Shown piece by piece: positions 1 through 64,000 of a DNA stretch of 64,000 bases. The notes under the pieces are model-generated. The model made no database searches and had not been told where the DNA came from. It saw only the letters and a program-made list of their open reading frames with translations. The stretch comes from Ensifer adhaerens (GTDB lineage Bacteria; Pseudomonadota; Alphaproteobacteria; Rhizobiales; Rhizobiaceae), in contig NZ_JABEKT010000003.1 of the NCBI RefSeq assembly GCF_013283195.1, positions 575,323-639,322 of the forward strand. Direction: 5' to 3'. The position numbers and the translations under genes were made by a program. How positions within the stretch are numbered: the first letter of the stretch is position 1; the number at the start of each line of letters is the position of its first letter.

Positions 1-109
1 TCGCCGGGTTGGTCACTTCGATCGCATTGGCGGCATCCGCTTCAATCCATTCGCCACCAATCAGGGCAGCCTGGCGAAACAGTGACGGGTCCTTTAAGTG
101 AGAGAGCAT
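1..109 (-). CDS. gabD: Succinate-semialdehyde dehydrogenase, N-terminal fragment
   Basis: Only the first 36 codons lie in the window; the gene runs off the left edge. The minus-strand product starts MLSHLKDPSLFRQAALIGGE and continues EWIEADAANAIEVTNPA, which is the characteristic N-terminus of GabD-type NAD(P)-dependent succinate-semialdehyde dehydrogenases of the aldehyde dehydrogenase superfamily. These oxidise succinate semialdehyde to succinate in 4-aminobutyrate breakdown. The ATG at 109-107 is preceded by a GAGGA ribosome-binding site at 5-base spacing, which fixes the start. The catalytic Cys/Glu region lies outside the window, so only the family assignment can be supported. Confidence 0.82.
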   Translation of the reverse strand, partial: MLSHLKDPSLFRQAALIGGEWIEADAANAIEVTNPA

Positions 110-903
110 TGTTCCTCGACGATCTCCTGGAGCTTCCGAAACACACCTCCGGCCCACCCGTGACAGGGCGACGCACGGTGCTGCCGTTAGCATTTAGGAT
201 TTCGGCGGCTTTGTTTCATCGAAAATCCTGAAAGCTCTCTTCGGCATTCAGTGCGTGATTTTTGCGCCTGATCCAGCATAGGATCGATCTTGGTTGAGTA
301 GTTCGTCGCGGCCCTAGGAGAATGGGAGCCTTGCGTCCAACCTCATCTCATGAGCATTGGGAGGATGCCAGAACATGCCTACGACTGTACCGACGCGCAA
401 AAGCGAATACCGGATGACGCTTCTCGAACAAGTGCTTGTTTTGCTCGGTCAAGGGAGCATCTGGTACACTTGCTACGCCTATCCCTACGACCCGCGGGAA
501 CGCAACGCATCTGTCGAAACCGGGCTTGCCTGAACGGAAGAGATGGCCCGTGGTCCGGCGGCAAAAGTCAGACCCTATAAGCGGGTCGATCGAGCGACCG
601 ACGCTCCGAGGCGGTGCCCAGAAGCGTCGGTTGTGACCACAGCCAGCGGGGCCGTCGTCGGCATCGAGGCGTTGTCCGCACCTAAGAAGTCGTTTCGTAG
701 TAGAACGTGCTGCGACGTAACGTTTTCTACGCCAGTCTCAGACCTGAGCTACCCGCGGATCGTTCGGTCGAATAGCAATTCCAAGACCGCATCGTTGTCG
801 CACTCCAGGTGTTGAAAGCGAAGACCTTCAGCGACTGGTCCTGATGATCGGAGCAGTGGCATCACACCCGACCCAACCCGCATGGTCCGTTCCCGTCGAC
901 ACG
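110..903. other. Intergenic, degenerate region with no intact gene
   Basis: About 790 bases between gabD and the OccR-like regulator. The first 150-200 bases should hold the gabD promoter on the minus strand. There is an AGGATTT...AAATCCT dyad near 197-229. A short plus-strand ORF at 375-533 (52 codons, starting MPTTVPTRKSEYR) has no recognisable domain or clear ribosome-binding site. The last part carries a decayed HTH-gene fragment, annotated separately. Frames are broken and codon use is poor, which suggests scar DNA at the edge of an inserted island. Confidence 0.6.
757..868 (+). pseudogene. 3' remnant of an XRE-type HTH gene (second copy of the gene at 47532)
   Basis: This stretch aligns by eye with 47743-47860, the 3' third of the intact HTH gene near the other end of the catabolic region. 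Shared blocks include AGCAATTCCAA, GACCGCATCG versus TACCGCATCG, TTGAAAGCGAAGACC versus TTGAAAAGCGAAGACC, and GGTCCTGATGATCG versus TGTCCTGATGATCG. The remnant has an in-frame TAG where the intact copy has GAG and has lost one base in the A-run, so it cannot encode the protein. The N-terminal DNA-binding half is not recognisable here. Both copies point the same way, about 47 kb apart. Confidence 0.7.
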
Positions 904-1962
<1,059 letters not shown>

Positions 1963-2688
1963 GTGGGTGCTTTGAGCGCGTATCTCGATCTGATGGGGTT
2001 CGCCGAGGGAGCCTGGGGCATGGATATGCTCAAGGCGACAGGCGTTACCCTTTGCGTTGCCCTCAGCGGCTTTGCCGCCGGGGCGGTTTTTGGCTGTCTC
2101 TCCGCGGCGGCGTCGTTCTCGTCGCTGCGTGCTCTGAGGGCGTTAGCCGATGGTTACACCACCATCCTGCGCGGTATTCCCGACCTGCTCGTCATCTATC
2201 TCTTCTATTTCGGCAGCAGCGCGGTTTTAAGCCGACTCGGTGCTCTGTTCGGCTCCGAGGGCTTCATCAGCGCGCCCGTCTTCCTGACCGGCGCTCTGGC
2301 GATCGGGGTGGTTTCAGGCGCCTATCAGGCTGAGGTCTATCGCGGTGCGGTGCTCGCGCTCTCCAAGGGCGAAATTGAAGCGGCAAGAGCCTATGGCATG
2401 CCGAACCACCTTCTGTTTCGCCGCATCATCCTGCCCCAAGCGACGCGGTTCGCAATCCCAGGTGTCGGCAATGTCTGGCAACTGGTGCTGAAGGAATCAG
2501 CGCTCATCTCGGTGGTAGGGCTGATCGAACTGATGCGACAGGCCCAGATCGGCGCGGGCTCGACCCGCAAACCCTTCACGTTCTTCCTGACGGCTGCGGT
2601 GCTTTACCTGCTGATCAGCTTCGTGTCGGGCGTCCTGTTCCGGATTGCAGAGAAGCGCGCCATGCGCGGGATCAGGCGGGCACTATGA
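1963..2688 (+). CDS. Polar amino-acid/opine ABC transporter permease (OccQ/HisQ type)
   Basis: A 241-residue inner-membrane permease of the HisQ/HisM family. Several hydrophobic segments (about 27-50, 70-92, 104-125 and 205-228) and the EAA loop at about 139-160 (EAARAYGMP...RRIILPQA), which contacts the ATPase, are visible. The TTILRGIPDLLVIYLFYFG stretch is typical of OccQ/HisQ permeases. The start is taken as GTG 1963, with AGGGAA upstream; no nearby ATG has a better site. The stop overlaps the next permease start in an ATGA, so the two are translationally coupled. Probable role: one half of the membrane channel of an opine or basic amino-acid importer. Confidence 0.88.
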   Translation: MGALSAYLDLMGFAEGAWGMDMLKATGVTLCVALSGFAAGAVFGCLSAAASFSSLRALRALADGYTTILRGIPDLLVIYLFYFGSSAVLSRLGALFGSEGFISAPVFLTGALAIGVVSGAYQAEVYRGAVLALSKGEIEAARAYGMPNHLLFRRIILPQATRFAIPGVGNVWQLVLKESALISVVGLIELMRQAQIGAGSTRKPFTFFLTAAVLYLLISFVSGVLFRIAEKRAMRGIRRAL

Positions 2689-3400
2689 TCGATCTTCCCT
2701 TCATCTACGACGCCTTCGTGCAGCTTTGCAGCGGCATCCCGCTGACGCTGCAACTGATGGCGGTGTCCGTCGCATCCGGCGCCGTTCTGGCAATTGCTCT
2801 TGCAGCGATGAGACTGTCGTCCTGGCCACCGCTCGACCTCCTGGCGCGGATTTACATCTTCATCTTTCGCGGCACGCCGCTTCTGGTGCAGCTCTATCTC
2901 ATCTACTACGGCCTCAGCCAGTTTCCCGAACTGCGCAAGACCTTCCTATGGCCGTTCCTGCGGGAGGCCTATTGGTGCGCAGCGCTCGCGCTCGCGCTCA
3001 ACACAGCAGCCTACAGTGCCGAAATCATCCGCGGCGGCGTGCTCTCAGTGCCTGCCGGGCAGATCGAAGCCGCGCGTGCCTATGGGATGAGTGGCCTTAC
3101 TCTCATTCGCCGCATCATCGCGCCACAGGCGCTGCGGCAGATGCTGCCTGGCTACTCCAACGAAGTGATCCTGATGGCGAAATCGACGGCGCTGGCCTCG
3201 ACCATAACCATGATGGAAGTCACAGGGCTGGCGGCAAAACTCATCTCGGCGACCTACCGCCCCGTGGAGATCTTCATCGCCGCCGGCGCGATTTATCTGC
3301 TGCTCAATTTCATCGTCAGCCGGCTGTTCAAGCTGTTCGAGTACCGGCTCTCAGCCGCGCAGCGCCAACCCATCTACCGACGTGCCGCAGGAGAAAATGC

Positions 3401-3404
<4 letters not shown>
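2685..3404 (+). CDS. Polar amino-acid/opine ABC transporter permease (OccM/HisM type)
   Basis: A 239-residue second permease subunit of the same importer, family HisM/OccM. It has hydrophobic spans near 15-40, 55-78, 98-118 and 190-215, and the EAA loop at about 127-150 (IEAARAYGMS...RRIIAPQAL). It overlaps the upstream permease by four bases and the downstream ATPase gene in another ATGA, so stoichiometric translation is expected. With the neighbouring gene it should form the heterodimeric transmembrane channel. Confidence 0.88.
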
Positions 3405-5045
<1,641 letters not shown>

Positions 5046-5057
5046 GCCTCGACAACT

Positions 5058-5082
5058 GGCCCGTCCGAGTTTCGGGCGGGCC
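5058..5082 (+). terminator. Intercistronic stem-loop after the binding-protein gene
   Basis: A 10-bp stem (GGCCCGTCCG / CGGGCGGGCC, one G-U pair on RNA) encloses an AGTTT loop in the gap before the oxidase genes. There is no T-run, so it is more likely an attenuating or mRNA-stabilising hairpin that favours the binding protein over downstream genes than a full terminator. Confidence 0.55.
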
Positions 5083-5109
5083 ACGCCACCGGCATACGGA
5101 CCGAAAAGC

Positions 5110-6231
5110 ATGCGCAGACTACCAGATCAAAACATCGTCATCATTGGAGCAGGCCTTGTGGGCGGCGCCCTCGCCTGGGGCCTTGCGCGCGCGGGTGAGC
5201 GGCCGCTGCTTCTGGACGGAGACGATCTGTCGCTGCGCGCATCTCGCGCCAACTTTGCGTTGATCTGGGTTCAGGGCAAGGGGGTCGGCGCTCCCCATTA
5301 TGCACGCTGGACAATGCGCTCGACCCGCCTCTGGCCGGAATTCGCGGCAGCCTTAAAAGAGACTTCCGGCGTCGATGTTGCTCTGAAGCAAAATGGGGGC
5401 TTCACTTTTGCGCTGAGCGAAGCCGAGCTGGAACGGACGCACGAAGACGTCGTGACGGTTGCACGCGAACTTGGCGATGATGCCACCGAACATACCCTGC
5501 TCGACCACGCAGAGACGGCGAAACTGGTGCCGGCGATCGGACGGGATGTCGTCGGCTCCGTCTATTCGCCAATGGATGGCGACGTGAACTCGCTCCGCCT
5601 GCTTCGGGCGCTTCATACCGGCATGATAAATCTAGGCGCTGCTTATGAGCCGCATTGTGAGATCGACGAGATCACCCCCCGATCGGGCGGGTTCCAATTG
5701 AAGGGCTCCTGGGGCGAGGTTTTCGCCAAACGCATCGTCCTGACGGCTGGCGTCGGCAACAGCCGGCTTGCCGCGATGGTCGGTATTCACGCGCCCTCCG
5801 TGCGCAGCAAGGGGCAGATCCTCGTTACCGAAAAATGCCGTCCATTTTTCCCCTACACCTCGGCCACGCTCAGGCAAGCCGACGAAGGCGGCGTGATGAT
5901 CGGCGACAGCCAGGAAACCCACACGGACTCGATTGCGACCAACCAGGACATCAGCGCGGTTCTGGCCGATCGCGCCATCCGGACATTTCCCTGCCTGAGT
6001 GGCGTCAACGTCCTTCGCACCTGGACCGGCTTCCGCGTCAAGACGCCCGACGGTTTTCCCATTTACGAGCAGTCGACCGCCCATCCCGGTGCCTATGTGG
6101 CGATGTGCCATTCCGGCGTGACGCTTGCCGCAATCCACGCGCTCGTCGTCGCCGGTGAGATCGCCACCCAGCAGGCCGTACTTGCCGGCAACACATTCCC
6201 CGGCCGGAGATTTCATGTTTCGCAGAATTGA
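5110..6231 (+). CDS. FAD-dependent opine/amino-acid oxidase, subunit B type (OoxB/NoxB-like)
   Basis: A 373-residue DadA/DAAO-type flavoprotein. The N-terminal dinucleotide-binding motif is IIGAGLVGGALAWGLARAG (about 11-29), followed by a substrate domain and a C-terminal RTWTGFRVKTPDGFPIYE segment and GVTLAAIHA near the flavin. Octopine and nopaline oxidases are built from such a B subunit plus a larger FAD/[2Fe-2S] A subunit, and in many bacteria a small ferredoxin-like subunit, exactly as follows here. They cleave the N-substituted amino acid oxidatively at the membrane to amino acid plus keto acid. Other substrates such as D-amino acids, proline or sarcosine-like compounds cannot be excluded. 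Confidence 0.8.
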   Translation: MRRLPDQNIVIIGAGLVGGALAWGLARAGERPLLLDGDDLSLRASRANFALIWVQGKGVGAPHYARWTMRSTRLWPEFAAALKETSGVDVALKQNGGFTFALSEAELERTHEDVVTVARELGDDATEHTLLDHAETAKLVPAIGRDVVGSVYSPMDGDVNSLRLLRALHTGMINLGAAYEPHCEIDEITPRSGGFQLKGSWGEVFAKRIVLTAGVGNSRLAAMVGIHAPSVRSKGQILVTEKCRPFFPYTSATLRQADEGGVMIGDSQETHTDSIATNQDISAVLADRAIRTFPCLSGVNVLRTWTGFRVKTPDGFPIYEQSTAHPGAYVAMCHSGVTLAAIHALVVAGEIATQQAVLAGNTFPGRRFHVSQN

Positions 6232-6514
6232 TAAAGCAGCGGATACCGTCGCCATCACGTTCGACGGTATCCCGATGCGCGTCGACACCGAACAGACGGT
6301 GGCCGCAGCACTCCTTAGCCAAGGTATCAGCACGTTGCGCAGGAGCGTCGTCGGTGATCGCCCACGTGCGCCCTACTGCCTGATGGGTGTCTGCTTCGAA
6401 TGCCTTGTCACCATCGACGGCATTCAAAACCGGCAGGCTTGCATGACCGTCGTGCGGGACGGGATGGCGATCTCATCGCAAAGCGGTGCCCGCTCTCTGG
6501 ACGAAGGGTGCTGA
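6215..6514 (+). CDS. Small [2Fe-2S] ferredoxin-like subunit of the opine oxidase
   Basis: A 99-residue protein with four conserved cysteines at about 55, 60, 63 and 76 (YCLMGVCFECLVTIDG...QAC), a ferredoxin-type [2Fe-2S] ligand set. It belongs to the (2Fe-2S)-binding subunit family seen beside hydrogen cyanide synthase HcnA, proline dehydrogenase and opine oxidases. The start ATG 6215 has GGAG upstream and overlaps the preceding gene by 17 bases; the next gene starts two bases after its stop. It probably passes electrons between the two flavoprotein subunits. Confidence 0.8.
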   Translation: MFRRIDKAADTVAITFDGIPMRVDTEQTVAAALLSQGISTLRRSVVGDRPRAPYCLMGVCFECLVTIDGIQNRQACMTVVRDGMAISSQSGARSLDEGC

Positions 6515-6516
6515 CG

Positions 6517-7995
6517 ATGGCGCTCCGGATAATCGACGATCTTCACCTTCTCGACCGCGAATACGATCTCGCGATCATCGGTGCAGGGCCGGCGGGGATG
6601 GCCGCTGCGGCGCAAGCGGCCGCCGCTGGCGCGCGAACGATCCTCCTTGATGAAAACCCCGCTCCCGGCGGCCAGATCTACCGGTCGATCGAAAGGAATT
6701 CGCCAGCAAGACGCTCCTTCCTCGGCAACGATTACTGGAAGGGAAAGGGCGTCCTTAAGGCGTTTCTTCAGTGCGACGCCGCCTACCTACCCCAAGCACT
6801 TGTCTGGAGTGTCGAGCAAGGCGAGACCGATGGAAAGGCAGCTGTCGAACTGCGCGTTTCGGCCGGTGGCAAAAGCAGCATCGTCCATGCACGTCGGGTC
6901 GTCTTCGCCACCGGCGCGATGGAACGGCCGATGCCCGTAAGGGGGTGGACGCTTCCCGGCGTGATGACGATCGGCGCGGCTCAAATCGCACTCAAATCTT
7001 CAGGGCTTGTGCCCGACGGCCGCGTTGTCTTGGCAGGCAGCGGCCCCCTGCTTTATCTCTTTGCCGACCAATTGCTGCAGGCAGGTGGCAACCTCGTCGC
7101 AGTACTCGACACCACGCCGCGTTCGAACTGGGCGAAGGCGCTGCCTTTCCTGCCCCCGTTTCTGGTTTCGCCCTATCTGCTGAAGGGCCTGGCGCTGTTT
7201 GCCAAGGTCCGGCGCTCGGTGCCGGTTTTCACCGGCGTCGGGACGATCGAGGTCATCGGTCAGGACCGGGCCACCGCAATCCGCTTCCAGGCCAAGGGCC
7301 GGACGGAGGAAATCGGCATCGACAGCGCCTTCCTGCATCAGGGAGTCGTCCCGAACAACAGCCTAGCCAACGCGACCGGATGTCTTCTTGCCTGGAATGA
7401 CCGTCAGAAGTGTTTTCAGCCAGAACTTGACACATGCGGTAGATCCTCGCTGCCGGCGATCTACGTCGCCGGTGACGGCGGCGGCATAGGCGGCGCGCTT
7501 GTCGCGGAGGTCGGCGGGCGGATAGCGGCGCTGGCCGCCTGTCTCGATCTCTTTCCGGAGAAGACGCGCCGGATCGGACCGCTCCTGGCGAAGCACGAAA
7601 AGCGGCGCAGGGTCTTGTCGCGCGGGCGCACCTTCATCGACACGCTCTATCAGCCCGCCGTGGCGTTTCGCGCGCCGACCGATCTGGAGACGATCGCATG
7701 CCGCTGCGAAGAAGTGACGGTCGGTGCCATCCGTGATGCCGCCGCGCGCAACGTGGTCGGCCCCAACCAGCTCAAAACGATGCTGCGTTGTGGCATGGGG
7801 CCGTGCCAGGGGCGCATGTGCACGGCGACCATCACCGAAATTCTGGCTGACGTGCAACAGCGGTCCCCCGCCGAAATCGGCACCTACAGGCTTCGCACAC
7901 CGATAAAGCCCGTCCCCTTGCGCGAGTTCGCCTCGCTCCCGCTCACGCCGGATGCCGTTCAGGCCGTTACCGGTGACCACTCCGACAGAAGCTGA
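6517..7995 (+). CDS. FAD/[2Fe-2S] opine oxidase, subunit A type (OoxA/NoxA-like)
   Basis: A 492-residue pyridine-nucleotide-disulfide-type flavoprotein. It has a GAGPAG FAD motif near residues 22-27, GGQIY shortly after, a second nucleotide fold around VVLAGSGPLLYLFA, and VAGDGGGIGGALVAE near the FAD. The C-terminal quarter carries a BFD-like Cys4 [2Fe-2S] domain (CRCEEVTVGAIRDAA...MLRCGMGPCQGRMC). This domain order matches OoxA/NoxA, SoxA-like and HcnB proteins. With the two upstream genes it forms a three-part oxidase. Confidence 0.82.
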   Translation: MALRIIDDLHLLDREYDLAIIGAGPAGMAAAAQAAAAGARTILLDENPAPGGQIYRSIERNSPARRSFLGNDYWKGKGVLKAFLQCDAAYLPQALVWSVEQGETDGKAAVELRVSAGGKSSIVHARRVVFATGAMERPMPVRGWTLPGVMTIGAAQIALKSSGLVPDGRVVLAGSGPLLYLFADQLLQAGGNLVAVLDTTPRSNWAKALPFLPPFLVSPYLLKGLALFAKVRRSVPVFTGVGTIEVIGQDRATAIRFQAKGRTEEIGIDSAFLHQGVVPNNSLANATGCLLAWNDRQKCFQPELDTCGRSSLPAIYVAGDGGGIGGALVAEVGGRIAALAACLDLFPEKTRRIGPLLAKHEKRRRVLSRGRTFIDTLYQPAVAFRAPTDLETIACRCEEVTVGAIRDAAARNVVGPNQLKTMLRCGMGPCQGRMCTATITEILADVQQRSPAEIGTYRLRTPIKPVPLREFASLPLTPDAVQAVTGDHSDRS

Positions 7996-8017
7996 CCCCT
8001 CAACAAAGGAAACAAAA

Positions 8018-8362
8018 ATGGCAGAACGTCATCTCCGCACACCCATCATGCACCGCGTCGTTGAACACAACGGCATCGTCTATGTCGGCGGCACGACCTG
8101 TGACGACGAAAGCCTCGACATGGCCGGCCAGACCCGGGAAATCCTGGCGAAGATCGATCGTTATCTGGCGGAAGCTGGCACCGACAAGACCAGGCTCCTG
8201 ACGGCCACGATCTTCGTGACCGACCTTGCCAAGAAGCCGGACATGGATGCCGTCTGGAAGGCCTGGGTTGGCCCGGAAGAGCTGCCGACCCGCGCGACCG
8301 TGGGCGTCGCCGATCTCGGTGGCGACACGCTGATCGAAGTGGTCGTCTCGGCCTACAAGTAG
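8018..8362 (+). CDS. RidA/YjgF-family protein
   Basis: A 114-residue member of the RidA (YjgF/YER057c/UK114) family. The conserved C-terminal block GVADLGGDTLIEVVVSAYK and the internal ILAKIDRYLAEAG and LLTATIFVTDLAK are typical. The catalytic Arg of the RidA proper subgroup is present as PTRATVGV. RidA enzymes hydrolyse reactive enamines and imines. Next to an amino-acid/opine oxidase, which releases an imine, a clean-up or product-release role is a reasonable inference. An AAAGGAAA site precedes the ATG; the gene is the last of the locus. Confidence 0.82.
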   Translation: MAERHLRTPIMHRVVEHNGIVYVGGTTCDDESLDMAGQTREILAKIDRYLAEAGTDKTRLLTATIFVTDLAKKPDMDAVWKAWVGPEELPTRATVGVADLGGDTLIEVVVSAYK

Positions 8363-8372
8363 CCGTCGCTGA

Positions 8373-8410
8373 CCGGATCATGCGAGACGACCCAGTCTCG
8401 CATGATCCGG
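8373..8410. terminator. Bidirectional stem-loop between convergent genes
   Basis: A perfect 16-bp inverted repeat (CCGGATCATGCGAGAC, loop GACCCA, GTCTCGCATGATCCGG) lies between the plus-strand ridA-like stop and the minus-strand LysR stop. There is no T-run, but the position and stem strength suggest a transcription-ending or 3'-end-protecting hairpin for both sides. Confidence 0.65.
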
Positions 8411-8419
8411 CGCAATCAT

Positions 8420-9395
8420 TCAGGCGCTCGGACGGGACTGAAGCTTGTCGAACGGGGCGACCGCCTGTCGCAGAAAATCTATGAGCTTGCTGGCTGCGAG
8501 CGATCGTGGATGGTTCCTCGGTGTAAGCAGCCACAGATCGATCGTCGTGTCCGGAACGATACTGCGCCGCACGAGAACGTCGCTGCCAAAATCGAGCCCG
8601 ACGAACGAAGGCACGATGGAGACGCCGACGCCGTTGGCAACGAAACAACAGGCAGTCTCCGAGAGCGGAACCTCGATCCGGTTTCTCTTCTGCACGCCCT
8701 TGATCTGGAAGGCACGGTCAATCGTCATCAGCGAGCAATCGTCACGCGCCAGCGAAATGAAGGGATCACCGCCGAGATCTTCGAGATCGATGACGGATTT
8801 GTCCGCCAGCGGATGGTGCGCGGGAAGCACGCAGACCATTTCGAAACGCATAAGACGCTCGGCATCGACGTTGGGATGCTCGAACGGCAGCACGCTGAGG
8901 CCGATATCCACCTGTTGTGCCGCGACGAGATCGATGATGCGCGGCGAAGGCAGGCTTCGCATCGTGAAGTGAATATCGGGCTGTTCGGCAAGCAGGGGCG
9001 AAAGCGCTTGGGCGAGAAAACGCGTGGTCAACGCGGGCGGGGCAACAACGGTAATCTCCCCCCATTCCTGATTGCGGACGGCATCGGCGAGCCGTGCCAC
9101 GCGCGCGGTCCCCGAGAACATCTTTGCGACCTCGACCGCAAGCAAGCGGCCTTCGAGCGTTGGTGTGAGCCGGCCGCCGGCGCGAACGAAAAGCTGGAAA
9201 CCGCAGGCTTCGGAAAAGCTGCGCAGGAGCTTGCTGACCGCCGGCTGAGAGATCCGCATGCGCTCGGCGGCAAGTGTGACGGATCCGGTCTCGACGGTGT
9301 TGTGGAATTCCGAAAACCAAAGAAGCGGGAATTCGGCGTATTCAAGGTGGTTGAAAGGCTCGAACACCCGTTGGCGCTTGCTCCCAGCAGCTGGT

Positions 9396-9412
<17 letters not shown>
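8420..9412 (-). CDS. LysR-family regulator
   Basis: A LysR regulator of 330 residues. The HTH region (WFSEFHNTVETGSVTLAAER...RISQPAVSKLLRSF) begins only at about residue 32, so the first 30 residues are an unusual extension and the true start may be further in. The only ATG available is at 9412, inside the end of gpmI (17-base overlap). The effector domain (about 120-310) looks like the OccR/aromatic-acid branch (GVSIVPSF). It is the last gene of the long minus-strand array and converges on the opine locus. Its target is unknown. Confidence 0.83.
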
Positions 9413-10913
<1,501 letters not shown>

Positions 10914-11867
10914 CTATTCTGGCACCGTTTCCTTCAGACGCGCTTCAAGGATTGCAAGGAAGGCACGAAGCTTCTTCGGGACAAACCGGCTCTTCGGATA
11001 GAATGCCTTGATCACCCGCCGCGAAATGATCTGACTTTCGAAGAGCGAGACGAGTTCGCCAGAGCGGATCTCCTGCGCAACGCTGTAGAGCGGCAACCGC
11101 GCGACCCCAGCCCCTTGCACGGCAGCAAGCACGATTGCGCTTTCGAAATTGGAATGGAAAATACCATCCACCTGCACCGTCACCTCCTCGTCGCCAAGAC
11201 GCGCGCTCCAAAGTCTGGGATCCGGCTTCTGCGTGGTATGAATCAGGCAGTTGTGATGTTGCAGGTCCACCGGCTGCGAGGGGCGTGGATGCTGTTGCAG
11301 GTAGGCGGGCGCAACGCAGATCACGTATGGTGCAGGTCCAAGCTTGCGCTCGAACAGACCTGTGTGGAAGGAATCATCGTCATCGAAATCGCGACTGCCG
11401 ATGACCACGTCGACGCCGCGCTCCATCAGATTGACTGAACTTGCCGAGACCGTCAGCTCAACCTTCACAGCCGGGTAGAGCGCATTGAAATCGATGATCG
11501 CCGGCGCGACCAGCGCTTGGCCTACTCCGGGCGTGGAATGAACCCGCAAGGTTCCAATCAGCTCGCTGCCGAGCCCGCTCGCATCGGCCTTTGCCGCCTC
11601 GATCTCCGATAGAATGCGCACACAATGATCGAAGAAGACGGTGCCAGCATCGGTCAGGAACACATTGTGCGTCGAACGGTTGAGCAGGGTCAGCTTCAAA
11701 GCATTTTCGAGCTGGGTGACGTGCTTGCTCATATAGGATGGAGACTTGCCAAACAGCTTGGCCGCCGTGGTGAAGCTGCCGTGCTGCACCACGCGGGAGA
11801 AGATGACGATATCGTTCAGATCGAGCCCGTCAAAACTCGATCGCGTTGCATCGGAGGAACTGACCAT
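10914..11867 (-). CDS. LysR-family regulator
   Basis: About 317 residues from ATG 11867. The winged HTH starts near DLNDIVIFSRVVQHGSFTTA, then a CrgA/DmlR-like effector domain (LRVHSTPGVGQALVAPAI). The frame is open further upstream to a TTG at 11933 that would overlap the EutA-like gene by 29 bases; neither start has a good ribosome-binding site, so the start is uncertain. The stop abuts the gpmI start. It is co-directional with bicupin and EutA-like genes and may regulate the tct/bicupin operon. Confidence 0.8.
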   Translation of the reverse strand: MVSSSDATRSSFDGLDLNDIVIFSRVVQHGSFTTAAKLFGKSPSYMSKHVTQLENALKLTLLNRSTHNVFLTDAGTVFFDHCVRILSEIEAAKADASGLGSELIGTLRVHSTPGVGQALVAPAIIDFNALYPAVKVELTVSASSVNLMERGVDVVIGSRDFDDDDSFHTGLFERKLGPAPYVICVAPAYLQQHPRPSQPVDLQHHNCLIHTTQKPDPRLWSARLGDEEVTVQVDGIFHSNFESAIVLAAVQGAGVARLPLYSVAQEIRSGELVSLFESQIISRRVIKAFYPKSRFVPKKLRAFLAILEARLKETVPE

Positions 11868-11904
11868 CGCCAACGTATTGGCATAAGCCGGCTCCTCCGG
11901 CAAT

Positions 11905-13410
11905 TCAGGAGAAGAGAAGAGATTTGATGACAACGGGGATAACGCCCGGCGGGTTCATGAACTCTCCCAGATCGACGAAATCGAGGTCTTTCAAGCGAAC
12001 ACCATCCACGGAGATCAGATGCGTGTGGATGCCAAGCTCCCGATCCAGAATGCGCCCGATGGTCTGACCTACATCTCCATCGATCATCAGGACAAGCGGT
12101 TCCTCGCGCGTTCCATCCGGTGCTGCCACCGCCTTGATCCCCTGCGCCACAGCAAGAAGCCGCTGATACTCCGGTTCTCCTGTCCAGGTGAAGGCGAATG
12201 CAATCATCGCCATTGTGTCGCGATCCTGCCGATCGGCGCTCTGGCGGAAGGCCGCGGCGATCTCTTCCGCGTCGACGACTTCAGGCAGTTCCCGGCCGAG
12301 ATGGACCACCGGGATATTGTGCTTCGGCAGCACGTTAGCACCGTTCATGTAGAGTGTCTTGCCGCTCACCTGTACAGTGAACTGTGAGGCACCGATGACT
12401 GTTGCGCGGATGCGCTGCCCGGCGTCGACGATGGGGATGCTGATGTGCGGCGTCAGCTGGCTGATGATCTCGTCTGCCAGCAGTCGGGCGATATCGCCAT
12501 GGTCGCTCTCTTCGTAGCCGAAAATGTACTCCGAAACGCCACCGGAGAAGGTGATGTAGCTCGGCTCGACAGATCGCTCGAGAGGTTCGGTCAAAAGGAA
12601 GCGGCGACCGAGATCGTCGAGCGGCCCGCCCAGAATTTCGTCAACGGCAAGGCTTGCAAGGCGCTTGGCAATCGCTGCGCGGTTGGTTGGGTCCGCCATC
12701 GCGGTTGGATTGGTCGAGATCCCCAGTTCTTGCGCAGTCAGGCGCGCGGAATCGTCGAGCCGCGACCAGACGCCCTGCGTGTCCTTGGCAACGAGGCGGC
12801 CGCCAACTGCGAAAGCGGCCACGCTGACAATTTCACCATTGTCGATCAGCGCAAGCTTGGTCGTGCCGCCTCCAATGTCGACATGCAAGCCGCAGGCGCC
12901 ACGCTTCTTCGAAAGGGCCGTGGCACCGGAACCATGGGCCGCCAGCATGCATTCCAGTTTGTGCCCAGCTGTGGCGCAGACGAAACGACCGGACTCATTT
13001 GCAAAAATCTCGTCGATTGCGCGCGCGTTCGTCTTCTTGATCGCCTCACCGGTCAGGATGACGGCGCCGGTATCGATATGGCTGCGACGATAGCCAGCAT
13101 CCTCGTAGCAATGCTGGAAGAAATGGCGCAACTCGCGCGCGTCAATTGTTCCGTCCGGTAGGAAGGGGGTCAACAGGATGGGCGAACGCCAGACGACCTG
13201 GCGATTGATGACCACAAAGCTGCTGGAGAGATCCTCGGTCTCGCGTCGCATTACCACCCGCGCAAAGAGCAGGTGGGATGTGGAGCTGCCAATATCGATG
13301 CCGACTGTCAGAAGCTCGACCGACTCCTGCTTCCACAGCCAGTCAGCGATTTCCTGACGTTCGCTTTCAGAAATATCTTCGTGTTCGTGTTCAAAATCGA
13401 GATCGTGCAC
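11905..13410 (-). CDS. EutA-family ATPase (ethanolamine ammonia-lyase reactivase-like), copy 1
   Basis: A 501-residue member of the EutA branch of the actin/Hsp70/sugar-kinase (ASKHA) fold. Phosphate-1 motif VGIDIGSSTSHLLFA lies at about 36-50, phosphate-2 HVDIGGGTTKLALID in the middle, and TFSGGVSEYIFG plus RATVIGASQFTVQVSG are as in EutA. The C-terminus IPVVIKSLLFS is also EutA-like. In known systems EutA uses ATP to swap damaged B12 out of ethanolamine ammonia-lyase. No EutBC is present in this window; the gene instead follows a bicupin gene by 42 bases, so a different client protein is inferred. The start is GTG 13410 with GGAGGTG upstream. A paralogue sits at 38894. Confidence 0.82.
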   Translation of the reverse strand: MHDLDFEHEHEDISESERQEIADWLWKQESVELLTVGIDIGSSTSHLLFARVVMRRETEDLSSSFVVINRQVVWRSPILLTPFLPDGTIDARELRHFFQHCYEDAGYRRSHIDTGAVILTGEAIKKTNARAIDEIFANESGRFVCATAGHKLECMLAAHGSGATALSKKRGACGLHVDIGGGTTKLALIDNGEIVSVAAFAVGGRLVAKDTQGVWSRLDDSARLTAQELGISTNPTAMADPTNRAAIAKRLASLAVDEILGGPLDDLGRRFLLTEPLERSVEPSYITFSGGVSEYIFGYEESDHGDIARLLADEIISQLTPHISIPIVDAGQRIRATVIGASQFTVQVSGKTLYMNGANVLPKHNIPVVHLGRELPEVVDAEEIAAAFRQSADRQDRDTMAMIAFAFTWTGEPEYQRLLAVAQGIKAVAAPDGTREEPLVLMIDGDVGQTIGRILDRELGIHTHLISVDGVRLKDLDFVDLGEFMNPPGVIPVVIKSLLFS

Positions 13411-13452
13411 AGACCCCTCACCTCCCTTGATATCCCCGGCCCAACGCGTCGT

Positions 13453-14673
13453 TCAGCTCGCGGGGCCTGCAAGGACTGGCGTCTTGATGACACCAGTCAA
13501 GCTTTCCGGCGGCAGCGCCATCACCGCCTCCTCGTCGAAAAGATCCCCCATGGCAGAAGGAACACCGGTCTTCTTCAATTCCTCCAGGAACTTGCGATGA
13601 ACGCGCGGATCCTGATCCTCATATTCAATCTGGCGACCACCGTCCTTGACCGACGTCGCCCCACCGCCTTCAGCGCTCTTGCGCCTCAGAGAAATGAACG
13701 GGTAGCGCCGACTACCCAGGCTGCAAGCTACATAGCGCGCAGGCTGGTCGCAGGTGTTGAAATGCTGATGATACATCCAAAATGGCGGCGTATACATGAA
13801 GCCATGTCGCCAGGGGATTTCCTTGAACTCGGAGTCACCCTCGTACCACATCAGCGAGTAACCCTCGCCATCGACGGCATGAACGTGGGTACCGGCGGCG
13901 TGGCGATGGGCCTTCTTGTAGCGACCGACCGGCATTTGCGACACGTGAGAGTGCATTGTGCCGTCGGCGAGCACGAAGTTGACGTTGAGCGATCCCTTGC
14001 CGCGCCCTTCGAACTCATAAAGCTTGAAGCTTGTGAGGTCATGGACGAAATTCGTTTCCCAGATGTTTTGCACCTTGCGGGCGGATTCCAGACCGTAGGA
14101 ATAGAGCGAGCCGTCACCATCGAAGTGCTTGGTTCCGCCGACACGGTCCTGGAAGACGAAGTCGTTGGCAAAGACGAAGTCGAGGTTGTGATAGAGATTG
14201 ATGGTGAGCGGCGCGTTGTTGGTGCAGGAAAGCCGCACCGTGTCGATGCCCGATCCGTTGTTGAACTGATATTTGCAGTTGAGCGGGATGGCAAACAGCG
14301 CCTTCGGCCCCCACTCGAACGTGCGGGTCTCACCGCTCGGCAGCCACACCGTTGTCGAGCCGTAGCCGGACAGAACATAGAAGAAGGCTTCATAGAGATG
14401 CTTGACCGGTCGGGTCTTCTTGCCGGGAAGAATCTCGATGACATAATTTGCCATGAAATCGCCCATGCCGTGGGTGTGGGCGAAGCATCCGCGCGCCTCG
14501 TAGCGATCCCATTCGGCGGTTTCGAGCGCCAACAAGTCGTGCCCGAGATCGAGATGGATCGGAATGCCCTCGTCATTCGACCAGTCCTTGTAGGGATCGA
14601 CCAGGAACTTTCGGTTCTCCGGATCAGGCGTCACCGTCGGTTCGAGAGGTGATGTGCTGGGGATGCTGGTCAT
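13453..14673 (-). CDS. Bicupin protein paired with the EutA-like ATPase, copy 1
   Basis: About 406 residues with two cupin barrels. The N-terminal barrel (about 75-145) keeps KHLYEAFFYVLSGYGSTTVW but has lost part of the metal ligands: only His92 remains of the HxH motif, and Tyr occupies the usual distal His. The C-terminal barrel (about 235-315) has HRH at 256-258 and YHQH at 301-304, a probable 3-His metal site as in gentisate 1,2-dioxygenase and related Fe(II) cupin oxygenases. The start is ATG 14673; a GTG at 14682 is possible. Its paralogue at 37652 shares DEGIPI, GSTxVW, FEW and YHQHF. Function is unknown; a ring-cleaving or oxidative activity is an inference. Confidence 0.72.
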   Translation of the reverse strand: MTSIPSTSPLEPTVTPDPENRKFLVDPYKDWSNDEGIPIHLDLGHDLLALETAEWDRYEARGCFAHTHGMGDFMANYVIEILPGKKTRPVKHLYEAFFYVLSGYGSTTVWLPSGETRTFEWGPKALFAIPLNCKYQFNNGSGIDTVRLSCTNNAPLTINLYHNLDFVFANDFVFQDRVGGTKHFDGDGSLYSYGLESARKVQNIWETNFVHDLTSFKLYEFEGRGKGSLNVNFVLADGTMHSHVSQMPVGRYKKAHRHAAGTHVHAVDGEGYSLMWYEGDSEFKEIPWRHGFMYTPPFWMYHQHFNTCDQPARYVACSLGSRRYPFISLRRKSAEGGGATSVKDGGRQIEYEDQDPRVHRKFLEELKKTGVPSAMGDLFDEEAVMALPPESLTGVIKTPVLAGPAS

Positions 14674-14816
14674 CTCGTTCACTTTCGCTATGTTGTTCGG
14701 CGCCGCGATCTTTTGGTTTGTTAGGCGATAGGACTATGGAATTTCGGGCGGGGTATCGGTAGCCCGTTTTCGGAAAAGACATTTTCCCGGAGAGAACTCC
14801 GCCGGAGCAAGGTCCC

Positions 14817-15674
14817 TTAGGCTAGACCGCCTTCGCTTGCCGCAAGCGGCCGCACCGTGCGGCCGAGATAGGTCGCTTCCGCGCCATAGAGCAATTCCTT
14901 CACGTCGGCCGCCTTCAAGGTCTTGATGATCTGGTCCACCTGACCGGACAGGGGCAGCATCAGCCCCGCCTTCTGGGCGAGGTCCATGGTCACGTCCATG
15001 TCCTTTTCCTGCCAGGTGAACCGCGTCGTGTCCCAGCGCGCGAGCGTGCCGTTGGTGCCGGGGCAAGCAAGCAGGATTTCGCGCATGCGCTGGGTATCGA
15101 GCCCGTAGCGCTTGGCGATCAAAAGCGCTTCGAAATTCGCGACGCAGTGGATCCAGTGCAGGAGATTGTTGCAGGATTTGGCGATCTGACCCGCGCCGAG
15201 CGGACCAACGTGCACCACGTCCCGGCTGTAGCAGGAAAGAACCGGGCGCACGCGCTCCACGTCCTCGCTGGCACCGCCGCAGAGCGAGAGCAGTGTCGCT
15301 TCACGTGCGCCCGATGCGCCGTAAACCACGGGCGCATCGACCAGATGCTGCCCACGCGCTTCGATGCGCGGTTTGAGTGCCAACATGGTCTCGGGACTGA
15401 TCGTTGCAGCCACCACGATCGTCGCACCGGCAGCCTTCGAAAGCCCGTCGCAGACGTCGATTACCTGCTGGTCGTTGGCGACGACAAGCAGGAACGCGTC
15501 GGCGGAACTCGCGGCATCATCGAGACTTTCCTTCGGCAGGAGGCCTTGCTCGAACGCCTGTTGCAGACGTTCCTGGTTGATATCGAAGGCAGAAACCTCG
15601 AACCCGCCCTTCCTCCTGATGTGCCCCCCCATGGCGAGCCCCATCTCGCCCGCACCGATGATAGCAATCCTCAT
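14817..15674 (-). CDS. NAD(P)-dependent 3-hydroxyisobutyrate-dehydrogenase-like oxidoreductase
   Basis: 285 residues of the beta-hydroxyacid dehydrogenase family (6-phosphogluconate dehydrogenase N-terminal fold). The Rossmann motif MRIAIIGAGEMGLAMGGH opens the protein. The substrate-binding signature appears as LVDAPVVYGASGAREATL, and the catalytic Lys region as GAGQIAKSCNNLLHWI. The start at 15674 is chosen because it has GAGGTG at 5-base spacing and begins exactly at the Rossmann fold. It probably oxidises a hydroxy-carboxylate or reduces a semialdehyde from the substrate imported by the neighbouring TctABC. Confidence 0.83.
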   Translation of the reverse strand: MRIAIIGAGEMGLAMGGHIRRKGGFEVSAFDINQERLQQAFEQGLLPKESLDDAASSADAFLLVVANDQQVIDVCDGLSKAAGATIVVAATISPETMLALKPRIEARGQHLVDAPVVYGASGAREATLLSLCGGASEDVERVRPVLSCYSRDVVHVGPLGAGQIAKSCNNLLHWIHCVANFEALLIAKRYGLDTQRMREILLACPGTNGTLARWDTTRFTWQEKDMDVTMDLAQKAGLMLPLSGQVDQIIKTLKAADVKELLYGAEATYLGRTVRPLAASEGGLA

Positions 15675-15758
15675 ATTCACCTCGAAACCTCGCGGCCTAG
15701 CCGGGCGCAGTGTTTGATGCAGCCTGACCGGCAACTTCCAAAAGCAGATCGATAAAGA

Positions 15759-15786
15759 AGCGGCGGCCTCGCAAGAAGCCGCCGCT
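15759..15786 (-). terminator. Stem-loop between tctC copy 1 and the dehydrogenase gene
   Basis: A 9-bp GC-rich stem (AGCGGCGGC / GCCGCCGCT) encloses a 10-base loop just after the tctC stop. Read on the minus strand it is followed by the T-rich TTCTTTATC, so it can act as an attenuator that keeps binding-protein expression above that of downstream enzymes. Confidence 0.6.
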
Positions 15787-15801
15787 GTCATGAACGAAAA
15801 A

Positions 15802-16809
15802 TCAGTCCTTCTTCAGCGTCTCCTGGAGAACGCTGACAATCTCCGGGGTTTGGTCGAGGGCAGCCTTGACCACCGTGGCGACATCGTCGCCGACCTTCGG
15901 GTCGACCGGCAAGCCGAGCGACTCCGCTTTCTTCAGGAATTCCGGATCAGTGGTCGCCTTGGCATAGGCGTCACGCAGGGCCTTGAGGCGATCTTCAGGA
16001 ATGCCTGCCGGCCCGGCCGTCAGGCGCGAGATGTTGCTCTGCGAGGCAACGAGTGCGATGACTTTCTGGGCATCCGGCTTGTCACCGACGAGCGCCGAAA
16101 GCTGCGGCACGTCGGTTTCCGAGCCGCCGATCTGGGCAATGATCTTTGCGTTGCCTTCATTCACGAAGTCCTGGAACGAGGAACGCGAGGCGATGATACC
16201 CTGCACTTCGCCGCGACGCATGGCGAGCTGGTCGTCACCACCGTTGTAACCGGAGATGATTTCGACCGGCAGGTTGAGCGCCTTGACGAGCATGGTCGTC
16301 TCGATCGTGGAGGCACTGCCGACACCGGCGGATGCGAACTTCACCGGTTCCTTGCTGGCGGCAAGTTGTTCGAAACTGTCGATGCCCGAATCCTTTGTAA
16401 CGACCATCACGCGTGGGTCGGACGCGACCTTGCCGATCCAGGACATGTTGCCGAGGTCGAACTTGATGGCGGGATCGCCGGCCAGCTGGCCATAAATGAG
16501 ACCGGTGTTGAAAGTGCCGAAGGTCAGGCCATCCGGCTCGGAGGCGTACACGTAGTTGGCCCCGATCAAGTGGCCGGCGCCCGGCATGTTCTGGACGACG
16601 AAGGTCGAGCCGGGCAAGTATTTCTGCATGAACTCGGCCACGAGACGGGCATTGGTGTCATAGCCGCCGCCGGGCGCCGTCGCGACGATATAGTTGACCG
16701 TCTTGCCGTTGAAGAAATCGGCGCCCTCCTGCGCCATTGCCGGAGTTGCCGCGATCGCGGCGAATGTCGCTGCGCCGGCGACAGCCTTGCGGATGGAGTG
16801 CATGTTCAT
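15802..16809 (-). CDS. tctC: Tripartite tricarboxylate transporter substrate-binding protein, copy 1
   Basis: 335 residues, TctC/Bug family. The signal peptide (about 1-26) ends ATPAMAQEG, then the mature protein opens with VNYIVATAPGGGYDTNARLVAEF, the Bug substrate loop. FVVQNMPGAGHLIGANYVYA and PEDRLKALRDAYAKA are further family marks. The start ATG 16809 has GGGAGG upstream. It is about 70% identical by eye to the preceding tandem copy, so the pair arose by duplication. It captures a carboxylate in the periplasm for TctAB. Confidence 0.9.
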   Translation of the reverse strand: MNMHSIRKAVAGAATFAAIAATPAMAQEGADFFNGKTVNYIVATAPGGGYDTNARLVAEFMQKYLPGSTFVVQNMPGAGHLIGANYVYASEPDGLTFGTFNTGLIYGQLAGDPAIKFDLGNMSWIGKVASDPRVMVVTKDSGIDSFEQLAASKEPVKFASAGVGSASTIETTMLVKALNLPVEIISGYNGGDDQLAMRRGEVQGIIASRSSFQDFVNEGNAKIIAQIGGSETDVPQLSALVGDKPDAQKVIALVASQSNISRLTAGPAGIPEDRLKALRDAYAKATTDPEFLKKAESLGLPVDPKVGDDVATVVKAALDQTPEIVSVLQETLKKD

Positions 16810-16849
16810 TGGGTTCCCTCCCTGTTGTAGTTTCGGTGAAGAGCGAGGC

Positions 16850-17848
16850 TCAGCCTTCGCTCAAAGCTTCTTTCAGTGCTTCGATAACGTCAGGCTTCTG
16901 GTCGAGGGCTTTCTCGACAAGCGCGCTGACATCGTTGCCGACGAGCGGATCGACCGGCAGGCCCAGAGTGCGGGCCTTTTCGATGAATTCCGGGTCGGAT
17001 GTGGCGGCGACATAGGCGTCGCGGAGCGCCTTCAGGCGATCCTCCGATATACCTGCCGGGCCGGCCGTGAGCCGTGAAATCCCGCTCTGGGATTCGATCA
17101 GCGCCACGACTTGCCGGGCTGTGTCTCCGTCGATCATCGACGACAACTGCGGCACATCCGTATCGCTACCACCGACCTGGGCGAGGATTCGGCCCTTGCC
17201 CTCATCGATGAATTGCTGGAATTCCGAGCGCGAGCCGATCACGCCCTGCACCTCGCCACGCATCATGGCGAGTTGGTCTTCATTGCCATTATAGCCCGAT
17301 ACGACTTGGATCGGCAGTTTCAGCGCCTTCACGAACATCATCGCCTCGATCATCGAAGCGCTGCCTTTGCCGGCCGTGGCGAACTTGATCGGTTGCTGCA
17401 GCGACCGGAGCTGCTCGAAGCTTTCAATGCCCGATTCCTTGGTCACGATGAGGACCCGCGGGTCGGACGCGACCTTGCCAATCCAGGACATCTTCGTCAG
17501 GTCGAACTTGATGTTCTGATCGCCACTCAACTGGCCGTAGATCAAGCCGGTGTTGAAGGTGCCAAAGGTCAGTCCGTCCGGATCGGACGCATAAATGTAG
17601 TTGGTTCCGATCAGGTGGCCGGCGCCCGGCATGTTCTGGACGACGAACGTCGAGCCGGGCAGATGCTTCTGCATGTACTGGGCCACAAGCCGGCCATTGG
17701 TGTCGTAAACGCCACCCGGCGAAGTCGCGACGATATAGGTGACGGTCTTGCCGTCAAAAAAGGCCTTTCCATCCTCCGCCCGGAGGACCGCCGATCCCGC
17801 CATCAGAAACACGGCGGAAAGCGACAGTGCCGAAACCCGTCCCTTCAT
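16850..17848 (-). CDS. tctC: Tripartite tricarboxylate transporter substrate-binding protein, copy 2
   Basis: 332 residues, TctC/Bug family, tandem paralogue of the next gene. The signal peptide starts [18 protein letters not shown] and ends VLRAEDG. The mature protein has VTYIVATSPGGVYDTNGRLV and FVVQNMPGAGHLIGTNYIYA. ATG 17848 is preferred over ATG 17854 because GGAGGAG then sits seven bases upstream. Differences in the ligand loop (GGVYDTNG against GGGYDTNA) hint at a different substrate preference between the two binding proteins that share one TctAB membrane pair. Confidence 0.88.
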   Translation of the reverse strand: MKGRVSALSLSAVFLMAGSAVLRAEDGKAFFDGKTVTYIVATSPGGVYDTNGRLVAQYMQKHLPGSTFVVQNMPGAGHLIGTNYIYASDPDGLTFGTFNTGLIYGQLSGDQNIKFDLTKMSWIGKVASDPRVLIVTKESGIESFEQLRSLQQPIKFATAGKGSASMIEAMMFVKALKLPIQVVSGYNGNEDQLAMMRGEVQGVIGSRSEFQQFIDEGKGRILAQVGGSDTDVPQLSSMIDGDTARQVVALIESQSGISRLTAGPAGISEDRLKALRDAYVAATSDPEFIEKARTLGLPVDPLVGNDVSALVEKALDQKPDVIEALKEALSEG

Positions 17849-17975
17849 ATTCATTCTCCTCCCAATTTGCTCGGCCGTCCGAATGGGCGGCAATCCCGGT
17901 TTTCCGGACAAGAGGCACACTTCACCGCTGGCCGAACCAGCCTGTGCCGCCATGCTTGCCTTTGCTTATTCTGTG

Positions 17976-18006
17976 GCGTCCCGGTTTTTCGGGACGCTCT
18001 TTTTTT
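17976..18006. terminator. Stem-loop with T-tract between tctB and tctC
   Basis: An 8-bp stem (GCGTCCCG / CGGGACGC) with loop GTTTTT is followed on the plus strand by TCTTTTTTT. The T-tract faces plus-strand transcription although all nearby genes are on the minus strand. For the tct operon it would be a hairpin preceded by an A-run, perhaps an mRNA-processing or attenuation site. It could also stop antisense transcription. Confidence 0.55.
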
Positions 18007-18017
18007 AAAGATCAGCT

Positions 18018-18548
18018 TCAGACCACGCCGATGCCGACCGTCCTCAGGAGCCACGGCGTTACGAAACCGGGGAACAACTGGATGTGCAGCAGTGCGCCGA
18101 ACAGCAGATAGAGGACGACGGTTGCACCGACCGCAAGCGAGAGGCTCATCCTCCACGAGCTTTCAGCCTGCCGGCGCAGGAAGGTCGCGAGCATGAACGG
18201 GATGCTCACGTAGAAGCCGAAAGCCAGTATGGCGGCCACGAAGGCCACGAAGTAGATCCACATAGTGATTTCCTGGCGCACCGTATGGGGACCGAATTCC
18301 GGCAGTTCCGGCTCCAGACCTGGCACTTCATGGGCGATGCCTGCGCGCGGCGCCCCGTGGAAGGCACTCTTTGGCGAATGGAAGAGATCGATTGCCAGCT
18401 GAACGAGACAGAGGCCAATGCCGGGGATGCCGACTACGAGCGGCATGAAACGCGCCTTTGCCGGAAATTCCATCGCCAGTCCGACCATCACGCAGAAGAA
18501 GACGAGCATGACGATGGTGAGCCAGGTGCTGAAGGAATAGTGTCTCAT
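18018..18548 (-). CDS. tctB: Tripartite tricarboxylate transporter small membrane subunit
   Basis: A 176-residue TctB-family protein with four predicted hydrophobic segments (about 8-27, 32-52, 95-128 and 140-165). The start ATG 18548 overlaps the tctA stop in an ATGA, so translation is coupled. TctB proteins are poorly conserved; the assignment relies on size, topology and position directly after tctA. With TctA it forms the secondary transporter that takes up the carboxylate delivered by TctC. Confidence 0.85.
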   Translation of the reverse strand: MRHYSFSTWLTIVMLVFFCVMVGLAMEFPAKARFMPLVVGIPGIGLCLVQLAIDLFHSPKSAFHGAPRAGIAHEVPGLEPELPEFGPHTVRQEITMWIYFVAFVAAILAFGFYVSIPFMLATFLRRQAESSWRMSLSLAVGATVVLYLLFGALLHIQLFPGFVTPWLLRTVGIGVV

Positions 18549-20056
18549 GTGTTGAGCTCCACGCTGGCATGGGACTTGCCCGGCCGGAAATTGCGGTAGA
18601 AGGCATAGGCCATCAGGCCGACGATCATGCTGATCAGGACAAGCGACAGCGGCCGCAGGAAGAAGGAATACCCCCAAAGCTGCAGCGCCTGATGAAGCGA
18701 AGCTTCCGCCTGTCCGCCGAGCACGAGACCGATGACGAAGGGCGAGCGGGGCCAGCCGGCGCGCTGGAAGCCATAGCCGAGGATGCTGAAGAGCACGAGG
18801 ACGACCAGGTTCTGCCACTGCACGTCGCTGACGAAGCAGCCGATTGTCACGAAGATCAGAATGAACGGAACAAGGACACGGCCGTTCACGAACGTCAGCA
18901 CCGCGATCCAGCGACAGGAAACCAGCAGAATGCCGACGGCGATCAGGTTGCCGACCACGAGAGCCCAGATCAAGGTCCAGACGAGGTCGAGATGCTTGGT
19001 CACCATCGTCGCGCCCGGCTGGATGCCGAGGATGAGGAAGGCGCCGAGCAGAACCGCCATGCCGGAGCTGCCGGGAATGCCAAAAAACAGGGTCGGAAGC
19101 AGCGAACCGCCTTCCTTGCCGTTGCTGGCGGTTTCAGGTGCAATGACACCTTCGATCGCGCCCTTGCCGAAGCGTTCCGGGGTCTTCGAACTCTGGACGG
19201 CGTGACCGTAGCAGAGCCAGGCCGCCGTCGAGCCGCCGAGGCCGGGGATCATGCCGATGATGGCGCCGATAACCGAGGTGCGGATAACCAGCCACCAGTG
19301 GCGCGGCACTTCCATGACACCCGACAGTAGCTGGCGATAGGAGAAAGCCTTGTCCATCGATACGGCGGAGATCGAGCCGCCCTTGGTGGCGAGCGACAGC
19401 ATTTCCGGCACAGCGAACATGGCCAGCACCGCGGTCACGAGGCTGACGCCATCCCAGAGGAACAGCATGTCGCCTGCATAACGGGGCGTACCGGTGATCG
19501 GGTCCATGCCGATGGTCGACAGTATCAGGCCGTAGAAGCCGACGATGAGACCCTTCACGATCTTGCTGCCGCTGGCGAGGAAGGCGATGAAGCTGATGCC
19601 GAGCAGGGCGATCAGAAAGAATTCGGCCGGGCTGAACATCAGGATGACCGGCTCAAGCACAGGGATCATGATGGCGAAGACGACGGCACCGATGATGCCA
19701 CCGACGCCCGATGCCGTGATGCTGGCGCCGAGCGCCCGGGCTGCCTGTCCTTGCTTGGCAAGAGGATATCCGTCGAGCGTCGTCGCGGCGTCATCGCCGT
19801 CGCCGGGAATGCCGAACATGATGCTGGATATCTGGCCACTGGTGCCGTTGACGGCGTGCAGGGTCAGCAGAAATACCGCACCAGCCACCATGTCCATACC
19901 GTAGACGAACGGGATTGCCATGGCGATGGAGAGCTTCCCACCGATGCCGGGCATCACGCCGACAAGCAAGCCGCACACGACCGCTATCAGCATTAGACCC
20001 ATGATGTGGGGCGTGCTCACAAGATTGAAGAGCGCCCCGAACATAGTCTCGATCAT
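18545..20056 (-). CDS. tctA: Tripartite tricarboxylate transporter large membrane subunit
   Basis: A 503-residue TctA-family permease with about 10-12 membrane segments. The duplicated family signature is visible as GVMPGIGGKLSIAMAIPF and IPGLGGSTAAWLCYGHA, together with GIPGDGDDAATTLDGYPLAKQ, GVIAPETASNGKEGG and TLFFGIPGSSGMAVLLGAF. The start ATG 20056 gives the usual family length; GGAGGA lies 13 bases upstream. It heads the long minus-strand operon. Comparable TctABC systems take up citrate, tartrate, phthalate or terephthalate; here an aromatic or dicarboxylic acid is inferred from the surroundings. Confidence 0.9.
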   Translation of the reverse strand: MIETMFGALFNLVSTPHIMGLMLIAVVCGLLVGVMPGIGGKLSIAMAIPFVYGMDMVAGAVFLLTLHAVNGTSGQISSIMFGIPGDGDDAATTLDGYPLAKQGQAARALGASITASGVGGIIGAVVFAIMIPVLEPVILMFSPAEFFLIALLGISFIAFLASGSKIVKGLIVGFYGLILSTIGMDPITGTPRYAGDMLFLWDGVSLVTAVLAMFAVPEMLSLATKGGSISAVSMDKAFSYRQLLSGVMEVPRHWWLVIRTSVIGAIIGMIPGLGGSTAAWLCYGHAVQSSKTPERFGKGAIEGVIAPETASNGKEGGSLLPTLFFGIPGSSGMAVLLGAFLILGIQPGATMVTKHLDLVWTLIWALVVGNLIAVGILLVSCRWIAVLTFVNGRVLVPFILIFVTIGCFVSDVQWQNLVVLVLFSILGYGFQRAGWPRSPFVIGLVLGGQAEASLHQALQLWGYSFFLRPLSLVLISMIVGLMAYAFYRNFRPGKSHASVELNT

Positions 20057-20617
20057 TTCTGGTTCCAATCCTCCCGTAAGACGGGGAAGGCGCCGTCGGT
20101 GCGGCACCACCCATCGGGCAATCACTTGCGATCTCCTCCCGCAAGCTGGGCGATTGCCAATACTCTGCGTCGGCTCCCTGCCTTTCGCTTGTCTCAATTA
20201 GTGCCACCAGCCCGGTCTTTGTCCAAAGCAAAAAACTATGCTTAGTCCAGCAGTTTTTGCGCGGACAGACCCTTCAGGGCACTCAATGCTTACCCGCTCG
20301 CGTCATCCATCTTTTTGAATTTTCTATTATTCATGGGAGTCCGCCGGCCGATATGCATGAGTGGATTATATCGGCTTTGTTGGCCATTCCCGGCCTGATC
20401 GAACCTCGTTCTGATTCGAACTCCTGAGCACCGGCGATCTCGCATTAAGTTTTTCTTACTTCGGGGGTAAGCCGAAATGGCGTGGACTTCGTCCCTGCCC
20501 GCCCCCTAGCATCTCGCCAATTGCGCGGCGCACAGGATGCTCGCGTATTTCCGGCCACGTTCGCGCCGCTTTCGCCATCCGGCCGCGGCAGAAAGCCGTG
20601 CGCCACTCGGAGGAGAG
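20057..20617. promoter_or_regulatory. Divergent intergenic region between tctA and the CHR transporter
   Basis: 560 bases without a convincing gene. It should contain the promoter of the tct operon (minus) and of the CHR genes (plus). AT-rich stretches at about 20220-20260 and 20300-20335 are candidate promoter zones. A LysR-box-like element at 20441-20460 is listed separately. Nothing else was recognised. Confidence 0.5.
20441..20460. promoter_or_regulatory. Probable LysR-box shared with the lysR-hupE intergenic region
   Basis: CGCATTAAGTTTTTCTTACT here matches, with one inserted T, CGCATTAAGTTTTCTTAAG on the complementary strand at 27999-28017, beside the CbbR-like LysR gene. The core TTAAG-N4/5-CTTAA fits the TNA-N7/8-TNA form of CbbR-type operators. 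It lies 158 bases before the CHR transporter start. Confidence 0.5.
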
Positions 20618-21205
20618 ATGGACAGCCCCATAAACAAGAACGAAACCGCCGAGATCCGACAGGTCCCGGCGCTGGACCTGCTGGCGTCCTTCCTGCGGCT
20701 CGGAGCTTCTTCGTTTGGAGGCGGCATGACTGGCTGGACGCACCGGGAGATCGTCGAGCGCCGACGCTGGCTGACGGACAGCGAATTCCTGCAGACCCTG
20801 ACGATCGCGCAGATCATGCCTGGCGCAAATCCTGTCAATCTCGCTGTCTATATCGGGCTCAAGCTATCGGGTTTTCGCGGCGCAGCGCTGGCGCTGTTCG
20901 GCATGATCCTGCCTGCTTTCCTCGCCATCCTCGCACTCAGCTTCACCTACCAGCAGCTTCGCTCCTATCCGGAGGCGCAGGCAGTGCTGCGCGGCCTTGC
21001 GTGCGTCGGCATCGCTTCCAGCCTCACAATGGGCATCAAGACCGCGCGGAGGCTGAAAGCGCATGTGGTGCCGATCGGAATCGCTGCCCTGGTGTTCCTC
21101 ACGGTCGGCGTGTTGCGCTGGCCGCTCGTGGCGGTGGTCATCGGGGCCATACCGCTCAGCGTCGCTGCCACCTTCTGGCTTGAAAGGAAGAAGACCCGTG
21201 GATGA
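20618..21205 (+). CDS. Short-chain chromate-transporter-family (CHR) protein, N-domain half
   Basis: 195 residues with one CHR domain. The motif SFLRLGASSFGGGMTGWTHRE near the N-terminus, AQIMPGANPVNLAVYIG and GFRGAALALFGMILPAFLAI are typical of ChrA. Start ATG 20618 follows GGAGGAG. The second half is encoded by the overlapping next gene. Such heterodimeric short-chain CHR pairs are a known form of the family, so the split is probably natural. Export of chromate or another oxyanion is the family role, but in a carboxylate cluster the real substrate is open. Confidence 0.83.
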   Translation: MDSPINKNETAEIRQVPALDLLASFLRLGASSFGGGMTGWTHREIVERRRWLTDSEFLQTLTIAQIMPGANPVNLAVYIGLKLSGFRGAALALFGMILPAFLAILALSFTYQQLRSYPEAQAVLRGLACVGIASSLTMGIKTARRLKAHVVPIGIAALVFLTVGVLRWPLVAVVIGAIPLSVAATFWLERKKTRG

Positions 21206-21737
21206 AGGAAAACTCCTCAACCTGATCACGATGTGCATTCCGCTGTCGCTCGTCTCCTTTGGTGGCGGCCAGACGATCATCGCCAGCCTGCAGCACCAAA
21301 CCGTCGATATCCAGCATATGCTGTCGGGTGCTCGCTTCACCGATCTCTATGCCATCTCGCGTGCCGCTCCCGGCCCCGGAACGATGATCGTCTCGCTCAT
21401 CGGCTGGGAGGTGAGCGGCCTTCTCGGCGCGGTGCTGGCGACGCTGGCCATCTTCGTGCCCTCCTCCATTCTCATCTGCGCCGTCGGCAGCTACTGGCAC
21501 CGCCATCGCGGTCAGCCCTGGGCGATGGCGGCAGAGAAGGGGCTGGCGCCAGTGGCGGTCGGACTGATTTTCGCCGGCGTCTTTGCCGTCGGCCGCTCCG
21601 CCCAGTTTTCGCCGATCGAACTCGCGACCACTCTTGTCGCCGGGACCATCCTACTGCGTACCAAGCTCGGCCCCTATCCGCTGCTGGCGGCGGCGGGCAT
21701 GCTTTTTTACGCCTTGAGCATCACCGGGCAGGTCTGA
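21198..21737 (+). CDS. Short-chain chromate-transporter-family (CHR) protein, C-domain half
   Basis: 179 residues, the partner CHR domain. It has LVSFGGGQTIIASLQHQTVD, AISRAAPGPGTMIVSLIGWE and FVPSSILICAVGSYW. The start is GTG 21198, which has AAGGAAG upstream and overlaps the previous gene by eight bases, giving translational coupling. The two products would assemble into the equivalent of one full-length ChrA. Confidence 0.83.
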   Translation: MDEGKLLNLITMCIPLSLVSFGGGQTIIASLQHQTVDIQHMLSGARFTDLYAISRAAPGPGTMIVSLIGWEVSGLLGAVLATLAIFVPSSILICAVGSYWHRHRGQPWAMAAEKGLAPVAVGLIFAGVFAVGRSAQFSPIELATTLVAGTILLRTKLGPYPLLAAAGMLFYALSITGQV

Positions 21738-21785
21738 GCGACCGCCCTCCTTTCGACGACATCGGACAAAATTGACGCGGCCTGA

Positions 21786-21813
21786 TTGACCGCATGCCGA
21801 TTCACAGTATGAT
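21786..21813 (+). promoter_or_regulatory. Sigma70-type promoter of the decarboxylase-like/ligJ operon
   Basis: TTGACC (21786-21791), a 16-base spacer and TATGAT (21808-21813) form a good -35/-10 pair. The operator at 21812-21850 follows directly, so a bound protein would block RNA polymerase. The same layout, TTGACG and a 16-base spacer then the operator, occurs on the minus strand upstream of the Rieske oxygenase. Confidence 0.7.
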
Positions 21814-21850
21814 ACTTAAAGAAGAACATCGTTCCGTATAAAGGAACAAC
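21812..21850 (+). promoter_or_regulatory. Operator A, shared with the Rieske oxygenase operon
   Basis: The 20-base segment GTTCCGTATAAAGGAACAAC (21831-21850) is identical to the complement of 35277-35296. The flanking CTTAA and an A/G-rich GAAGAA block are also shared, about 40 bases in all. Inside are dyads GTTCC-N7-GGAAC and GAAC-ATC-GTTC. Arms of this kind suit an IclR-family dimer, and an iclR gene lies in the second operon. Confidence 0.72.
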
Positions 21851-21872
21851 TTCTATCCCGGAGGAAAACGAC

Positions 21873-22742
21873 ATGGCCCACCCCTTGGTGCTGAGGACGG
21901 CGCTCGGAAAGCACGACCACGTCAAGCCGCTGAAGGACGGCCGTGTCCACTCAAGTCGGTTGGAGCTGAGGTTCGAAGAATTCGAACCCTTGCCCAAGGC
22001 GTTTCGCGCCATGGTTCGCGGCGGCGATCTCGATATCTCGGAGATGGCGATCGTCACCCATCTTTTGGCTCATCACTACCGCAAGCCGATCACCGGTCTT
22101 GCCATTCCGCTCTGGAGCCGCCTTCCCCACACCAACCTCGTCTGCCCGGTCGATTCTCCGGTCAGGGGGCCGCGCGATCTCGCGGGAACGCGGGTTGGCG
22201 TACGCGCCTATGCCCAGACCTCGGGCGTCTGGGTGCGCGGCTTCCTTCAGCATGAATACGGCCTTGATCTCGACGGCATCACGTGGGTCACCATGGAAGA
22301 CGCCCATCTCAGCAAGTACCAGGACCCCGCCAATACCGAGCGCAATACGGGCGAACTGGCGCTCCGGCCCTTGATGATGTCGGGGGCGCTGTCGGCGATC
22401 ATGGGCGAGCGCGAAGTTGATCCTGCGGGTATCCGCACTGTCATCTCCGATGCTCAGGCAACGGCAGAAGCCTGGATCGCCCGAACGGGCATCGTGCCGA
22501 TCAATCACACGCTCACCGTCAGGACTGCGTTGATCGAGGACCATCCCTGGCTTTCAGGCGAACTCATGGAGATGTTCGAGGAGGCCCGCCGCATCGCCAT
22601 CGAGGAGGACGGAGCGACGCCGCCTCCTGCGTATGGGTTGAAAGCCAATCTCGCCTCGCTGCAGCTCGCCTTCGCCTATTCGGCCGAGCAGCGCATCACG
22701 CCTGCCGTCTACGACGCCAACGAACTCTACCCCGCGATCTGA
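21873..22742 (+). CDS. 4,5-dihydroxyphthalate-decarboxylase-like / NMT1-type binding-fold protein, copy 1
   Basis: 289 residues without signal peptide. The fold is that of the periplasmic-binding-like family that includes 4,5-dihydroxyphthalate decarboxylase Pht5. Shared marks with the two copies at 29240 and 42283 are FDI-type DISEMAIVTHLLAHH, AIPLWSRLPH, DLAGTRVGVRAYAQTSGVWVRGFLQHEYG and GIVPINHTLTVRT. It is shorter than the others and lacks the opening LACGDYE-type strand in standard form. First gene after operator A, 29 bases before ligJ. Probably a decarboxylase or substrate-handling enzyme for an aromatic carboxylate; activity not established. Confidence 0.72.
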   Translation: MAHPLVLRTALGKHDHVKPLKDGRVHSSRLELRFEEFEPLPKAFRAMVRGGDLDISEMAIVTHLLAHHYRKPITGLAIPLWSRLPHTNLVCPVDSPVRGPRDLAGTRVGVRAYAQTSGVWVRGFLQHEYGLDLDGITWVTMEDAHLSKYQDPANTERNTGELALRPLMMSGALSAIMGEREVDPAGIRTVISDAQATAEAWIARTGIVPINHTLTVRTALIEDHPWLSGELMEMFEEARRIAIEEDGATPPPAYGLKANLASLQLAFAYSAEQRITPAVYDANELYPAI

Positions 22743-22771
22743 AGCCGCCGCCGGCCTTCGAGGATAAGACC

Positions 22772-23815
22772 ATGATCATCGACATTCACGGACATTACAC
22801 CACCGAGCCGCAGGCGCTGCACCAGTTCCGCGACAAGCAGCTTGCCGGCCTCGCCGATCCCATGCGCCGGCCGCTCACCACCGATCTCGGCATCACCGAC
22901 GAGATGCTGCTGAAATCCGTCGAGCCGCAGCTTGCCTTCCAGAAGGAGCGCGGCAGCGACCTCACCATCTTCTCGCCGCGTGCCGCCGGCATGGCCCACC
23001 ATGTCGGTACGGAAGCCGTCGGCATGCAGTGGGCGAGGATGTCCAACGACCTGATCCACCGCATCTGCACCCTGCTGCCGGACAATTTTGCCGCCGTCGG
23101 GCAATTGCCGCAGCATCCGGGCGCTCCGCCGAAGAACTGCATTCCCGAGCTCGAGCGCATCGTCAACGAACTCGGCTTCGTCGGCGTCAACCTCAATCCT
23201 GATCCGTCCGGCGGCTACTGGACCGATCCGCCGCTCACCGACCGGCAATGGTATCCGCTCTACGAAAAGCTCTGCGAGCTTGACGTGCCCGCGATGATCC
23301 ACGTCACCTCGTCGTGCAATCCCTGCTTCCACCACACGGGCGCGCACTACATCAACGGCGACACCACCGCCTTCATGCAGCTGATCCAGGGTGATCTGTT
23401 CAAGGATTTCCCGACGCTGAAATTCGTCATCCCGCACGGCGGCGGCGCGGTGCCCTTTCATTGGGGCCGCTACCGGGGGCTCGCACAGGAAATGAAGAAG
23501 CCACTGCTGAGCGAGCACCTGCTCAACAACGTCTTCTTCGATACCTGCGTCTACCACTATCCCGGTATCGAGCTGATGGCCAAGGTGATCCCGGTCGACA
23601 ACATCCTGTTTGCCTCGGAGATGCTCGGTGCGGTCAAGGGCATCGATCCGGAAACCGGCCATCACTACGACGACACCAAGCGCTACATCGACCAACTGAC
23701 GACACTCGACGAGGGCAGCCGATACAAGGTGTTCGAGGGCAATGCCCGGCGCGTCTATCCACGTCTCGATGCGCAGCTTGCCAAGCGCGGCCGTCCCGGC
23801 CGGACAGGTCATTGA
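22772..23815 (+). CDS. ligJ: 4-oxalomesaconate hydratase-type amidohydrolase
   Basis: 347 residues, ACMSD/amidohydrolase-2 family, closely resembling LigJ of Sphingobium: MIIDIHGHYTTEPQ with the metal pair H6/H8, KERGSDLTIFSPRAAGMAHH, GFVGVNLNPDPSGGYWT, PHGGGAVPFHWGRYRGLAQE and FASEMLGAVKGIDPETGHHY. LigJ adds water to 4-oxalomesaconate to give 4-carboxy-4-hydroxy-2-oxoadipate in protocatechuate 4,5-cleavage and gallate pathways. A LigK/RraA-type aldolase for the next step is encoded at 25399. The presence of this enzyme argues that the pathway makes a 4-oxalomesaconate-like intermediate, although no LigAB or gallate dioxygenase is seen. Confidence 0.86.
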   Translation: MIIDIHGHYTTEPQALHQFRDKQLAGLADPMRRPLTTDLGITDEMLLKSVEPQLAFQKERGSDLTIFSPRAAGMAHHVGTEAVGMQWARMSNDLIHRICTLLPDNFAAVGQLPQHPGAPPKNCIPELERIVNELGFVGVNLNPDPSGGYWTDPPLTDRQWYPLYEKLCELDVPAMIHVTSSCNPCFHHTGAHYINGDTTAFMQLIQGDLFKDFPTLKFVIPHGGGAVPFHWGRYRGLAQEMKKPLLSEHLLNNVFFDTCVYHYPGIELMAKVIPVDNILFASEMLGAVKGIDPETGHHYDDTKRYIDQLTTLDEGSRYKVFEGNARRVYPRLDAQLAKRGRPGRTGH

Positions 23816-23826
23816 TCATGCCCGCC

Positions 23827-24120
23827 TCAGCAGCAGGAGATATCGCCGTCCGACACGATTGCGTCCTTCATCCAGTAGGGTGGCAGGTCGTCCTCCACGA
23901 CGTCGGCGACGCGCTTGAACACCTTGAACTGATGGCGGCGATCGGGGGCGGTCCAGAAGGCGACGACGGTTTCCAGCGGCGGGCATCCGGGCAGGCCGCA
24001 AGCGATCTCCGACACCATGACCGCAACGTCCTCGTCCAACGAAAAACGAGCGCGCGTAAAAGCCTTCACGCGGCGGATGGCGACGAGAGCTTCGGAACGG
24101 GCGGAGGGGGACTTGAGCAT
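23827..24120 (-). CDS. Conserved small protein with CGxPGCPP motif
   Basis: A 97-residue protein of unknown function, convergent with ligJ. The central SEIACGLPGCPPLETVVAFW segment and the terminal GDISCC are the conserved elements: four cysteines that could bind a metal or Fe-S cluster. The start ATG 24120 has AGGA eight bases upstream; an upstream in-frame ATG at 24168 lacks a site. I recognise the motif as one seen in short rhizobial proteins but cannot name a function. It may be a small metal-handling or redox accessory. Confidence 0.65.
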   Translation of the reverse strand: MLKSPSARSEALVAIRRVKAFTRARFSLDEDVAVMVSEIACGLPGCPPLETVVAFWTAPDRRHQFKVFKRVADVVEDDLPPYWMKDAIVSDGDISCC

Positions 24121-24271
24121 GTTTTCGATCCTGACCTGCGGGCAGCGCGGCCGGCAGCACACCAACAATTAAAGGCCGGGCGTCTGCCCTGTCAAAAACC
24201 AATTCGGAAAAACCGACCGGGCGAAAACGGCATGCCGGCACCGGCGCTTCACCACTTGAAAGGATAATGAG

Positions 24272-25381
24272 ATGAGCCAATCGGTACTCGCGGCAGTCCG
24301 CACCGGCCCGGGCAAGATGGAAATGCGGGAGTTCCCGATGCCCGACATTCCCGAGGACGCAGCCCTCTTGAAGATGGAAGTCGCCGGCATCTGCGGCACA
24401 GACGTCAAGCTGTTCAAGAACCCGCCGAACAATGCCCCGACAATCATGGGCCACGAGAACATCGGCTACATCGCCAAGGCCGGCCGTGAATTCACGCGCC
24501 GAAAAGGCTTCAAGGAAGGCGATCTCGTCTTCGTCGAGCACTATGTCATGTGTGGCAAGTGCCAATGGTGTCACCAGGGCCAGTACCGCCATTGCGAAAA
24601 CACAGACTGGCGCAACAATCCAGAAGGCATCCGCTACGGCTACACTTCGGCTGAGCGGGCGCCGCATTTGTGGGGCGGCTTCGCGCAATATGTCTACCTG
24701 CCATGGAATGCGGTTGTCCACCGCGTGCCGAAGGGTGTGTCGCCGGAGCTTGCCGGCCTCGTCACCCCCATGGCGAATGGCGTGGAATGGTCGCTGTTTG
24801 ATGCAGGCGTCGGCTATAACTCCACTGTGTTGATCCAGGGGCCAGGCCAGCAGGGCCTGTCGCAGACAGTTGTCTGCAAGCAGGCCGGTGCTGCGCTCAT
24901 CATCGTGACCGGCACGACCAAGGACGCCGCCCGGCTTGAAGTGGCAAAGCAACTCGGCGCCGACTATGTAATCGACGTACAGCAGGAAGACCCGCTCGCC
25001 CGGATCATGGAAATCACCGGCGGCAAGGGCGTCGATATCTCGCTCGACTGCACCGCGGGCGCGGGCACCATCCCGATCCTTCTCGGCGTGGAAGCGCTGA
25101 AGCGCAAGGCCGGCACCATTCTCGTGCAGGGTGAGATGAAGGAATTCCCGAACTTCCCGCTGGAAAGGGTCACCACCAAGGCTATCACCATCAAGAGTGC
25201 CCGGGGCCACAGTTACCTCGCCTGCGAGCTGGCACTCGAGCAAATCGCCTCCAACCGCTTCCCGCTGGAAAAGATCACCACCCACCGCTTCGGCCTTGCG
25301 GATGCCGACCTCGCCATCCGCTCCGTCGGCGGCCAGGGCGTGCCGGACGTGATCCACGCATCGCTGATGCCCTGGATGTAA
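24272..25381 (+). CDS. Zinc-dependent medium-chain alcohol dehydrogenase
   Basis: 369 residues, MDR superfamily. Catalytic zinc ligands are in EVAGICGTDVKLFK (Cys) and MGHENIGYIA (His-Glu); the structural zinc site is CGKCQWCHQGQYRHCEN. The Rossmann region is VLIQGPGQQGLSQTVVCKQAG. It heads a plus-strand operon with the aldolase 17 bases downstream and the hydrolase after it. It may oxidise an alcohol or hydroxy-acid intermediate of the aromatic pathway; the substrate is unknown. Confidence 0.87.
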   Translation: MSQSVLAAVRTGPGKMEMREFPMPDIPEDAALLKMEVAGICGTDVKLFKNPPNNAPTIMGHENIGYIAKAGREFTRRKGFKEGDLVFVEHYVMCGKCQWCHQGQYRHCENTDWRNNPEGIRYGYTSAERAPHLWGGFAQYVYLPWNAVVHRVPKGVSPELAGLVTPMANGVEWSLFDAGVGYNSTVLIQGPGQQGLSQTVVCKQAGAALIIVTGTTKDAARLEVAKQLGADYVIDVQQEDPLARIMEITGGKGVDISLDCTAGAGTIPILLGVEALKRKAGTILVQGEMKEFPNFPLERVTTKAITIKSARGHSYLACELALEQIASNRFPLEKITTHRFGLADADLAIRSVGGQGVPDVIHASLMPWM

Positions 25382-25398
25382 GGAGGAGAGGACTGGTT

Positions 25399-26076
25399 AT
25401 GACCCTCGGTTTCAGAATCCTCGAACGGCAGCGCAAGGTGAGCGCTGAGACGATCGAGAAATTTCGCGAGATCCCCGTCGCCAATGTCAGCGATGTCATG
25501 TCCCGCATGGTTGCGGCTGGTCCTGCGCTCCGGCCGCTGCATGCTTCCGGAGTGCTCGCGGGTGCAGCCTTCACGGTCAAGACGCGGCCAGGCGACAATC
25601 TCATGATCCACAAGGCTTTGCTGATGGCAGGCCCGGGGGACGTGATCGTCGTCGATGCCGGAGGCGATCTCACCAACGCGCTGATGGGAGAACTTATGCT
25701 CTCCCATGCCCGCGCTATCGGCACGCACGGCGTCGTCATCAACGGCGCGGTGCGGGATTACGGCTGGATCAGCAGCAATACCTTCCCGGTCTTTGCAGCC
25801 GGCGTCACCCATCGCGGCCCTTACAAGGATGGCCCCGGCGAGATCAACGTGCCGATCTCGCTCGGCGGCATGATCATCGAGCCTGGCGATCTCCTGCTCG
25901 GCGACGAGGACGGACTGGTTTGTGTGCCCTTCGAGCAGTCGGACCATATCCATGCACTCGCCAGGGCCAAGAACGCTTCCGAGGCGAAGACCTACGAAAA
26001 TACGCTCGCAGGCAGGCTCGACCCGAAGCTTTGGGTCGACGAGACGCTTCGCAAGCTGGGCTGCGAAGGCGTGTGA
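25399..26076 (+). CDS. RraA-fold aldolase, LigK/HMG-aldolase type
   Basis: 225 residues, RraA-like/4-hydroxy-4-methyl-2-oxoglutarate aldolase family. Conserved features are PGDNLMIHKALLMAGPGDVIVVDAGG (split as PGDNLMIH and GPGDVIVVDAGGD), GELM, and the catalytic INGAVRDYGW, where Arg and Asp bind substrate and metal. Class II aldolases of this fold split 4-carboxy-4-hydroxy-2-oxoadipate into pyruvate and oxaloacetate, the step directly after LigJ. It is a metal-dependent enzyme, not a regulator of RNase E in this context. An AGGAGGAGA site precedes ATG 25399. Confidence 0.84.
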   Translation: MTLGFRILERQRKVSAETIEKFREIPVANVSDVMSRMVAAGPALRPLHASGVLAGAAFTVKTRPGDNLMIHKALLMAGPGDVIVVDAGGDLTNALMGELMLSHARAIGTHGVVINGAVRDYGWISSNTFPVFAAGVTHRGPYKDGPGEINVPISLGGMIIEPGDLLLGDEDGLVCVPFEQSDHIHALARAKNASEAKTYENTLAGRLDPKLWVDETLRKLGCEGV

Positions 26077-26172
26077 CACTCAGGCGAGGAGCTCGAAAAG
26101 CGCCCTGCCCGGCAAGGGTCGGACGGGCATAGTCGCGGCCGGGGCGGTCGCACAATGGAATGGGAGGTTTGG

Positions 26173-27033
26173 ATGGCAACGACGAAGATCGACGGTATTG
26201 CGACGCGCTACGAGGTGCTGGGCTCGGGACCACCGCTGCTGATGTATTCGCCGGGCGGCTTCGACGCCGCCCTGGAGAAATGGCGAACACAGGGCATCTA
26301 CGCCGAAATCCAGTTTCTCGACCAGTTGCCGAAGCATTTTACATGCATCACTTTCGACAGGCGCGAGACCGGGCAATCCGGCGGCCGCGTCGAGCGGGTG
26401 ACCTGGTCGGACTATGTGCGCCAGGGTAAAGGCCTGCTGGATCATCTGGGTTTCGGCAAGGCCTTTCTTATGGGCGGTTGCATGGGCTGCAGCGTCGTTG
26501 CCGCCTTTGCCGTGGAGCAGCCGGAAACGACTTTGGGCAACGTGCTGTTCTGGCCGGTTGGTGGTGCGCGCTACCGGATGACAGGCCACCAGCGTTTTGC
26601 CGAACATCTGGCTTTCGTCCACCAGAATGGGCTCGAAGCCGTGGTCAGGCTTGCTGGCGAAAGCAACAAGCCCTTTGGTGCCGATCCGCGCGGGGGACCC
26701 TGGGTCTCGGTGCTGCGCCACGACAAGGAATTTGCCGATCGTTATGCGCGCCAGAATGTCGATCATTACAAGGCGATCATCGCCGGCATGCCGCGCACGC
26801 TGCTCGATCGCGACACCGCTCCGGGCGCCGAGCCCGAAGACCTGTTGCGGCTTTCAAGTCCGACCCTGATCATTCCCGGTGCGGATGCCTCGCATGCCAC
26901 CTCGGCGGCACGTTATTTCCAGGAGTGCATCCCCGGCTCGCAATATTGGGATGTCCCGGTCCCTGCCCAGAATTCGGCGGACACGAACGCCCGCGTGATC
27001 GAGTTCCTGAGCAAGGTCGCTGGTACCGCCTGA
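26173..27033 (+). CDS. Alpha/beta hydrolase with a cysteine at the nucleophile elbow
   Basis: 286 residues. Start ATG 26173 is chosen for the GGGAGG site five bases upstream. The fold signatures are GSGPPLLMYSPGGFD (oxyanion loop), FDRRETGQSGG and the elbow LMGGCMGCSVVAAFA. At the elbow the usual Ser of GxSxG is Cys103 (GGCMG), as in dienelactone hydrolase. An acid/His pair can be placed at IPGADASHATSA. The gene ends the dehydrogenase-aldolase operon. A lactone or ring-cleavage product hydrolase is a plausible role; PDC-type lactones and meta-cleavage products are candidates. Confidence 0.78.
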   Translation: MATTKIDGIATRYEVLGSGPPLLMYSPGGFDAALEKWRTQGIYAEIQFLDQLPKHFTCITFDRRETGQSGGRVERVTWSDYVRQGKGLLDHLGFGKAFLMGGCMGCSVVAAFAVEQPETTLGNVLFWPVGGARYRMTGHQRFAEHLAFVHQNGLEAVVRLAGESNKPFGADPRGGPWVSVLRHDKEFADRYARQNVDHYKAIIAGMPRTLLDRDTAPGAEPEDLLRLSSPTLIIPGADASHATSAARYFQECIPGSQYWDVPVPAQNSADTNARVIEFLSKVAGTA

Positions 27034-27042
27034 GCTTGAAAG

Positions 27043-27069
27043 GACGCATCCGCCTCAGGCGGATGCGTC
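27043..27069. terminator. Bidirectional terminator between convergent genes
   Basis: A perfect 12-bp stem (GACGCATCCGCC / GGCGGATGCGTC) with a three-base loop. The loop TCA is the complement of the TGA stop of the LysR gene on the minus strand, so the hairpin covers the end of that gene and serves the alpha/beta hydrolase operon too. Confidence 0.7.
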
Positions 27070-27990
27070 GTCCGGGCCGATGAAATCCGGCAGGAACTTC
27101 TTTCCCTCCGTAACAAGAAAATTCTCAAAGGCGGAGATCAGTGGCGTCATCGCCCGGTCCGTGCGGCTGACTGCAAACCATTGCCGCCGGATCGGCAGGC
27201 CAACGACATCAAGGATAGCAAGCTTTCCAGCCTGTACCTCTGCCGCTACGCTATGGGCAGCGAGAAAAGCGATGCCGTTGTCCGACAAAATGGCCCGCTT
27301 TATGTCCTCGATGGATTCCATTTCGGTGTTCGGCCCCTCTGCCCGCCCGGGAATGTCACTCATGAACCGATCGAAGAAGACACGCGTGCCCGAATCGGGG
27401 CTGCGCAAGTAAAAGTGCTCGCGGGCGATTTCGCTCTTGGAGATCGAATGGCGACCAACGAGCGGATGGTGCCTGGCGCAGACGGCGATGAGTGAGTGTT
27501 CACCGAAGATGGCCGCGCGAACCGAAAACTCGCGCGGGGGCCGACCGAGCAGGGCGACATCGATCGTGCGGTTACGCAAGCGCTCGACCGTTTCGGCGCG
27601 CCGCTCGATAAAGAGCTCCAGGTCGATGTTCGGGTAGAGGGCTGCGAACGCGGCTAGCATCGGCTGGGCAAAGTACTTCACCGTCGAGACAGCACCGACA
27701 GCAATGCGCCCACGCTTCACGCCTTTGAAAGCGTCGAGCTCTTCTTCGAGTTGGGCGAGCCGCTGCTCAATGTCACGTGCAGCGGACAGAACGGCGTGGC
27801 CGGCCTCGGTCGGAAACATGCCATGCGCCATTCGGTCAAACAGCGATACGCCAGCCTCTGCCTCGATCTGCTTCAGCTGCAGCGTTACCGCCGGAGCCGT
27901 CAGTCCGAGCACTTTTGCTGCGCCGACGATCTTTGCGTGCTTCTCAATCGCGAGGATGGATTTCAGCTGGCGAAAAGTGATGTTTTTCAT
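27055..27990 (-). CDS. LysR-family regulator, CbbR-like
   Basis: 311 residues. The HTH starts MKNITFRQLKSILAIEKHAKIVGAA and the effector domain has KRGRIAVGAVSTVKYFAQPMLAAF, as in CbbR and related rhizobial regulators. Divergent from hupE; the 167-base gap has a TTAAG-N4-CTTAA operator candidate next to its own start (27999-28017). The same element before the CHR genes suggests they could share control. No cbb or carbon-fixation genes are in the window, so the effector is unknown. Confidence 0.85.
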   Translation of the reverse strand: MKNITFRQLKSILAIEKHAKIVGAAKVLGLTAPAVTLQLKQIEAEAGVSLFDRMAHGMFPTEAGHAVLSAARDIEQRLAQLEEELDAFKGVKRGRIAVGAVSTVKYFAQPMLAAFAALYPNIDLELFIERRAETVERLRNRTIDVALLGRPPREFSVRAAIFGEHSLIAVCARHHPLVGRHSISKSEIAREHFYLRSPDSGTRVFFDRFMSDIPGRAEGPNTEMESIEDIKRAILSDNGIAFLAAHSVAAEVQAGKLAILDVVGLPIRRQWFAVSRTDRAMTPLISAFENFLVTEGKKFLPDFIGPDDASA

Positions 27991-27998
27991 GAGCAGAA

Positions 27999-28017
27999 CT
28001 TAAGAAAACTTAATGCG
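27999..28017. promoter_or_regulatory. Probable LysR operator at the lysR-hupE divergent promoter
   Basis: CTTAAGAAAACTTAATGCG sits eight bases upstream of the LysR start. The centre is a TTAAG-N4-CTTAA dyad on the complementary strand. A close copy lies at 20441-20460. Autoregulation by the adjacent LysR protein is the simplest reading. Confidence 0.5.
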
Positions 28018-28157
28018 GAGGTAAAGAGATTAAAATTTACTTTCCGGCTGCGATGGTCGATTTTCATTGTCAGCAGGTTAGCCCCACAGACAATCCGCGC
28101 CCGTATCAAGCGCTCGGCATCTGCAGAATCGTTCGAAACATTCAAGGGAATCGAGAA

Positions 28158-28754
28158 ATGAAAGCAGCAATCAAGAGCGGTCTGCTGGCCCTGGCCGCCA
28201 TCGGTATTCCGGCCGTCGCCCACGCCCATACTGGCGTCGGCGATACAGGCGGTCTTGTTCACGGCTTCATGCATCCGATCGGCGGCCTTGACCACGTCCT
28301 GGCCATGGTTGCAGTTGGCGTGTTCGCCTCCATCCTCGGCGGCCGTGCGCTCTGGCTGGTGCCGACAAGCTTTGTCGTCATGATGGCCGTTGGCGGCGTC
28401 CTCGGTATGCAAGGTGTAAGCGTCCCGTTCGTCGAGATCGGCATCGCGGCATCCGTCGTCGTGCTTGGCCTTGCCGTCGCGCTGCGCTGGAACCCGCCGA
28501 CGGCTGCCGCCATGGGCGTCGTCAGCCTCTTTGCGATCTTTCACGGACACGCACACGGCGCTGAAATGCCGCTCGATGCCTCCGGGCTGCAATATGCCAT
28601 CGGCTTCATGGCGGCGACCGCCCTCCTGCATATCGCCGGCGTTGGCCTCGGCGTCGTCATCGGCCGGATCAGTGCCAACTCCACGGCCGCCATGCGCTTT
28701 GGCGGCGGCGCCATGGCACTCGCCGGCGTCGGCCTTCTGACCGGCTACATCTGA
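28158..28754 (+). CDS. hupE: HupE/UreJ-family nickel transporter-like membrane protein
   Basis: 198 residues. A signal peptide (about 1-22, ends AVAHAH) is followed by the HupE signature HTGVGDTGGLVHGFMHPIGGLDHVLAMVAVG, cited here as HPIGGLDHVLAM, and six hydrophobic segments. A second His cluster FAIFHGHAHGAEM is present. Family members import Ni2+ or Co2+ for hydrogenase, urease or B12. No hydrogenase or urease is in the window. ATG 28158 is preceded by AAGGGAA. A strong terminator follows. Confidence 0.83.
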   Translation: MKAAIKSGLLALAAIGIPAVAHAHTGVGDTGGLVHGFMHPIGGLDHVLAMVAVGVFASILGGRALWLVPTSFVVMMAVGGVLGMQGVSVPFVEIGIAASVVVLGLAVALRWNPPTAAAMGVVSLFAIFHGHAHGAEMPLDASGLQYAIGFMAATALLHIAGVGLGVVIGRISANSTAAMRFGGGAMALAGVGLLTGYI

Positions 28755-28790
28755 GAAGGTTCACCTTCTTCGCATGATCACAAAACAGCA

Positions 28791-28815
28791 AAAGGCCGCC
28801 CGAGGGCGGCCTTTT
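28791..28815 (+). terminator. Rho-independent terminator of hupE
   Basis: AAAGGCCGCC and GGCGGCCTTT form a 10-bp stem with a CGAG loop, followed by TTTTTGTC. A classical intrinsic terminator 37 bases after the hupE stop; the A/T flanks also allow function for the minus strand gene that ends at 28860. Confidence 0.88.
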
Positions 28816-28859
28816 TGTCATACCTAGCTTGCCGAGCCTTCCCGAGAAGACCAGGGAGC

Positions 28860-29060
28860 TTAGCGACGCTTGGTCGCGCGGCGGAACGCATTTTCGTCGA
28901 TGCCGAGGGTCTGAAGAGCGCTTATGGAGGGAGTGCGGCGGTCGCGGGTCGCAGCAGCGCATTCCTGAGCGGCGCTGAGCAGGCTCATGCCATCCTTGAA
29001 GCCACCGAACATGCTGTTGATCCAGGTCGTATTTGCGTAGCGTGCCACCAGCGTCGTCAT
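28860..29060 (-). CDS. Small protein of unknown function
   Basis: A 66-residue ORF starting MTTLVARYANTTWINSMFGG, basic at its end (AFRRATKRR). GGAGAGATGAG at proper spacing supports translation. No domain is recognised. Size and basic C-terminus recall short rhizobial DUF1127-like proteins, but the typical R-x-L-x-x-L core is not clear. It stands alone between the hupE terminator and the decarboxylase-like gene. Confidence 0.5.
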   Translation of the reverse strand: MTTLVARYANTTWINSMFGGFKDGMSLLSAAQECAAATRDRRTPSISALQTLGIDENAFRRATKRR

Positions 29061-29239
29061 CTCTCATCTCTCCGTTTTATATGCCCTGCATATAATGCTG
29101 CAGTGCAACGAAGAAAAGGGCAACGCAAACAGACCTGCCATGCAGGCACCGCATGGCAGGTTGCAAGGCAGCTCGAAAGACCTCAAGCGGCGGTTATCAA
29201 ACGACATCGATGAGCGTCACGACGCTCGATATTGCGGCG

Positions 29240-30358
29240 TCAGATAACGAAACTTTCCATGGTTTCCGGGGCGAAGATGTCTTCGGCGCACAGCTGGCGC
29301 TTCGACAAACCCTGTTCGAAGGAGTAGCGCAGGAAGGTATCAAGCGTTTGCCTGTTTTGCTTGAAGCCGTAGCTCCAGTAGTCATCTCCCATCAGCCGTT
29401 GCGCCTCTTCCACATGGGCGCTGAGCCAAGGCAGCATCACCTTCAGCGCCGCCGTTTCCTGCAGCTCGCGATAGACGCGACGTTGTGCATCGGCAAAGGC
29501 CTTGTAGAGTGATTGCGCGATCCAGCGGTGTGACTCGTAGATCTCGCGGCGGATGACAATCGTGTGCATGATGGGAAAGATATTGGTTTTGCGGAAATAG
29601 GCCCGCTCCACCTCGACGAAGCTTTCAAACAGCCGCCGTACCTGCTTGCCATCGTAGGACGAAGGCTTGCGCGCCGTATAGAGCGCATCGATGTCACCAT
29701 TGCGCAGCATGGCCGACAGGGTCTTATCCGGTCCGAGCCGGTTGAGTCGGATATGGCTGGGCAGGTTAAGCGGCAGTTTTTCCGGCCGGTTCGGCTGCTC
29801 CTCACCGCCCGCATAATAGGTCACGTCGTCGACCTTTACGCCGTATTCGTCCGACAGGATGCCCCTGATCCATACCGGAGCCGTCATCTGGTACTCCGGC
29901 GTTCCGACGCGCTTGCCGATGAGGTCGCGTGGCTCGTTGATGCCGGCACCGCCATTCACATAGATCGAGGAGTGCCGGAAATAGCGCGAAGGAAACACCG
30001 GGATCGCGACGAACGGCCGCGCCTCGGAAAAGCACGACATCACATAGGAGGACAGCGACATCTCGGCGATGTCAAACTCCCGGTGGCGCAACATGCGGAA
30101 GAACGTTTCCTCCACCGGCATGTTGAGAAAGACGAGGTCTATGCCATCAGGAGTGATCGTCTTGTCCATAAGGGGGCGCATCCGGTCGTAATCCCAACAA
30201 CCGAACGACAAACGTAGCAGCGAACTCAGAGTAATCTCCCTGGCATTTTCCGAGAACGGAGCGGCCAATCCGGCGGCGTCATCCCCTTCCGGGACACCAC
30301 ATGCACGGTTCCTCGCGGCCTTCCTGTTCCGTCCTCCCGTTTCGATATGCGCGATCAT
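29240..30358 (-). CDS. 4,5-dihydroxyphthalate-decarboxylase-like protein, copy 2
   Basis: Up to 372 residues, same family as the proteins at 21873 and 42283. It has LSFGCWDYDRMRPLMDK, FDIAEMSLSSYVMS, ARPFVAIPVFPSRYFRHSSI, DLIGKRVGTPEYQMTAPVWI and IFPIMHTIVIRREIYE. Pht5-type enzymes remove a carboxyl group from 4,5-dihydroxyphthalate to give protocatechuate. The start is uncertain: ATG 30358 adds about 45 non-conserved residues and lacks a ribosome-binding site, whereas AGGGAG lies before a CTG codon (about 30226) close to where the conserved fold begins. It is the last gene of the minus-strand oxygenase cluster. Confidence 0.76.
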   Translation of the reverse strand: MIAHIETGGRNRKAARNRACGVPEGDDAAGLAAPFSENAREITLSSLLRLSFGCWDYDRMRPLMDKTITPDGIDLVFLNMPVEETFFRMLRHREFDIAEMSLSSYVMSCFSEARPFVAIPVFPSRYFRHSSIYVNGGAGINEPRDLIGKRVGTPEYQMTAPVWIRGILSDEYGVKVDDVTYYAGGEEQPNRPEKLPLNLPSHIRLNRLGPDKTLSAMLRNGDIDALYTARKPSSYDGKQVRRLFESFVEVERAYFRKTNIFPIMHTIVIRREIYESHRWIAQSLYKAFADAQRRVYRELQETAALKVMLPWLSAHVEEAQRLMGDDYWSYGFKQNRQTLDTFLRYSFEQGLSKRQLCAEDIFAPETMESFVI

Positions 30359-30387
30359 CCGACGCTGGAGGGGGAATGTCCAAGATA

Positions 30388-30401
30388 AAGCCTATAGGCT
30401 T
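30388..30401. repeat. 14-base perfect palindrome between lysR and the decarboxylase-like gene
   Basis: AAGCCTATAGGCTT is self-complementary and sits between the LysR stop (30404) and the decarboxylase-like ORF. It may be a regulator site for that gene, which would then have its own promoter, or a weak end-of-transcript hairpin. Confidence 0.45.
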
Positions 30402-30403
30402 GC

Positions 30404-31369
30404 TCAAACTAAATCAGCTTGCTCGGTCGGAAGCAGGCGGTCGATCGTGTGCGCATAAGGGCCAACTTCCGTGGTCAACCGATCGACCATTCGGTCGATA
30501 AAGCGGAGAAACGGCTTCTCATCGGCAAACCCTCGATGGCTCGGATGGGCGAGGAAAAGCGTTCTTTTGACCGCAGGCCGTGCGATGCGCCGGGCCACGA
30601 GCTTGCCCTTCTTCACCTCCTCCGCGACGATGCCGTAGGGCATGATGCTCTGGGCAACACCATGCAGTACAAGCGCCTTTATCGCCTCGTTGGACTGCAC
30701 CTGGTAGGTGATCTTGACGTCAACGGAAAGCCGCGACGCCGTCTCCTGGACACGTTTCCAGATGATGTCGCGATTGGAGACGAGCGCAAGGTCTCCGACT
30801 ACCGCCTGGCGGAAGGAAATATCCCCCTCCTGCTGGCTGCCGTTCGGTGCGGAGACGTGCAGAAGATCCTCCTCAAGCAACGCAATGCGGCGGATGCCAG
30901 GATTGTCCTCGATGTCGTAGGCAAGCACATAATCGAGTTCGCCCCGCTCGAGCGCATCTGTCAGCACGAAGCTCAGCTCCTCGACCACTTCCAATGCGAT
31001 ATTTGGCAACTGGGCATTCGCCGCCACGAGCAATTCGGTCCCGATCAGCTTCAAAATGCTCGGCGTCGCGCCGAAGCGGATGCGAACCTTCTCGCCGCCG
31101 AGCGTGATGAGATCGCGGCGTGTCTCCTCTATGCGCTGCAGGATCTCGATCGCCCGCTCGTAGAGCAGCATGCCAGCCGGTGTCGCGCTGACCCCCCGTG
31201 AATGGCGGTCGAGAAGCGGGATCTGCAGGCTGTCCTCGAGATTGCGGATCTGGATGCCGAGCGCCGTCTGGGCCAGGTTGAGCTGTTCGGCCGCTCGAGT
31301 GATGTTGCCGACTTCAACGACTTTGACGAAATAGGCGAGCTGCCGCAGCTTCATGGCATGTCCCAGCAT
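30404..31369 (-). CDS. LysR-family regulator, NAC/CynR-like
   Basis: 321 residues from ATG 31369, which has GAGGA upstream. The HTH is MKLRQLAYFVKVVEVGNITRAAEQLNLAQTALGIQIR in shortened form RAAEQLNLAQTALG, close to nitrogen-assimilation-control-type LysR proteins. Effector domain about 95-300. It begins seven bases after the reductase stop, so it is co-transcribed with oxygenase components and may sense a pathway intermediate. Confidence 0.84.
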   Translation of the reverse strand: MLGHAMKLRQLAYFVKVVEVGNITRAAEQLNLAQTALGIQIRNLEDSLQIPLLDRHSRGVSATPAGMLLYERAIEILQRIEETRRDLITLGGEKVRIRFGATPSILKLIGTELLVAANAQLPNIALEVVEELSFVLTDALERGELDYVLAYDIEDNPGIRRIALLEEDLLHVSAPNGSQQEGDISFRQAVVGDLALVSNRDIIWKRVQETASRLSVDVKITYQVQSNEAIKALVLHGVAQSIMPYGIVAEEVKKGKLVARRIARPAVKRTLFLAHPSHRGFADEKPFLRFIDRMVDRLTTEVGPYAHTIDRLLPTEQADLV

Positions 31370-31376
31370 GTGGTCC

Positions 31377-32375
31377 TCAGTAGAACTGATCGAAATGAAC
31401 CTGGGCCGATGGTACGCCAAGGTCAACCAGCATCTTCTGGATGGCCTGCCCCATCAGCGGCGGGCCCGCAAAGTAGATTTCGCAATCGCGCAACCGTTCG
31501 GAAAACAGGCGCTCGGCCACCTCGTGCACGAAGCCGCGGTGCCCGGCCCAGCCGTCGTCGCCGCCGGCCGATATCGCCGGGTGGTAGCGTATATGGGTGC
31601 CAAATCGCGGCAGTTCGGCGAGCATATCTTCGCCGCAGATATCCTGGGCCGAGCGCCCGCCATAAACGAAATCGACAGTGCGCCCGGCAAAAAGCGGCGA
31701 GGCTGCAGCAGCCCGCGTGACCGAGATCATCGGCGAGAGACCCGAACCACCGGCAAGACAGATGATATCGCGCTCCGCATCCTCGCGGAAATAAGCCATC
31801 CCGTATGGCCCGTCGATCTTGATCCGGTCGCCGACCGAAAGCGCGCCAAACAACTTGCCCGTCGCGGCACCGTTCGGTACGCGCCGGATCTGGAAATGCC
31901 ATTCGTCGGCATCGGTGTTTGCCATCGAATAGGCGCGGCTGCCCTCAACGCGCGGCAGATCGAGAAGCGCGTACTGGCCGGCAAGGAATGGTTGGGGACG
32001 ATCGAGCCTGAAGCGGAATTCGCGAATGTCGTGGGTGATGTCGCGCACCGCGACAAGAACGCCCGACTGGCGAACCGGCGACACATGGCTCTCATATTGC
32101 GGCATGAACCGGAGCTTGACCGTGCAGTCTGCAAGCGGCCGGGCCTGACAGCCGAGACGGCGTCCCCTCTCCCGATCACGATCGCTCAAACCCGGCGCAT
32201 TGGCGCGCAATTCCTCGATTTCGCCTTCCAGAAGATCGAAGCGGCAATTGCCGCACGAGCCGACGTTGCATTCATAGGGAAAACCCAGTCCGGCCCTAAG
32301 CGCTGATCGCATGATCGTATCGTCATCTGCGCATTGCCACCGGATGTCGCTTCCCTTGACTGCAATCGTCGGCAT
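31377..32375 (-). CDS. [2Fe-2S]/FAD/NAD(P)H oxygenase reductase
   Basis: 332 residues. An N-terminal plant-type ferredoxin domain has Cys36, Cys41, Cys44 and Cys76 (YECNVGSCGNC...LGC). It is followed by a ferredoxin-reductase-type FAD domain (GSRAYSMAN) and an NAD-binding domain (AGGSGLSPMISVTRA, FAGPPLM). This order is that of class IB/III oxygenase reductases and monooxygenase reductases. It should pass electrons from NAD(P)H to the Rieske ferredoxin at 35376 or directly to the oxygenase. The start lies two bases after the IclR stop. Confidence 0.88.
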   Translation of the reverse strand: MPTIAVKGSDIRWQCADDDTIMRSALRAGLGFPYECNVGSCGNCRFDLLEGEIEELRANAPGLSDRDRERGRRLGCQARPLADCTVKLRFMPQYESHVSPVRQSGVLVAVRDITHDIREFRFRLDRPQPFLAGQYALLDLPRVEGSRAYSMANTDADEWHFQIRRVPNGAATGKLFGALSVGDRIKIDGPYGMAYFREDAERDIICLAGGSGLSPMISVTRAAAASPLFAGRTVDFVYGGRSAQDICGEDMLAELPRFGTHIRYHPAISAGGDDGWAGHRGFVHEVAERLFSERLRDCEIYFAGPPLMGQAIQKMLVDLGVPSAQVHFDQFY

Positions 32376-32377
32376 CT

Positions 32378-33226
32378 TCAGCTCCCTAGGTCATGATGGT
32401 AGGCCGCCGTGTATCCAAGGCGGGATGATATGGTTGCAACGGCCGCCAGCAGCGGCTGCGAAAAGCTCTCAAGCGTCTCCATCGTCAGCCTCTGGAGTGG
32501 CCCCGCGATACCGACCGCGCCGATCACGGCTCCGGTGGAGTCGCGCACCGGCGCGGCAATGCCGCGAATGCCGGGTTCATTCTCCTCGTCCTCAAAGGCA
32601 AAACCGCGCTCGCGCACCTCGGCAAAGATCGCTCTCAGCCGCTCGGGGTCGGTGACCGATTTTGGCGTGCGCCGCTTCAGTGGCCCCGAAAGGATGTCGT
32701 CCACCACCGACGGTGGCGCGAAAGCAAAAATCGCTCGGCCTACCGCGCTGCAATAGGCCGGCTTGCGTGCACCGAGCTCCGATTTCATCGCCAAGGCCTG
32801 CGGACTTTCGAGATCGTAGATGTGCATGACCTCGCCGTCCGAGGGGATGCCGAGGATGATCGTCTCGCCCGTAAGCTTGCGCAGATCGAACAGATGCGGT
32901 CGCGCCTCGTTCGGCAGATCCATGCGCCGGCGAACCAGCGTACCCAGCGCAAAAAGGCCGACGCCGAGGCGGTAGCGCTCCGTCTGGGGGTTCTGCTCCA
33001 GCAGTCCTTCCGCCACCAGCGTTTGGGCGAGCCGGTGCACCGTGCTCTTTGCCACCTTGAGCCTCTTTGCCAGCGCGCTGACGCCGATCTCCACTTCGCT
33101 CTCGGTAAAGGCCTTGAGGAGATGAATGGCGGTCGCCACGGACGAGAGGCGGTTGCGCGTTGCGCGGTCTTTTTCCTGCTGCTTGTTCGGTGCGTTCATG
33201 ATCGGGTCATCCGTTAGTAGGCTCAT
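32378..33226 (-). CDS. IclR-family regulator, copy 1
   Basis: 282 residues. Winged HTH at about 28-85 (AIHLLKAFTESEVEIGVSALAKRL, KSTVHRLAQTLVAEGLLEQ shortened to KSTVHRLAQTL) and C-terminal effector domain with GRAIFAFAPP and GIRGIAAPVRDSTGAVIGAV. IclR proteins commonly control aromatic acid pathways and bind dyads of the GGAAC...GTTCC kind. It lies inside the operon that starts with the oxygenase behind operator B, so it is the best candidate to bind operators A and B and regulate itself. ATG 33226 has AAGGACG upstream. Confidence 0.87.
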   Translation of the reverse strand: MSLLTDDPIMNAPNKQQEKDRATRNRLSSVATAIHLLKAFTESEVEIGVSALAKRLKVAKSTVHRLAQTLVAEGLLEQNPQTERYRLGVGLFALGTLVRRRMDLPNEARPHLFDLRKLTGETIILGIPSDGEVMHIYDLESPQALAMKSELGARKPAYCSAVGRAIFAFAPPSVVDDILSGPLKRRTPKSVTDPERLRAIFAEVRERGFAFEDEENEPGIRGIAAPVRDSTGAVIGAVGIAGPLQRLTMETLESFSQPLLAAVATISSRLGYTAAYHHDLGS

Positions 33227-33277
33227 GGCTCGTCCTTAACATAGTTGCGCCAGTTTCCCACAACGCCCCGATCGACC

Positions 33278-33799
33278 TCAGACCCTCAGCGCACTCAGCA
33301 TTTCGCTGACATATTCGACACCATTCGAGATCACGAGCATGGCCGCAAAGGGCCGCATGTTGATCAGCGTGCGCGAGAGCATCTCGTAGGAAACTTCCGG
33401 CGCGCTGAGCACCAGCCCGGTCGGCAGCTTGTTGCGCACGAAACAGGCATTGCCGATAACTTCAGCCACCTCGGCCGTTGCACCCGCGGTCGCCACCATA
33501 ACGATCACATCAGCATCTGCGACTTCGTCCGCGAGATTGACATGGCTGCCATCCAGGCCCTTAAGAACGGCATCGACCGGCAACATATGCAGCGTCTCGC
33601 TCGCAGGTTTGGTTTCAACAAATCCAAGGAAATGCGCGTCGCTCCATTCGCGGCCGGCCAACTCGACCAACACCTCGAAGCTTGCAGCATCGAGCGCGAT
33701 GATCCGCGATTTACGTGGGCGCGAATTGGGGTAGCCGACGCGGAAGCGAGCTTCCTCCGCGGAACTGAAACGGGCGCTTTCACTCATTCCAAGCTGCAT
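33278..33799 (-). CDS. Protein of unknown function in the oxygenase operon
   Basis: 173 residues, start ATG 33799 with GGAGGAG eight bases upstream. No family recognised. Visible features are an alternating beta/alpha pattern with ALDAASFEVLVELAG, LADEVADADVIVMVATAGAT and ACFVRNKLPTGLVLSA, which resembles a Rossmann-like nucleotide-binding domain but without a GxGxxG. No signal peptide or membrane span. Placed 81 bases after the oxygenase gene and 51 before iclR, so it probably has a role in the pathway or in the maturation of its enzymes. Confidence 0.68.
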   Translation of the reverse strand: MQLGMSESARFSSAEEARFRVGYPNSRPRKSRIIALDAASFEVLVELAGREWSDAHFLGFVETKPASETLHMLPVDAVLKGLDGSHVNLADEVADADVIVMVATAGATAEVAEVIGNACFVRNKLPTGLVLSAPEVSYEMLSRTLINMRPFAAMLVISNGVEYVSEMLSALRV

Positions 33800-33880
33800 G
33801 GGATGATCTCCTCCGATCAAAGCGATTGTCTTTCGCCGCAGCGGCCGGCCCTTTGGAAGGAGGGCCGGCATCGCTTTTCG

Positions 33881-35167
33881 TCAGACGCTCGTCGGCGCCT
33901 TGCCTTCAATAACGACCAGCGCCTCTTCGGCGACATCGACATAGGACTTGTCGACTGGCAGCACGATCGCAGCCGAGCGGACGCGGTGATGGGCCGGGTC
34001 GACCCCGGGAGGCATGGTGCCCTTGTCGCGCAGCGCACGTGCCGCCTTCATCAGCCGATGCCGGGCCATGATGATGCCGTTGTCGGTCGAGACGAGGTTT
34101 TCCTTGGAGCGATCGACGATCGGTCCCATGCTTTCCTGCAGCGAAGCGTCCTGCATGGCTATGCCCTCGACGCCGGAGTAAGTCGTCCCCTTGCGTTGGG
34201 CCTCTCGGTCCATCAGGTAATCGTTGTCCTTGTTGGCAAGCGGCCGGTAGGTACCGGGCACATAGGCGACGTGGATGCCCTTACCATCAATCATCGCCTG
34301 ACGCTCTTCCTTCGTGAGCGCTCGTTCCGGACGATAATCGAAGCTCCACGCCCAGCAGTTCTCGTCATCGATCGGGATCCAGAAGTGGCCATGGACCGGA
34401 TGGTTGCCGCGGGGCGGAACCATGGTGAAGGAGGGCATGACCCAGGGAGTGACGCGCCAGTAGTAGTGGCCTTCCTCGGCATTGCGGCGCGCGCCGATGT
34501 AAAGGCCGCCCTCGCTGTCGGTCACTTCAAAGAACGGACGGGCATCGGACATATTGTACTTGTTGCCACGCGCACCTTTGAAGAGCGGGTCGCTGTTCAG
34601 GCTGCCGCTGTGCAGCCAGGAAACGTGGCTGGAATCGATGCCGCCCTCCATGGCCTGCAGCCAGTTGCACTCCTGCCAACGCTTGGACGTGAAGGTCTGC
34701 TCGGAAGGCACCAGCGAAAATTCCCATTCCGGGTGCGGTGGCTCCTTCTCCGCAGGCCCCATGTAGGTCCAGAGGATGTCGCCGATCTTGATCAGCGGAT
34801 AGGACTTCAGCTTGATCTTGCCGCAATAGCCGCTTTCTTTCGGCTCGGACGGAACTTCGACGCATTGACCCGTCCGGTCGTATTTCCAGCCGTGATAGGG
34901 GCAGCGCAAACCGCCCTGCTCATTGCGGCCGAACCAAAGCGAAACGCCGCGATGGGCGCAAAACTCATCGATCAGACCATAGCGCCCTTCGCTATCACGG
35001 AAGGCGAGCAAGCGCTCTCCGAGCAACTTGACGCGCACCGGGGCACAGTCGTTGTCCGGCAGCTCCTCCGCCAGCAGCGCCGGGATCCAGTAACAGCGAA
35101 ACATCTCGCCCATCGGCGTGCCGGGGCCTGTCTGCGTCAATAGATCGTTCTGGTCCTTCCTCAGCAT
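33881..35167 (-). CDS. Rieske non-heme iron aromatic-ring oxygenase, phthalate 4,5-dioxygenase type
   Basis: 428 residues. Rieske [2Fe-2S] ligands Cys70-x-His72 (FCAHRG) and Cys89-x2-His92 (RCPYHGW); mononuclear iron site in GGIDSSHVSWLHSG (Asp178, His181, His186). The N-terminus MLRKDQNDLLTQTGPGTPMG with EMFRCYWIPALL is that of phthalate 4,5-dioxygenase and 3-phenoxybenzoate dioxygenase type oxygenases, which are alpha-only and take electrons from a reductase. Start ATG 35167 follows GGAGGAAAG. Likely substrate: an aromatic carboxylate such as a phthalate isomer. It is first in the operon behind operator B. Confidence 0.9.
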   Translation of the reverse strand: MLRKDQNDLLTQTGPGTPMGEMFRCYWIPALLAEELPDNDCAPVRVKLLGERLLAFRDSEGRYGLIDEFCAHRGVSLWFGRNEQGGLRCPYHGWKYDRTGQCVEVPSEPKESGYCGKIKLKSYPLIKIGDILWTYMGPAEKEPPHPEWEFSLVPSEQTFTSKRWQECNWLQAMEGGIDSSHVSWLHSGSLNSDPLFKGARGNKYNMSDARPFFEVTDSEGGLYIGARRNAEEGHYYWRVTPWVMPSFTMVPPRGNHPVHGHFWIPIDDENCWAWSFDYRPERALTKEERQAMIDGKGIHVAYVPGTYRPLANKDNDYLMDREAQRKGTTYSGVEGIAMQDASLQESMGPIVDRSKENLVSTDNGIIMARHRLMKAARALRDKGTMPPGVDPAHHRVRSAAIVLPVDKSYVDVAEEALVVIEGKAPTSV

Positions 35168-35276
35168 TCTCTTTCCTCCAGATCGGGGCTGCCTGCGCAG
35201 CATTCCCGTTTGCCTTGCCGTCTCTGCTGCCGCGATGGGCAGGGGTTGACGTTCTCGAATGATCGGGTATTCTCTT

Positions 35277-35316
35277 GTTGTTCCTTTATACGGAACATCG
35301 TTTCTTCTTAAGGAAC
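35277..35316 (-). promoter_or_regulatory. Operator B, shared with the ligJ operon
   Basis: GTTGTTCCTTTATACGGAAC at 35277-35296 is identical to the complement of 21831-21850; the next 20 bases are a close match as well. It contains GTTCC-N7-GGAAC and ends in a third arm AAGGAAC. Relative to the oxygenase promoter on the minus strand it lies just after the -10 position, as at operator A, which suggests repression by the same regulator. Confidence 0.72.
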
Positions 35317-35342
35317 GTACTCGCTGAAGGAGGCGCCGTCAA
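35317..35342 (-). promoter_or_regulatory. Candidate promoter of the Rieske oxygenase operon
   Basis: On the minus strand TTGACG (35342-35337) is followed by a 16-base spacer and a weak -10 GTACGT, then CTTAAG of operator B. The -10 is poor, but the register matches the stronger TTGACC-16-TATGAT promoter before operator A. Confidence 0.5.
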
Positions 35343-35375
35343 GCGCCGCATCAATCTCGAAGGAGGAACCGGGAA

Positions 35376-35693
35376 ATGGCTGAGGCAATGACCAGGATCA
35401 GGCTGTGTTCGACTGACGACGTGGATTGGGACAGTGCGATCCGCATTGAGGAGGGCGACCTCATCCTCGCCGTGTTCAACGTCAACGGCGCGTTCTACGT
35501 GACCGATGACCTGTGCACGCACGGGCCCGGCTCGCTCTCGGAAGGTTATCTCGACGGCCACACGATCGAATGCGACTTCCACAACGGCGCGTTTGACGTG
35601 CGCACCGGTGAAGTCGTTACCCCACCCTGCATGCTCCCCGTGAAGACCTACAGGGTTGTCCTCGAAAACAATGACGTGCTGATCGAGGTCTAG
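35376..35693 (+). CDS. Rieske-type ferredoxin
   Basis: 105 residues, a biphenyl/naphthalene-dioxygenase-type Rieske ferredoxin: Cys47-x-His49 (LCTHGPG) and Cys66-x2-His69 (CDFHNGAFD). It is divergent from the oxygenase gene and shares its control region. AAGGAGGAACC precedes the ATG. Together with the reductase at 31377 it could form a three-component chain, or it may serve another oxygenase. Confidence 0.88.
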   Translation: MAEAMTRIRLCSTDDVDWDSAIRIEEGDLILAVFNVNGAFYVTDDLCTHGPGSLSEGYLDGHTIECDFHNGAFDVRTGEVVTPPCMLPVKTYRVVLENNDVLIEV

Positions 35694-35768
35694 TCCCGCC
35701 AAGAGGCGATCCGCTTGCTACTCTTAACAATTCGTATAATGTGGGATTTATTCAAAGTGGAGGATGGA

Positions 35769-36530
35769 ATGGCACTGCATAGACACGCGGATCATCAAGC
35801 GGAAGCAATCCCTTCTGAAGAAGCGCTAAGGCTCGACGTATCCATGAGCACACGGCTGCTCAACAGTATGAAAATCCTGGAGTATAGCGGCCATGTCTCG
35901 GCCCGTCTGTCGGGAGGGAATACGTTCCTGGTCCAGCCCCAGAACAAAAGTCGCGCCGAAGTCAGCCCCGAAGACCTGCTGGTTTGCGACCTCGACGGCA
36001 CGGTGGTAGCGGGCACGCCCGGCGTGAAGCCACCGTCTGAAATATTCCTCCATTGTGAGATTTATCGCGCCCGCACGGACATCCATTCGATCGCACATTT
36101 CCATCACGACGTGACGAATGTCTTTACCCTCGTCGAGGGCGTGCCGCTGCTCCCGTTCAAGAACCATGCCATCCGCTGGAAAAGCGGCATTCCGGTGCAT
36201 CCCGATCCGGCCCACGTCGACGACGCCGAACGCGGCCGGGCGATCGTAAGCACGCTCGGACCGCATCATGCGATGCAGATCCGCGCCCATGGCCAGATCG
36301 TTACGGCCGAGACGGTAAGGGGCGTGTTCATCGATTCTGTCCATCTCGTCGAGAATGCGGAAGCTGCCTATCGTGCCTGCGCGCTTGGAATGGCCAAGCC
36401 GCTGACCGCGGACGAGATCGAATCCTTCTCACACAGCTTCCGCCGTGGTCATCATATCCGCAAGCTCTGGAGCTACTACACGCTCGGTGCGATCCGCGAA
36501 GGCGTCTTCCCCGAGGCCTGGGCTGCCTGA
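35769..36530 (+). CDS. Class II aldolase/adducin-family protein, copy 1
   Basis: 253 residues. The zinc-binding His set is seen in SIAHFHHDVTNVF and QIRAHGQIV, with Glu in PSEIFLHCEIY. The family includes fuculose aldolases and also 3,4-dihydroxyphthalate 2-decarboxylase (PhtC) of phthalate pathways. In this aromatic context decarboxylation is the more attractive reading. Start ATG 35769 follows GGAGGATGG; an in-frame upstream start lacks a site. A TATAAT element at about 35736 may be its promoter. It follows the ferredoxin gene by 75 bases. Confidence 0.8.
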   Translation: MALHRHADHQAEAIPSEEALRLDVSMSTRLLNSMKILEYSGHVSARLSGGNTFLVQPQNKSRAEVSPEDLLVCDLDGTVVAGTPGVKPPSEIFLHCEIYRARTDIHSIAHFHHDVTNVFTLVEGVPLLPFKNHAIRWKSGIPVHPDPAHVDDAERGRAIVSTLGPHHAMQIRAHGQIVTAETVRGVFIDSVHLVENAEAAYRACALGMAKPLTADEIESFSHSFRRGHHIRKLWSYYTLGAIREGVFPEAWAA

Positions 36531-36537
36531 GACTGCG

Positions 36538-36567
36538 CGGCCATCATTCAAAACCGCTTGATGGCCG
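36538..36567 (+). terminator. Stem-loop terminator after the class II aldolase gene
   Basis: A 9-bp stem (CGGCCATCA / TGATGGCCG) with a 12-base loop starts eight bases after the stop codon. No strong T-run follows. It separates the oxygenase block from the iclR gene at 36738. Confidence 0.55.
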
Positions 36568-36737
36568 TGCGTTGCTGACACACAATGGCCGCTGCTTTCG
36601 CCCCCGATGGCTGAAGCAGCGGCGGTTCTCGCCGCTTGCAGATCCGAGCCGAGACATATGTTGCCGCAAGACTATTCCCTTTCTGGTTCCACCGAGACCT
36701 TTCACACAACATCCTCCGCCTTCAGGAGGCATGCCGC

Positions 36738-37487
36738 TTGAACAGCCATGAAAAAATGCTCGGCCTTCTCGACCTGTTCGACGGCGAGGAGAATGCGGTC
36801 GCCGTCACCATCGACGAGATGCACGAACGGCTGGGTTATACCCGTTCGACCCTCTATCGATACCTGAAGACGCTGACCGATGCGGGCCTGCTCACCTCGC
36901 TTCCATCGGTCGGCTATATGTTGGGCCCCCGTATCGTCGAACTCGATTACAAGATCCGCACCGGTGATGTGCTGATCCGCGCCGCTCGCCCGGTCATGGA
37001 AGAGCTGGCCGCACAGTTTCGCGGCATTACGCTTCTTTGCCGCCGCTATCGCTTCGAGGTGCTCTGCGTCCATCAGGAAAGCGGTACGGATGCGATCCGT
37101 TCCGGCTATGAGCGCGGCCGTCGCCGTTCGCTACTGCACGGAGCTGCTTCGCTTTCGATCCTTGCCTACCTGCCCGATCACCAGCTTCGCAAATTCCACG
37201 GCGAAGCTGCGGCCCAGTTTGCCGCGGCCGGTTTCGGTGAGACCTTGAAGGATGCCAAGGCGATCCTTCGCGAGCAACGCCAGCGTGGCTGGGTCAGCAC
37301 CGCAGGCGACGTCACCCCCGGCGTGACCGGCATTGCCGCCCCCGTCCTGGATGGGCGCTCGGAAATCCTTGGCAGCCTCAGCCTGACCATACCCGACGGG
37401 CAACTGCAGGCGAAATCGCTGGAGGATATCGCCGAACGTGTCGCGTTTTGCGCCGGGGTGATCTCGAAAACCATCGCGCTCAGCTGA
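36738..37487 (+). CDS. IclR-family regulator, copy 2
   Basis: 249 residues from TTG 36738, chosen because AGGAGG lies nine bases upstream and the length then fits the family; an ATG at 36756 is possible. HTH region about 5-70 (YTRSTLYRYLKTLTDAGLL), effector domain with GAASLSILAYL and GVTGIAAPVLDGRSEILGSL. It lies 164 bases upstream of the bicupin/EutA-like operon in the same direction and probably regulates it. Confidence 0.84.
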   Translation: MNSHEKMLGLLDLFDGEENAVAVTIDEMHERLGYTRSTLYRYLKTLTDAGLLTSLPSVGYMLGPRIVELDYKIRTGDVLIRAARPVMEELAAQFRGITLLCRRYRFEVLCVHQESGTDAIRSGYERGRRRSLLHGAASLSILAYLPDHQLRKFHGEAAAQFAAAGFGETLKDAKAILREQRQRGWVSTAGDVTPGVTGIAAPVLDGRSEILGSLSLTIPDGQLQAKSLEDIAERVAFCAGVISKTIALS

Positions 37488-37651
37488 CGCGTTCTGGTCG
37501 CGTCCGGTCAGAAACAAGCCCTTTCCGAAATCGCACTACCGCCGCTTTGGGCATCTGTTAGCGTCTTTTCCAACAGGGAGAGAGGGTGCGCGGCCGTGCC
37601 GGCAGCGTCGAATGCACTCCCGCACAGGATGGATTTGAGAGGAGACGAGCG

Positions 37652-38890
37652 ATGCACCAGGACCCACTCGGCGGCGGCACCGGCACGCACTGGCATGAGC
37701 CAGCCGGCAACAAGAAGGCTGGTTTGGGGGAGTTCAAGAAGCAACCCACCCCCTATGACCAGTTCATGGTCGACGAGGGCATTCCGATCTTCCGGGACCT
37801 CGGAATTCCGAACGTCCGCGACATACCGCTCGCCCCCTGGAAACGCACCGGCGGCCGTGGCTCCTACATCCAGCTTTACGGCACCGAGACCAAGTGGGGT
37901 CACCATGTCGTGGAGGTGCCCGCTGGTGGCGCACTCAATCCTGAAAAGCATATGTATGAGGAAATCTACATCGTGGTCGAAGGCCGCGGCTCGACCGAAG
38001 TGTGGCTGGAAGGCGAAGGCAAGAAGCATGTCTTCGAATGGCAACAGGGCTCGATGTTCTCGATCCCGATGAACGCCATGCACCGTATCGTCAACGCCAC
38101 GAACAAGCCTGCCCTTTTGATGGGCGGCAACACCGCGCCGAACGTGCTGAACCAGATCAACAATGTCGAGGCGGTGTTCAACAACCCCTTCATCTTCCGC
38201 GACCGCTTCTCCGGCGCCGACGACTTCTACAAATACCGCGAAGAGATCGAGCCCGATCCGGTGCGCGGCCTTGCCATGCGCCGCACCAACTTTCTGCCGG
38301 ATGCAGTCAATTGCGACCTGCCACTCGACAACCGCCGTTCGCCCGGTTACCGCCGCGTCGAACCGTTCATGACCAACAACCAGTTCTATTTCTGGATCGG
38401 CCAGCACGAGAACGGTCGCTATTCCAAGGCGCATGCCCATACATCGGCCGCGATCCTGATCTGCCTGAGCGGTTCGGGCTACACTTACACCTGGCCGGAA
38501 GAGTGCGGCGTCAACCCTTGGCGGGACGGCCATGCGCACCGCGTGCGCCGGCTCGATTACGGCCAGTTCGGCATGGTGACGGCCGCTCCTGGCGGCGCGC
38601 GCTGGTACCACCAGCATTTCAGCGTCTCGAAGGAACCCTTCAGGCTCCTCGCCTGGTTCGGGCCCCACAATCCGGGCCGCGATCCGGGCGCGCCGGGCGA
38701 AAAGCACACGGACTACACCGCCATCAATGTGAACGAGGGCGGCACCGCCATTCCTTACTGGATGGAAGACCCCCATATCCGGCAGGAATACGAGGCGCTG
38801 TTGAAGAAAAATGGCGTGGAAGTGCGCATGAAGCCGGAATGGTATGAAAAGCCGGCCGACACCTCCACCAAGATGTCCGACGTCGTCTGA
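37652..38890 (+). CDS. Bicupin protein paired with a EutA-like ATPase, copy 2
   Basis: 412 residues, two cupin barrels. N-terminal barrel: His100, Glu103/104 and His144 (EKHMYEEIYIVVEGRGSTEV; NAMHRIVNAT). C-terminal barrel: HAH at 261-263 and YHQH at 319-322, giving a 3-His site like gentisate dioxygenase. The pattern DEGIPIFRDLG, GSTEVW, FEW and YHQHF is shared with the copy at 13453, but overall identity is low, so the two are old paralogues. Start ATG 37652 follows GAGAGGAGA. The EutA-like gene begins three bases after its stop. Substrate unknown; an Fe(II) ring-cleaving oxygenase is a working idea. Confidence 0.74.
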   Translation: MHQDPLGGGTGTHWHEPAGNKKAGLGEFKKQPTPYDQFMVDEGIPIFRDLGIPNVRDIPLAPWKRTGGRGSYIQLYGTETKWGHHVVEVPAGGALNPEKHMYEEIYIVVEGRGSTEVWLEGEGKKHVFEWQQGSMFSIPMNAMHRIVNATNKPALLMGGNTAPNVLNQINNVEAVFNNPFIFRDRFSGADDFYKYREEIEPDPVRGLAMRRTNFLPDAVNCDLPLDNRRSPGYRRVEPFMTNNQFYFWIGQHENGRYSKAHAHTSAAILICLSGSGYTYTWPEECGVNPWRDGHAHRVRRLDYGQFGMVTAAPGGARWYHQHFSVSKEPFRLLAWFGPHNPGRDPGAPGEKHTDYTAINVNEGGTAIPYWMEDPHIRQEYEALLKKNGVEVRMKPEWYEKPADTSTKMSDVV

Positions 38891-38893
38891 TCC

Positions 38894-40408
38894 ATGGCCG
38901 ACGACGAGGAACAGCAGGGCGGCCGCATATTCTTTTCAAACATCGGCCGCAGCATGGAGCTGGAGGACGAGATCGTGCTGACGAGCGTTGGCATCGATAT
39001 CGGTTCCTCCACCTCCCATCTCGCCTTCTCGCGCATCGTGCTGGAGCGGCTCGACACCCGCTATATGGTGGTTGAACGCACGCTGCTGCACCAGTCAGAC
39101 GTGTTGCTCACCCCCTATAGCGGCGACAATGAGATCGATGCTGAGGCACTGGGCGCTTTCATCGCCCAGCAATATGCCGCGGCCAATCTGAAGCCCGAAG
39201 CCATCGACACCGGTGCGCTCATCCTGACAGGCGTCGCGGTGCGCCGAAAAAATGCCCGTGCCATCGGCGACATCTTTTCGGCCCAGACCGGAAAGTTCGT
39301 GGTCGTCAGCGCCGGCGACGGACTGGAAACCACGCTTGCCGCCTTCGGCTCGGGCGCCGTCGCGCGCTCGGCCAAGGACGACATCCGGGTCCTCAACGTC
39401 GATATCGGCGGCGGCACGTCCAAACTTGCCCTTTGCGAAAGCGGCACTATCCGCCACATCAGCGCCATCGACATCGGCGCACGCATCATCGCCTTCGATG
39501 AAAGCCGCCGCATCACCCGCATCGAGGAAGCTGGCCATCACTTCGCCGGCCGCGCAGGGGTGCCGATCGCGTTCGGAGAGCCCCTCAGCGAGACCGATGC
39601 GCGCAAAATCGCTGAGATCATGATCGATTGCCTGTTCGAGGCCATGCAGGGTGGGAAGATGCTGCCGCAGACGGTCGCCTTGCACCGCCTGCCACCATTG
39701 CCGAATGGCTCGCCTCCCGATATCGTCACCATCTCCGGCGGCGTCTCGGAATTCTTCTATGCCAAGGACGAGCAAAGCTTCAGCGATCTTGGCCCTCTGC
39801 TTGCCGTAGCATTGCGCGAAAAGCTCGCGGGCTGGCCGCCTGCGCTGGAAGTGCCGCAGCAGGGCATCCGCGCCACCGTTGTCGGGGCCTCGCAATACAC
39901 GGTCCAGGTCAGCGGCAGCACGATCTTCGTTGAGCCACTCGGACTGCTTCCGGTCCGCAACGTGCCTGTGATCAAGCCGCAGATCGTCTTTTCTGAAGAC
40001 ATCGACGCCGAAGCCGTTGCCGCGACAGTCCGCGATGCGCTTTCCCGCCTCGATCTCGCCAACGCAGAAAGCCCGGTCGGCCTCTGCTACGAATGGGAGG
40101 GTTCTGCCAGCTACGGACGCCTCGATGGCTTCTGCCGGGGGATCGCCGAGGGGCTTTCGCCGATCCTTGCCAAGGGTCATCCGCTGATCCTCGTCGGCGA
40201 AGGCGATATCGGCGGCCTTATCGGCATGCATTGCCAGCAGGACACGGGCGTAGCGAAGGTCATTTCGATCGACGGCATCAAGCTTGATGAGTTCGACTTC
40301 ATCGATATCGGCGCCATCCTCGAAACCTCCGGCGCCGTGCCGGTGGTGATCAAGTCGCTGGTCTTTCCGAGCCTTGGTCTCGGCCATGAAGCCCTCGAGA
40401 AACAATAG
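38894..40408 (+). CDS. EutA-family ATPase, copy 2
   Basis: 504 residues, EutA branch of the ASKHA fold. Phosphate-1 SVGIDIGSSTSHLAFS (about 32-46), phosphate-2 NVDIGGGTSKLALCESG, adenosine-type TISGGVSEFFYAKDE, RATVVGASQYTVQVSGSTIF and the C-terminal IDIGAILETSGAVPVVIKSL all match EutA. The bicupin stop is three bases upstream. Ethanolamine ammonia-lyase subunits are absent. A chaperone-like reactivation of the bicupin or another pathway enzyme is inferred. The phosphate-1 loop has SST where enterobacterial EutA has TTT; the key Asp and Gly are kept, so ATP binding should be intact. Confidence 0.83.
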   Translation: MADDEEQQGGRIFFSNIGRSMELEDEIVLTSVGIDIGSSTSHLAFSRIVLERLDTRYMVVERTLLHQSDVLLTPYSGDNEIDAEALGAFIAQQYAAANLKPEAIDTGALILTGVAVRRKNARAIGDIFSAQTGKFVVVSAGDGLETTLAAFGSGAVARSAKDDIRVLNVDIGGGTSKLALCESGTIRHISAIDIGARIIAFDESRRITRIEEAGHHFAGRAGVPIAFGEPLSETDARKIAEIMIDCLFEAMQGGKMLPQTVALHRLPPLPNGSPPDIVTISGGVSEFFYAKDEQSFSDLGPLLAVALREKLAGWPPALEVPQQGIRATVVGASQYTVQVSGSTIFVEPLGLLPVRNVPVIKPQIVFSEDIDAEAVAATVRDALSRLDLANAESPVGLCYEWEGSASYGRLDGFCRGIAEGLSPILAKGHPLILVGEGDIGGLIGMHCQQDTGVAKVISIDGIKLDEFDFIDIGAILETSGAVPVVIKSLVFPSLGLGHEALEKQ

Positions 40409-40419
40409 CGCTTCGCCGC

Positions 40420-40450
40420 GGGCCGCGATCCCGACAGGAGTTCGCGGCCC
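40420..40450. terminator. Bidirectional terminator between EutA-like and FAD hydroxylase genes
   Basis: A 9-bp stem GGGCCGCGA / TCGCGGCCC with a 13-base loop is followed by TTT on the plus strand. It lies in the 49-base gap between the convergent genes. Confidence 0.68.
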
Positions 40451-40457
40451 TTTGCCG

Positions 40458-42071
40458 TCAATGGCCCGTGGCCATGGCAGCGAGCGCTGCAGCATCCTCC
40501 GGCGCCCTTTGACCACGCCAAACGACATGCATGTCAGGCCGCAGCAGGATCAGGTCGAAGCCATAGATGTCTCGCGCCTTCTGCCCGGCGATATCGAGCG
40601 TTGCAAATGGAACACCCCGCGCGCGAAAAGCCTCCGCGAGCTTGCCGTCGTCCGCGCCAGTTCCACCAATCCGCAGCAGGGTATAGCCCGACCCAATCAG
40701 GTCCTGCACTGCCATGTCGTTTTCCAGCCAGAGATGCGGCAGACGCGCTCCCGGCCAGGTCGTCGGGTGGTATTCGCGAAAAAGATGCTCCGGGCCGCCC
40801 GGCTCGTCGGTAATGACGGGCGAACCGACATAGCGGTAACCCAGTTCCGCGCCGATCATCTCATTGGTCTTGCGCTGCTCGACGTCGGCTATCCGCGCGA
40901 GATTGTCTCGGGTCGCCTGCCCTTCAGGTGTCGAATCCCGAATATCGGGGCGATATTGCGAGCGCCATCTGCGCCGTCCGAGCGAGGCATAACGCGACGC
41001 CCCGACGTTCCTGTCGCCCACCTGCCTTCGCTCTATCCCGTAAGAGCCGAGAAGTTTGGGGCCACCCCAGCCCTGCAGCACCGCCGCAAGCTTCCAGCCG
41101 AGGTCAACCGCATCGCCGACGCCTGTGTTCATGCCGAGCCCACCGGTCGGTATGACCAGATGGGCGGCGTCGCCGGCAAGAAACACCCGACCCAAGCCAT
41201 ACTGATCGGCAAGCAGGAGGTTCTGCTTCCACTGTCCGACATAGAGCATCGAGTAGTCGACCGGCGCACCCACAGCCTTTTCGAACTGGGCAGCCATGTC
41301 CTCGTCACGTTCGACCACAGCATGAAGCGTCCAGTGTTTCGTCGAATCCTGCATGATGAGGAAGGTCGCCTGCCCATCTGCCACATGGTAGTGCCGCCCC
41401 TTGCCGGGACCGTCCCCGAGCGGAATGCGGTCGTAGAGCGTGTCGCTGTGGTAGAGCGCCTGACGCAGATGCAGGAGGTTGCCCTCGCCACGCAGCTTGA
41501 TGCCGAGTTGCTTGCGCACCGCGCTCGCACCACCATCGCAGCCGACGAGATATTTCGCCCGGATCGCGCTCCTGTTGCCCTTGCCATCCAGAACCCTGGT
41601 CGTCACGCCGCCCGGGTCCTGTTCCAAAGACAGGAACTCGCAGCCATAGCGCACCGCAACCGAGGGCAGCGCCTCGGCAACCGACTTCAGCAGCGGCTCG
41701 AGCGTGTACTGCGAGATCAACTGGTAGGCTTCGAGCGGAAGCGACGCATCCTCGCTGCAGGCAATCTCCTCAAGCGCCTGCGACACGGAGGCGTAATGCA
41801 GGCGAAGCAGTGGTGGCTCGTTCATCGCCAGCACCACATAAACATCCATCGGCACCGATGCATTGAGCCCTGCCGCTCGTATCTTCTTCGACAGGCCCAT
41901 GCGGCGGAAGATTTCCATGGTGCGTGCGTTGCAACGCTCCATCTTCGGCAAGAACTCAGGGCCTTCCTTCTTCTCGATCAGGGTGCAACGTACCCCTCTC
42001 TGCCCCAGGTCGATCGCAAGTGTCAGCCCGACAGGACCTGCTCCAACGATAATGACATCAGTTTCATTCAT
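40458..42071 (-). CDS. FAD-dependent aromatic hydroxylase, MhpA/PheA-like
   Basis: 537 residues, class A flavoprotein monooxygenase. FAD motif VIIVGAGPVGLTLAIDLGQRG (GAGPVG near 10-15), DG motif LVGCDGGASAVRKQLG and GD motif RVFLAGDAAHLVIPTGGLGMN are present. A C-terminal thioredoxin-like domain (about 400-537) resembles 3-(3-hydroxyphenyl)propionate hydroxylase. It would hydroxylate a phenolic acid using NAD(P)H and O2. The gene is divergent from the decarboxylase-like gene at 42283. Confidence 0.86.
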   Translation of the reverse strand: MNETDVIIVGAGPVGLTLAIDLGQRGVRCTLIEKKEGPEFLPKMERCNARTMEIFRRMGLSKKIRAAGLNASVPMDVYVVLAMNEPPLLRLHYASVSQALEEIACSEDASLPLEAYQLISQYTLEPLLKSVAEALPSVAVRYGCEFLSLEQDPGGVTTRVLDGKGNRSAIRAKYLVGCDGGASAVRKQLGIKLRGEGNLLHLRQALYHSDTLYDRIPLGDGPGKGRHYHVADGQATFLIMQDSTKHWTLHAVVERDEDMAAQFEKAVGAPVDYSMLYVGQWKQNLLLADQYGLGRVFLAGDAAHLVIPTGGLGMNTGVGDAVDLGWKLAAVLQGWGGPKLLGSYGIERRQVGDRNVGASRYASLGRRRWRSQYRPDIRDSTPEGQATRDNLARIADVEQRKTNEMIGAELGYRYVGSPVITDEPGGPEHLFREYHPTTWPGARLPHLWLENDMAVQDLIGSGYTLLRIGGTGADDGKLAEAFRARGVPFATLDIAGQKARDIYGFDLILLRPDMHVVWRGQRAPEDAAALAAMATGH

Positions 42072-42282
42072 TGTGGGATTCCATGAAGCTATGGCGATCG
42101 TTGTCGACCGGAGTTAATGCGGCAAACCTTTGTGCACATAGTAGTCATCGACTGAAATCTTCGTCAATCGTGACTATGCAAAAATCTCAAATTATAGGAT
42201 TATGTAAAATTTACTAGACAAGCAAAAGCACGTGAAGCATGGTGCTGACACGGCCCCGAGGAGGCACAACGCAGGAGGAAGC
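42072..42282. promoter_or_regulatory. Divergent promoter region, AT-rich
   Basis: A 211-base region between the hydroxylase (minus) and the decarboxylase operon (plus). It is clearly more AT-rich than its surroundings at 42170-42225. An inverted repeat TAGTCA (42142-42147) / TGACTA (42171-42176) is a candidate regulator site. GCAGGAGGAAGC is the ribosome-binding site of the plus-strand gene. Confidence 0.5.
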
Positions 42283-43272
42283 ATGACGAAAAAGGTGCAA
42301 ATAACGCTGGCTTGCGGCGATTACGAAATCGTCCGCGCCCTCAAGGAGGGCGAGATCAGTCCTGATGGTATCGACCTCACTATCCTGACGGAGATGGATT
42401 CCACCACCCGGCACTGGCGTTTTCTACGCAACCGGGAATTCGACGTGGCGGAGGTATCGCTCTCCTCCTACATCGCCGCCAAGGGGCGCAACCTCCCTTT
42501 CGCGGCGATCCCGGTCTTCCTGCACCGGCGCTTTCGCCACGGCTTCATCTTCACCAACACGGCAAGCGGCATTCGCGAACCGACGGATCTGATCGGTCGC
42601 AAAGTCGGCGTAAAGAACTACCTCGTCACCGCAACTCTCTGGCAGCGCGGCCTCTTGGAGAGCGAGTATGGCGTACCCCACACCTCGATGGATTGGTATG
42701 CGGAGCTGGACGAGGACGTCGATTTTATCCCCCCCACCGGTTTGCGGCTCCATCGCCTTGCAGACGATAAATCAGTCGAGCAAATGCTGGTCGATGGCGA
42801 GATCGACGCCCTTCTCCACCCCGACCTGATCGAACCCGTCCTGCGAAAGGACCCCCGTGTGGGTCGCTTGTTTCCCGACTACAAACGCGATGAAATCGGC
42901 TACTTCGAGCGCACCGGCATCTTCCCGATCATGCATGTGCTCGGCATCCGCCCTGAGATCGTCGAGCGCCACCCCTGGGTACCGATCAACCTTTATCAGG
43001 CTTTCACCGAGGCCAAGCGCATCGCCATGGAACGCATGGAGAACCCGCGCATCGTGCCGCTCGCCTGGTATCGCGAAGCCTGGGAGGAACAACAGGCAAT
43101 CCTCGGCGACGACCCCTGGGCCTATGGCCTTGGTGAGCAAAACCGTAAGACGCTGGAAACGGCCGTCGACTACGCCCACCAACAGGGCCTGATCGATCGC
43201 AAGCTCGACCTTTCAGATCTCTTCCTCGACCTCTCGCAGGGCCGCAAACGCGGTGACAAACACCGTGTGTAG
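42283..43272 (+). CDS. 4,5-dihydroxyphthalate-decarboxylase-like protein, copy 3
   Basis: 329 residues, the best match of the three to Pht5-type decarboxylases: QITLACGDYEIVRALKEGEI, GIDLTILTEM, FDVAEVSLSSYIA, FAAIPVFLHRRFRHGFIF and IFPIMHVLGIRPEIVERHPW. The start ATG 42283 follows AGGAGGAAGC. There is no signal peptide, so a cytosolic enzyme is more likely than a transporter binding protein of the same fold. First gene of an operon with a class II aldolase and an amidohydrolase. Confidence 0.82.
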   Translation: MTKKVQITLACGDYEIVRALKEGEISPDGIDLTILTEMDSTTRHWRFLRNREFDVAEVSLSSYIAAKGRNLPFAAIPVFLHRRFRHGFIFTNTASGIREPTDLIGRKVGVKNYLVTATLWQRGLLESEYGVPHTSMDWYAELDEDVDFIPPTGLRLHRLADDKSVEQMLVDGEIDALLHPDLIEPVLRKDPRVGRLFPDYKRDEIGYFERTGIFPIMHVLGIRPEIVERHPWVPINLYQAFTEAKRIAMERMENPRIVPLAWYREAWEEQQAILGDDPWAYGLGEQNRKTLETAVDYAHQQGLIDRKLDLSDLFLDLSQGRKRGDKHRV

Positions 43273-43366
43273 CGCCTGCGGCACGCCCGCTGGGGTCAAT
43301 CGCTTCAAGCCTGCCTGGCAGGCGGCGGATTGTAACATGCAGCCGGACCAATCAGAGGCAACAGCC

Positions 43367-44059
43367 ATGCATGAAGACCTGAAACAGCGCATGATCGAGG
43401 CGGGCCGCATCCTTGAACAGGCAGGCCAGGGCGACTGGACCCGCGGTCACATCTCCGTTCGCGTTCCCGATTGCGCGGACCGCTTCTACATGAAGGCATC
43501 GAAGATCGGACTTGAGGAAATCACCCTCGACAACATCATCACTGTCGGCCTCGATGGCGAAAAGATTGCAGGCGACCACGGCCGCCACAACGAAGTCTAC
43601 ATTCATTCCGAAGTGCTGCGCGTCCGCCCCGACGTCAATGCGGTCGTCCACACCCACGCACCCTATGCCGTGAGCTTTTCCGCACTCGGCAAGCCGTTGC
43701 AGGCCGTCGGCCACCCAGGCTCGATCTTCGCCGAAGGGCTTCCGGTGTTTTCGGAAACGACCCAACTGATCACCACCGCCGAGCGTGGGCGCGCGGTTGC
43801 CGCGACGCTCGGCACGCACGACGCCATGCTACTGCAAAACCACGGCCTTGTTACCGCCGCCGCCACGATCGAGCAGGCGATCTATTTGGCTTTGTCGCTT
43901 GAAACCGCCTGCATGATGCAGCTCTGGGTGGAGGCCGCCGGCGGCGCCAAGGCGCTCGGCAATCCCGAGGACATCAGGGCCAAGCGCAAGCACATGTTTC
44001 GCGAAGAAATGTTCAAGGCGACCTTCGCCTATCTCGTGCGCCGCCTGAAGCGCGGCTGA
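43367..44059 (+). CDS. Class II aldolase/adducin-family protein, copy 2
   Basis: 230 residues. Zinc ligands fit NAVVHTHAPYAVSFS and LLQNHGLVTAA; the acid residue is in NEVYIHSEVL. Family as for the copy at 35769 (aldolases and dihydroxyphthalate decarboxylases), but the two are distant. Start ATG 43367 has AGAGGC at suitable distance; two upstream in-frame ATGs, one overlapping the previous gene, have none. The next gene starts 32 bases after its stop. Confidence 0.8.
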   Translation: MHEDLKQRMIEAGRILEQAGQGDWTRGHISVRVPDCADRFYMKASKIGLEEITLDNIITVGLDGEKIAGDHGRHNEVYIHSEVLRVRPDVNAVVHTHAPYAVSFSALGKPLQAVGHPGSIFAEGLPVFSETTQLITTAERGRAVAATLGTHDAMLLQNHGLVTAAATIEQAIYLALSLETACMMQLWVEAAGGAKALGNPEDIRAKRKHMFREEMFKATFAYLVRRLKRG

Positions 44060-44091
44060 TCGCATCATCGCAAAGCTATGGAGGAGACCGC

Positions 44092-45108
44092 ATGCACTAT
44101 GTCGATGCATTCAACCACTTTTTCCCGAAGGCCCTTTGGGATCGCATCCAGAAGCTGGAGGGCGCAGGCAAGGATATCGGCCGGCGCATGCAGGGCGTTC
44201 CCTGCATTTACGATCTCGATGTCCGCTTCCGCGTTATGGACGAATTCCGCGACTATACCCAGATCCTGTCGCTCGGCATGCCGCCGCTGGAGGCGATGGG
44301 CGGCCCGGAGCTTTCGACAGAGTTTGCCCGCATCGCCAATGAGGGACTCGCCGAACTGGTGGAGAAACATCCCGAACGGTTCGCAGGCTTCGTCGCTGCC
44401 CTGCCGATGAACGCGCCGGAAAATGCCGCCAGGGAAGCCGAACGCGCTTTCACCGAGCTTGGCGCCAACGGCCTGCAGATCCACACCAACGTCAACGGCG
44501 CACCGCTTGACGAGGAGCGTTTCTTTCCGATCTTCGAAGTCGCCGCGCGCCACGGCAAACCGGTTCTCCTACATCCCTCGCGCGGCGCCTCGATGCCGGA
44601 CTACGCGACCGAGGACAAATCGAAGTATGAGATCTGGTGGACCTTCGGCTGGCCTTATGAGACCAGTGCCGCCATGGCCCGCCTCGTGTTCTCGGGCATT
44701 ATGGACCGGCTGCCGGACCTTCGCGTTCTCGCCCACCACATGGGCGCGATGGTGCCCTATTTTGAAGGGCGCGTCGGCCCCGGGTGGGATCAACTCGGCA
44801 AGCGCACGACAGATGAAGATCTCACTCTCGTACTGAAACGACTAAAAAAACGCCCGCTCGATTACTTCAAGGATTTCTATGCCGACACCGCGGTCTTCGG
44901 GTCCCGCGCAGCCACGCTTTGCGGACTGGAGTTCTACGGTAGCGACCGCATTCTCTTTGCTTCCGACTCGCCTTTCGACCCCGAAAAGGGCCCAGGTTAC
45001 ATCCGGGACACCCTGAAGATTCTGAACAGCCTGGACCTGCCGAATGAGGACATGGAAAAGATCTGCTTCAGGAACGCAGAACGCCTCTTTGGTCTGAAGA
45101 CGAAGTAA
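44092..45108 (+). CDS. Amidohydrolase-2 (ACMSD/decarboxylase) family protein with altered metal motif
   Basis: 338 residues of the ACMSD/OMPDC/LigW family. The barrel marks VLLHPSRGASMPDYATED, VLAHHMGAMVPYFEGRVG and ILFASDSPFDPEKGPGYIRD are present. The usual N-terminal HxH metal pair is changed: the start is MHYVDAFNHFFP, with Phe7 where the first His of HxH is expected, while His9 is kept. Related decarboxylases replace this site with Glu, but Phe is odd. Non-oxidative decarboxylation or hydrolysis of an aromatic intermediate is likely. GGAGGAGACC precedes the ATG. Confidence 0.8.
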   Translation: MHYVDAFNHFFPKALWDRIQKLEGAGKDIGRRMQGVPCIYDLDVRFRVMDEFRDYTQILSLGMPPLEAMGGPELSTEFARIANEGLAELVEKHPERFAGFVAALPMNAPENAAREAERAFTELGANGLQIHTNVNGAPLDEERFFPIFEVAARHGKPVLLHPSRGASMPDYATEDKSKYEIWWTFGWPYETSAAMARLVFSGIMDRLPDLRVLAHHMGAMVPYFEGRVGPGWDQLGKRTTDEDLTLVLKRLKKRPLDYFKDFYADTAVFGSRAATLCGLEFYGSDRILFASDSPFDPEKGPGYIRDTLKILNSLDLPNEDMEKICFRNAERLFGLKTK

Positions 45109-45244
45109 AATCGCACACAAATAATACGCTAGCGCCTTGGTAGCCCGACAACTCTTGAGATTGCCGGGCGTTCTGATGTCGATTTGCGGCTCAATCAAAC
45201 TCGGAGCGTTTAGATCGTCATTGGACTACGCGCTCCGCATTGCT

Positions 45245-47080
45245 TCAGGCAACCCGCCTCATTTCCTGAGCCATCTCGCCAGGCGAAGCTGTTGATCCGG
45301 TGCGGAACCGCTGGACCTGCCGCGCCAGGTCATCGGTCTCCCGCGCCAGCGATCGGGCGGCCGCCGTGGTTTCCTCAACCATCGCAGCATTCTGCTGGGT
45401 CACCTTGTCCATAAGATCGGCGGCGACGGAGACCTCCTTGAGGCTCGTCGCCTGTTCCCGTGACGTGCGGGCAATCTGCGAGACAACGCCGTTCACATCG
45501 GAAACCTGCACCACGATCTCGCACAACGACGTGCCCGAAGCCCTTACCAGCTTGACGCCCTCGTCGACCTGTCGGCTCGAAGTCGAGATCAGATCCTTGA
45601 TCTCCTTGGCCGCTTCGGCCGACCTCTGAGCAAGACCGCGAACTTCCTGTGCGACCACGGCAAATCCGCGCCCGGCATCGCCCGCACGCGCCGCTTCGAC
45701 ACCGGCATTCAGCGCCAGAAGGTTGGTTTGAAAGGCAATTTCATCAATAACGCCAATGATCATCCCGATCTGGTTGGAAGAGGATTCGATCGCCGTCATC
45801 GCCTCGACGGCCATAGTGACGATCTCACCACCCCTGCGGGCGTTCTCCTGTGCGGTGGTCGCAAACTCCTGCGCACGACCCGCGCCGATGGCCGCATCGT
45901 CAACCCCACGGGAGGCGTCTGATAGGGCCGCCACTGTCTCTTCCAGGTTCGCTGCCTGCTCCTCCGTACGCTTTGCAAGATCGTTCGATGCATCGGAGAT
46001 CTGGGCTAGCCCAGCACGGATCGTGCCGACCGAGGCCACGACCGAACCGATCGCCTGCTCCATTGCAGCGACAGTATCGTTGAATTTGTCGCGAATGGTC
46101 TCGAACTCCGGCGCCACGTGTTCTTTCATGCGGATGGTGAGATCGCCATTCGACAGTTCGGTAAAGCAAAACTGGACCGCATCGACGAAGCCGCGCAGGC
46201 CCTGTTGCCGAACATTGTCGACGGCGAGCTGGCGTGTACGTTGCTCTTCCTGCACGCGCCGCGCCGATACCGCATCGGCTTCCAAGCGGCGGTTTTCGTC
46301 GACTGCATCGCGAAAGACCCCGACGGCCCGTGCCATGGCGCCGATCTCGTCGCTCCGGTTGTAGCGATCGAGCGCGATATCGGTGTCGCCGCCGGCAAGC
46401 TTCAGCATCAAATTGGTCATCGCTAAGATCGGTTTGCCGATCAGCCTGTTCAATAGCCAGCCCAATAGCACCGAGGCAAAGATCAGGAAACCTATACCAG
46501 CACCAAGTGTGACTTTGGTCGCGAAGTTCGCCTTGGCCACCTCGTCGGCAGCGTTGTCCATTGCCGTGTGTTCAGCCGCACGCAGCTCCTCGATGATCGT
46601 CTGCGCAGGGTCTATGTAGCTGTCGGCCGTATCCGACATCGCGATGTCCACGGCCTGCGCAAAGGTTTTTTCCTTGAGCGCTTTGCCCATGACCGGCTCA
46701 AGGACCTTCAGCCGCCACGTGCCGACGTGGTCGAGCATGATCTTCATCTTCGCTGCAACTTCGCTGTCGCTCTCAGCTGTCTTCCTGGTGATGTCGACGT
46801 TCTTCAGCAGGCTTGCATAGTGCTTCTCGATGCTGTCGATGTAGCGCTTGTCCCTGCTGACCAAAAGGCCACGAACCGAGCTTTCAAGGCGTGCCATAGA
46901 AAGTCGGATATCGGTCGCCGCCGCGACGATGCGCCCATGAACCTCGCTTGCCCGGCCGGCTTTTTCTACGGTTACCACCTGCTGATGGACCACCGCCCCG
47001 ATGCATCCGGCTGCAACGACCAGAAGGGCAAATGCCAACCCCAGTTTGCGTGCAGTCTTCAAATCCCTCATCCCCATCAT
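45245..47080 (-). CDS. Methyl-accepting chemotaxis protein
   Basis: About 611 residues. TM1 near 15-35 ([19 protein letters not shown]), a four-helix periplasmic sensor (about 36-195), TM2 ([18 protein letters not shown]), HAMP, then a long cytoplasmic coiled coil with the conserved hairpin [20 protein letters not shown] and [19 protein letters not shown]. No CheR-binding pentapeptide at the C-terminus. Several in-frame ATGs make the start uncertain; 47080 has GGGGG six bases upstream, GTG 47119 is also open. It may guide movement to the catabolic substrate. Confidence 0.86.
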
Positions 47081-47531
47081 CCGCATCCCCCAGTGCCATG
47101 CAGCAGTCAGATCTGCCACAACCCAGGCAAGTGCCTGCTGCCCGGGAAGATTGCTAGATATGGCCCGTAAACAGCGCCTTAATCGAATGGGCCGAGTGCG
47201 AAACGATTATTTGAGGGCAGCAAGCGCAATTTTCGCTTGCATTTCGAATCCGACCGAGCGCGCGAAAATCTGCTGTGGCAGCGCACGGTTTCGACCCGCA
47301 GAAACAGATTGAAGCGGCGACATAGGCCGGCATCTCTGCCGGTTACCTCTCCGCGGGGACAGGCTGGACAATGCATATCCGAGCCGCCGCTCGATTGAAG
47401 TGCAGCTCTTCGGCGACCGCAATGACTTGCGAAATTTGGCGTAGCTCCAGGGTCTCCACCACATTTTGTTGTCATCGAACACCACGCATCGCACATAGAC
47501 CCGTGTGGTTTGCCATGAACAAAATGAGGGC
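47081..47531. other. Intergenic region with a small hairpin
   Basis: About 450 bases between the chemoreceptor and the HTH gene. It should contain the chemoreceptor promoter. GCAAGCG...CGCTTGC (about 47221-47241) is a hairpin with an AT-rich loop. No gene recognised. Confidence 0.45.
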
Positions 47532-47870
47532 ATGGATACTTTTGCCCTGAACCTGAAGCGCCGCGCTGAACAACTCGGGATTTCAAACGCCGAGGTCGCT
47601 CGACGCTCCGGGTTGAGCGATCGGCGCTATGGAAACTACGTCAGCGGAGTCCGCGAACCGGACCTTTCCAGATTGGTCCGTATAGACGAAGTCCTGGGTA
47701 TCAGCGTCGACGAGCTGCTGGGCGTGAATACTACCGAAAGCAAGGTCCGCACTGTCGAAGAGCAATTCCAATACCGCATCGCTGTCGCGCTCAAGGCTTT
47801 GAAAAGCGAAGACCCTCAGCGACTTGTCCTGATGATCGAAGCACTAGCATCATCGCTCCCAAGCGCCTGA
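47532..47870 (+). CDS. XRE-family HTH regulator
   Basis: 112 residues. A Cro/CI-type HTH spans about 5-60 (LKRRAEQLGISNAEVARRSG, YGNYVSGVREPDLSRLVRI, VLGISVDELLG) and a short helical tail follows. Start ATG 47532 has GAGGGC. Such small regulators are common near mobile elements. A truncated copy at 757-868 lies on the far side of the catabolic region. Confidence 0.84.
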   Translation: MDTFALNLKRRAEQLGISNAEVARRSGLSDRRYGNYVSGVREPDLSRLVRIDEVLGISVDELLGVNTTESKVRTVEEQFQYRIAVALKALKSEDPQRLVLMIEALASSLPSA

Positions 47871-47922
47871 CCTTCGAGGAAGTTTTCCACTTCGCCTATC
47901 CGCGCAACAAGCCTGTCGTTTT

Positions 47923-47940
47923 GCACTTAAACCTGAGACT
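47923..47940 (+). repeat. GCACTTAA-type repeat left of the insertion sequence
   Basis: GCACTTAAACCTGAGACT resembles GCACTTAATCTGAGATTCT at 49429-49447 in the same orientation on the other side of the IS. The copies may be remnants of one element end or of the target of the IS. Confidence 0.45.
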
Positions 47941-47962
47941 CGCGTCGCAACGATTTCAATAA

Positions 47963-49412
47963 GGGGAGCGGGAAAAAGGTGGGGGTAAGAAGTTTCGCGT
48001 AAGCAGGTGCCTTTTCTGAAGGGGCAATCGTTGGCGTCGCAATTAAAGATGATCATCTTGGTCGACCTTGTTGGCATTGACGGCTTGTCGCAGCGTTGCG
48101 AAATTGCCAAGGTCGACCGGTCTCTCGACGGGGCCCGTCTCAACGATTTTGGCCTCTCCCTCGAAGAAGCCAAGAAGATACAGCGGCGCCTACAACAGGA
48201 ACTGACGCAGTTTCAGACGGATCAAGCCGCCCAGCGAGATCGGAAGTGCCAAGACTGTAACCGCCGTCGCTCAGTGCATGATAATAGGTACCGTACGATC
48301 TATTCGCTCTTTGGATCTTGCCACGTGCGTGTGCCGCGGTGGCGCAGCTGTGCATGCGGATCGACCGCGAGGTTGGGCACGGGAAGCGTCGAGACCCTGT
48401 TGAATGGCCGAGCTACCCCGGAGTTGGAGCGGATCCAGGCCGAACTCGGCTCCCGGCTGTCGTTTCGAGAAGCCGCCCGTGTGCTTGATCTCTTTGTGCC
48501 GGCCGCGCGACCACATAATCATCGGACCGTCAGCAACCGGCTCGCCAAGGTCGCCGATCAGATCGAAAAGTGGGACGTCGCCAGCCCCTATCGCATCAGC
48601 CGAGCCAGCGAATCCGCCGTTTCCGTTTTCATTGATGGTGCCTACATTCGCGCAGTTCCCGGATATCAAAGCCGGCATTTCGAGATCGCGATGGGACGCG
48701 TTGTTTCACAGGGTCGGCCACCGCGTCAATTCGCGGCTGCGCCGAATGTAGCTACCGGCAAACACGATATCGTTCGCGCAGCGATGCGCGCACAAGGATG
48801 GCTGCCTGGCCGAGACGTCACTGTCTTTAGCGATGGTGAGGTCGGGCTGCAGAGTATCGTCCTCAGCGCAACACGCCAGCCCATCACGCATATTCTCGAC
48901 TGGTTTCATCTATCGATGCGGCTGCGGCATATTGAACAGGCCTGGGAGGGCATCAGGCATCTGCAAAATCTGGATGTCTATCTGCAAAACGTCGCGGTCC
49001 ATGTCCCCAGGCTTCGGCATCTCCTCTGGAGCGGATATGTCCGAGAGGCAAGCGAAGCCGTAAAGCAGATGCTCGCCCAATTGGATCAGCATCGCGGTTT
49101 TCGCGACGCCCCCGGCAAAATCAGGCGCCTATACGAGCTGATAAACAATCTCGGCACTTACCTGGGGCAGAACGCAGCTTCGATCGTCAACTACTGTCGG
49201 CGATACTGGTCCGGTCAGCCGATATCCAGTTCGCCGGCCGAAAGTGCCGCCAACAGCCTCGTCAATGCCCGTATGAATAAGAAACGGCAAATGCGTTGGA
49301 CACCGATCGGCGCTCATCGGGTTCTTCAAGTCCGAGCCGCCGTCGCGGACGGCCGTCTCAAACAGGCAAGGCTCAATCTCGCAGCCTAACCCCCAGCTTT
49401 TTCCCGCTCCCC
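47963..49412 (+). mobile_element. ISKra4-family insertion sequence
   Basis: About 1450 bases bounded by near-perfect 23-base inverted repeats: left GGGGAGCGGGAAAAAGG + TGGGGG (47963-47985) and right the complement of GGGGAGCGGGAAAAAGC + TGGGGG (49390-49412), one mismatch. It carries a single intact transposase whose stop codon directly precedes the right repeat. No clear target duplication was found. Because the gene is intact and the ends match, it may still be active. Confidence 0.8.
48007..49389 (+). CDS. ISKra4-type transposase
   Basis: 460 residues. An N-terminal zinc-finger-like part has CQDCNRRR and CHVRVPRWRSCACG. The DDE-type catalytic core shows VSVFIDGAYIRAVPGYQ, VTVFSDGEVGLQSIV and ILDWFHLSMRLRHIEQ, and the last acid is in SSPAESAANSLVNARM. 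The C-terminal MRWTPIGAHRVLQVRAAV block is typical of ISKra4-group transposases. Start GTG 48007 or ATG 48049. Confidence 0.85.
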   Translation: MPFLKGQSLASQLKMIILVDLVGIDGLSQRCEIAKVDRSLDGARLNDFGLSLEEAKKIQRRLQQELTQFQTDQAAQRDRKCQDCNRRRSVHDNRYRTIYSLFGSCHVRVPRWRSCACGSTARLGTGSVETLLNGRATPELERIQAELGSRLSFREAARVLDLFVPAARPHNHRTVSNRLAKVADQIEKWDVASPYRISRASESAVSVFIDGAYIRAVPGYQSRHFEIAMGRVVSQGRPPRQFAAAPNVATGKHDIVRAAMRAQGWLPGRDVTVFSDGEVGLQSIVLSATRQPITHILDWFHLSMRLRHIEQAWEGIRHLQNLDVYLQNVAVHVPRLRHLLWSGYVREASEAVKQMLAQLDQHRGFRDAPGKIRRLYELINNLGTYLGQNAASIVNYCRRYWSGQPISSSPAESAANSLVNARMNKKRQMRWTPIGAHRVLQVRAAVADGRLKQARLNLAA

Positions 49413-50146
49413 GGAGGTCTTCGCAATTGCACTTAATCTGAGATTCTCAGCCCACAGAATCTCAAATTAAATGCCAACCAAGAAAGGAACGGCCGCATTC
49501 TTACTTTCAAGTGCCAAACGACATTATACCACTGGTTGTTCCGCTCTGCATCCACAATGCCCGACTGGCCCCTCGCTTTCAAGCTTTTTCAGTGCCGCCG
49601 CCCACCGACCAGCCAGGACAATTTTCATCAACGAAGCGTGAGTGCCCCGGCGCAGGCGCGAGCACATTTGCTTCGTGGTAAGCTTGCCCTCTCGCCCCAT
49701 GCAGCAATGGAACATTTCACCTCGCTCATAGATCGGCGACATTGGTTTGAAGGGATAACCGAAACTCTCCGGGGCCTATTCTCTCCGCGGGTGACATCCC
49801 CAATCCCGGTCCTTTCTCACTTCCGCGCGAGTTCATACCTCTGCCTAGGCTCGCCGCATCCGACAGACGAGCGAGGAACCGGCTGCACGCAACGAAACGT
49901 CAGTGGAGTGGAGGAAGAGGGGCGTCTGGTGCTTGAAAGGGTCAAGGGGCAGCGCCAGCCCCGGTCCTCCCTTTGCGCCCGAATCTCGCGGCGTAATACG
50001 AAGGACCAGAATGCGCGCTTCATTCGCAAGCTGAACATGAAAAGCCGCGCCGCCCTGCGCTTTAAGCGCGGGTTCACCCGCTTGCATGATTGCGGGAGCC
50101 CAATTCGTTGAATGGGCTTCTGATCTGAAACTACGTTAGTTTGGTG
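49413..50146. other. Region without recognised genes, with a large inverted repeat
   Basis: About 730 bases between the IS and the NUDIX gene. An inverted repeat at 49429-49474 opens it (listed separately). A plus-strand ORF at 49536-50111 (191 codons) has no recognisable domain and codon use unlike a real gene. AGCCCA...TGGGCT near 50097-50117 could end NUDIX transcription. Confidence 0.5.
49429..49474. repeat. Inverted repeat right of the insertion sequence
   Basis: Arms GCACTTAATCTGAGATTCT (49429-49447) and AGAATCTCAAATTAAATGC (49456-49474) are complementary except for two positions, with an eight-base loop. One arm also matches the repeat at 47923-47940. It looks like fused ends of a former mobile element. 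Confidence 0.55.
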
Positions 50147-50674
50147 TCAGCCGCGGGCTTTGCTAGCATTCGGATTGAAGTTCACCAGCAGAGATTTCAG
50201 CTCAATTTCGCGAACGCGCCCGGCTGCTTCGCTCGGGCTCACCCAGTCGAAAACGCGTTGCCCTCGTTCTTTGAAATCGGTGCTGATCTCTGTCACCTCA
50301 ATCTGAAACATCTCCACGATGCAGGGGGCAACATTGCCATCATCGAGTTCTTTCAGGTAGGTATAACTGCCCACGGACTTCTTTTTCACCTTACCGCGCA
50401 CGCCGGCTTCTTCCCATGCTTCGATAGCCGCCGCTTCATAGGGCTTCTTGCCCTTCATCGGCCATCCTTTGGGGATGATCCATCGCCGACTTTCACGCGA
50501 GGTGATGACCAGGACCTCAATCTCGGAACCACCCTCCTTGTAGCGGAAGCACAGAGCACCGCATTGCTGGCGAAATGTTGTACCGAACAGCTTGTCCGGG
50601 TTTCGAGCAAGCTGTTGGAGTAGCATCTCTGGATTGCCCGCCGTGGGCTGACTGCGTGGCTTCTCTGACTTCAT
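50147..50674 (-). CDS. NUDIX hydrolase
   Basis: 175 residues from ATG 50674 (a TTG at 50692 is also possible). The Nudix region IPKGWPMKGKKPYEAAAIEA + WEEAGV keeps the EExG core but has Lys for the first Glu and Ile for the Arg of the classical box. This variant is common in rhizobial proteins of the diphosphoinositol-polyphosphate-phosphohydrolase-like group. Preceded by RYKEGG and VITSRESRRW. Probably cleaves a nucleoside-diphosphate-linked metabolite; substrate unknown. Confidence 0.82.
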   Translation of the reverse strand: MKSEKPRSQPTAGNPEMLLQQLARNPDKLFGTTFRQQCGALCFRYKEGGSEIEVLVITSRESRRWIIPKGWPMKGKKPYEAAAIEAWEEAGVRGKVKKKSVGSYTYLKELDDGNVAPCIVEMFQIEVTEISTDFKERGQRVFDWVSPSEAAGRVREIELKSLLVNFNPNASKARG

Positions 50675-50797
50675 GAGAATTGAAGGTCTCAAATTTCCCT
50701 TTCTATCTCAATCGGCCATGTTGTTTTATGACAGTTCTATGACAATCATCCACGCACAGGGAGAGCGTATAATGGGCGATCAACCGCCAAGCTATTC

Positions 50798-51169
50798 ATG
50801 CTTTTGCCTCAAACACCCGTTCCTCAGCCAAAAAATAAGATAGGACTCGTGCTGGCGTGCGCCGCGACGTCCGCGGACGGTGCGTGCCTCGCACGCGACA
50901 CCATGCTTGAGACCTGTCGGAAGCTCGGTCTGTCGTTCTGGCAGTATCTCGGCGACCGCATTGGTCTCGAAGGCCGGCTATTCCGCCGCTGGCTGCCCTG
51001 GCGCAGCAAGAGCCTAGGCGTCCCTCCCCTACGATCAGGTACTGGTACTTCCTCAGCCCATGGTATGATCCGCATCGCGACGCGCTTCGCCCATCAAAAG
51101 TGGCATGGCCACCAAATTTGTGGATTTAACTTTGTCGATTCAAACCGCAAAATGTCATATGCCCGTTAG
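50798..51169 (+). pseudogene. Probable transposase 3' remnant
   Basis: The translated segment LACAATSADGACLARDTMLE, then TCRKLGLSFWQYLGDRIGL, looks like the C-terminal tail of an insertion-sequence transposase; after it the frame runs into unrelated sequence. No catalytic residues or ends are visible. The exact family is not certain. Confidence 0.4.
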
Positions 51170-51212
51170 CTTTAGCCGGTAGATGCGGTCTTTTTTTCCA
51201 CTAACGATTTCA

Positions 51213-52856
51213 GTGAAACTCTGCAAGCGATTGCACAACCGAACCTCGACGGCGGCTCGCGCGATTTCGGACGAGCAATGGTCGACGGCGAGTCGTGTAG
51301 CCCGTGAACTGGACAAGATTGTCGATGGCACCGGTCCGATACAAGCTGCCGCTGACCGGGCTGCGGCCGAGCTACGGCTGTCCGTGCGGCAAGTTTACAA
51401 TCTACTTGCTCGATACCGCAGCGACCGGACGGTCACTGCTTTGCTGCCGAAACCCGGCGCAAGCGTCTGCCGGACGGGATCGAGGCAATCATCAGCGCGA
51501 CGCTGCGCGAGCAATGGCTTACGCTCGAGGCGCCTCCACTCGCACCCGTTGTCGCCGAAATCCGTGCGCGCTGTGAAGTAGCCGGCCTTGCCCTGCCGTC
51601 CTATGTCACCGTCGCCCGGCGCATCCCCGCACTATTTTCACCCGAAGAGATCGCCAGAAAGCGGTCGGCCAATCCAAAGCACCTGCTGCGGCTGAAGCCG
51701 CGACCAGGCTATATCCATGCGCCGCACTCGCTCGACGTCTGTCAAATCGACCATACGCCGATATCAATTTCGTCGAGGTTGTCGACGGAGGCGGACTGTT
51801 CGTTGGCCGTCCTTACCTAACGATCGTCACCGAGGTTGCGACTCGGTCCATTCTCGGCGTCTGCCTCGCACTGGAAAAACCTTCGGTCCTGTCTGTCGCA
51901 CTTTGCCTTGCCCAGGCCCTGTGCCCGAAAGAGCCTTGGCTTGCGGCCCGCAACCTCGACCATGCCTGGCCGGTATTCGGCCGGCCAAAACTGCTCGTTA
52001 CGGACTCGGCGAAGGAATTCAAGGGGTATGCGTTCCAACGCGGCTGCGATGACTATGGCATTCGTATCCGCTATCGCGATCGTGGCCGCGTGCATCAGGG
52101 CGGTGTGGTCGAGCCCCTGCTGGGCAAGCTCAACGCTATTCTCGCCGCATATCCCGGTTCTTCGGGGCGCTCGGTGGCAGACCGCGACGAATATCCGTCC
52201 GAGCGGCGCGCGCGCCTGCGTTTCGCGGACTTGGAGCGATGCCTCGCACTTGCGGTCATCGATCACAATCTTCAGGAAAACGCCAAGACGCTGAAGGTGC
52301 CGATCACGGAATGGCAGCGCAACAGCGCTGCTGTGCCCCGCTTCGATGACGATCCGCAACACGTCCTGTTGTCGTTTCTGCCGGGAACTGAGCGGCAATT
52401 GTCGCCGCAAGGGATCAGCATGTTTGCGTTGCACTACTATGCGCCGTGGCTTGGTAGTCTCATTCCGCAGCGCGACCGGCTCGGAAAGCTGGAGGTGCGA
52501 AACGATCCGCGGGACATCAGCCATGTCTACGTCCACGACCCGGAAGCCCGACAGTTTTGTCCCGTCGAGCGGCGCGATGGCCAGTTGACGTCACTGACGT
52601 TATGGGAGCACGAGGCCAACCGCGCCGGCCGGCGTGCCGCAAATCACCGCTCAAGCAAAGAGAAAGTGGCGCTCGCCGTGAGATTGCAGCCATTGTCGAA
52701 GCGGCGAAACCGTCAAAGCGCCAATTGCGCGATGCCGTGCGCAGCGCGCTCGCCACCGCAGCGGCAAAGCCCTATCAGGCAATGCAGCCACCAGTGTCTG
52801 GTCCCACGCAACACCCCGTGCGCCAGAAGCGCCGGTTGCCGGTGGAGGATTGGTAG
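51213..52856 (+). pseudogene. tniA: TniA-type DDE transposase, frameshifted
   Basis: The reading frame must change at least three times to restore a TniA-like protein. Part 1 (51213-51450) has the HTH-like RAAAELRLSVRQVYNLLARY; part 2 (51452-51758) includes HLLRLKPRPGYIHAPHSLDV then CQIDHTP, the first catalytic Asp; part 3 (51760-52660) has GRPYLTIVTEVATRSILG, LLVTDSAKEF (second Asp) and HQGGVVEPLLGKLNAIL (Glu); part 4 ends PVRQKRRLPVEDW at 52856. It is the integrase of a Tn5053/Tn7-like element and cannot be made as one chain. Confidence 0.82.
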
Positions 52857-52862
52857 CTCCGC

Positions 52863-53737
52863 ATGTCGGATCATTTGCTTGATCATGTCCGGTCGTATCT
52901 CGACCGAGATCCCGCCGAGCGAATTGCATATGTCCGCGCCCCGCGATGGATCGCGCACCAAGTTGCGAAGGACGCCCATCGCCGGCTGGCGGATTTGCTG
53001 TCGCGACCAGCGTCGTTGCGGACGCAGGGCCTGATGCTGGTTGGGCCCTATGCCAACGGCAAGACGATGATCGCCGAGCGCTTTGCAGTCGAACATCTGC
53101 GAACCGCGTCGAAACAGAAGGCATGGATCGTTCAGCCCCGTGAAGGCGCCGGCCTCGGTCATTTCTATGCAAGCATTCTTCAAGCATTACGGGCGCCGAT
53201 CGGCGACCGCAGCGTGGCTCGAAAGGTGAGCAAGTCGATCACTTGCTGGCCAGCCTCAAACCGAAGGTGCTGATCTTCGATGAGTTCCACAACGCGCTAC
53301 GCGGCCGGACCCGCGACATCGAGGCGATCTTTGCGTTTCCGCGACGGATCGGCCGCCAGTACGATGTGGCATCGGTGCTGATCGGAGAGGTGGCCGTCTA
53401 CGACTTTCTCAACGCCACCAGCGAGATGGCGAGCCGGTTCGATCTGCTCGCAGTTCCGCGGTGGCATTATGACGAGGATTATCTCACGCTGCTCGACAGC
53501 CTCGAGGCAGCATTGCCGCTGGCTCGCATCTCGGATCTGTCGGACGAACGGCTGGCGCGGCGGATATTCAGCCTCTCGGAGGGATTGATCGGCGAGATCG
53601 TCACCATCGTCACCAAGGCGGCGATCGCCGCCATCAGCTCCGGTGCGGAGCAGATCACGAGGGCGGGCATCGACGAGTTGCACTACGTTCCGATCTCGCA
53701 CCGGCGAAATTCGGCGCTGCGCGAGAGCCTGCTATGA
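52863..53737 (+). pseudogene. tniB: TniB-type AAA ATPase, frameshifted
   Basis: Starts six bases after tniA. The first part (52863-53220) has the Walker A LMLVGPYANGKTMIAERF. A frameshift near 53220-53240 separates it from the second part, which holds Walker B KVLIFDEFHNAL and the sensor region. Together they make a normal TniB length of about 290 residues. TniB delivers TniA to target DNA. Confidence 0.82.
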
Positions 53738-54519
53738 CGATATGCGACGGGCCTGGCTTGGCGATCGGGATTGGCGAGCGGTACCGCGACGTTGTCTCGG
53801 ATCGGTGGCCCAGCGTCGTCGCCCCGCAGCACGACGAGTTGCTGTCGAGCTGGGTACACCGGCTGGCGTATGCCAACGGTGTTGCGCCTCGTGCTTTCGC
53901 CCGTGTGCTCGGTTTAAGCCCAGGGATGTGGTCCGCAACCCTCGACCCCCGGCTACCCGTCTACGTCGCCCGCCTGCTCCACGCACGTACTGGCCTTTCT
54001 CTGCGAAAGCTCTCGGTGATGCCAATGAAATCGTCGCCGCTGAAGCAGCTCCTGCTGCCGCTTCGCAACGATGGCCGCCGGGGCAGTTCGACCTGGCTGC
54101 AGTTCTGCCCGCGATGCCTTGCCGATGATGCACAGCCGTATTTTCGGCAGCGCTGGCGGTTTGCGACCCAGGTTTCATGCCTGATCCACGGCTGCGGATT
54201 GCGTGACCGATGCCCTTGCTGCGCCAGTCGCATCGCACCCTTCGATCAGGTCGAGCTCGTCCCGCAACATTTCTGCGCTGGCTGTGGCTTCGATTTGCGG
54301 CGTGCGCCGAATATCGTTGTCCGTGCTCCGGCAAGGCGGCTCGATCGTTGCATCAATGATATCTGCCGCATGGAAGCGATCACTGGATCTCTGACCAGAG
54401 GCAACCCCGGCCAGCGCCGGGCAGGCCAAGCGCTCATCTACATCAGAGGGGGTCAAAATTGGGCTCTGACGCGCCGGCATTCGATCTTTGACTGGATTTC
54501 CGCCCACGGTCGGATGTAA
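53734..54519 (+). CDS. tniQ: TniQ-family protein
   Basis: 261 residues. Start ATG overlaps the tniB stop (ATGA). The N-terminal TniQ domain has DELLSSWVHRLAYANG; zinc-binding cysteines follow in FCPRCLADD, CLIHGCGLRDRCPCC and CAGCGFDLR. The C-terminus after about residue 225 looks non-homologous, so the protein may be truncated. It is the only unbroken gene of the tniABQ module. No CRISPR-Cas genes or arrays are near it. Confidence 0.78.
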   Translation: MTICDGPGLAIGIGERYRDVVSDRWPSVVAPQHDELLSSWVHRLAYANGVAPRAFARVLGLSPGMWSATLDPRLPVYVARLLHARTGLSLRKLSVMPMKSSPLKQLLLPLRNDGRRGSSTWLQFCPRCLADDAQPYFRQRWRFATQVSCLIHGCGLRDRCPCCASRIAPFDQVELVPQHFCAGCGFDLRRAPNIVVRAPARRLDRCINDICRMEAITGSLTRGNPGQRRAGQALIYIRGGQNWALTRRHSIFDWISAHGRM

Positions 54520-54534
54520 CATTAAAGTTGTAAC

Positions 54535-54555
54535 TTGGCGTAAAATGGTAAGATC
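54535..54555 (+). promoter_or_regulatory. TGGCG-N2-AAATGGTAAG motif, copy a
   Basis: TTGGCGTAAAATGGTAAGAT, 122 bases upstream of the DUF2092 gene. Closely related copies stand before three other transcription units (60647, 61045 and 62781). Probably the binding site of the AraC-family regulator at 59564. Confidence 0.58.
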
Positions 54556-54676
54556 ACACGCGGCTAATACAGCAGTAATCCCTAGGCTGGAATGCCTTTG
54601 CGACCCAGATCTACGCAGCAGCCAGTTGCGAGATCCGGCCGGCAAACAATTCAACAAGCTTTCTGGGTGAGAGAGA

Positions 54677-55477
54677 ATGGATGACGGACTGAGATTACCC
54701 GGCGCAGCTTGGCGGCGCCAGTTGACCGCAATGTTGGTGGCCGCTGGTTGCATGGTGGCCTGGCCAGTATCGGCGCAAGAAGGAATAGAGCCGGAGGCGC
54801 ATCGGATACTGGCTGCAATGAGCGAAGCTCTCAAATCGGCGCCGACCCTCAGTGCCGACTATGACGTCGATCAGGAAGTCGTTAATCTGCAAGGTCAGAA
54901 AATCCAGTACAGCGCCTCCGGCTCCATCGCCGTCGATCGCGAGCGAGGTTTTCGAATGAAGCGCATGGGTCCCTTTGCCCAGGCGGAGGTGATATTTGAT
55001 GGCGACACGATATCACTGCACGACAAAGTGCGGAACGTTTACGCGCAGCTTCGGAGCCCCGGTCCGAGTGTTCAAGACGCGGCCGAGGAGCTTCGCGCCG
55101 CCACCGGACTTGACGCTCCGGGAGCGGATTTTCTGGCAGGCGATCCCTATACGGTCCTCACTGACGGCGTGACGGAAGGAACCGTTGTCGGATCGGCCTT
55201 TATCAACGGGGTGGAATGCGACCATCTCGCGTTCAGGACCGACATTGTCGACTGGCAAATCTGGATCAGCAGGGGCAGTAGACCTTTGCCGCTCAAATAC
55301 GTCATCACAACCAAATGGACCACTGGCGCGCCGCAGTATTCGCTGCGGCTCAGCAATTGGAAGTCGGATGGCATCGACGCGGCACAGCTCAAGTTCACCC
55401 CGCCGCCAGCTGCCAAGAAGCTGGAACACGTCCATGCCGATGTCACCGGCGAGCTTTCGCTGGAGGCAGTGCAATGA
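54677..55477 (+). CDS. Exported DUF2092-family protein
   Basis: 266 residues. An N-terminal signal (about 1-32, ends WPVSAQEG) precedes a DUF2092-like domain: ILAAMSEALKSAPTLSADYD, GFRMKRMGPFAQAEVIFDG, DHLAFRTDIVDWQIWISRG and PLPLKYVITTKW. The family folds like lipoprotein carriers (LolA/LppX type) and is often found with DUF1254 genes. Function unknown; envelope location is likely. Its stop overlaps the next start in ATGA. Confidence 0.78.
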   Translation: MDDGLRLPGAAWRRQLTAMLVAAGCMVAWPVSAQEGIEPEAHRILAAMSEALKSAPTLSADYDVDQEVVNLQGQKIQYSASGSIAVDRERGFRMKRMGPFAQAEVIFDGDTISLHDKVRNVYAQLRSPGPSVQDAAEELRAATGLDAPGADFLAGDPYTVLTDGVTEGTVVGSAFINGVECDHLAFRTDIVDWQIWISRGSRPLPLKYVITTKWTTGAPQYSLRLSNWKSDGIDAAQLKFTPPPAAKKLEHVHADVTGELSLEAVQ

Positions 55478-55800
55478 GGACGCGCAAGCTGCACGCAAAG
55501 ATCCTTTCAGTCGCCATCGCCGGTTTCGTTATGCTCGCGGTAGACGCTCTCGCTCCTTGGCCGTTCGGCTTGTTCGTATCCGAGGCACATGCGGTCGTGG
55601 GACGGCCGTTGACACCTGGAAGTGTCGCCGGGGTCGCTCGCCGCACCACGCGCCGAGTGATCCGCCGCTCCACCGTTTATGTTGCCGCACTGCCCACCGG
55701 CTGCGTTAGCACGAGTGTCAATGGCACGGTCGTGTGGCGCTGCGGCGGGGTCTACTACCAGCCGTACGGCGGGCGTTTCGTCGTCGTTTACATTGACTGA
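55474..55800 (+). CDS. Small exported protein (DUF6515-like)
   Basis: 108 residues. Signal or membrane anchor in the first 40 residues (ILSVAIAGFVMLAVDALAPW; ends EAHA). The mature part is short, basic and ends with VNGTVVWRCGGVYYQPYGGR. The C/GGVYYQPY block is typical of small periplasmic proteins beside DUF2092/DUF1254 genes. Coupled to the upstream gene by a four-base overlap. Confidence 0.7.
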   Translation: MRTRKLHAKILSVAIAGFVMLAVDALAPWPFGLFVSEAHAVVGRPLTPGSVAGVARRTTRRVIRRSTVYVAALPTGCVSTSVNGTVVWRCGGVYYQPYGGRFVVVYID

Positions 55801-55846
55801 ACTCAGAGCATTACGTGACAACTCGATTTTTCGATGGAGGTATAGA

Positions 55847-57289
55847 ATGGATATTACGCGTCGTGACTTGACGGCCGCCGGTCTTGGAGTGTTGGCGGCA
55901 GGTTCCCTCGCAAGACCTGGTGCTGCCGCCGACGGGTTCGTGGCAGATTTGCCGGAAGGGCTCGACGAATTCGCGCTCGCCGTCGAGGCGTACACTTATG
56001 CCTATCCTCTAGTGACGATGGAACTGACCCGACGCGTGATTACCAACGTCGCGGAACCTGAAGGAACCCGTGGCCCCATGGGGCATCTGATCAAGCTGCG
56101 CCAGTATCCGGACGCCAAGTTTCGGGACGTGACCGCACCGAACGCCGATACCCTTTATACGACCGCGTTCTTCGACGTGGGCGATGAGCCCTGGGTCATC
56201 ACCCTGCCCGACCTGAAGGATCGTTACGCCCTGTTCCCGATGCTGGATGGCTGGACGACCGTTTTCGACGTTCCTGGAAAGCGCACGACGGGCACCGAGG
56301 CCCAGACATTCGTGGTGACGGGACCCGGCTGGGAAGGCACGCTTCCCGAAGGCGTGACCCAATACAAATCTCCGACGAGCATCGTTTGGCTGCTTGGACG
56401 CATCTATTGCACGGGCACCCAGGAGGACTACGCCGAAGTTCATAAGCTCCAGGACGAAGTGAAGCTCTACCCTTTAAGCGCCTGGGGCAAGGACTGGACA
56501 GCGCCCAAGGGTAAAGTCGATCCGGCCATCGATATGGAGACTGCCGTCCGCGAGCAGGTCAATGGCATGGATGCCATTGAATACTTCACCCTCTTTGCCG
56601 AGCTCCTGAAACGAAACCCGCCGAGTGAGGCGGATGCACCGATGATTGCCAAGCTCGCCGAGCTTGGCATTGTCCCGGGTCAGGATTTCGATAAAAGCAA
56701 GTTCGACCCGGCGTTTGCCAAGCGCGTGCCCCAGGTCGCATTCGCGCGCATCATGATGCACTTCAAGCTCAGCGATGGCGACGTGCAGGATATCGATGGC
56801 TGGGGTTTCACGACCAAGACTGGCATCTATGGCACCAACTACATCCAGCGTGCCTTGGTCACTGCGATCGGCCTTGGGGCAAACCGGCCACAGGATGCGG
56901 TCTACCCAACGTCGATGAAGTCCGGCGGCGGTCTGATCAAGCGGGCCTATAACGGTTCAGAAAAGTACGTCATGACCTTCAAGAAAGGCCAGACGCCGCC
57001 CGTGTCCGGTTTCTGGTCCTTGACGATGTACGATGCGGGGTACTTCTTCGTCGACAATCCGCTCAATCGCTATTCGATCAGTGCACGGCAGGACCTGAAG
57101 GCAAATCCGGACGGCTCGATCGATTTGTTCATTCAGAATGAATCGCCCGGGGCAGATAAGGAGTCGAACTGGCTTCCAGCACCCAAGGGCAAGTTCATTC
57201 TCATGATGCGCCTCTACTGGCCCAACGAGAGCAATCCCTCCATCATTGACGGTTCTTGGACGATACCGCCGGTGAAGAAGGTGAGCTAA
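55847..57289 (+). CDS. DUF1254/DUF1214-domain protein, copy 1
   Basis: 480 residues. Twin-arginine-like signal MDITRRDLTAAGLGVLAAGS. DUF1254 region about 45-175 (AVEAYTYAYPLVTME, RDVTAPNADTLYTTAFFDV) and DUF1214 region about 370-470 (VSGFWSLTMYDAGYFFVDNP, NRYSISARQDLKANPDGSID). Widely distributed exported proteins with no fixed biochemical role. GGAGGTATAG precedes ATG 55847; the start within the signal is clear. Third gene of the operon behind motif copy a. Confidence 0.86.
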   Translation: MDITRRDLTAAGLGVLAAGSLARPGAAADGFVADLPEGLDEFALAVEAYTYAYPLVTMELTRRVITNVAEPEGTRGPMGHLIKLRQYPDAKFRDVTAPNADTLYTTAFFDVGDEPWVITLPDLKDRYALFPMLDGWTTVFDVPGKRTTGTEAQTFVVTGPGWEGTLPEGVTQYKSPTSIVWLLGRIYCTGTQEDYAEVHKLQDEVKLYPLSAWGKDWTAPKGKVDPAIDMETAVREQVNGMDAIEYFTLFAELLKRNPPSEADAPMIAKLAELGIVPGQDFDKSKFDPAFAKRVPQVAFARIMMHFKLSDGDVQDIDGWGFTTKTGIYGTNYIQRALVTAIGLGANRPQDAVYPTSMKSGGGLIKRAYNGSEKYVMTFKKGQTPPVSGFWSLTMYDAGYFFVDNPLNRYSISARQDLKANPDGSIDLFIQNESPGADKESNWLPAPKGKFILMMRLYWPNESNPSIIDGSWTIPPVKKVS

Positions 57290-57305
57290 TTCCACCAGCC
57301 TGCAT

Positions 57306-57338
57306 GCAGCCGCCGCGGATCCGGTTCCTGGCGGCTGC
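57306..57338 (+). terminator. Stem-loop after DUF1254 copy 1
   Basis: GCAGCCGCC / GGCGGCTGC, nine base pairs with a 15-base loop, 17 bases past the stop codon. No T-run. A second small hairpin ATTGGT...ACCAAT lies near 57432, before the channel gene. Confidence 0.5.
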
Positions 57339-57477
57339 AAACATGAAGTCTCGGCGTCCACGTCTCTTGTTGAGCACGGTGCGACCGGTCCTCAGTGAAG
57401 ATGAACAAATTACATCAGCTTCGCCCCTGTCATTGGTTTTTTGGAGACCAATAATTTGACAAAGGGGATTTGATCCA

Positions 57478-59520
57478 GTGGACCGGGCTTTTATGTACAT
57501 CCTTCGGACTTTGCTATGCAGTCTGTTCCTCTGCCTTTGTGGGCTTACGCACCTGCAGGCGCAAACGCCTGTGCCCCCCATTTCTCAGGCGTCCAAAGTG
57601 GCCGAACTGCTGCGTCTGCTTGACGATGAGGACGTGAGGGTCTGGCTGGAGCAGAAGCAAGCCGCCGCTTCCCAGTCCCGCGATAATGAGGCAGTGTGGT
57701 TCATGGAGGAACGCGAGGCGCTCTTGCGCGCCCGCCTCAACGCGTTTTTCACCGCAGTGCCGCGCGTCAGCGATGAACTTTCGCGCGCCGTGTCTGCGAT
57801 TTCCCAAGACGCGCGGAACAGCGGCGCAATGCCCACGGCGCTCGTGTTGGCAATCATCGCCGGCATAGCTTTTGCTATCGAATGGATTTTTCGCCATTCA
57901 GTGCCCGCCGTGCCCTTCCCCAACCCGCACTTGAGGCAGACCTACACGGAGTTTCTGACGCTCTCAATGTTCACGGCGACCGTCGCGATCCTCTTTCTAC
58001 TGTTCGCCTGGCCGCCACTCGTTCGTGTGGTCGCACTCTACTCGCTTCTCGCTTTGGTCGCCTACAAGCTCGCAACAGCGCTCTGGCGCATCGCGCTGGC
58101 CGCGTCGATAATGTCGGCCCGCTCCTATTTGCGGGCCCGGATATTCACCGCATTGCTGGCAGCGACGATGGCATTCTCGGCTTTAACCGAACGCCTTGGT
58201 GTTGCAGCCGACGTCCGGTCAGCCCTCACTATCGGACTGTCCATCCCAATTGTTGTTCTGGCAATGGCGATGATCTGGCGCGAGCGCTCCAGCGATGTCA
58301 GATCGTGGCGAGACCGCCTCTCTCGCGCTATGGGCATCTCCGGCGCGGTCGTGCTCTGGCTGCTCTGGTGCGGCGACTTCATGGCTCTATTCTGGCTCGG
58401 TATCATGATTGTCCTTGTGCCGCGCGCTTTGTCGATTGCCGACAGCCTGATGCTTTCATTCTCGCCCTCTCGCTCAAATGAGCGAGACCCATCGGACCCG
58501 AAGGCGGTCCTGCTCGTCCGCGGAACGCGCGCCATAATTCTGATTGCAGCGGTCGATTGGGTTGCCTTCGTTTGGCGAAACAATTTCCCTTTTGTGTCCG
58601 GAGAAGTGACATTGATCCGGACGCTCATCGCCGGGGCATTCAACAGCGTCGTGATCCTGCTTATGATTGACCTCGTCTGGCAATTGGCAAAAGCCTACAT
58701 CACCCGCAAGCTGAGCGATGTCGATGATGAGGGAACCTCTCGATCAAACGCACTCGCTCGAGAAAGCCGGCTTCGCACTTTGCTGCCCGTCTTCCGCAAC
58801 GCTTTGGCAGCGGCACTTCTCTGTGTCGCGGCGCTCACGGTCCTTTCGGAGATGGGCGTCAAAATCGGCCCGCTGGTCGCCGGCGCGGGCGTCGTCGGGG
58901 TTGCAATTGGATTCGGCTCGCAGACCTTGGTCAAGGACGTCGTCAGCGGCATTTTCTATCTACTGGACGACGCCTTTCGGGTCGGGGAATACATCGAAGC
59001 CGGAAGCTATACGGGCGTCGTTGAATCCTTCAGCCTGCGTTCGGTGAGGCTGCGGCACCACCGCGGGCCAATCTTTACCGTACCTTTTGGTTCGCTTGGC
59101 GCGATCAAGAATGCCAGCCGCGATTGGACTGTCGACAAGTTCCGCATCCGTGTCCCTTTCAAAACCGACGTTGATAAAGTCCGCAAACTCGTCAAGGAGA
59201 TCGGCGCACAATTGCAGGCCGATCCGGAACTCGGCTCGCTCTTCATTGAGCCGCTCAAGCTGAAGGGCGTCGAGCAGATCGGTGAGTACGGCATTGAGCT
59301 TGGCATCGCCTTCACCTGCAAGCCCGGGGAACAGACAATGATCCGTCGCAAGGCTTACGCGATGGTCATGCGGGCCTTCCATGACAATGGGATCGACTTT
59401 GCTCAGCCCGTGGTTCAGGTCAGCGGTGACGACAAGGAGACAGCCGCAGCCACGCTCGCGGCGCGGCAGTCTCCGGATAAGACGGCCGCGCCAGGCACCG
59501 CCTTGCCAGCTTCATTGTAG
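57478..59520 (+). CDS. MscS-family mechanosensitive channel, large form
   Basis: 680 residues from GTG 57478 (GGGGA upstream); ATG 57493 is an alternative. Signal peptide to about 29 (GLTHLQAQTP), a periplasmic part, then about ten hydrophobic segments. The pore helix and beta domain are VAGAGVVGVAIGFGSQTLVK, DVVSGIFYLLDDAFRVGEYI and FTVPFGSLGAIKNASRDWTV. Releases solutes on membrane tension. In a cluster of exported proteins it points to an envelope stress theme. Confidence 0.88.
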   Translation: MDRAFMYILRTLLCSLFLCLCGLTHLQAQTPVPPISQASKVAELLRLLDDEDVRVWLEQKQAAASQSRDNEAVWFMEEREALLRARLNAFFTAVPRVSDELSRAVSAISQDARNSGAMPTALVLAIIAGIAFAIEWIFRHSVPAVPFPNPHLRQTYTEFLTLSMFTATVAILFLLFAWPPLVRVVALYSLLALVAYKLATALWRIALAASIMSARSYLRARIFTALLAATMAFSALTERLGVAADVRSALTIGLSIPIVVLAMAMIWRERSSDVRSWRDRLSRAMGISGAVVLWLLWCGDFMALFWLGIMIVLVPRALSIADSLMLSFSPSRSNERDPSDPKAVLLVRGTRAIILIAAVDWVAFVWRNNFPFVSGEVTLIRTLIAGAFNSVVILLMIDLVWQLAKAYITRKLSDVDDEGTSRSNALARESRLRTLLPVFRNALAAALLCVAALTVLSEMGVKIGPLVAGAGVVGVAIGFGSQTLVKDVVSGIFYLLDDAFRVGEYIEAGSYTGVVESFSLRSVRLRHHRGPIFTVPFGSLGAIKNASRDWTVDKFRIRVPFKTDVDKVRKLVKEIGAQLQADPELGSLFIEPLKLKGVEQIGEYGIELGIAFTCKPGEQTMIRRKAYAMVMRAFHDNGIDFAQPVVQVSGDDKETAAATLAARQSPDKTAAPGTALPASL

Positions 59521-59563
59521 AAGCATGTGAAGCCAATGAGGCAATTGCTTTGCGAGGTCCTTA

Positions 59564-60607
59564 CTACAGCTCGCTGGTTCGTTCTGACGCTTCGCTGTCG
59601 GGATCGCCAGCAGATAGGTTTTCTTTGACGCGAAACTCGCGAGGCCCAAATCCGGTCGCCTTACGAAACGCTCGCGAAAAACCCGCCGGAGAGGAATAGC
59701 CGAGATCTTCCGATATATTGGTGATCGACACGGTTCCATCGCGCAACATTTCCGTCGCACGCTGCATCCTCACCGCGCTCGTCAGGCCTCGGAAGTCGGC
59801 GCCTGCCAGTCGAAGCTCGCGCTGCAACGTCCGAACGCTTGTGTCCATTGTTCGTGCAGCCTCCTCAATCGACACTTCCCCTGCCAGGAGTTGGGCGCGA
59901 ATCTGTGCAGTGGCAATTTCCAACAAGCTCCGAGGTGCACCCCCTGGACGATCGCGAGCGACATCCTCGAGAGTCACAATCGACCGAGATGTTCGTCGCG
60001 ACGCAGCCATCAGCCGATGCCGCTCAACGACGACCGTCACTGCTGGCGCATTGAATATCACCGGGCATTGAAACACGTCCTCAAAGAGTGAGGTATGGCT
60101 TGGAATGGGGATGTCAAGTTCGACGCGAAGTGGCTGCCAATGGTCAGGCAGATATGCCTTGAAGAGGCTCAGCAGTTCGCCAGCGGCGGCACATGCGACC
60201 GACTCATACCCCCGAGTCCCTGCCAAAGCGAATTTATAGCCAAAGCGTAGTTCCTCCTTCGTGGTTGTAACGGTCAAATTGTCAAAACTGCTGTGATATT
60301 GCAGCGCCACAACGCTTCGCTTGACCGCTTCGCCGAGCGTGCCTGCTTCAGTGATAAACCGGCCGAAGCTGCCATACGCGGAAACGTCCATATTCGGCAC
60401 GAGCAAGAGACCGAGGTTTGTGTCGCCCGCTGCCCTCGCCACGGCTTCGACGAACCCGACCACAGATTGCTGGGGAATGTAGACATTGCGGTCCTCGATC
60501 AATTCCACGTCGAAGCCCGCGGCGCGATTGGCGCGCAGCAACGCTCGCTCCCCCAGTTCGCTTCGAATAAACGCGGGCAAGCCTTGCAAGACGTGGCTCG
60601 AGATCAC
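59564..60607 (-). CDS. AraC-family regulator with arabinose-binding-like (OruR-type) N-domain
   Basis: 347 residues. N-terminal ligand domain about 15-190 (FGRFITEAGTLGEAVKRSVV, GYESVACAAAGELLSLF). C-terminal double HTH about 235-330: EEAARTMDTSVRTLQRELRL and ISEDLGYSSPAGFSRAFRKA then TGFGPREFR. It lies convergent to the channel gene and divergent to DUF1254 copy 2. A motif copy 40 bases before its start suggests autoregulation. Confidence 0.87.
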   Translation of the reverse strand: MISSHVLQGLPAFIRSELGERALLRANRAAGFDVELIEDRNVYIPQQSVVGFVEAVARAAGDTNLGLLLVPNMDVSAYGSFGRFITEAGTLGEAVKRSVVALQYHSSFDNLTVTTTKEELRFGYKFALAGTRGYESVACAAAGELLSLFKAYLPDHWQPLRVELDIPIPSHTSLFEDVFQCPVIFNAPAVTVVVERHRLMAASRRTSRSIVTLEDVARDRPGGAPRSLLEIATAQIRAQLLAGEVSIEEAARTMDTSVRTLQRELRLAGADFRGLTSAVRMQRATEMLRDGTVSITNISEDLGYSSPAGFSRAFRKATGFGPREFRVKENLSAGDPDSEASERTSEL

Positions 60608-60646
60608 GGGGATCGCTGCTATCTGAGATGTTTCCTGAATTCGGGT

Positions 60647-60668
60647 TTGGCGTGAAATGGATAGTTTT
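60647..60668 (+). promoter_or_regulatory. TGGCG-N2-AAATGG motif, copy b
   Basis: TTTGGCGTGAAATGGATAGT, 40 bases upstream of the minus-strand araC start. It differs from the other copies in the order GGATAG for GGTAAG. Confidence 0.52.
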
Positions 60669-61044
60669 CACATATTCGACCGCCGGTAGAATTGGCAAGC
60701 AATATCTGCAATTCGATGTAGACGAGACATACGCCTGCATTAATCAGCTATCCTTCAATATGCCGACAGCGGCATCCAACTTACCGGGCGGCCCGCCAAG
60801 CCACAGCATTGCCCATTTTGGGGAACCGATAGCGCCTGTTGGTCGGTCAAAAAACGCAAAGCGCATCTGACGTCATTCATCCTGAGAGACCCCGTCCTGA
60901 AGATGCTACGGAAACGAAACCGGGTCTTATCCTTTCACGCCAAGTCTCATCGGCCCCGGAGCGGATGGTCAATAATTCGTGCTTTGCAAAGCAATCATAA
61001 GTGGTAGGTTGCTGCAACTGTGCGTTTCCGGGGGCTGTCTGCGA

Positions 61045-61066
61045 TTTGGCGGGAAATGGTAAGATT
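61045..61066 (+). promoter_or_regulatory. TGGCG-N2-AAATGG motif, copy c
   Basis: TTTGGCGGGAAATGGTAAGA, 122 bases before the DUF1254 copy 2 start, the same distance as copy a before DUF2092. 16 of the first 20 bases of copy a agree or shift by one. Confidence 0.58.
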
Positions 61067-61187
61067 GGCGAGGGGAGGCACAGCTAGTCTCCAACAACGA
61101 ACGCTTCGGTTCGGTTGTCGGATCGTCGGGAGGCTTTCCTGCAACGCAGGTGGTCGTATCAGCTAGAAAGTCCAGGAGAGGGCAAAC

Positions 61188-62756
61188 ATGTTATCTGAAA
61201 TGCTTCGTCCTGCGGTGTTGGCCGCGGCCGGTTTGCTTGCAACGACGCTGACTGCGGCCGGCGAGGTAAAAACCCCGGGTTACAATCATAAAATCCCCGA
61301 AAAGATCGTGACCCCGGACACGGTGGAAACCCGGTTCGGGACGCTGAAGTTCTTTGACGGGATGCCGGATGAAGCAACGGTCGATAGGCTCTATGACAAT
61401 CTCGACCTCATGCGCGGCGTCGAGACATTCCTCAACGGGATCCCCGCCACATCCGTCGAAGGCATTCGGCTCGGACATCTGGAAATGGGCGCGGACACGT
61501 CCAACAAGGCAATCCTTCTTGATCAGCTAATGGATTCGGCGCCGCTGTTCCTCACCGGCAACACCGATACTGTCTATGGCAGCGTCGTTCTCGACGTGGG
61601 GAAAGACGGGCCGACGGTTGTGGAGATTCCTGCCGGGTCTGGTCCCGGCACGGTTAACGATGCCTATTTCCGCTTCGTGACCGACATGGGCGGGCCGGGC
61701 CCGGATCGCGGCAAGGGTGGCAAGTATCTGATCCTGCCGCCCGACTATAAGGGAGATCTCGTTCCGCCGGTCGGTGGCATGGAGGCAGAGGTCGACGGTG
61801 AAAAGTACTTCGTCGCAAAGTCGACCAGCTATGTGAATTGGCTGATCCTGCGTGGTTTTCTGGTCGATGGAAAGCCCGACGCGGCGGTGGCTTCCTTCAA
61901 AAGCGGACTGAAGGTCTATCCGCTCAGCAAGCGTGATAACCCGCCGAAGATGGAGTTCATCAGCGGATCGCGCAAGTCCTGGAATACTATTCACGCCAAC
62001 AATTATGAGTTCTACAAAGAACTTCATACAGTCATCGATCGTGAGCCGACTTCGATGCTCGATCCGGAACTGCTGGGCCTGTTTGCCTCCATCGGCATTG
62101 AAAAGGGCAAGCCCTTCGCCCCGGATGCGCGGATGAAGAAACTGCTGACCGAGGCAGTCGCTGTCGGCAACGCAACCGCCCGCGCGCTGATTTTCCGACC
62201 GCGCCTCGACGGCTTCCGTCTCTATCCGAACAGCGCATGGGGGGCGGCCTTTGTCGGCGGCAGCTATCAATGGCTTCGGGATGGCGGCAAGGGTGGCCGT
62301 TATCTGGACGCCAGGACTCTGTTCTTCTACCAGGCGACGGTCAACACGCCTGCCATGGTGGAGCAGATGATCGGCGCCGGCTCCCAGTATGCATATGCTG
62401 CGACCGACCAGAACGGCGACTATCTGGATGGTGCGAAAACATACAAGCTTCGTATTCCCGCCAATCCGCCGGCCAAGGATTTCTGGTCGGTGGTGGTCTA
62501 CGATCCGCAGACGCGCTCGCAACTCCAGACCGGCCAGACCTTCCCAAGCAAGAACAACAAGCGGGACAAGCTCATCGAGAATCCCGACGGTTCGGTCGAG
62601 CTCTATTTCGGTCCGAAGGCCCCCGAAGGCAAAGAGGCTAACTGGATCCAAACCGTCGCAGGTAAAGGCTGGTACACCCTTCTTCGACTGTATGGGCCTC
62701 TCGGGCCTTGGTTCGACAAGAGCTGGCGGCCAGGCGAATTCGAACCGATCCAGTAA
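61188..62756 (+). CDS. DUF1254/DUF1214-domain protein, copy 2
   Basis: 522 residues. Sec-type signal about 1-25 (LAAAGLLATTLTAAGEV). DUF1254 region about 60-190 (LFLTGNTDTVYGSVVLDVG) and DUF1214 region about 400-510 (AKDFWSVVVYDPQTRSQLQT, LIENPDGSVELYFGPKAPEG). Longer than and distant from copy 1. It has a Sec rather than Tat signal, which may mean a different folding route. GGAGAGGGC precedes the ATG. Function unknown. Confidence 0.86.
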   Translation: MLSEMLRPAVLAAAGLLATTLTAAGEVKTPGYNHKIPEKIVTPDTVETRFGTLKFFDGMPDEATVDRLYDNLDLMRGVETFLNGIPATSVEGIRLGHLEMGADTSNKAILLDQLMDSAPLFLTGNTDTVYGSVVLDVGKDGPTVVEIPAGSGPGTVNDAYFRFVTDMGGPGPDRGKGGKYLILPPDYKGDLVPPVGGMEAEVDGEKYFVAKSTSYVNWLILRGFLVDGKPDAAVASFKSGLKVYPLSKRDNPPKMEFISGSRKSWNTIHANNYEFYKELHTVIDREPTSMLDPELLGLFASIGIEKGKPFAPDARMKKLLTEAVAVGNATARALIFRPRLDGFRLYPNSAWGAAFVGGSYQWLRDGGKGGRYLDARTLFFYQATVNTPAMVEQMIGAGSQYAYAATDQNGDYLDGAKTYKLRIPANPPAKDFWSVVVYDPQTRSQLQTGQTFPSKNNKRDKLIENPDGSVELYFGPKAPEGKEANWIQTVAGKGWYTLLRLYGPLGPWFDKSWRPGEFEPIQ

Positions 62757-62780
62757 ACAACCCGCTGTCCGAACTGCAAT

Positions 62781-62800
62781 ATGGCGTCAAATGATAAGTC
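62781..62800 (+). promoter_or_regulatory. TGGCG-N2-AAATGATAAG motif, copy d
   Basis: ATGGCGTCAAATGATAAGTC, 180 bases before the lipoprotein hydrolase start and 25 bases after the DUF1254 copy 2 stop. It may give the hydrolase its own promoter. Confidence 0.52.
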
Positions 62801-62979
62801 CGTCGTTTGCTTCCCTTGTAGTTAGGATCGGATGAAGAGGAGCAGCGGTCCGCCGGTGGACTGCTTGCTTCGGACGATGAGGGGGCTCGCCGGTGCATTC
62901 TCGATCCGCTCACGTTAAATTGCCGGGATCTCGTCCGCGAAATAGCGGACTCCGTGTCATCGCAAGCGGAGTTGATAAA

Positions 62980-64000
62980 TTGACGCCACATCCATTCCGC
63001 AACGCCATATTCGGCGCATGCTCCTGGTCGTTTTCGTCATCCATCGTCGCGTGTTTGCTGCTGCTCTCGGCCTGCGCGAGTCGCCCGACAGGGGTGCTTG
63101 AACCGGTCGCGGCCAACCCGTCGGCCACTCAGGTTGAAATGCTGGTCGCGACAACCAGGGGCCGGGCGAGCAAGCCAGGTGAGATGTTCAGTGGCGAGCG
63201 CGCGCAAAGCCCAACGTTCGCGGACATTACCGTGTCAATCCCACCTGAGACCGCTCGCAAGGCAGGTGACGTCGCTTGGCCGCGAAAGCTTCCGCCGAAC
63301 TCGGCGACGGATTTTGCGGCAGTGAAGGCTGACGAGATCGACCGGCTGGCCGCCGAGAAATGGTTGAACAGCCATGTGCGCAAGAGCTCGGACGGCAGCG
63401 TCCTTGTCTTTATCCACGGGTTCAACAACCATTTCGAGGATGCAGTCTTCCGTTTCGCCCAGATCGTCCACGACTCCGGCGCGCGCAGTGTGCCGGTACT
63501 CGCAACGTGGCCATCGCGCGGGAGTCTGCTCGCGTACGGATATGATCGCGAAAGCACCAACTACACGCGAAACGCAGTAGAAAGTTTGTTCCAGTACCTG
63601 GCGCGTGATCCCGAGGTCAAGGAAGTGTCGATCCTGGCACATTCGATGGGCAACTGGCTGGCACTGGAATCCCTGCGACAGATGGCGATCCGCAACGACG
63701 GACTGCCGGCAAAGTTCAAGAATGTCATGCTGGCCGCGCCAGACGTCGATGTCGACGTGTTCGGTTCGCAGATCAGCGACATGGGTAAGCGGCGGCCGCG
63801 CTTCACCCTTTTCGTCTCGCGCGACGACCGCGCACTCGCTGTTTCTCGACGCGTCTGGGGCAATGTCTCTCGGTTGGGAGCGATCGATCCGGAGCAATCC
63901 CCCTACAAGGAGGAGCTGGCAGCGAACGGGATCACCGTCGTTGATCTCACCAAGATCAAGGCAGGTGACGATCTGCACCACACGAAGTTCGCGGAATCGC
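62980..64000 (+). CDS. Lipoprotein alpha/beta hydrolase (DUF900 type), 3' truncated by the window
   Basis: At least 340 codons, running off the right edge. The start is placed at TTG 62980 with GCGGAG upstream; the frame then gives a lipoprotein signal IVACLLLLSACASRPTG with the lipobox LSAC. The catalytic domain shows VLVFIHGFNNHFEDAVFRFA, PVLATWPSRGS and the nucleophile elbow SILAHSMGNWLALESLRQMA, as in DUF900 esterase-like proteins, followed by MLAAPDVDVDVF with the acid. No terminating codon before 64000. An outer-membrane or periplasm-facing esterase is likely. Confidence 0.8.
   Translation, partial: MTPHPFRNAIFGACSWSFSSSIVACLLLLSACASRPTGVLEPVAANPSATQVEMLVATTRGRASKPGEMFSGERAQSPTFADITVSIPPETARKAGDVAWPRKLPPNSATDFAAVKADEIDRLAAEKWLNSHVRKSSDGSVLVFIHGFNNHFEDAVFRFAQIVHDSGARSVPVLATWPSRGSLLAYGYDRESTNYTRNAVESLFQYLARDPEVKEVSILAHSMGNWLALESLRQMAIRNDGLPAKFKNVMLAAPDVDVDVFGSQISDMGKRRPRFTLFVSRDDRALAVSRRVWGNVSRLGAIDPEQSPYKEELAANGITVVDLTKIKAGDDLHHTKFAES

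Follow-up and report, generated by a model that had tools for sequence, protein, structure and literature searches.

A conserved bicupin–EutA-like gene pair in Ensifer adhaerens and other bacteria: a possible actin-fold ATPase for metal loading

The window, that is, the whole 64-kb stretch of Ensifer adhaerens DNA analysed here, encodes two diverged gene pairs with the identical order, a bicupin followed by a EutA-like ATPase, and the following genes are considered below.

11905..13410, minus strand: EutA-like ATPase 2, 501 aa, sharing 38% identity with EutA-like 1 and lying 42 bp downstream of bicupin 2
13453..14682, minus strand: bicupin 2, 409 aa, sharing 31% identity with bicupin 1
22772..23815, plus strand: amidohydrolase_2 family protein, presumably part of the same catabolic cluster as pair 1
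25399..26076, plus strand: RraA-like aldolase, presumably part of the same cluster
28158..28754, plus strand: HupE/UreJ-family nickel/cobalt permease within the catabolic cluster, with an ORF open from 28053 (PF04955, 188 bits)
31377..32375, minus strand: Fer2/FAD/NAD reductase, presumably serving the Rieske system
33881..35203, minus strand: Rieske oxygenase alpha subunit, LigXa-like (PF19301, PF00355)
35376..35693, plus strand: Rieske-type ferredoxin
35715..36530, plus strand: class II aldolase family protein (PF00596)
36636..37487, plus strand: IclR-family regulator, immediately 5' of pair 1
37652..38890, plus strand: bicupin 1, 412 aa, remotely gentisate/salicylate-dioxygenase-like, the C-terminal barrel of which carries HxH 261/263 and HQH 320/322
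38894..40408, plus strand: EutA-like ATPase 1, 504 aa, with the actin-fold (ASKHA) motifs DIGSST, DIGGGT and SGGV

The bicupin 1 ORF opens at 37586 and contains, at 37652, an ATG preceded by AGGAG; its TGA stop is separated by three bases, TCC, from the ATG of EutA-like 1 at 38894. The first-pass annotation had described a bicupin with a full-length EutA-family ATPase three bases downstream and no EutBC in 64 kb, and both statements were borne out, as the PF06277 match spans profile positions 3–474 of 475 and no ORF of the window matched EutB or EutC. The second, diverged pair had been overlooked; its ATPase gene starts with GTG, preceded by GGGAGGTGA, and encodes the N-terminus MHDLDFEHEHED.

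The Pfam cupin match in bicupin 1 covers the N-terminal barrel only, but AlphaFold2 models the protein as a bicupin (pLDDT 83.7). At TM scores of 0.4–0.5, Foldseek matched this model first to the Mn-cupin MncA; seed vicilins and oxalate decarboxylases were also among the matches, and a gentisate dioxygenase ranked 42nd. A single-sequence search of solved structures gave no significant relative; by sequence profile, the best PDB match was gentisate 1,2-dioxygenase 3bu7 (E 3.6e-5). Of six bicupins compared with NCBIfam, four weakly matched 5-aminosalicylate dioxygenase and one gentisate dioxygenase, with scores far under the equivalog cut-offs (25–35 bits vs 650, and 21 vs 442). The bicupin fold and the presence of a conserved His site fit gentisate 1,2-dioxygenase and its close relatives. 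The conserved His (H261, H263, H320 and H322) all lie in the C-terminal barrel, so that the earlier label of a 3-His bicupin is fair, or 4-His, with these residues as putative metal ligands. The HxH at 261/263 is absent from 6 of 88 bicupins, a set from which 15 of 103 matches outside 350–480 aa had been left out. The bicupins share with gentisate, salicylate and 5-aminosalicylate 1,2-dioxygenases the two-barrel cupin fold, a remote sequence likeness near the His motif and, for pair 1, an aromatic-catabolism setting, but differ in falling far under the family cut-offs, in the C-terminal location of the His site and in having an ATPase partner.

The EutA-like proteins match PF06277 over their full length (384 bits for EutA-like 1 and 354 for EutA-like 2, vs a gathering threshold of 27); a further match in the same genome, on contig C1 (28 bits), was left uncounted as partial, like many short cross-hits. 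On the other hand, both fall below the NCBIfam EutA equivalog cut-off (best scores 308 and 295 vs 598), whereas the control, E. coli EutA, exceeds its own (1072 vs 799). In a tree with long branches, the bicupin-linked EutAs form one clade separate from EutB-linked EutA (SH-aLRT 100). Nucleotide-site residues are conserved (G33, D35, G37; D170, G172–G174, T175; G282, G283, V284), and the ATPase has an actin-like fold with phosphate-1, phosphate-2 and adenosine motifs. Its model matches MreB, FtsA, PPX/GppA and EutJ (TM scores 0.3–0.55) and also 2-hydroxyglutaryl-CoA dehydratase component A.

Some nickel chaperones carry His-rich tails. Among 109 EutA-like proteins (L115 left out and one L119 fragment kept), 15 have at least four His within the 40 residues that precede the first motif, and 10 of these also have at least eight in the last 25; these N- and C-terminal His-rich tails belong to one subclade. 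EutA-like 1 is without such a tail, and EutA-like 2 has three His.

How general is the pairing? A bicupin adjoins the EutA-like gene in 77 of 109 cases and lies directly upstream in 68, in an uneven sample in which 80 of the loci are the best 80 of at least 516 matches to EutA-like 1 and from which 3 of 112 matches under 430 aa were dropped. In this count, L041 was scored as adjacent, its bicupin being cut by the contig end, and the second EutA of L110, with a bicupin 8.1 kb away, was scored as having none; L105 and L106 represent one stretch from two assemblies (99.5%). The EutAs collected later had an adjacent bicupin in 9 of 9 cases (10 of 10 including L187, which repeats L128 at 100%). Conserved adjacency to bicupins, which the first-pass annotation had proposed to look for beside EutA-family proteins lacking EutB/EutC, was thus found. 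ORF starts were taken as the first ATG, GTG or TTG, and the negative gaps between some paired ORFs therefore reflect over-extended ORFs. Where no bicupin lay within 8 kb of the EutA, the genome held bicupins elsewhere (14 of 14). Furthermore, among 289 genomes of the class, EutA occurred in 6 and the bicupin in 7, with an overlap of 6 (Fisher p 9e-12), and the mirror-tree correlation for 62 pairs was 0.89, a value reached in none of 2000 permutations and to which shared organism history contributes.

Two further candidate partners were rejected. Two EutAs of the clade, those of L034 and L039, have a UbiD decarboxylase gene immediately 5' in place of a bicupin (Pfam confirmed for L039), but these are the only such cases, both genomes contain bicupins as well, and UbiD is not a general partner; a gene cluster that is UbiD-like by eye (cluster 16) was found in six loci. 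Nor is there a common third gene, since a hydrolase cluster within 300 bp after EutA, two checked members of which are prolyl aminopeptidases, occurs in 20 loci and is not general.

Could the ATPase supply the bicupin with its metal? Of 105 loci, 17 contain nickel/cobalt permeases (HupE/UreJ, NicO, HoxN), or 16 of 103 once duplicates are removed, compared with ~1 expected; in the other 88, none was seen within the stretch read. The HupE/UreJ permease recurs in Sinorhizobium terangae (L146), and NikR accompanies the permeases at two loci: HoxN and nikR adjoin EutA in Phyllobacterium and again in L051. The first 96 loci, with L086 set aside, had permeases in 12 (0.66–0.81 expected); L086 is counted in the 17 because it has a NicO-like ORF of 92 bits, which follows a His-tailed EutA. 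It was the data themselves that prompted the nickel idea, and its prospective test comprises the later, previously unseen regions, few and from a single order, where permeases were present in 4 of 8 (~0.07 expected by hand calculation at the same rate). Four of the 30 genomes with the pair match neither NicO nor HupE, the two families sought. The permeases may carry cobalt. These neighbourhoods speak for metal loading no less than for repair.

Taken with its occurrence across many unrelated bacteria, sometimes near nickel/cobalt importers, the pairing points to a possible ATP-driven machine, so far unrecognised, for loading or renewing a metal. We give about even credence to the specific reading that the EutA-like protein is an actin-fold ATPase and that it provides a gentisate-dioxygenase-like bicupin with new or fresh metal, probably nickel or cobalt; the interaction, the use of ATP and the identity of the metal are what we infer. 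The ATPase would be dedicated to the bicupin instead of to ethanolamine ammonia-lyase, and would bind the bicupin in its apo- or wrongly metallated form. ATP binding or hydrolysis would open the bicupin, as EutA does to free damaged cobalamin from its lyase, and the correct divalent metal would enter or displace the wrong one; Ni(II) or Co(II) is the probable ion. Once metallated, the bicupin would contribute to the catabolism of aromatic acids as a dioxygenase, of the ring-cleaving or a related type. Weighing against this reading are the 88 loci in which no permease was seen, the missing His-rich tail of EutA-like 1, the bicupins without HxH 261/263, the UbiD neighbours of two clade members, and the closest solved relatives of the bicupin, which are gentisate dioxygenases by sequence and MncA by structure.

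Gentisate dioxygenases are Fe(II) enzymes, and the ATPase could instead repair an Fe(II) bicupin, opening the oxidised Fe(III) enzyme so that the iron is replaced or re-reduced. The same pairing evidence fits this reading, as do the profile match to 3bu7 and the weak NCBIfam matches, but the nickel/cobalt importers and NikR that recur near the pair, and the His-rich tails of one EutA subclade, argue against it, and we regard it as unlikely. The oxidative inactivation of an Fe(II) centre proposed in the first-pass annotation had remote similarity to Fe(II) dioxygenases as its one support, whereas the neighbourhoods (HupE, NicO, HoxN, NikR) point to nickel/cobalt.

Actin-fold proteins include kinases and subunits of ATP-dependent enzymes. 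The two proteins might accordingly form one ATP-using enzyme, in which the actin-fold subunit phosphorylates or otherwise activates a substrate and the bicupin finishes the reaction; the very tight gene pairing and the structural matches to, among others, PPX/GppA and the dehydratase component A are consistent with this. However, in three genomes of Chloroflexota the bicupin match rows number 24, 31 and 15 and the EutA matches 3, 5 and 4, a ratio more in keeping with a helper shared by several bicupins than with a fixed subunit. The UbiD-linked members have different chemistry. Moreover, the full-length similarity is to EutA, the known role of which is reactivation (PMC5821096). We therefore consider a single enzyme rather improbable.

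A role of the EutA-like proteins in reactivating a B12 enzyme encoded elsewhere, be it ethanolamine ammonia-lyase or another, is very improbable. One ORF of the host genome (G000:C12), on a contig other than that of the EutAs, does match both EutB and EutC, and of 30 genomes that have the pair, 8 contain EutB. However, the other 22, some incomplete, show none, and the co-occurrence of EutBC with these EutAs in all genomes, which the first-pass annotation had named as a refuting result, was not found; EutB/EutC were not found in 96 EutA-like loci, 23 of 24 EutB genomes of the class are without EutA (EutA by EutB, p 0.41, 289 genomes), and the EutA-like proteins score below the EutA equivalog cut-offs. 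By comparison, EutB or EutC was directly adjacent in 9 of 9 control EutA loci examined (L143 left out). EutBC was consequently rejected as the partner, and adjacency, co-occurrence, phylogeny and co-divergence together give good support to the view that the ATPase serves the bicupin rather than ethanolamine ammonia-lyase. Mere co-transfer of unlinked functions, to which the patchy distribution (7 of 397 genomes of the order) and the location on large plasmids in some Sinorhizobium and Phyllobacterium might point, is scarcely credible, as the adjacency is kept in diverged paralogues and several phyla, joint presence holds even without adjacency, and the surrounding genes vary.

The metal-loading reading can be set beside known systems. 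EutA and the EutA-like ATPase share a whole-length Pfam family, nucleotide-site and C-terminal residues and a gene adjoining that of the presumed client, which is EutB or EutC for EutA and the bicupin for the EutA-like protein, in loci where EutBC is missing. They differ in that the latter forms a separate clade under the NCBIfam EutA cut-offs, with an extra N-terminal segment and, in one subclade, the His-rich tails. The nickel chaperones HypB, UreG, CooC and CobW are likewise NTPases, some with His-rich stretches, with nickel importers and a metalloenzyme nearby, but they are P-loop NTPases, whereas the EutA-like ATPase has the actin fold. Among cupins, the nickel quercetinase QueD also has a His-dominated site; it needs Ni, Co or Mn and is active with a 3His/1Glu or a 4His environment (PMC4416304), and the main text of that paper does not contain the word "chaperone".

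The open-access literature searched held no report of a bicupin–EutA pair or of an actin-fold nickel chaperone. Somewhat more tentatively, and at a little below even credence, this could be the first metal insertase with an actin fold. The EutA-like proteins would then make up a family of ATP-driven chaperones, sister to the B12-lyase reactivase EutA, and their clients would be metal-dependent bicupin oxygenases, a large family not recognised so far, which they would supply with nickel (or cobalt). If so, ATP-driven reactivases would extend beyond B12 enzymes, and the actin fold would join the protein-metallating machines. The annotation "EutA", seen in one annotated record, would likely be wrong for the whole clade, and a function would be at hand for the bicupin family, the great expansion of which in some Chloroflexota reaches 31 match rows in one genome.

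The window carries two pairs of genes, each a bicupin followed by a EutA-like protein, a PF06277 ATPase related to EutA, the reactivating factor of ethanolamine ammonia-lyase (EutBC). The first-pass annotation had described one bicupin with a full-length EutA, and that pair is present as claimed, but the second pair, on the minus strand, had been overlooked.

Genes of the two pairs and the permease of the pair 1 cluster (window G000:C14:575323-639322 of the 7.07 Mb Ensifer adhaerens genome)
37652-38890, plus strand: bicupin 1; a ribosome-binding site precedes the ATG at 37652
38894-40408, plus strand: EutA-like 1, three bases after bicupin 1; PF06277 match across the whole length
28158-28754, plus strand: HupE/UreJ permease within the pair 1 cluster
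13453-14682, minus strand: bicupin 2, first gene of pair 2
11905-13410, minus strand: EutA-like 2, starting 42 bp after bicupin 2; strong ribosome-binding site

The bicupins share 31% identity and the ATPases 38%; nonetheless, the gene order is equal. Pair 1 is surrounded by genes for a LigXa-like Rieske oxygenase, a reductase, a ferredoxin, class II aldolases, amidohydrolases, an RraA-like aldolase and IclR- and LysR-type regulators, and, judged by these gene families, the cluster probably encodes an aromatic-acid-type pathway. Pair 2 adjoins a tripartite tricarboxylate transporter set.

Could these ATPases nevertheless serve the lyase? Canonical EutA genes adjoin EutB or EutC in the control loci, and the queries that recovered EutB there found neither EutB nor EutC in 96 loci of the EutA-like genes. 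EutB occurs in 24 of 289 alphaproteobacterial genomes and together with EutA only in our own (p = 0.41), one of six EutA-bearing genomes; it occurs in 8 of the 30 pair-bearing genomes, several of which are draft or metagenome genomes. The first-pass annotation had noted that EutBC is absent from the window. In the tree, in which some branches are long, a branch with an SH-aLRT of 100 separates all 109 EutA-like proteins from nine EutB-linked EutAs and one reference. The NCBIfam scores of EutA-like 1 and 2 (308 and 295) are both below the lowest cut-off of 598; the control, E. coli EutA, scores 1072 against a cut-off of 799. By occurrence as well as by sequence, the EutA-like proteins appear not to be the reactivating factor of the lyase.

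Our genome also holds a single ORF with an EutB match and a weak EutC match (G000:C12:1365572-1366870; L004 1294-3645), on a different contig from its EutAs; this ORF, like those in loci L134 and L135, is apparently a fused ethanolamine ammonia-lyase. As 23 of the 24 EutB genomes of the class are without EutA, most EutBC there must manage without the known reactivase. Within the same order, L140 (G479:C6:3526185-3527573) carries a third EutA, which is very diverged (229 bits), and a diverged EutB immediately after it.

The pairing with the bicupin recurs widely. The 289 genomes gave 15 strong PF06277 matches in six genomes, the remaining listed matches being short and weak. Of the 13 outside the window, 10 directly adjoin a bicupin (truncated at a contig end in one case and encoded on the opposite strand in another), two are preceded by a UbiD-type decarboxylase and have a small cupin nearby, and one is alone. 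Bicupins occur in 7 of the 289, namely all six with EutA plus G226, a genome in which a contig end next to the bicupin retains the start of a EutA gene (26 bits), and the joint presence gives a Fisher p of 9e-12. From a collection of 84,980 species, the best 80 of at least 516 loci were kept; by record titles, they come from Alpha-, Beta-, Gamma- and Deltaproteobacteria, Chloroflexota, Acidobacteriota and an actinobacterium. Among 109 EutA-like proteins at least 430 aa long (three fragments left out; collection loci again the best 80 of at least 516), a bicupin gene lies no more than 400 bp upstream in the same orientation for 68 and is adjacent in some other arrangement for 9, so the adjacency for which the first-pass annotation proposed a neighbourhood check is found in 77; a bicupin lies elsewhere in the locus for 17 and nowhere in it for 15. 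Those 15 come from 14 genomes, all of which encode bicupins, with 2 to 31 match rows per genome, fragments among them. Among 397 genomes of the order sampled later, 7 were positive, our own included, and in regions from the six others, all 10 EutAs have an adjacent bicupin (9 of 9 truly new ones, because one of the ten loci is L128). Bicupin and EutA-like distances correlate across 62 pairs (r = 0.89; all 2000 permutations ≤0.47), which partly reflects organism history common to both proteins.

Several loci depart from the simple pair. L045 (4614-9758) has a tandem array of three bicupin genes and then one EutA-like gene. In L039 (6576-10781) and L034 (7703-11204), a UbiD-type decarboxylase, possibly another client, lies immediately upstream of the EutA-like gene and a small single cupin downstream, with a NicO permease in between in L039. 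In 20 loci, EutA has a hydrolase gene no more than 300 bp downstream on the same strand (e.g., L073 9518-10471, L067 9512-10525); in both members checked, it encodes a prolyl aminopeptidase.

The AlphaFold2 model of bicupin 1 (pLDDT 83.7) matches MncA, oxalate decarboxylase, seed vicilins and gentisate dioxygenase, the last of which also ranks top in a profile search. Among 88 near-full-length bicupins, H261 is kept in 83, H263 in 82, H320 in 87 and H322 in 86, and E88 and E103 of the N-terminal barrel in 85 each; the position of the Glu in the classical cupin motif is occupied by A267 here and by Ala in 77. The nucleotide motifs are common to the 109 EutA-like proteins and 9 canonical EutAs, from which the former differ at residues including S38-S39 for T-T and K177 for N. 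The model of EutA-like 1 (pLDDT 83.9) gives actin-fold matches with low TM scores, for example to exopolyphosphatase, dehydratase component A, MreB and EutJ.

Which metal might the bicupin hold? In Phyllobacterium zundukense, EutA is followed by a HoxN-type nickel/cobalt transporter and nikR, an arrangement repeated in a second Phyllobacterium (L051); NicO lies 10 bp downstream of EutA in L039, while L083 and L088 have a HupE/UreJ gene convergent with EutA, and L085 and L094 have one close by. In thirty genomes (~138 Mb), NicO gave 46 match rows and HupE 28, with some genes split across two rows, and from this background 0.66-0.81 permeases would be expected in the first 1.51 Mb of loci; with L086 set aside, 12 loci carry one, about six lineages by our own grouping. 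Because the nickel idea arose from this set, the later regions were checked, and 4 of the 8 new to the analysis (0.14 Mb, about 0.07 expected) carry a permease: NicO in L180, L185 and L188, and HupE in L186. By Pfam, six of eight permeases tested are above the family cut-off, and those of L185 and L180 are just below that of NicO. The total is 17 of 105 loci, or 16 of 103 without duplicates. L185 and L188 reproduce much of the window's cluster, with NicO downstream of the Rieske genes at the place of the window's HupE (neighbours identified by eye). A CobW-family metallochaperone GTPase lies near the pair in L185 (2-823, by Pfam) and, by similarity, in L188 (350-1330), L055 (14168-15862) and L061 (11104-13137).

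The ATPase itself can be rich in histidine. At least four His stand just ahead of the first motif in 15 of 109 EutA-like proteins, 14 of them in one clade, and in 10 of the 15, the final 25 residues contain 8-14 His. In the later set, one EutA each in L183, L185 and L188 has both tails, and one in L186, read at its C-terminal end, has four His among its last 25 residues; all four stand head to head with a bicupin.

EutA uses ATP to remove damaged cobalamin from its lyase, according to excerpts of PMC5821096. By analogy, the EutA-like ATPase may open up the bicupin so that metal can be loaded or exchanged, and we give an even chance to the reading that it loads or renews a metal, probably nickel or cobalt; the transported metal may be cobalt rather than nickel. 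In excerpts of PMC4416304, the nickel cupin QueD is active with Ni, Co or Mn and has a 3His/1Glu or a 4His site, and since it functions with the latter, a His-only nickel site in the bicupin is plausible. Against nickel count the majority of loci, which show no permease, the 4 of 30 genomes with neither a NicO nor a HupE match, and EutA-like 1, which has no His-rich tail; the foremost competing explanation is that the ATPase repairs an iron bicupin. The other main rival is a two-component enzyme formed by both proteins. Bicupin rows outnumber EutA rows 24 to 3, 31 to 5 and 15 to 4 in the Chloroflexota genomes of L101, L104 and L106 (G679, G680 and G682; 2.3, 3.3 and 1.7 Mb), a pattern expected for a shared helper.

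Excerpts of PMC6123686 report many ring-cleaving dioxygenases, gentisate-type among them, in SAR202 genomes, and these enzymes may be bicupins of the kind described here. In the open-access literature, we found no description of the pair. We regard the EutA-like protein as a probable reactivase-like ATPase that serves a new client; proof of metal insertion would make it something new in kind.
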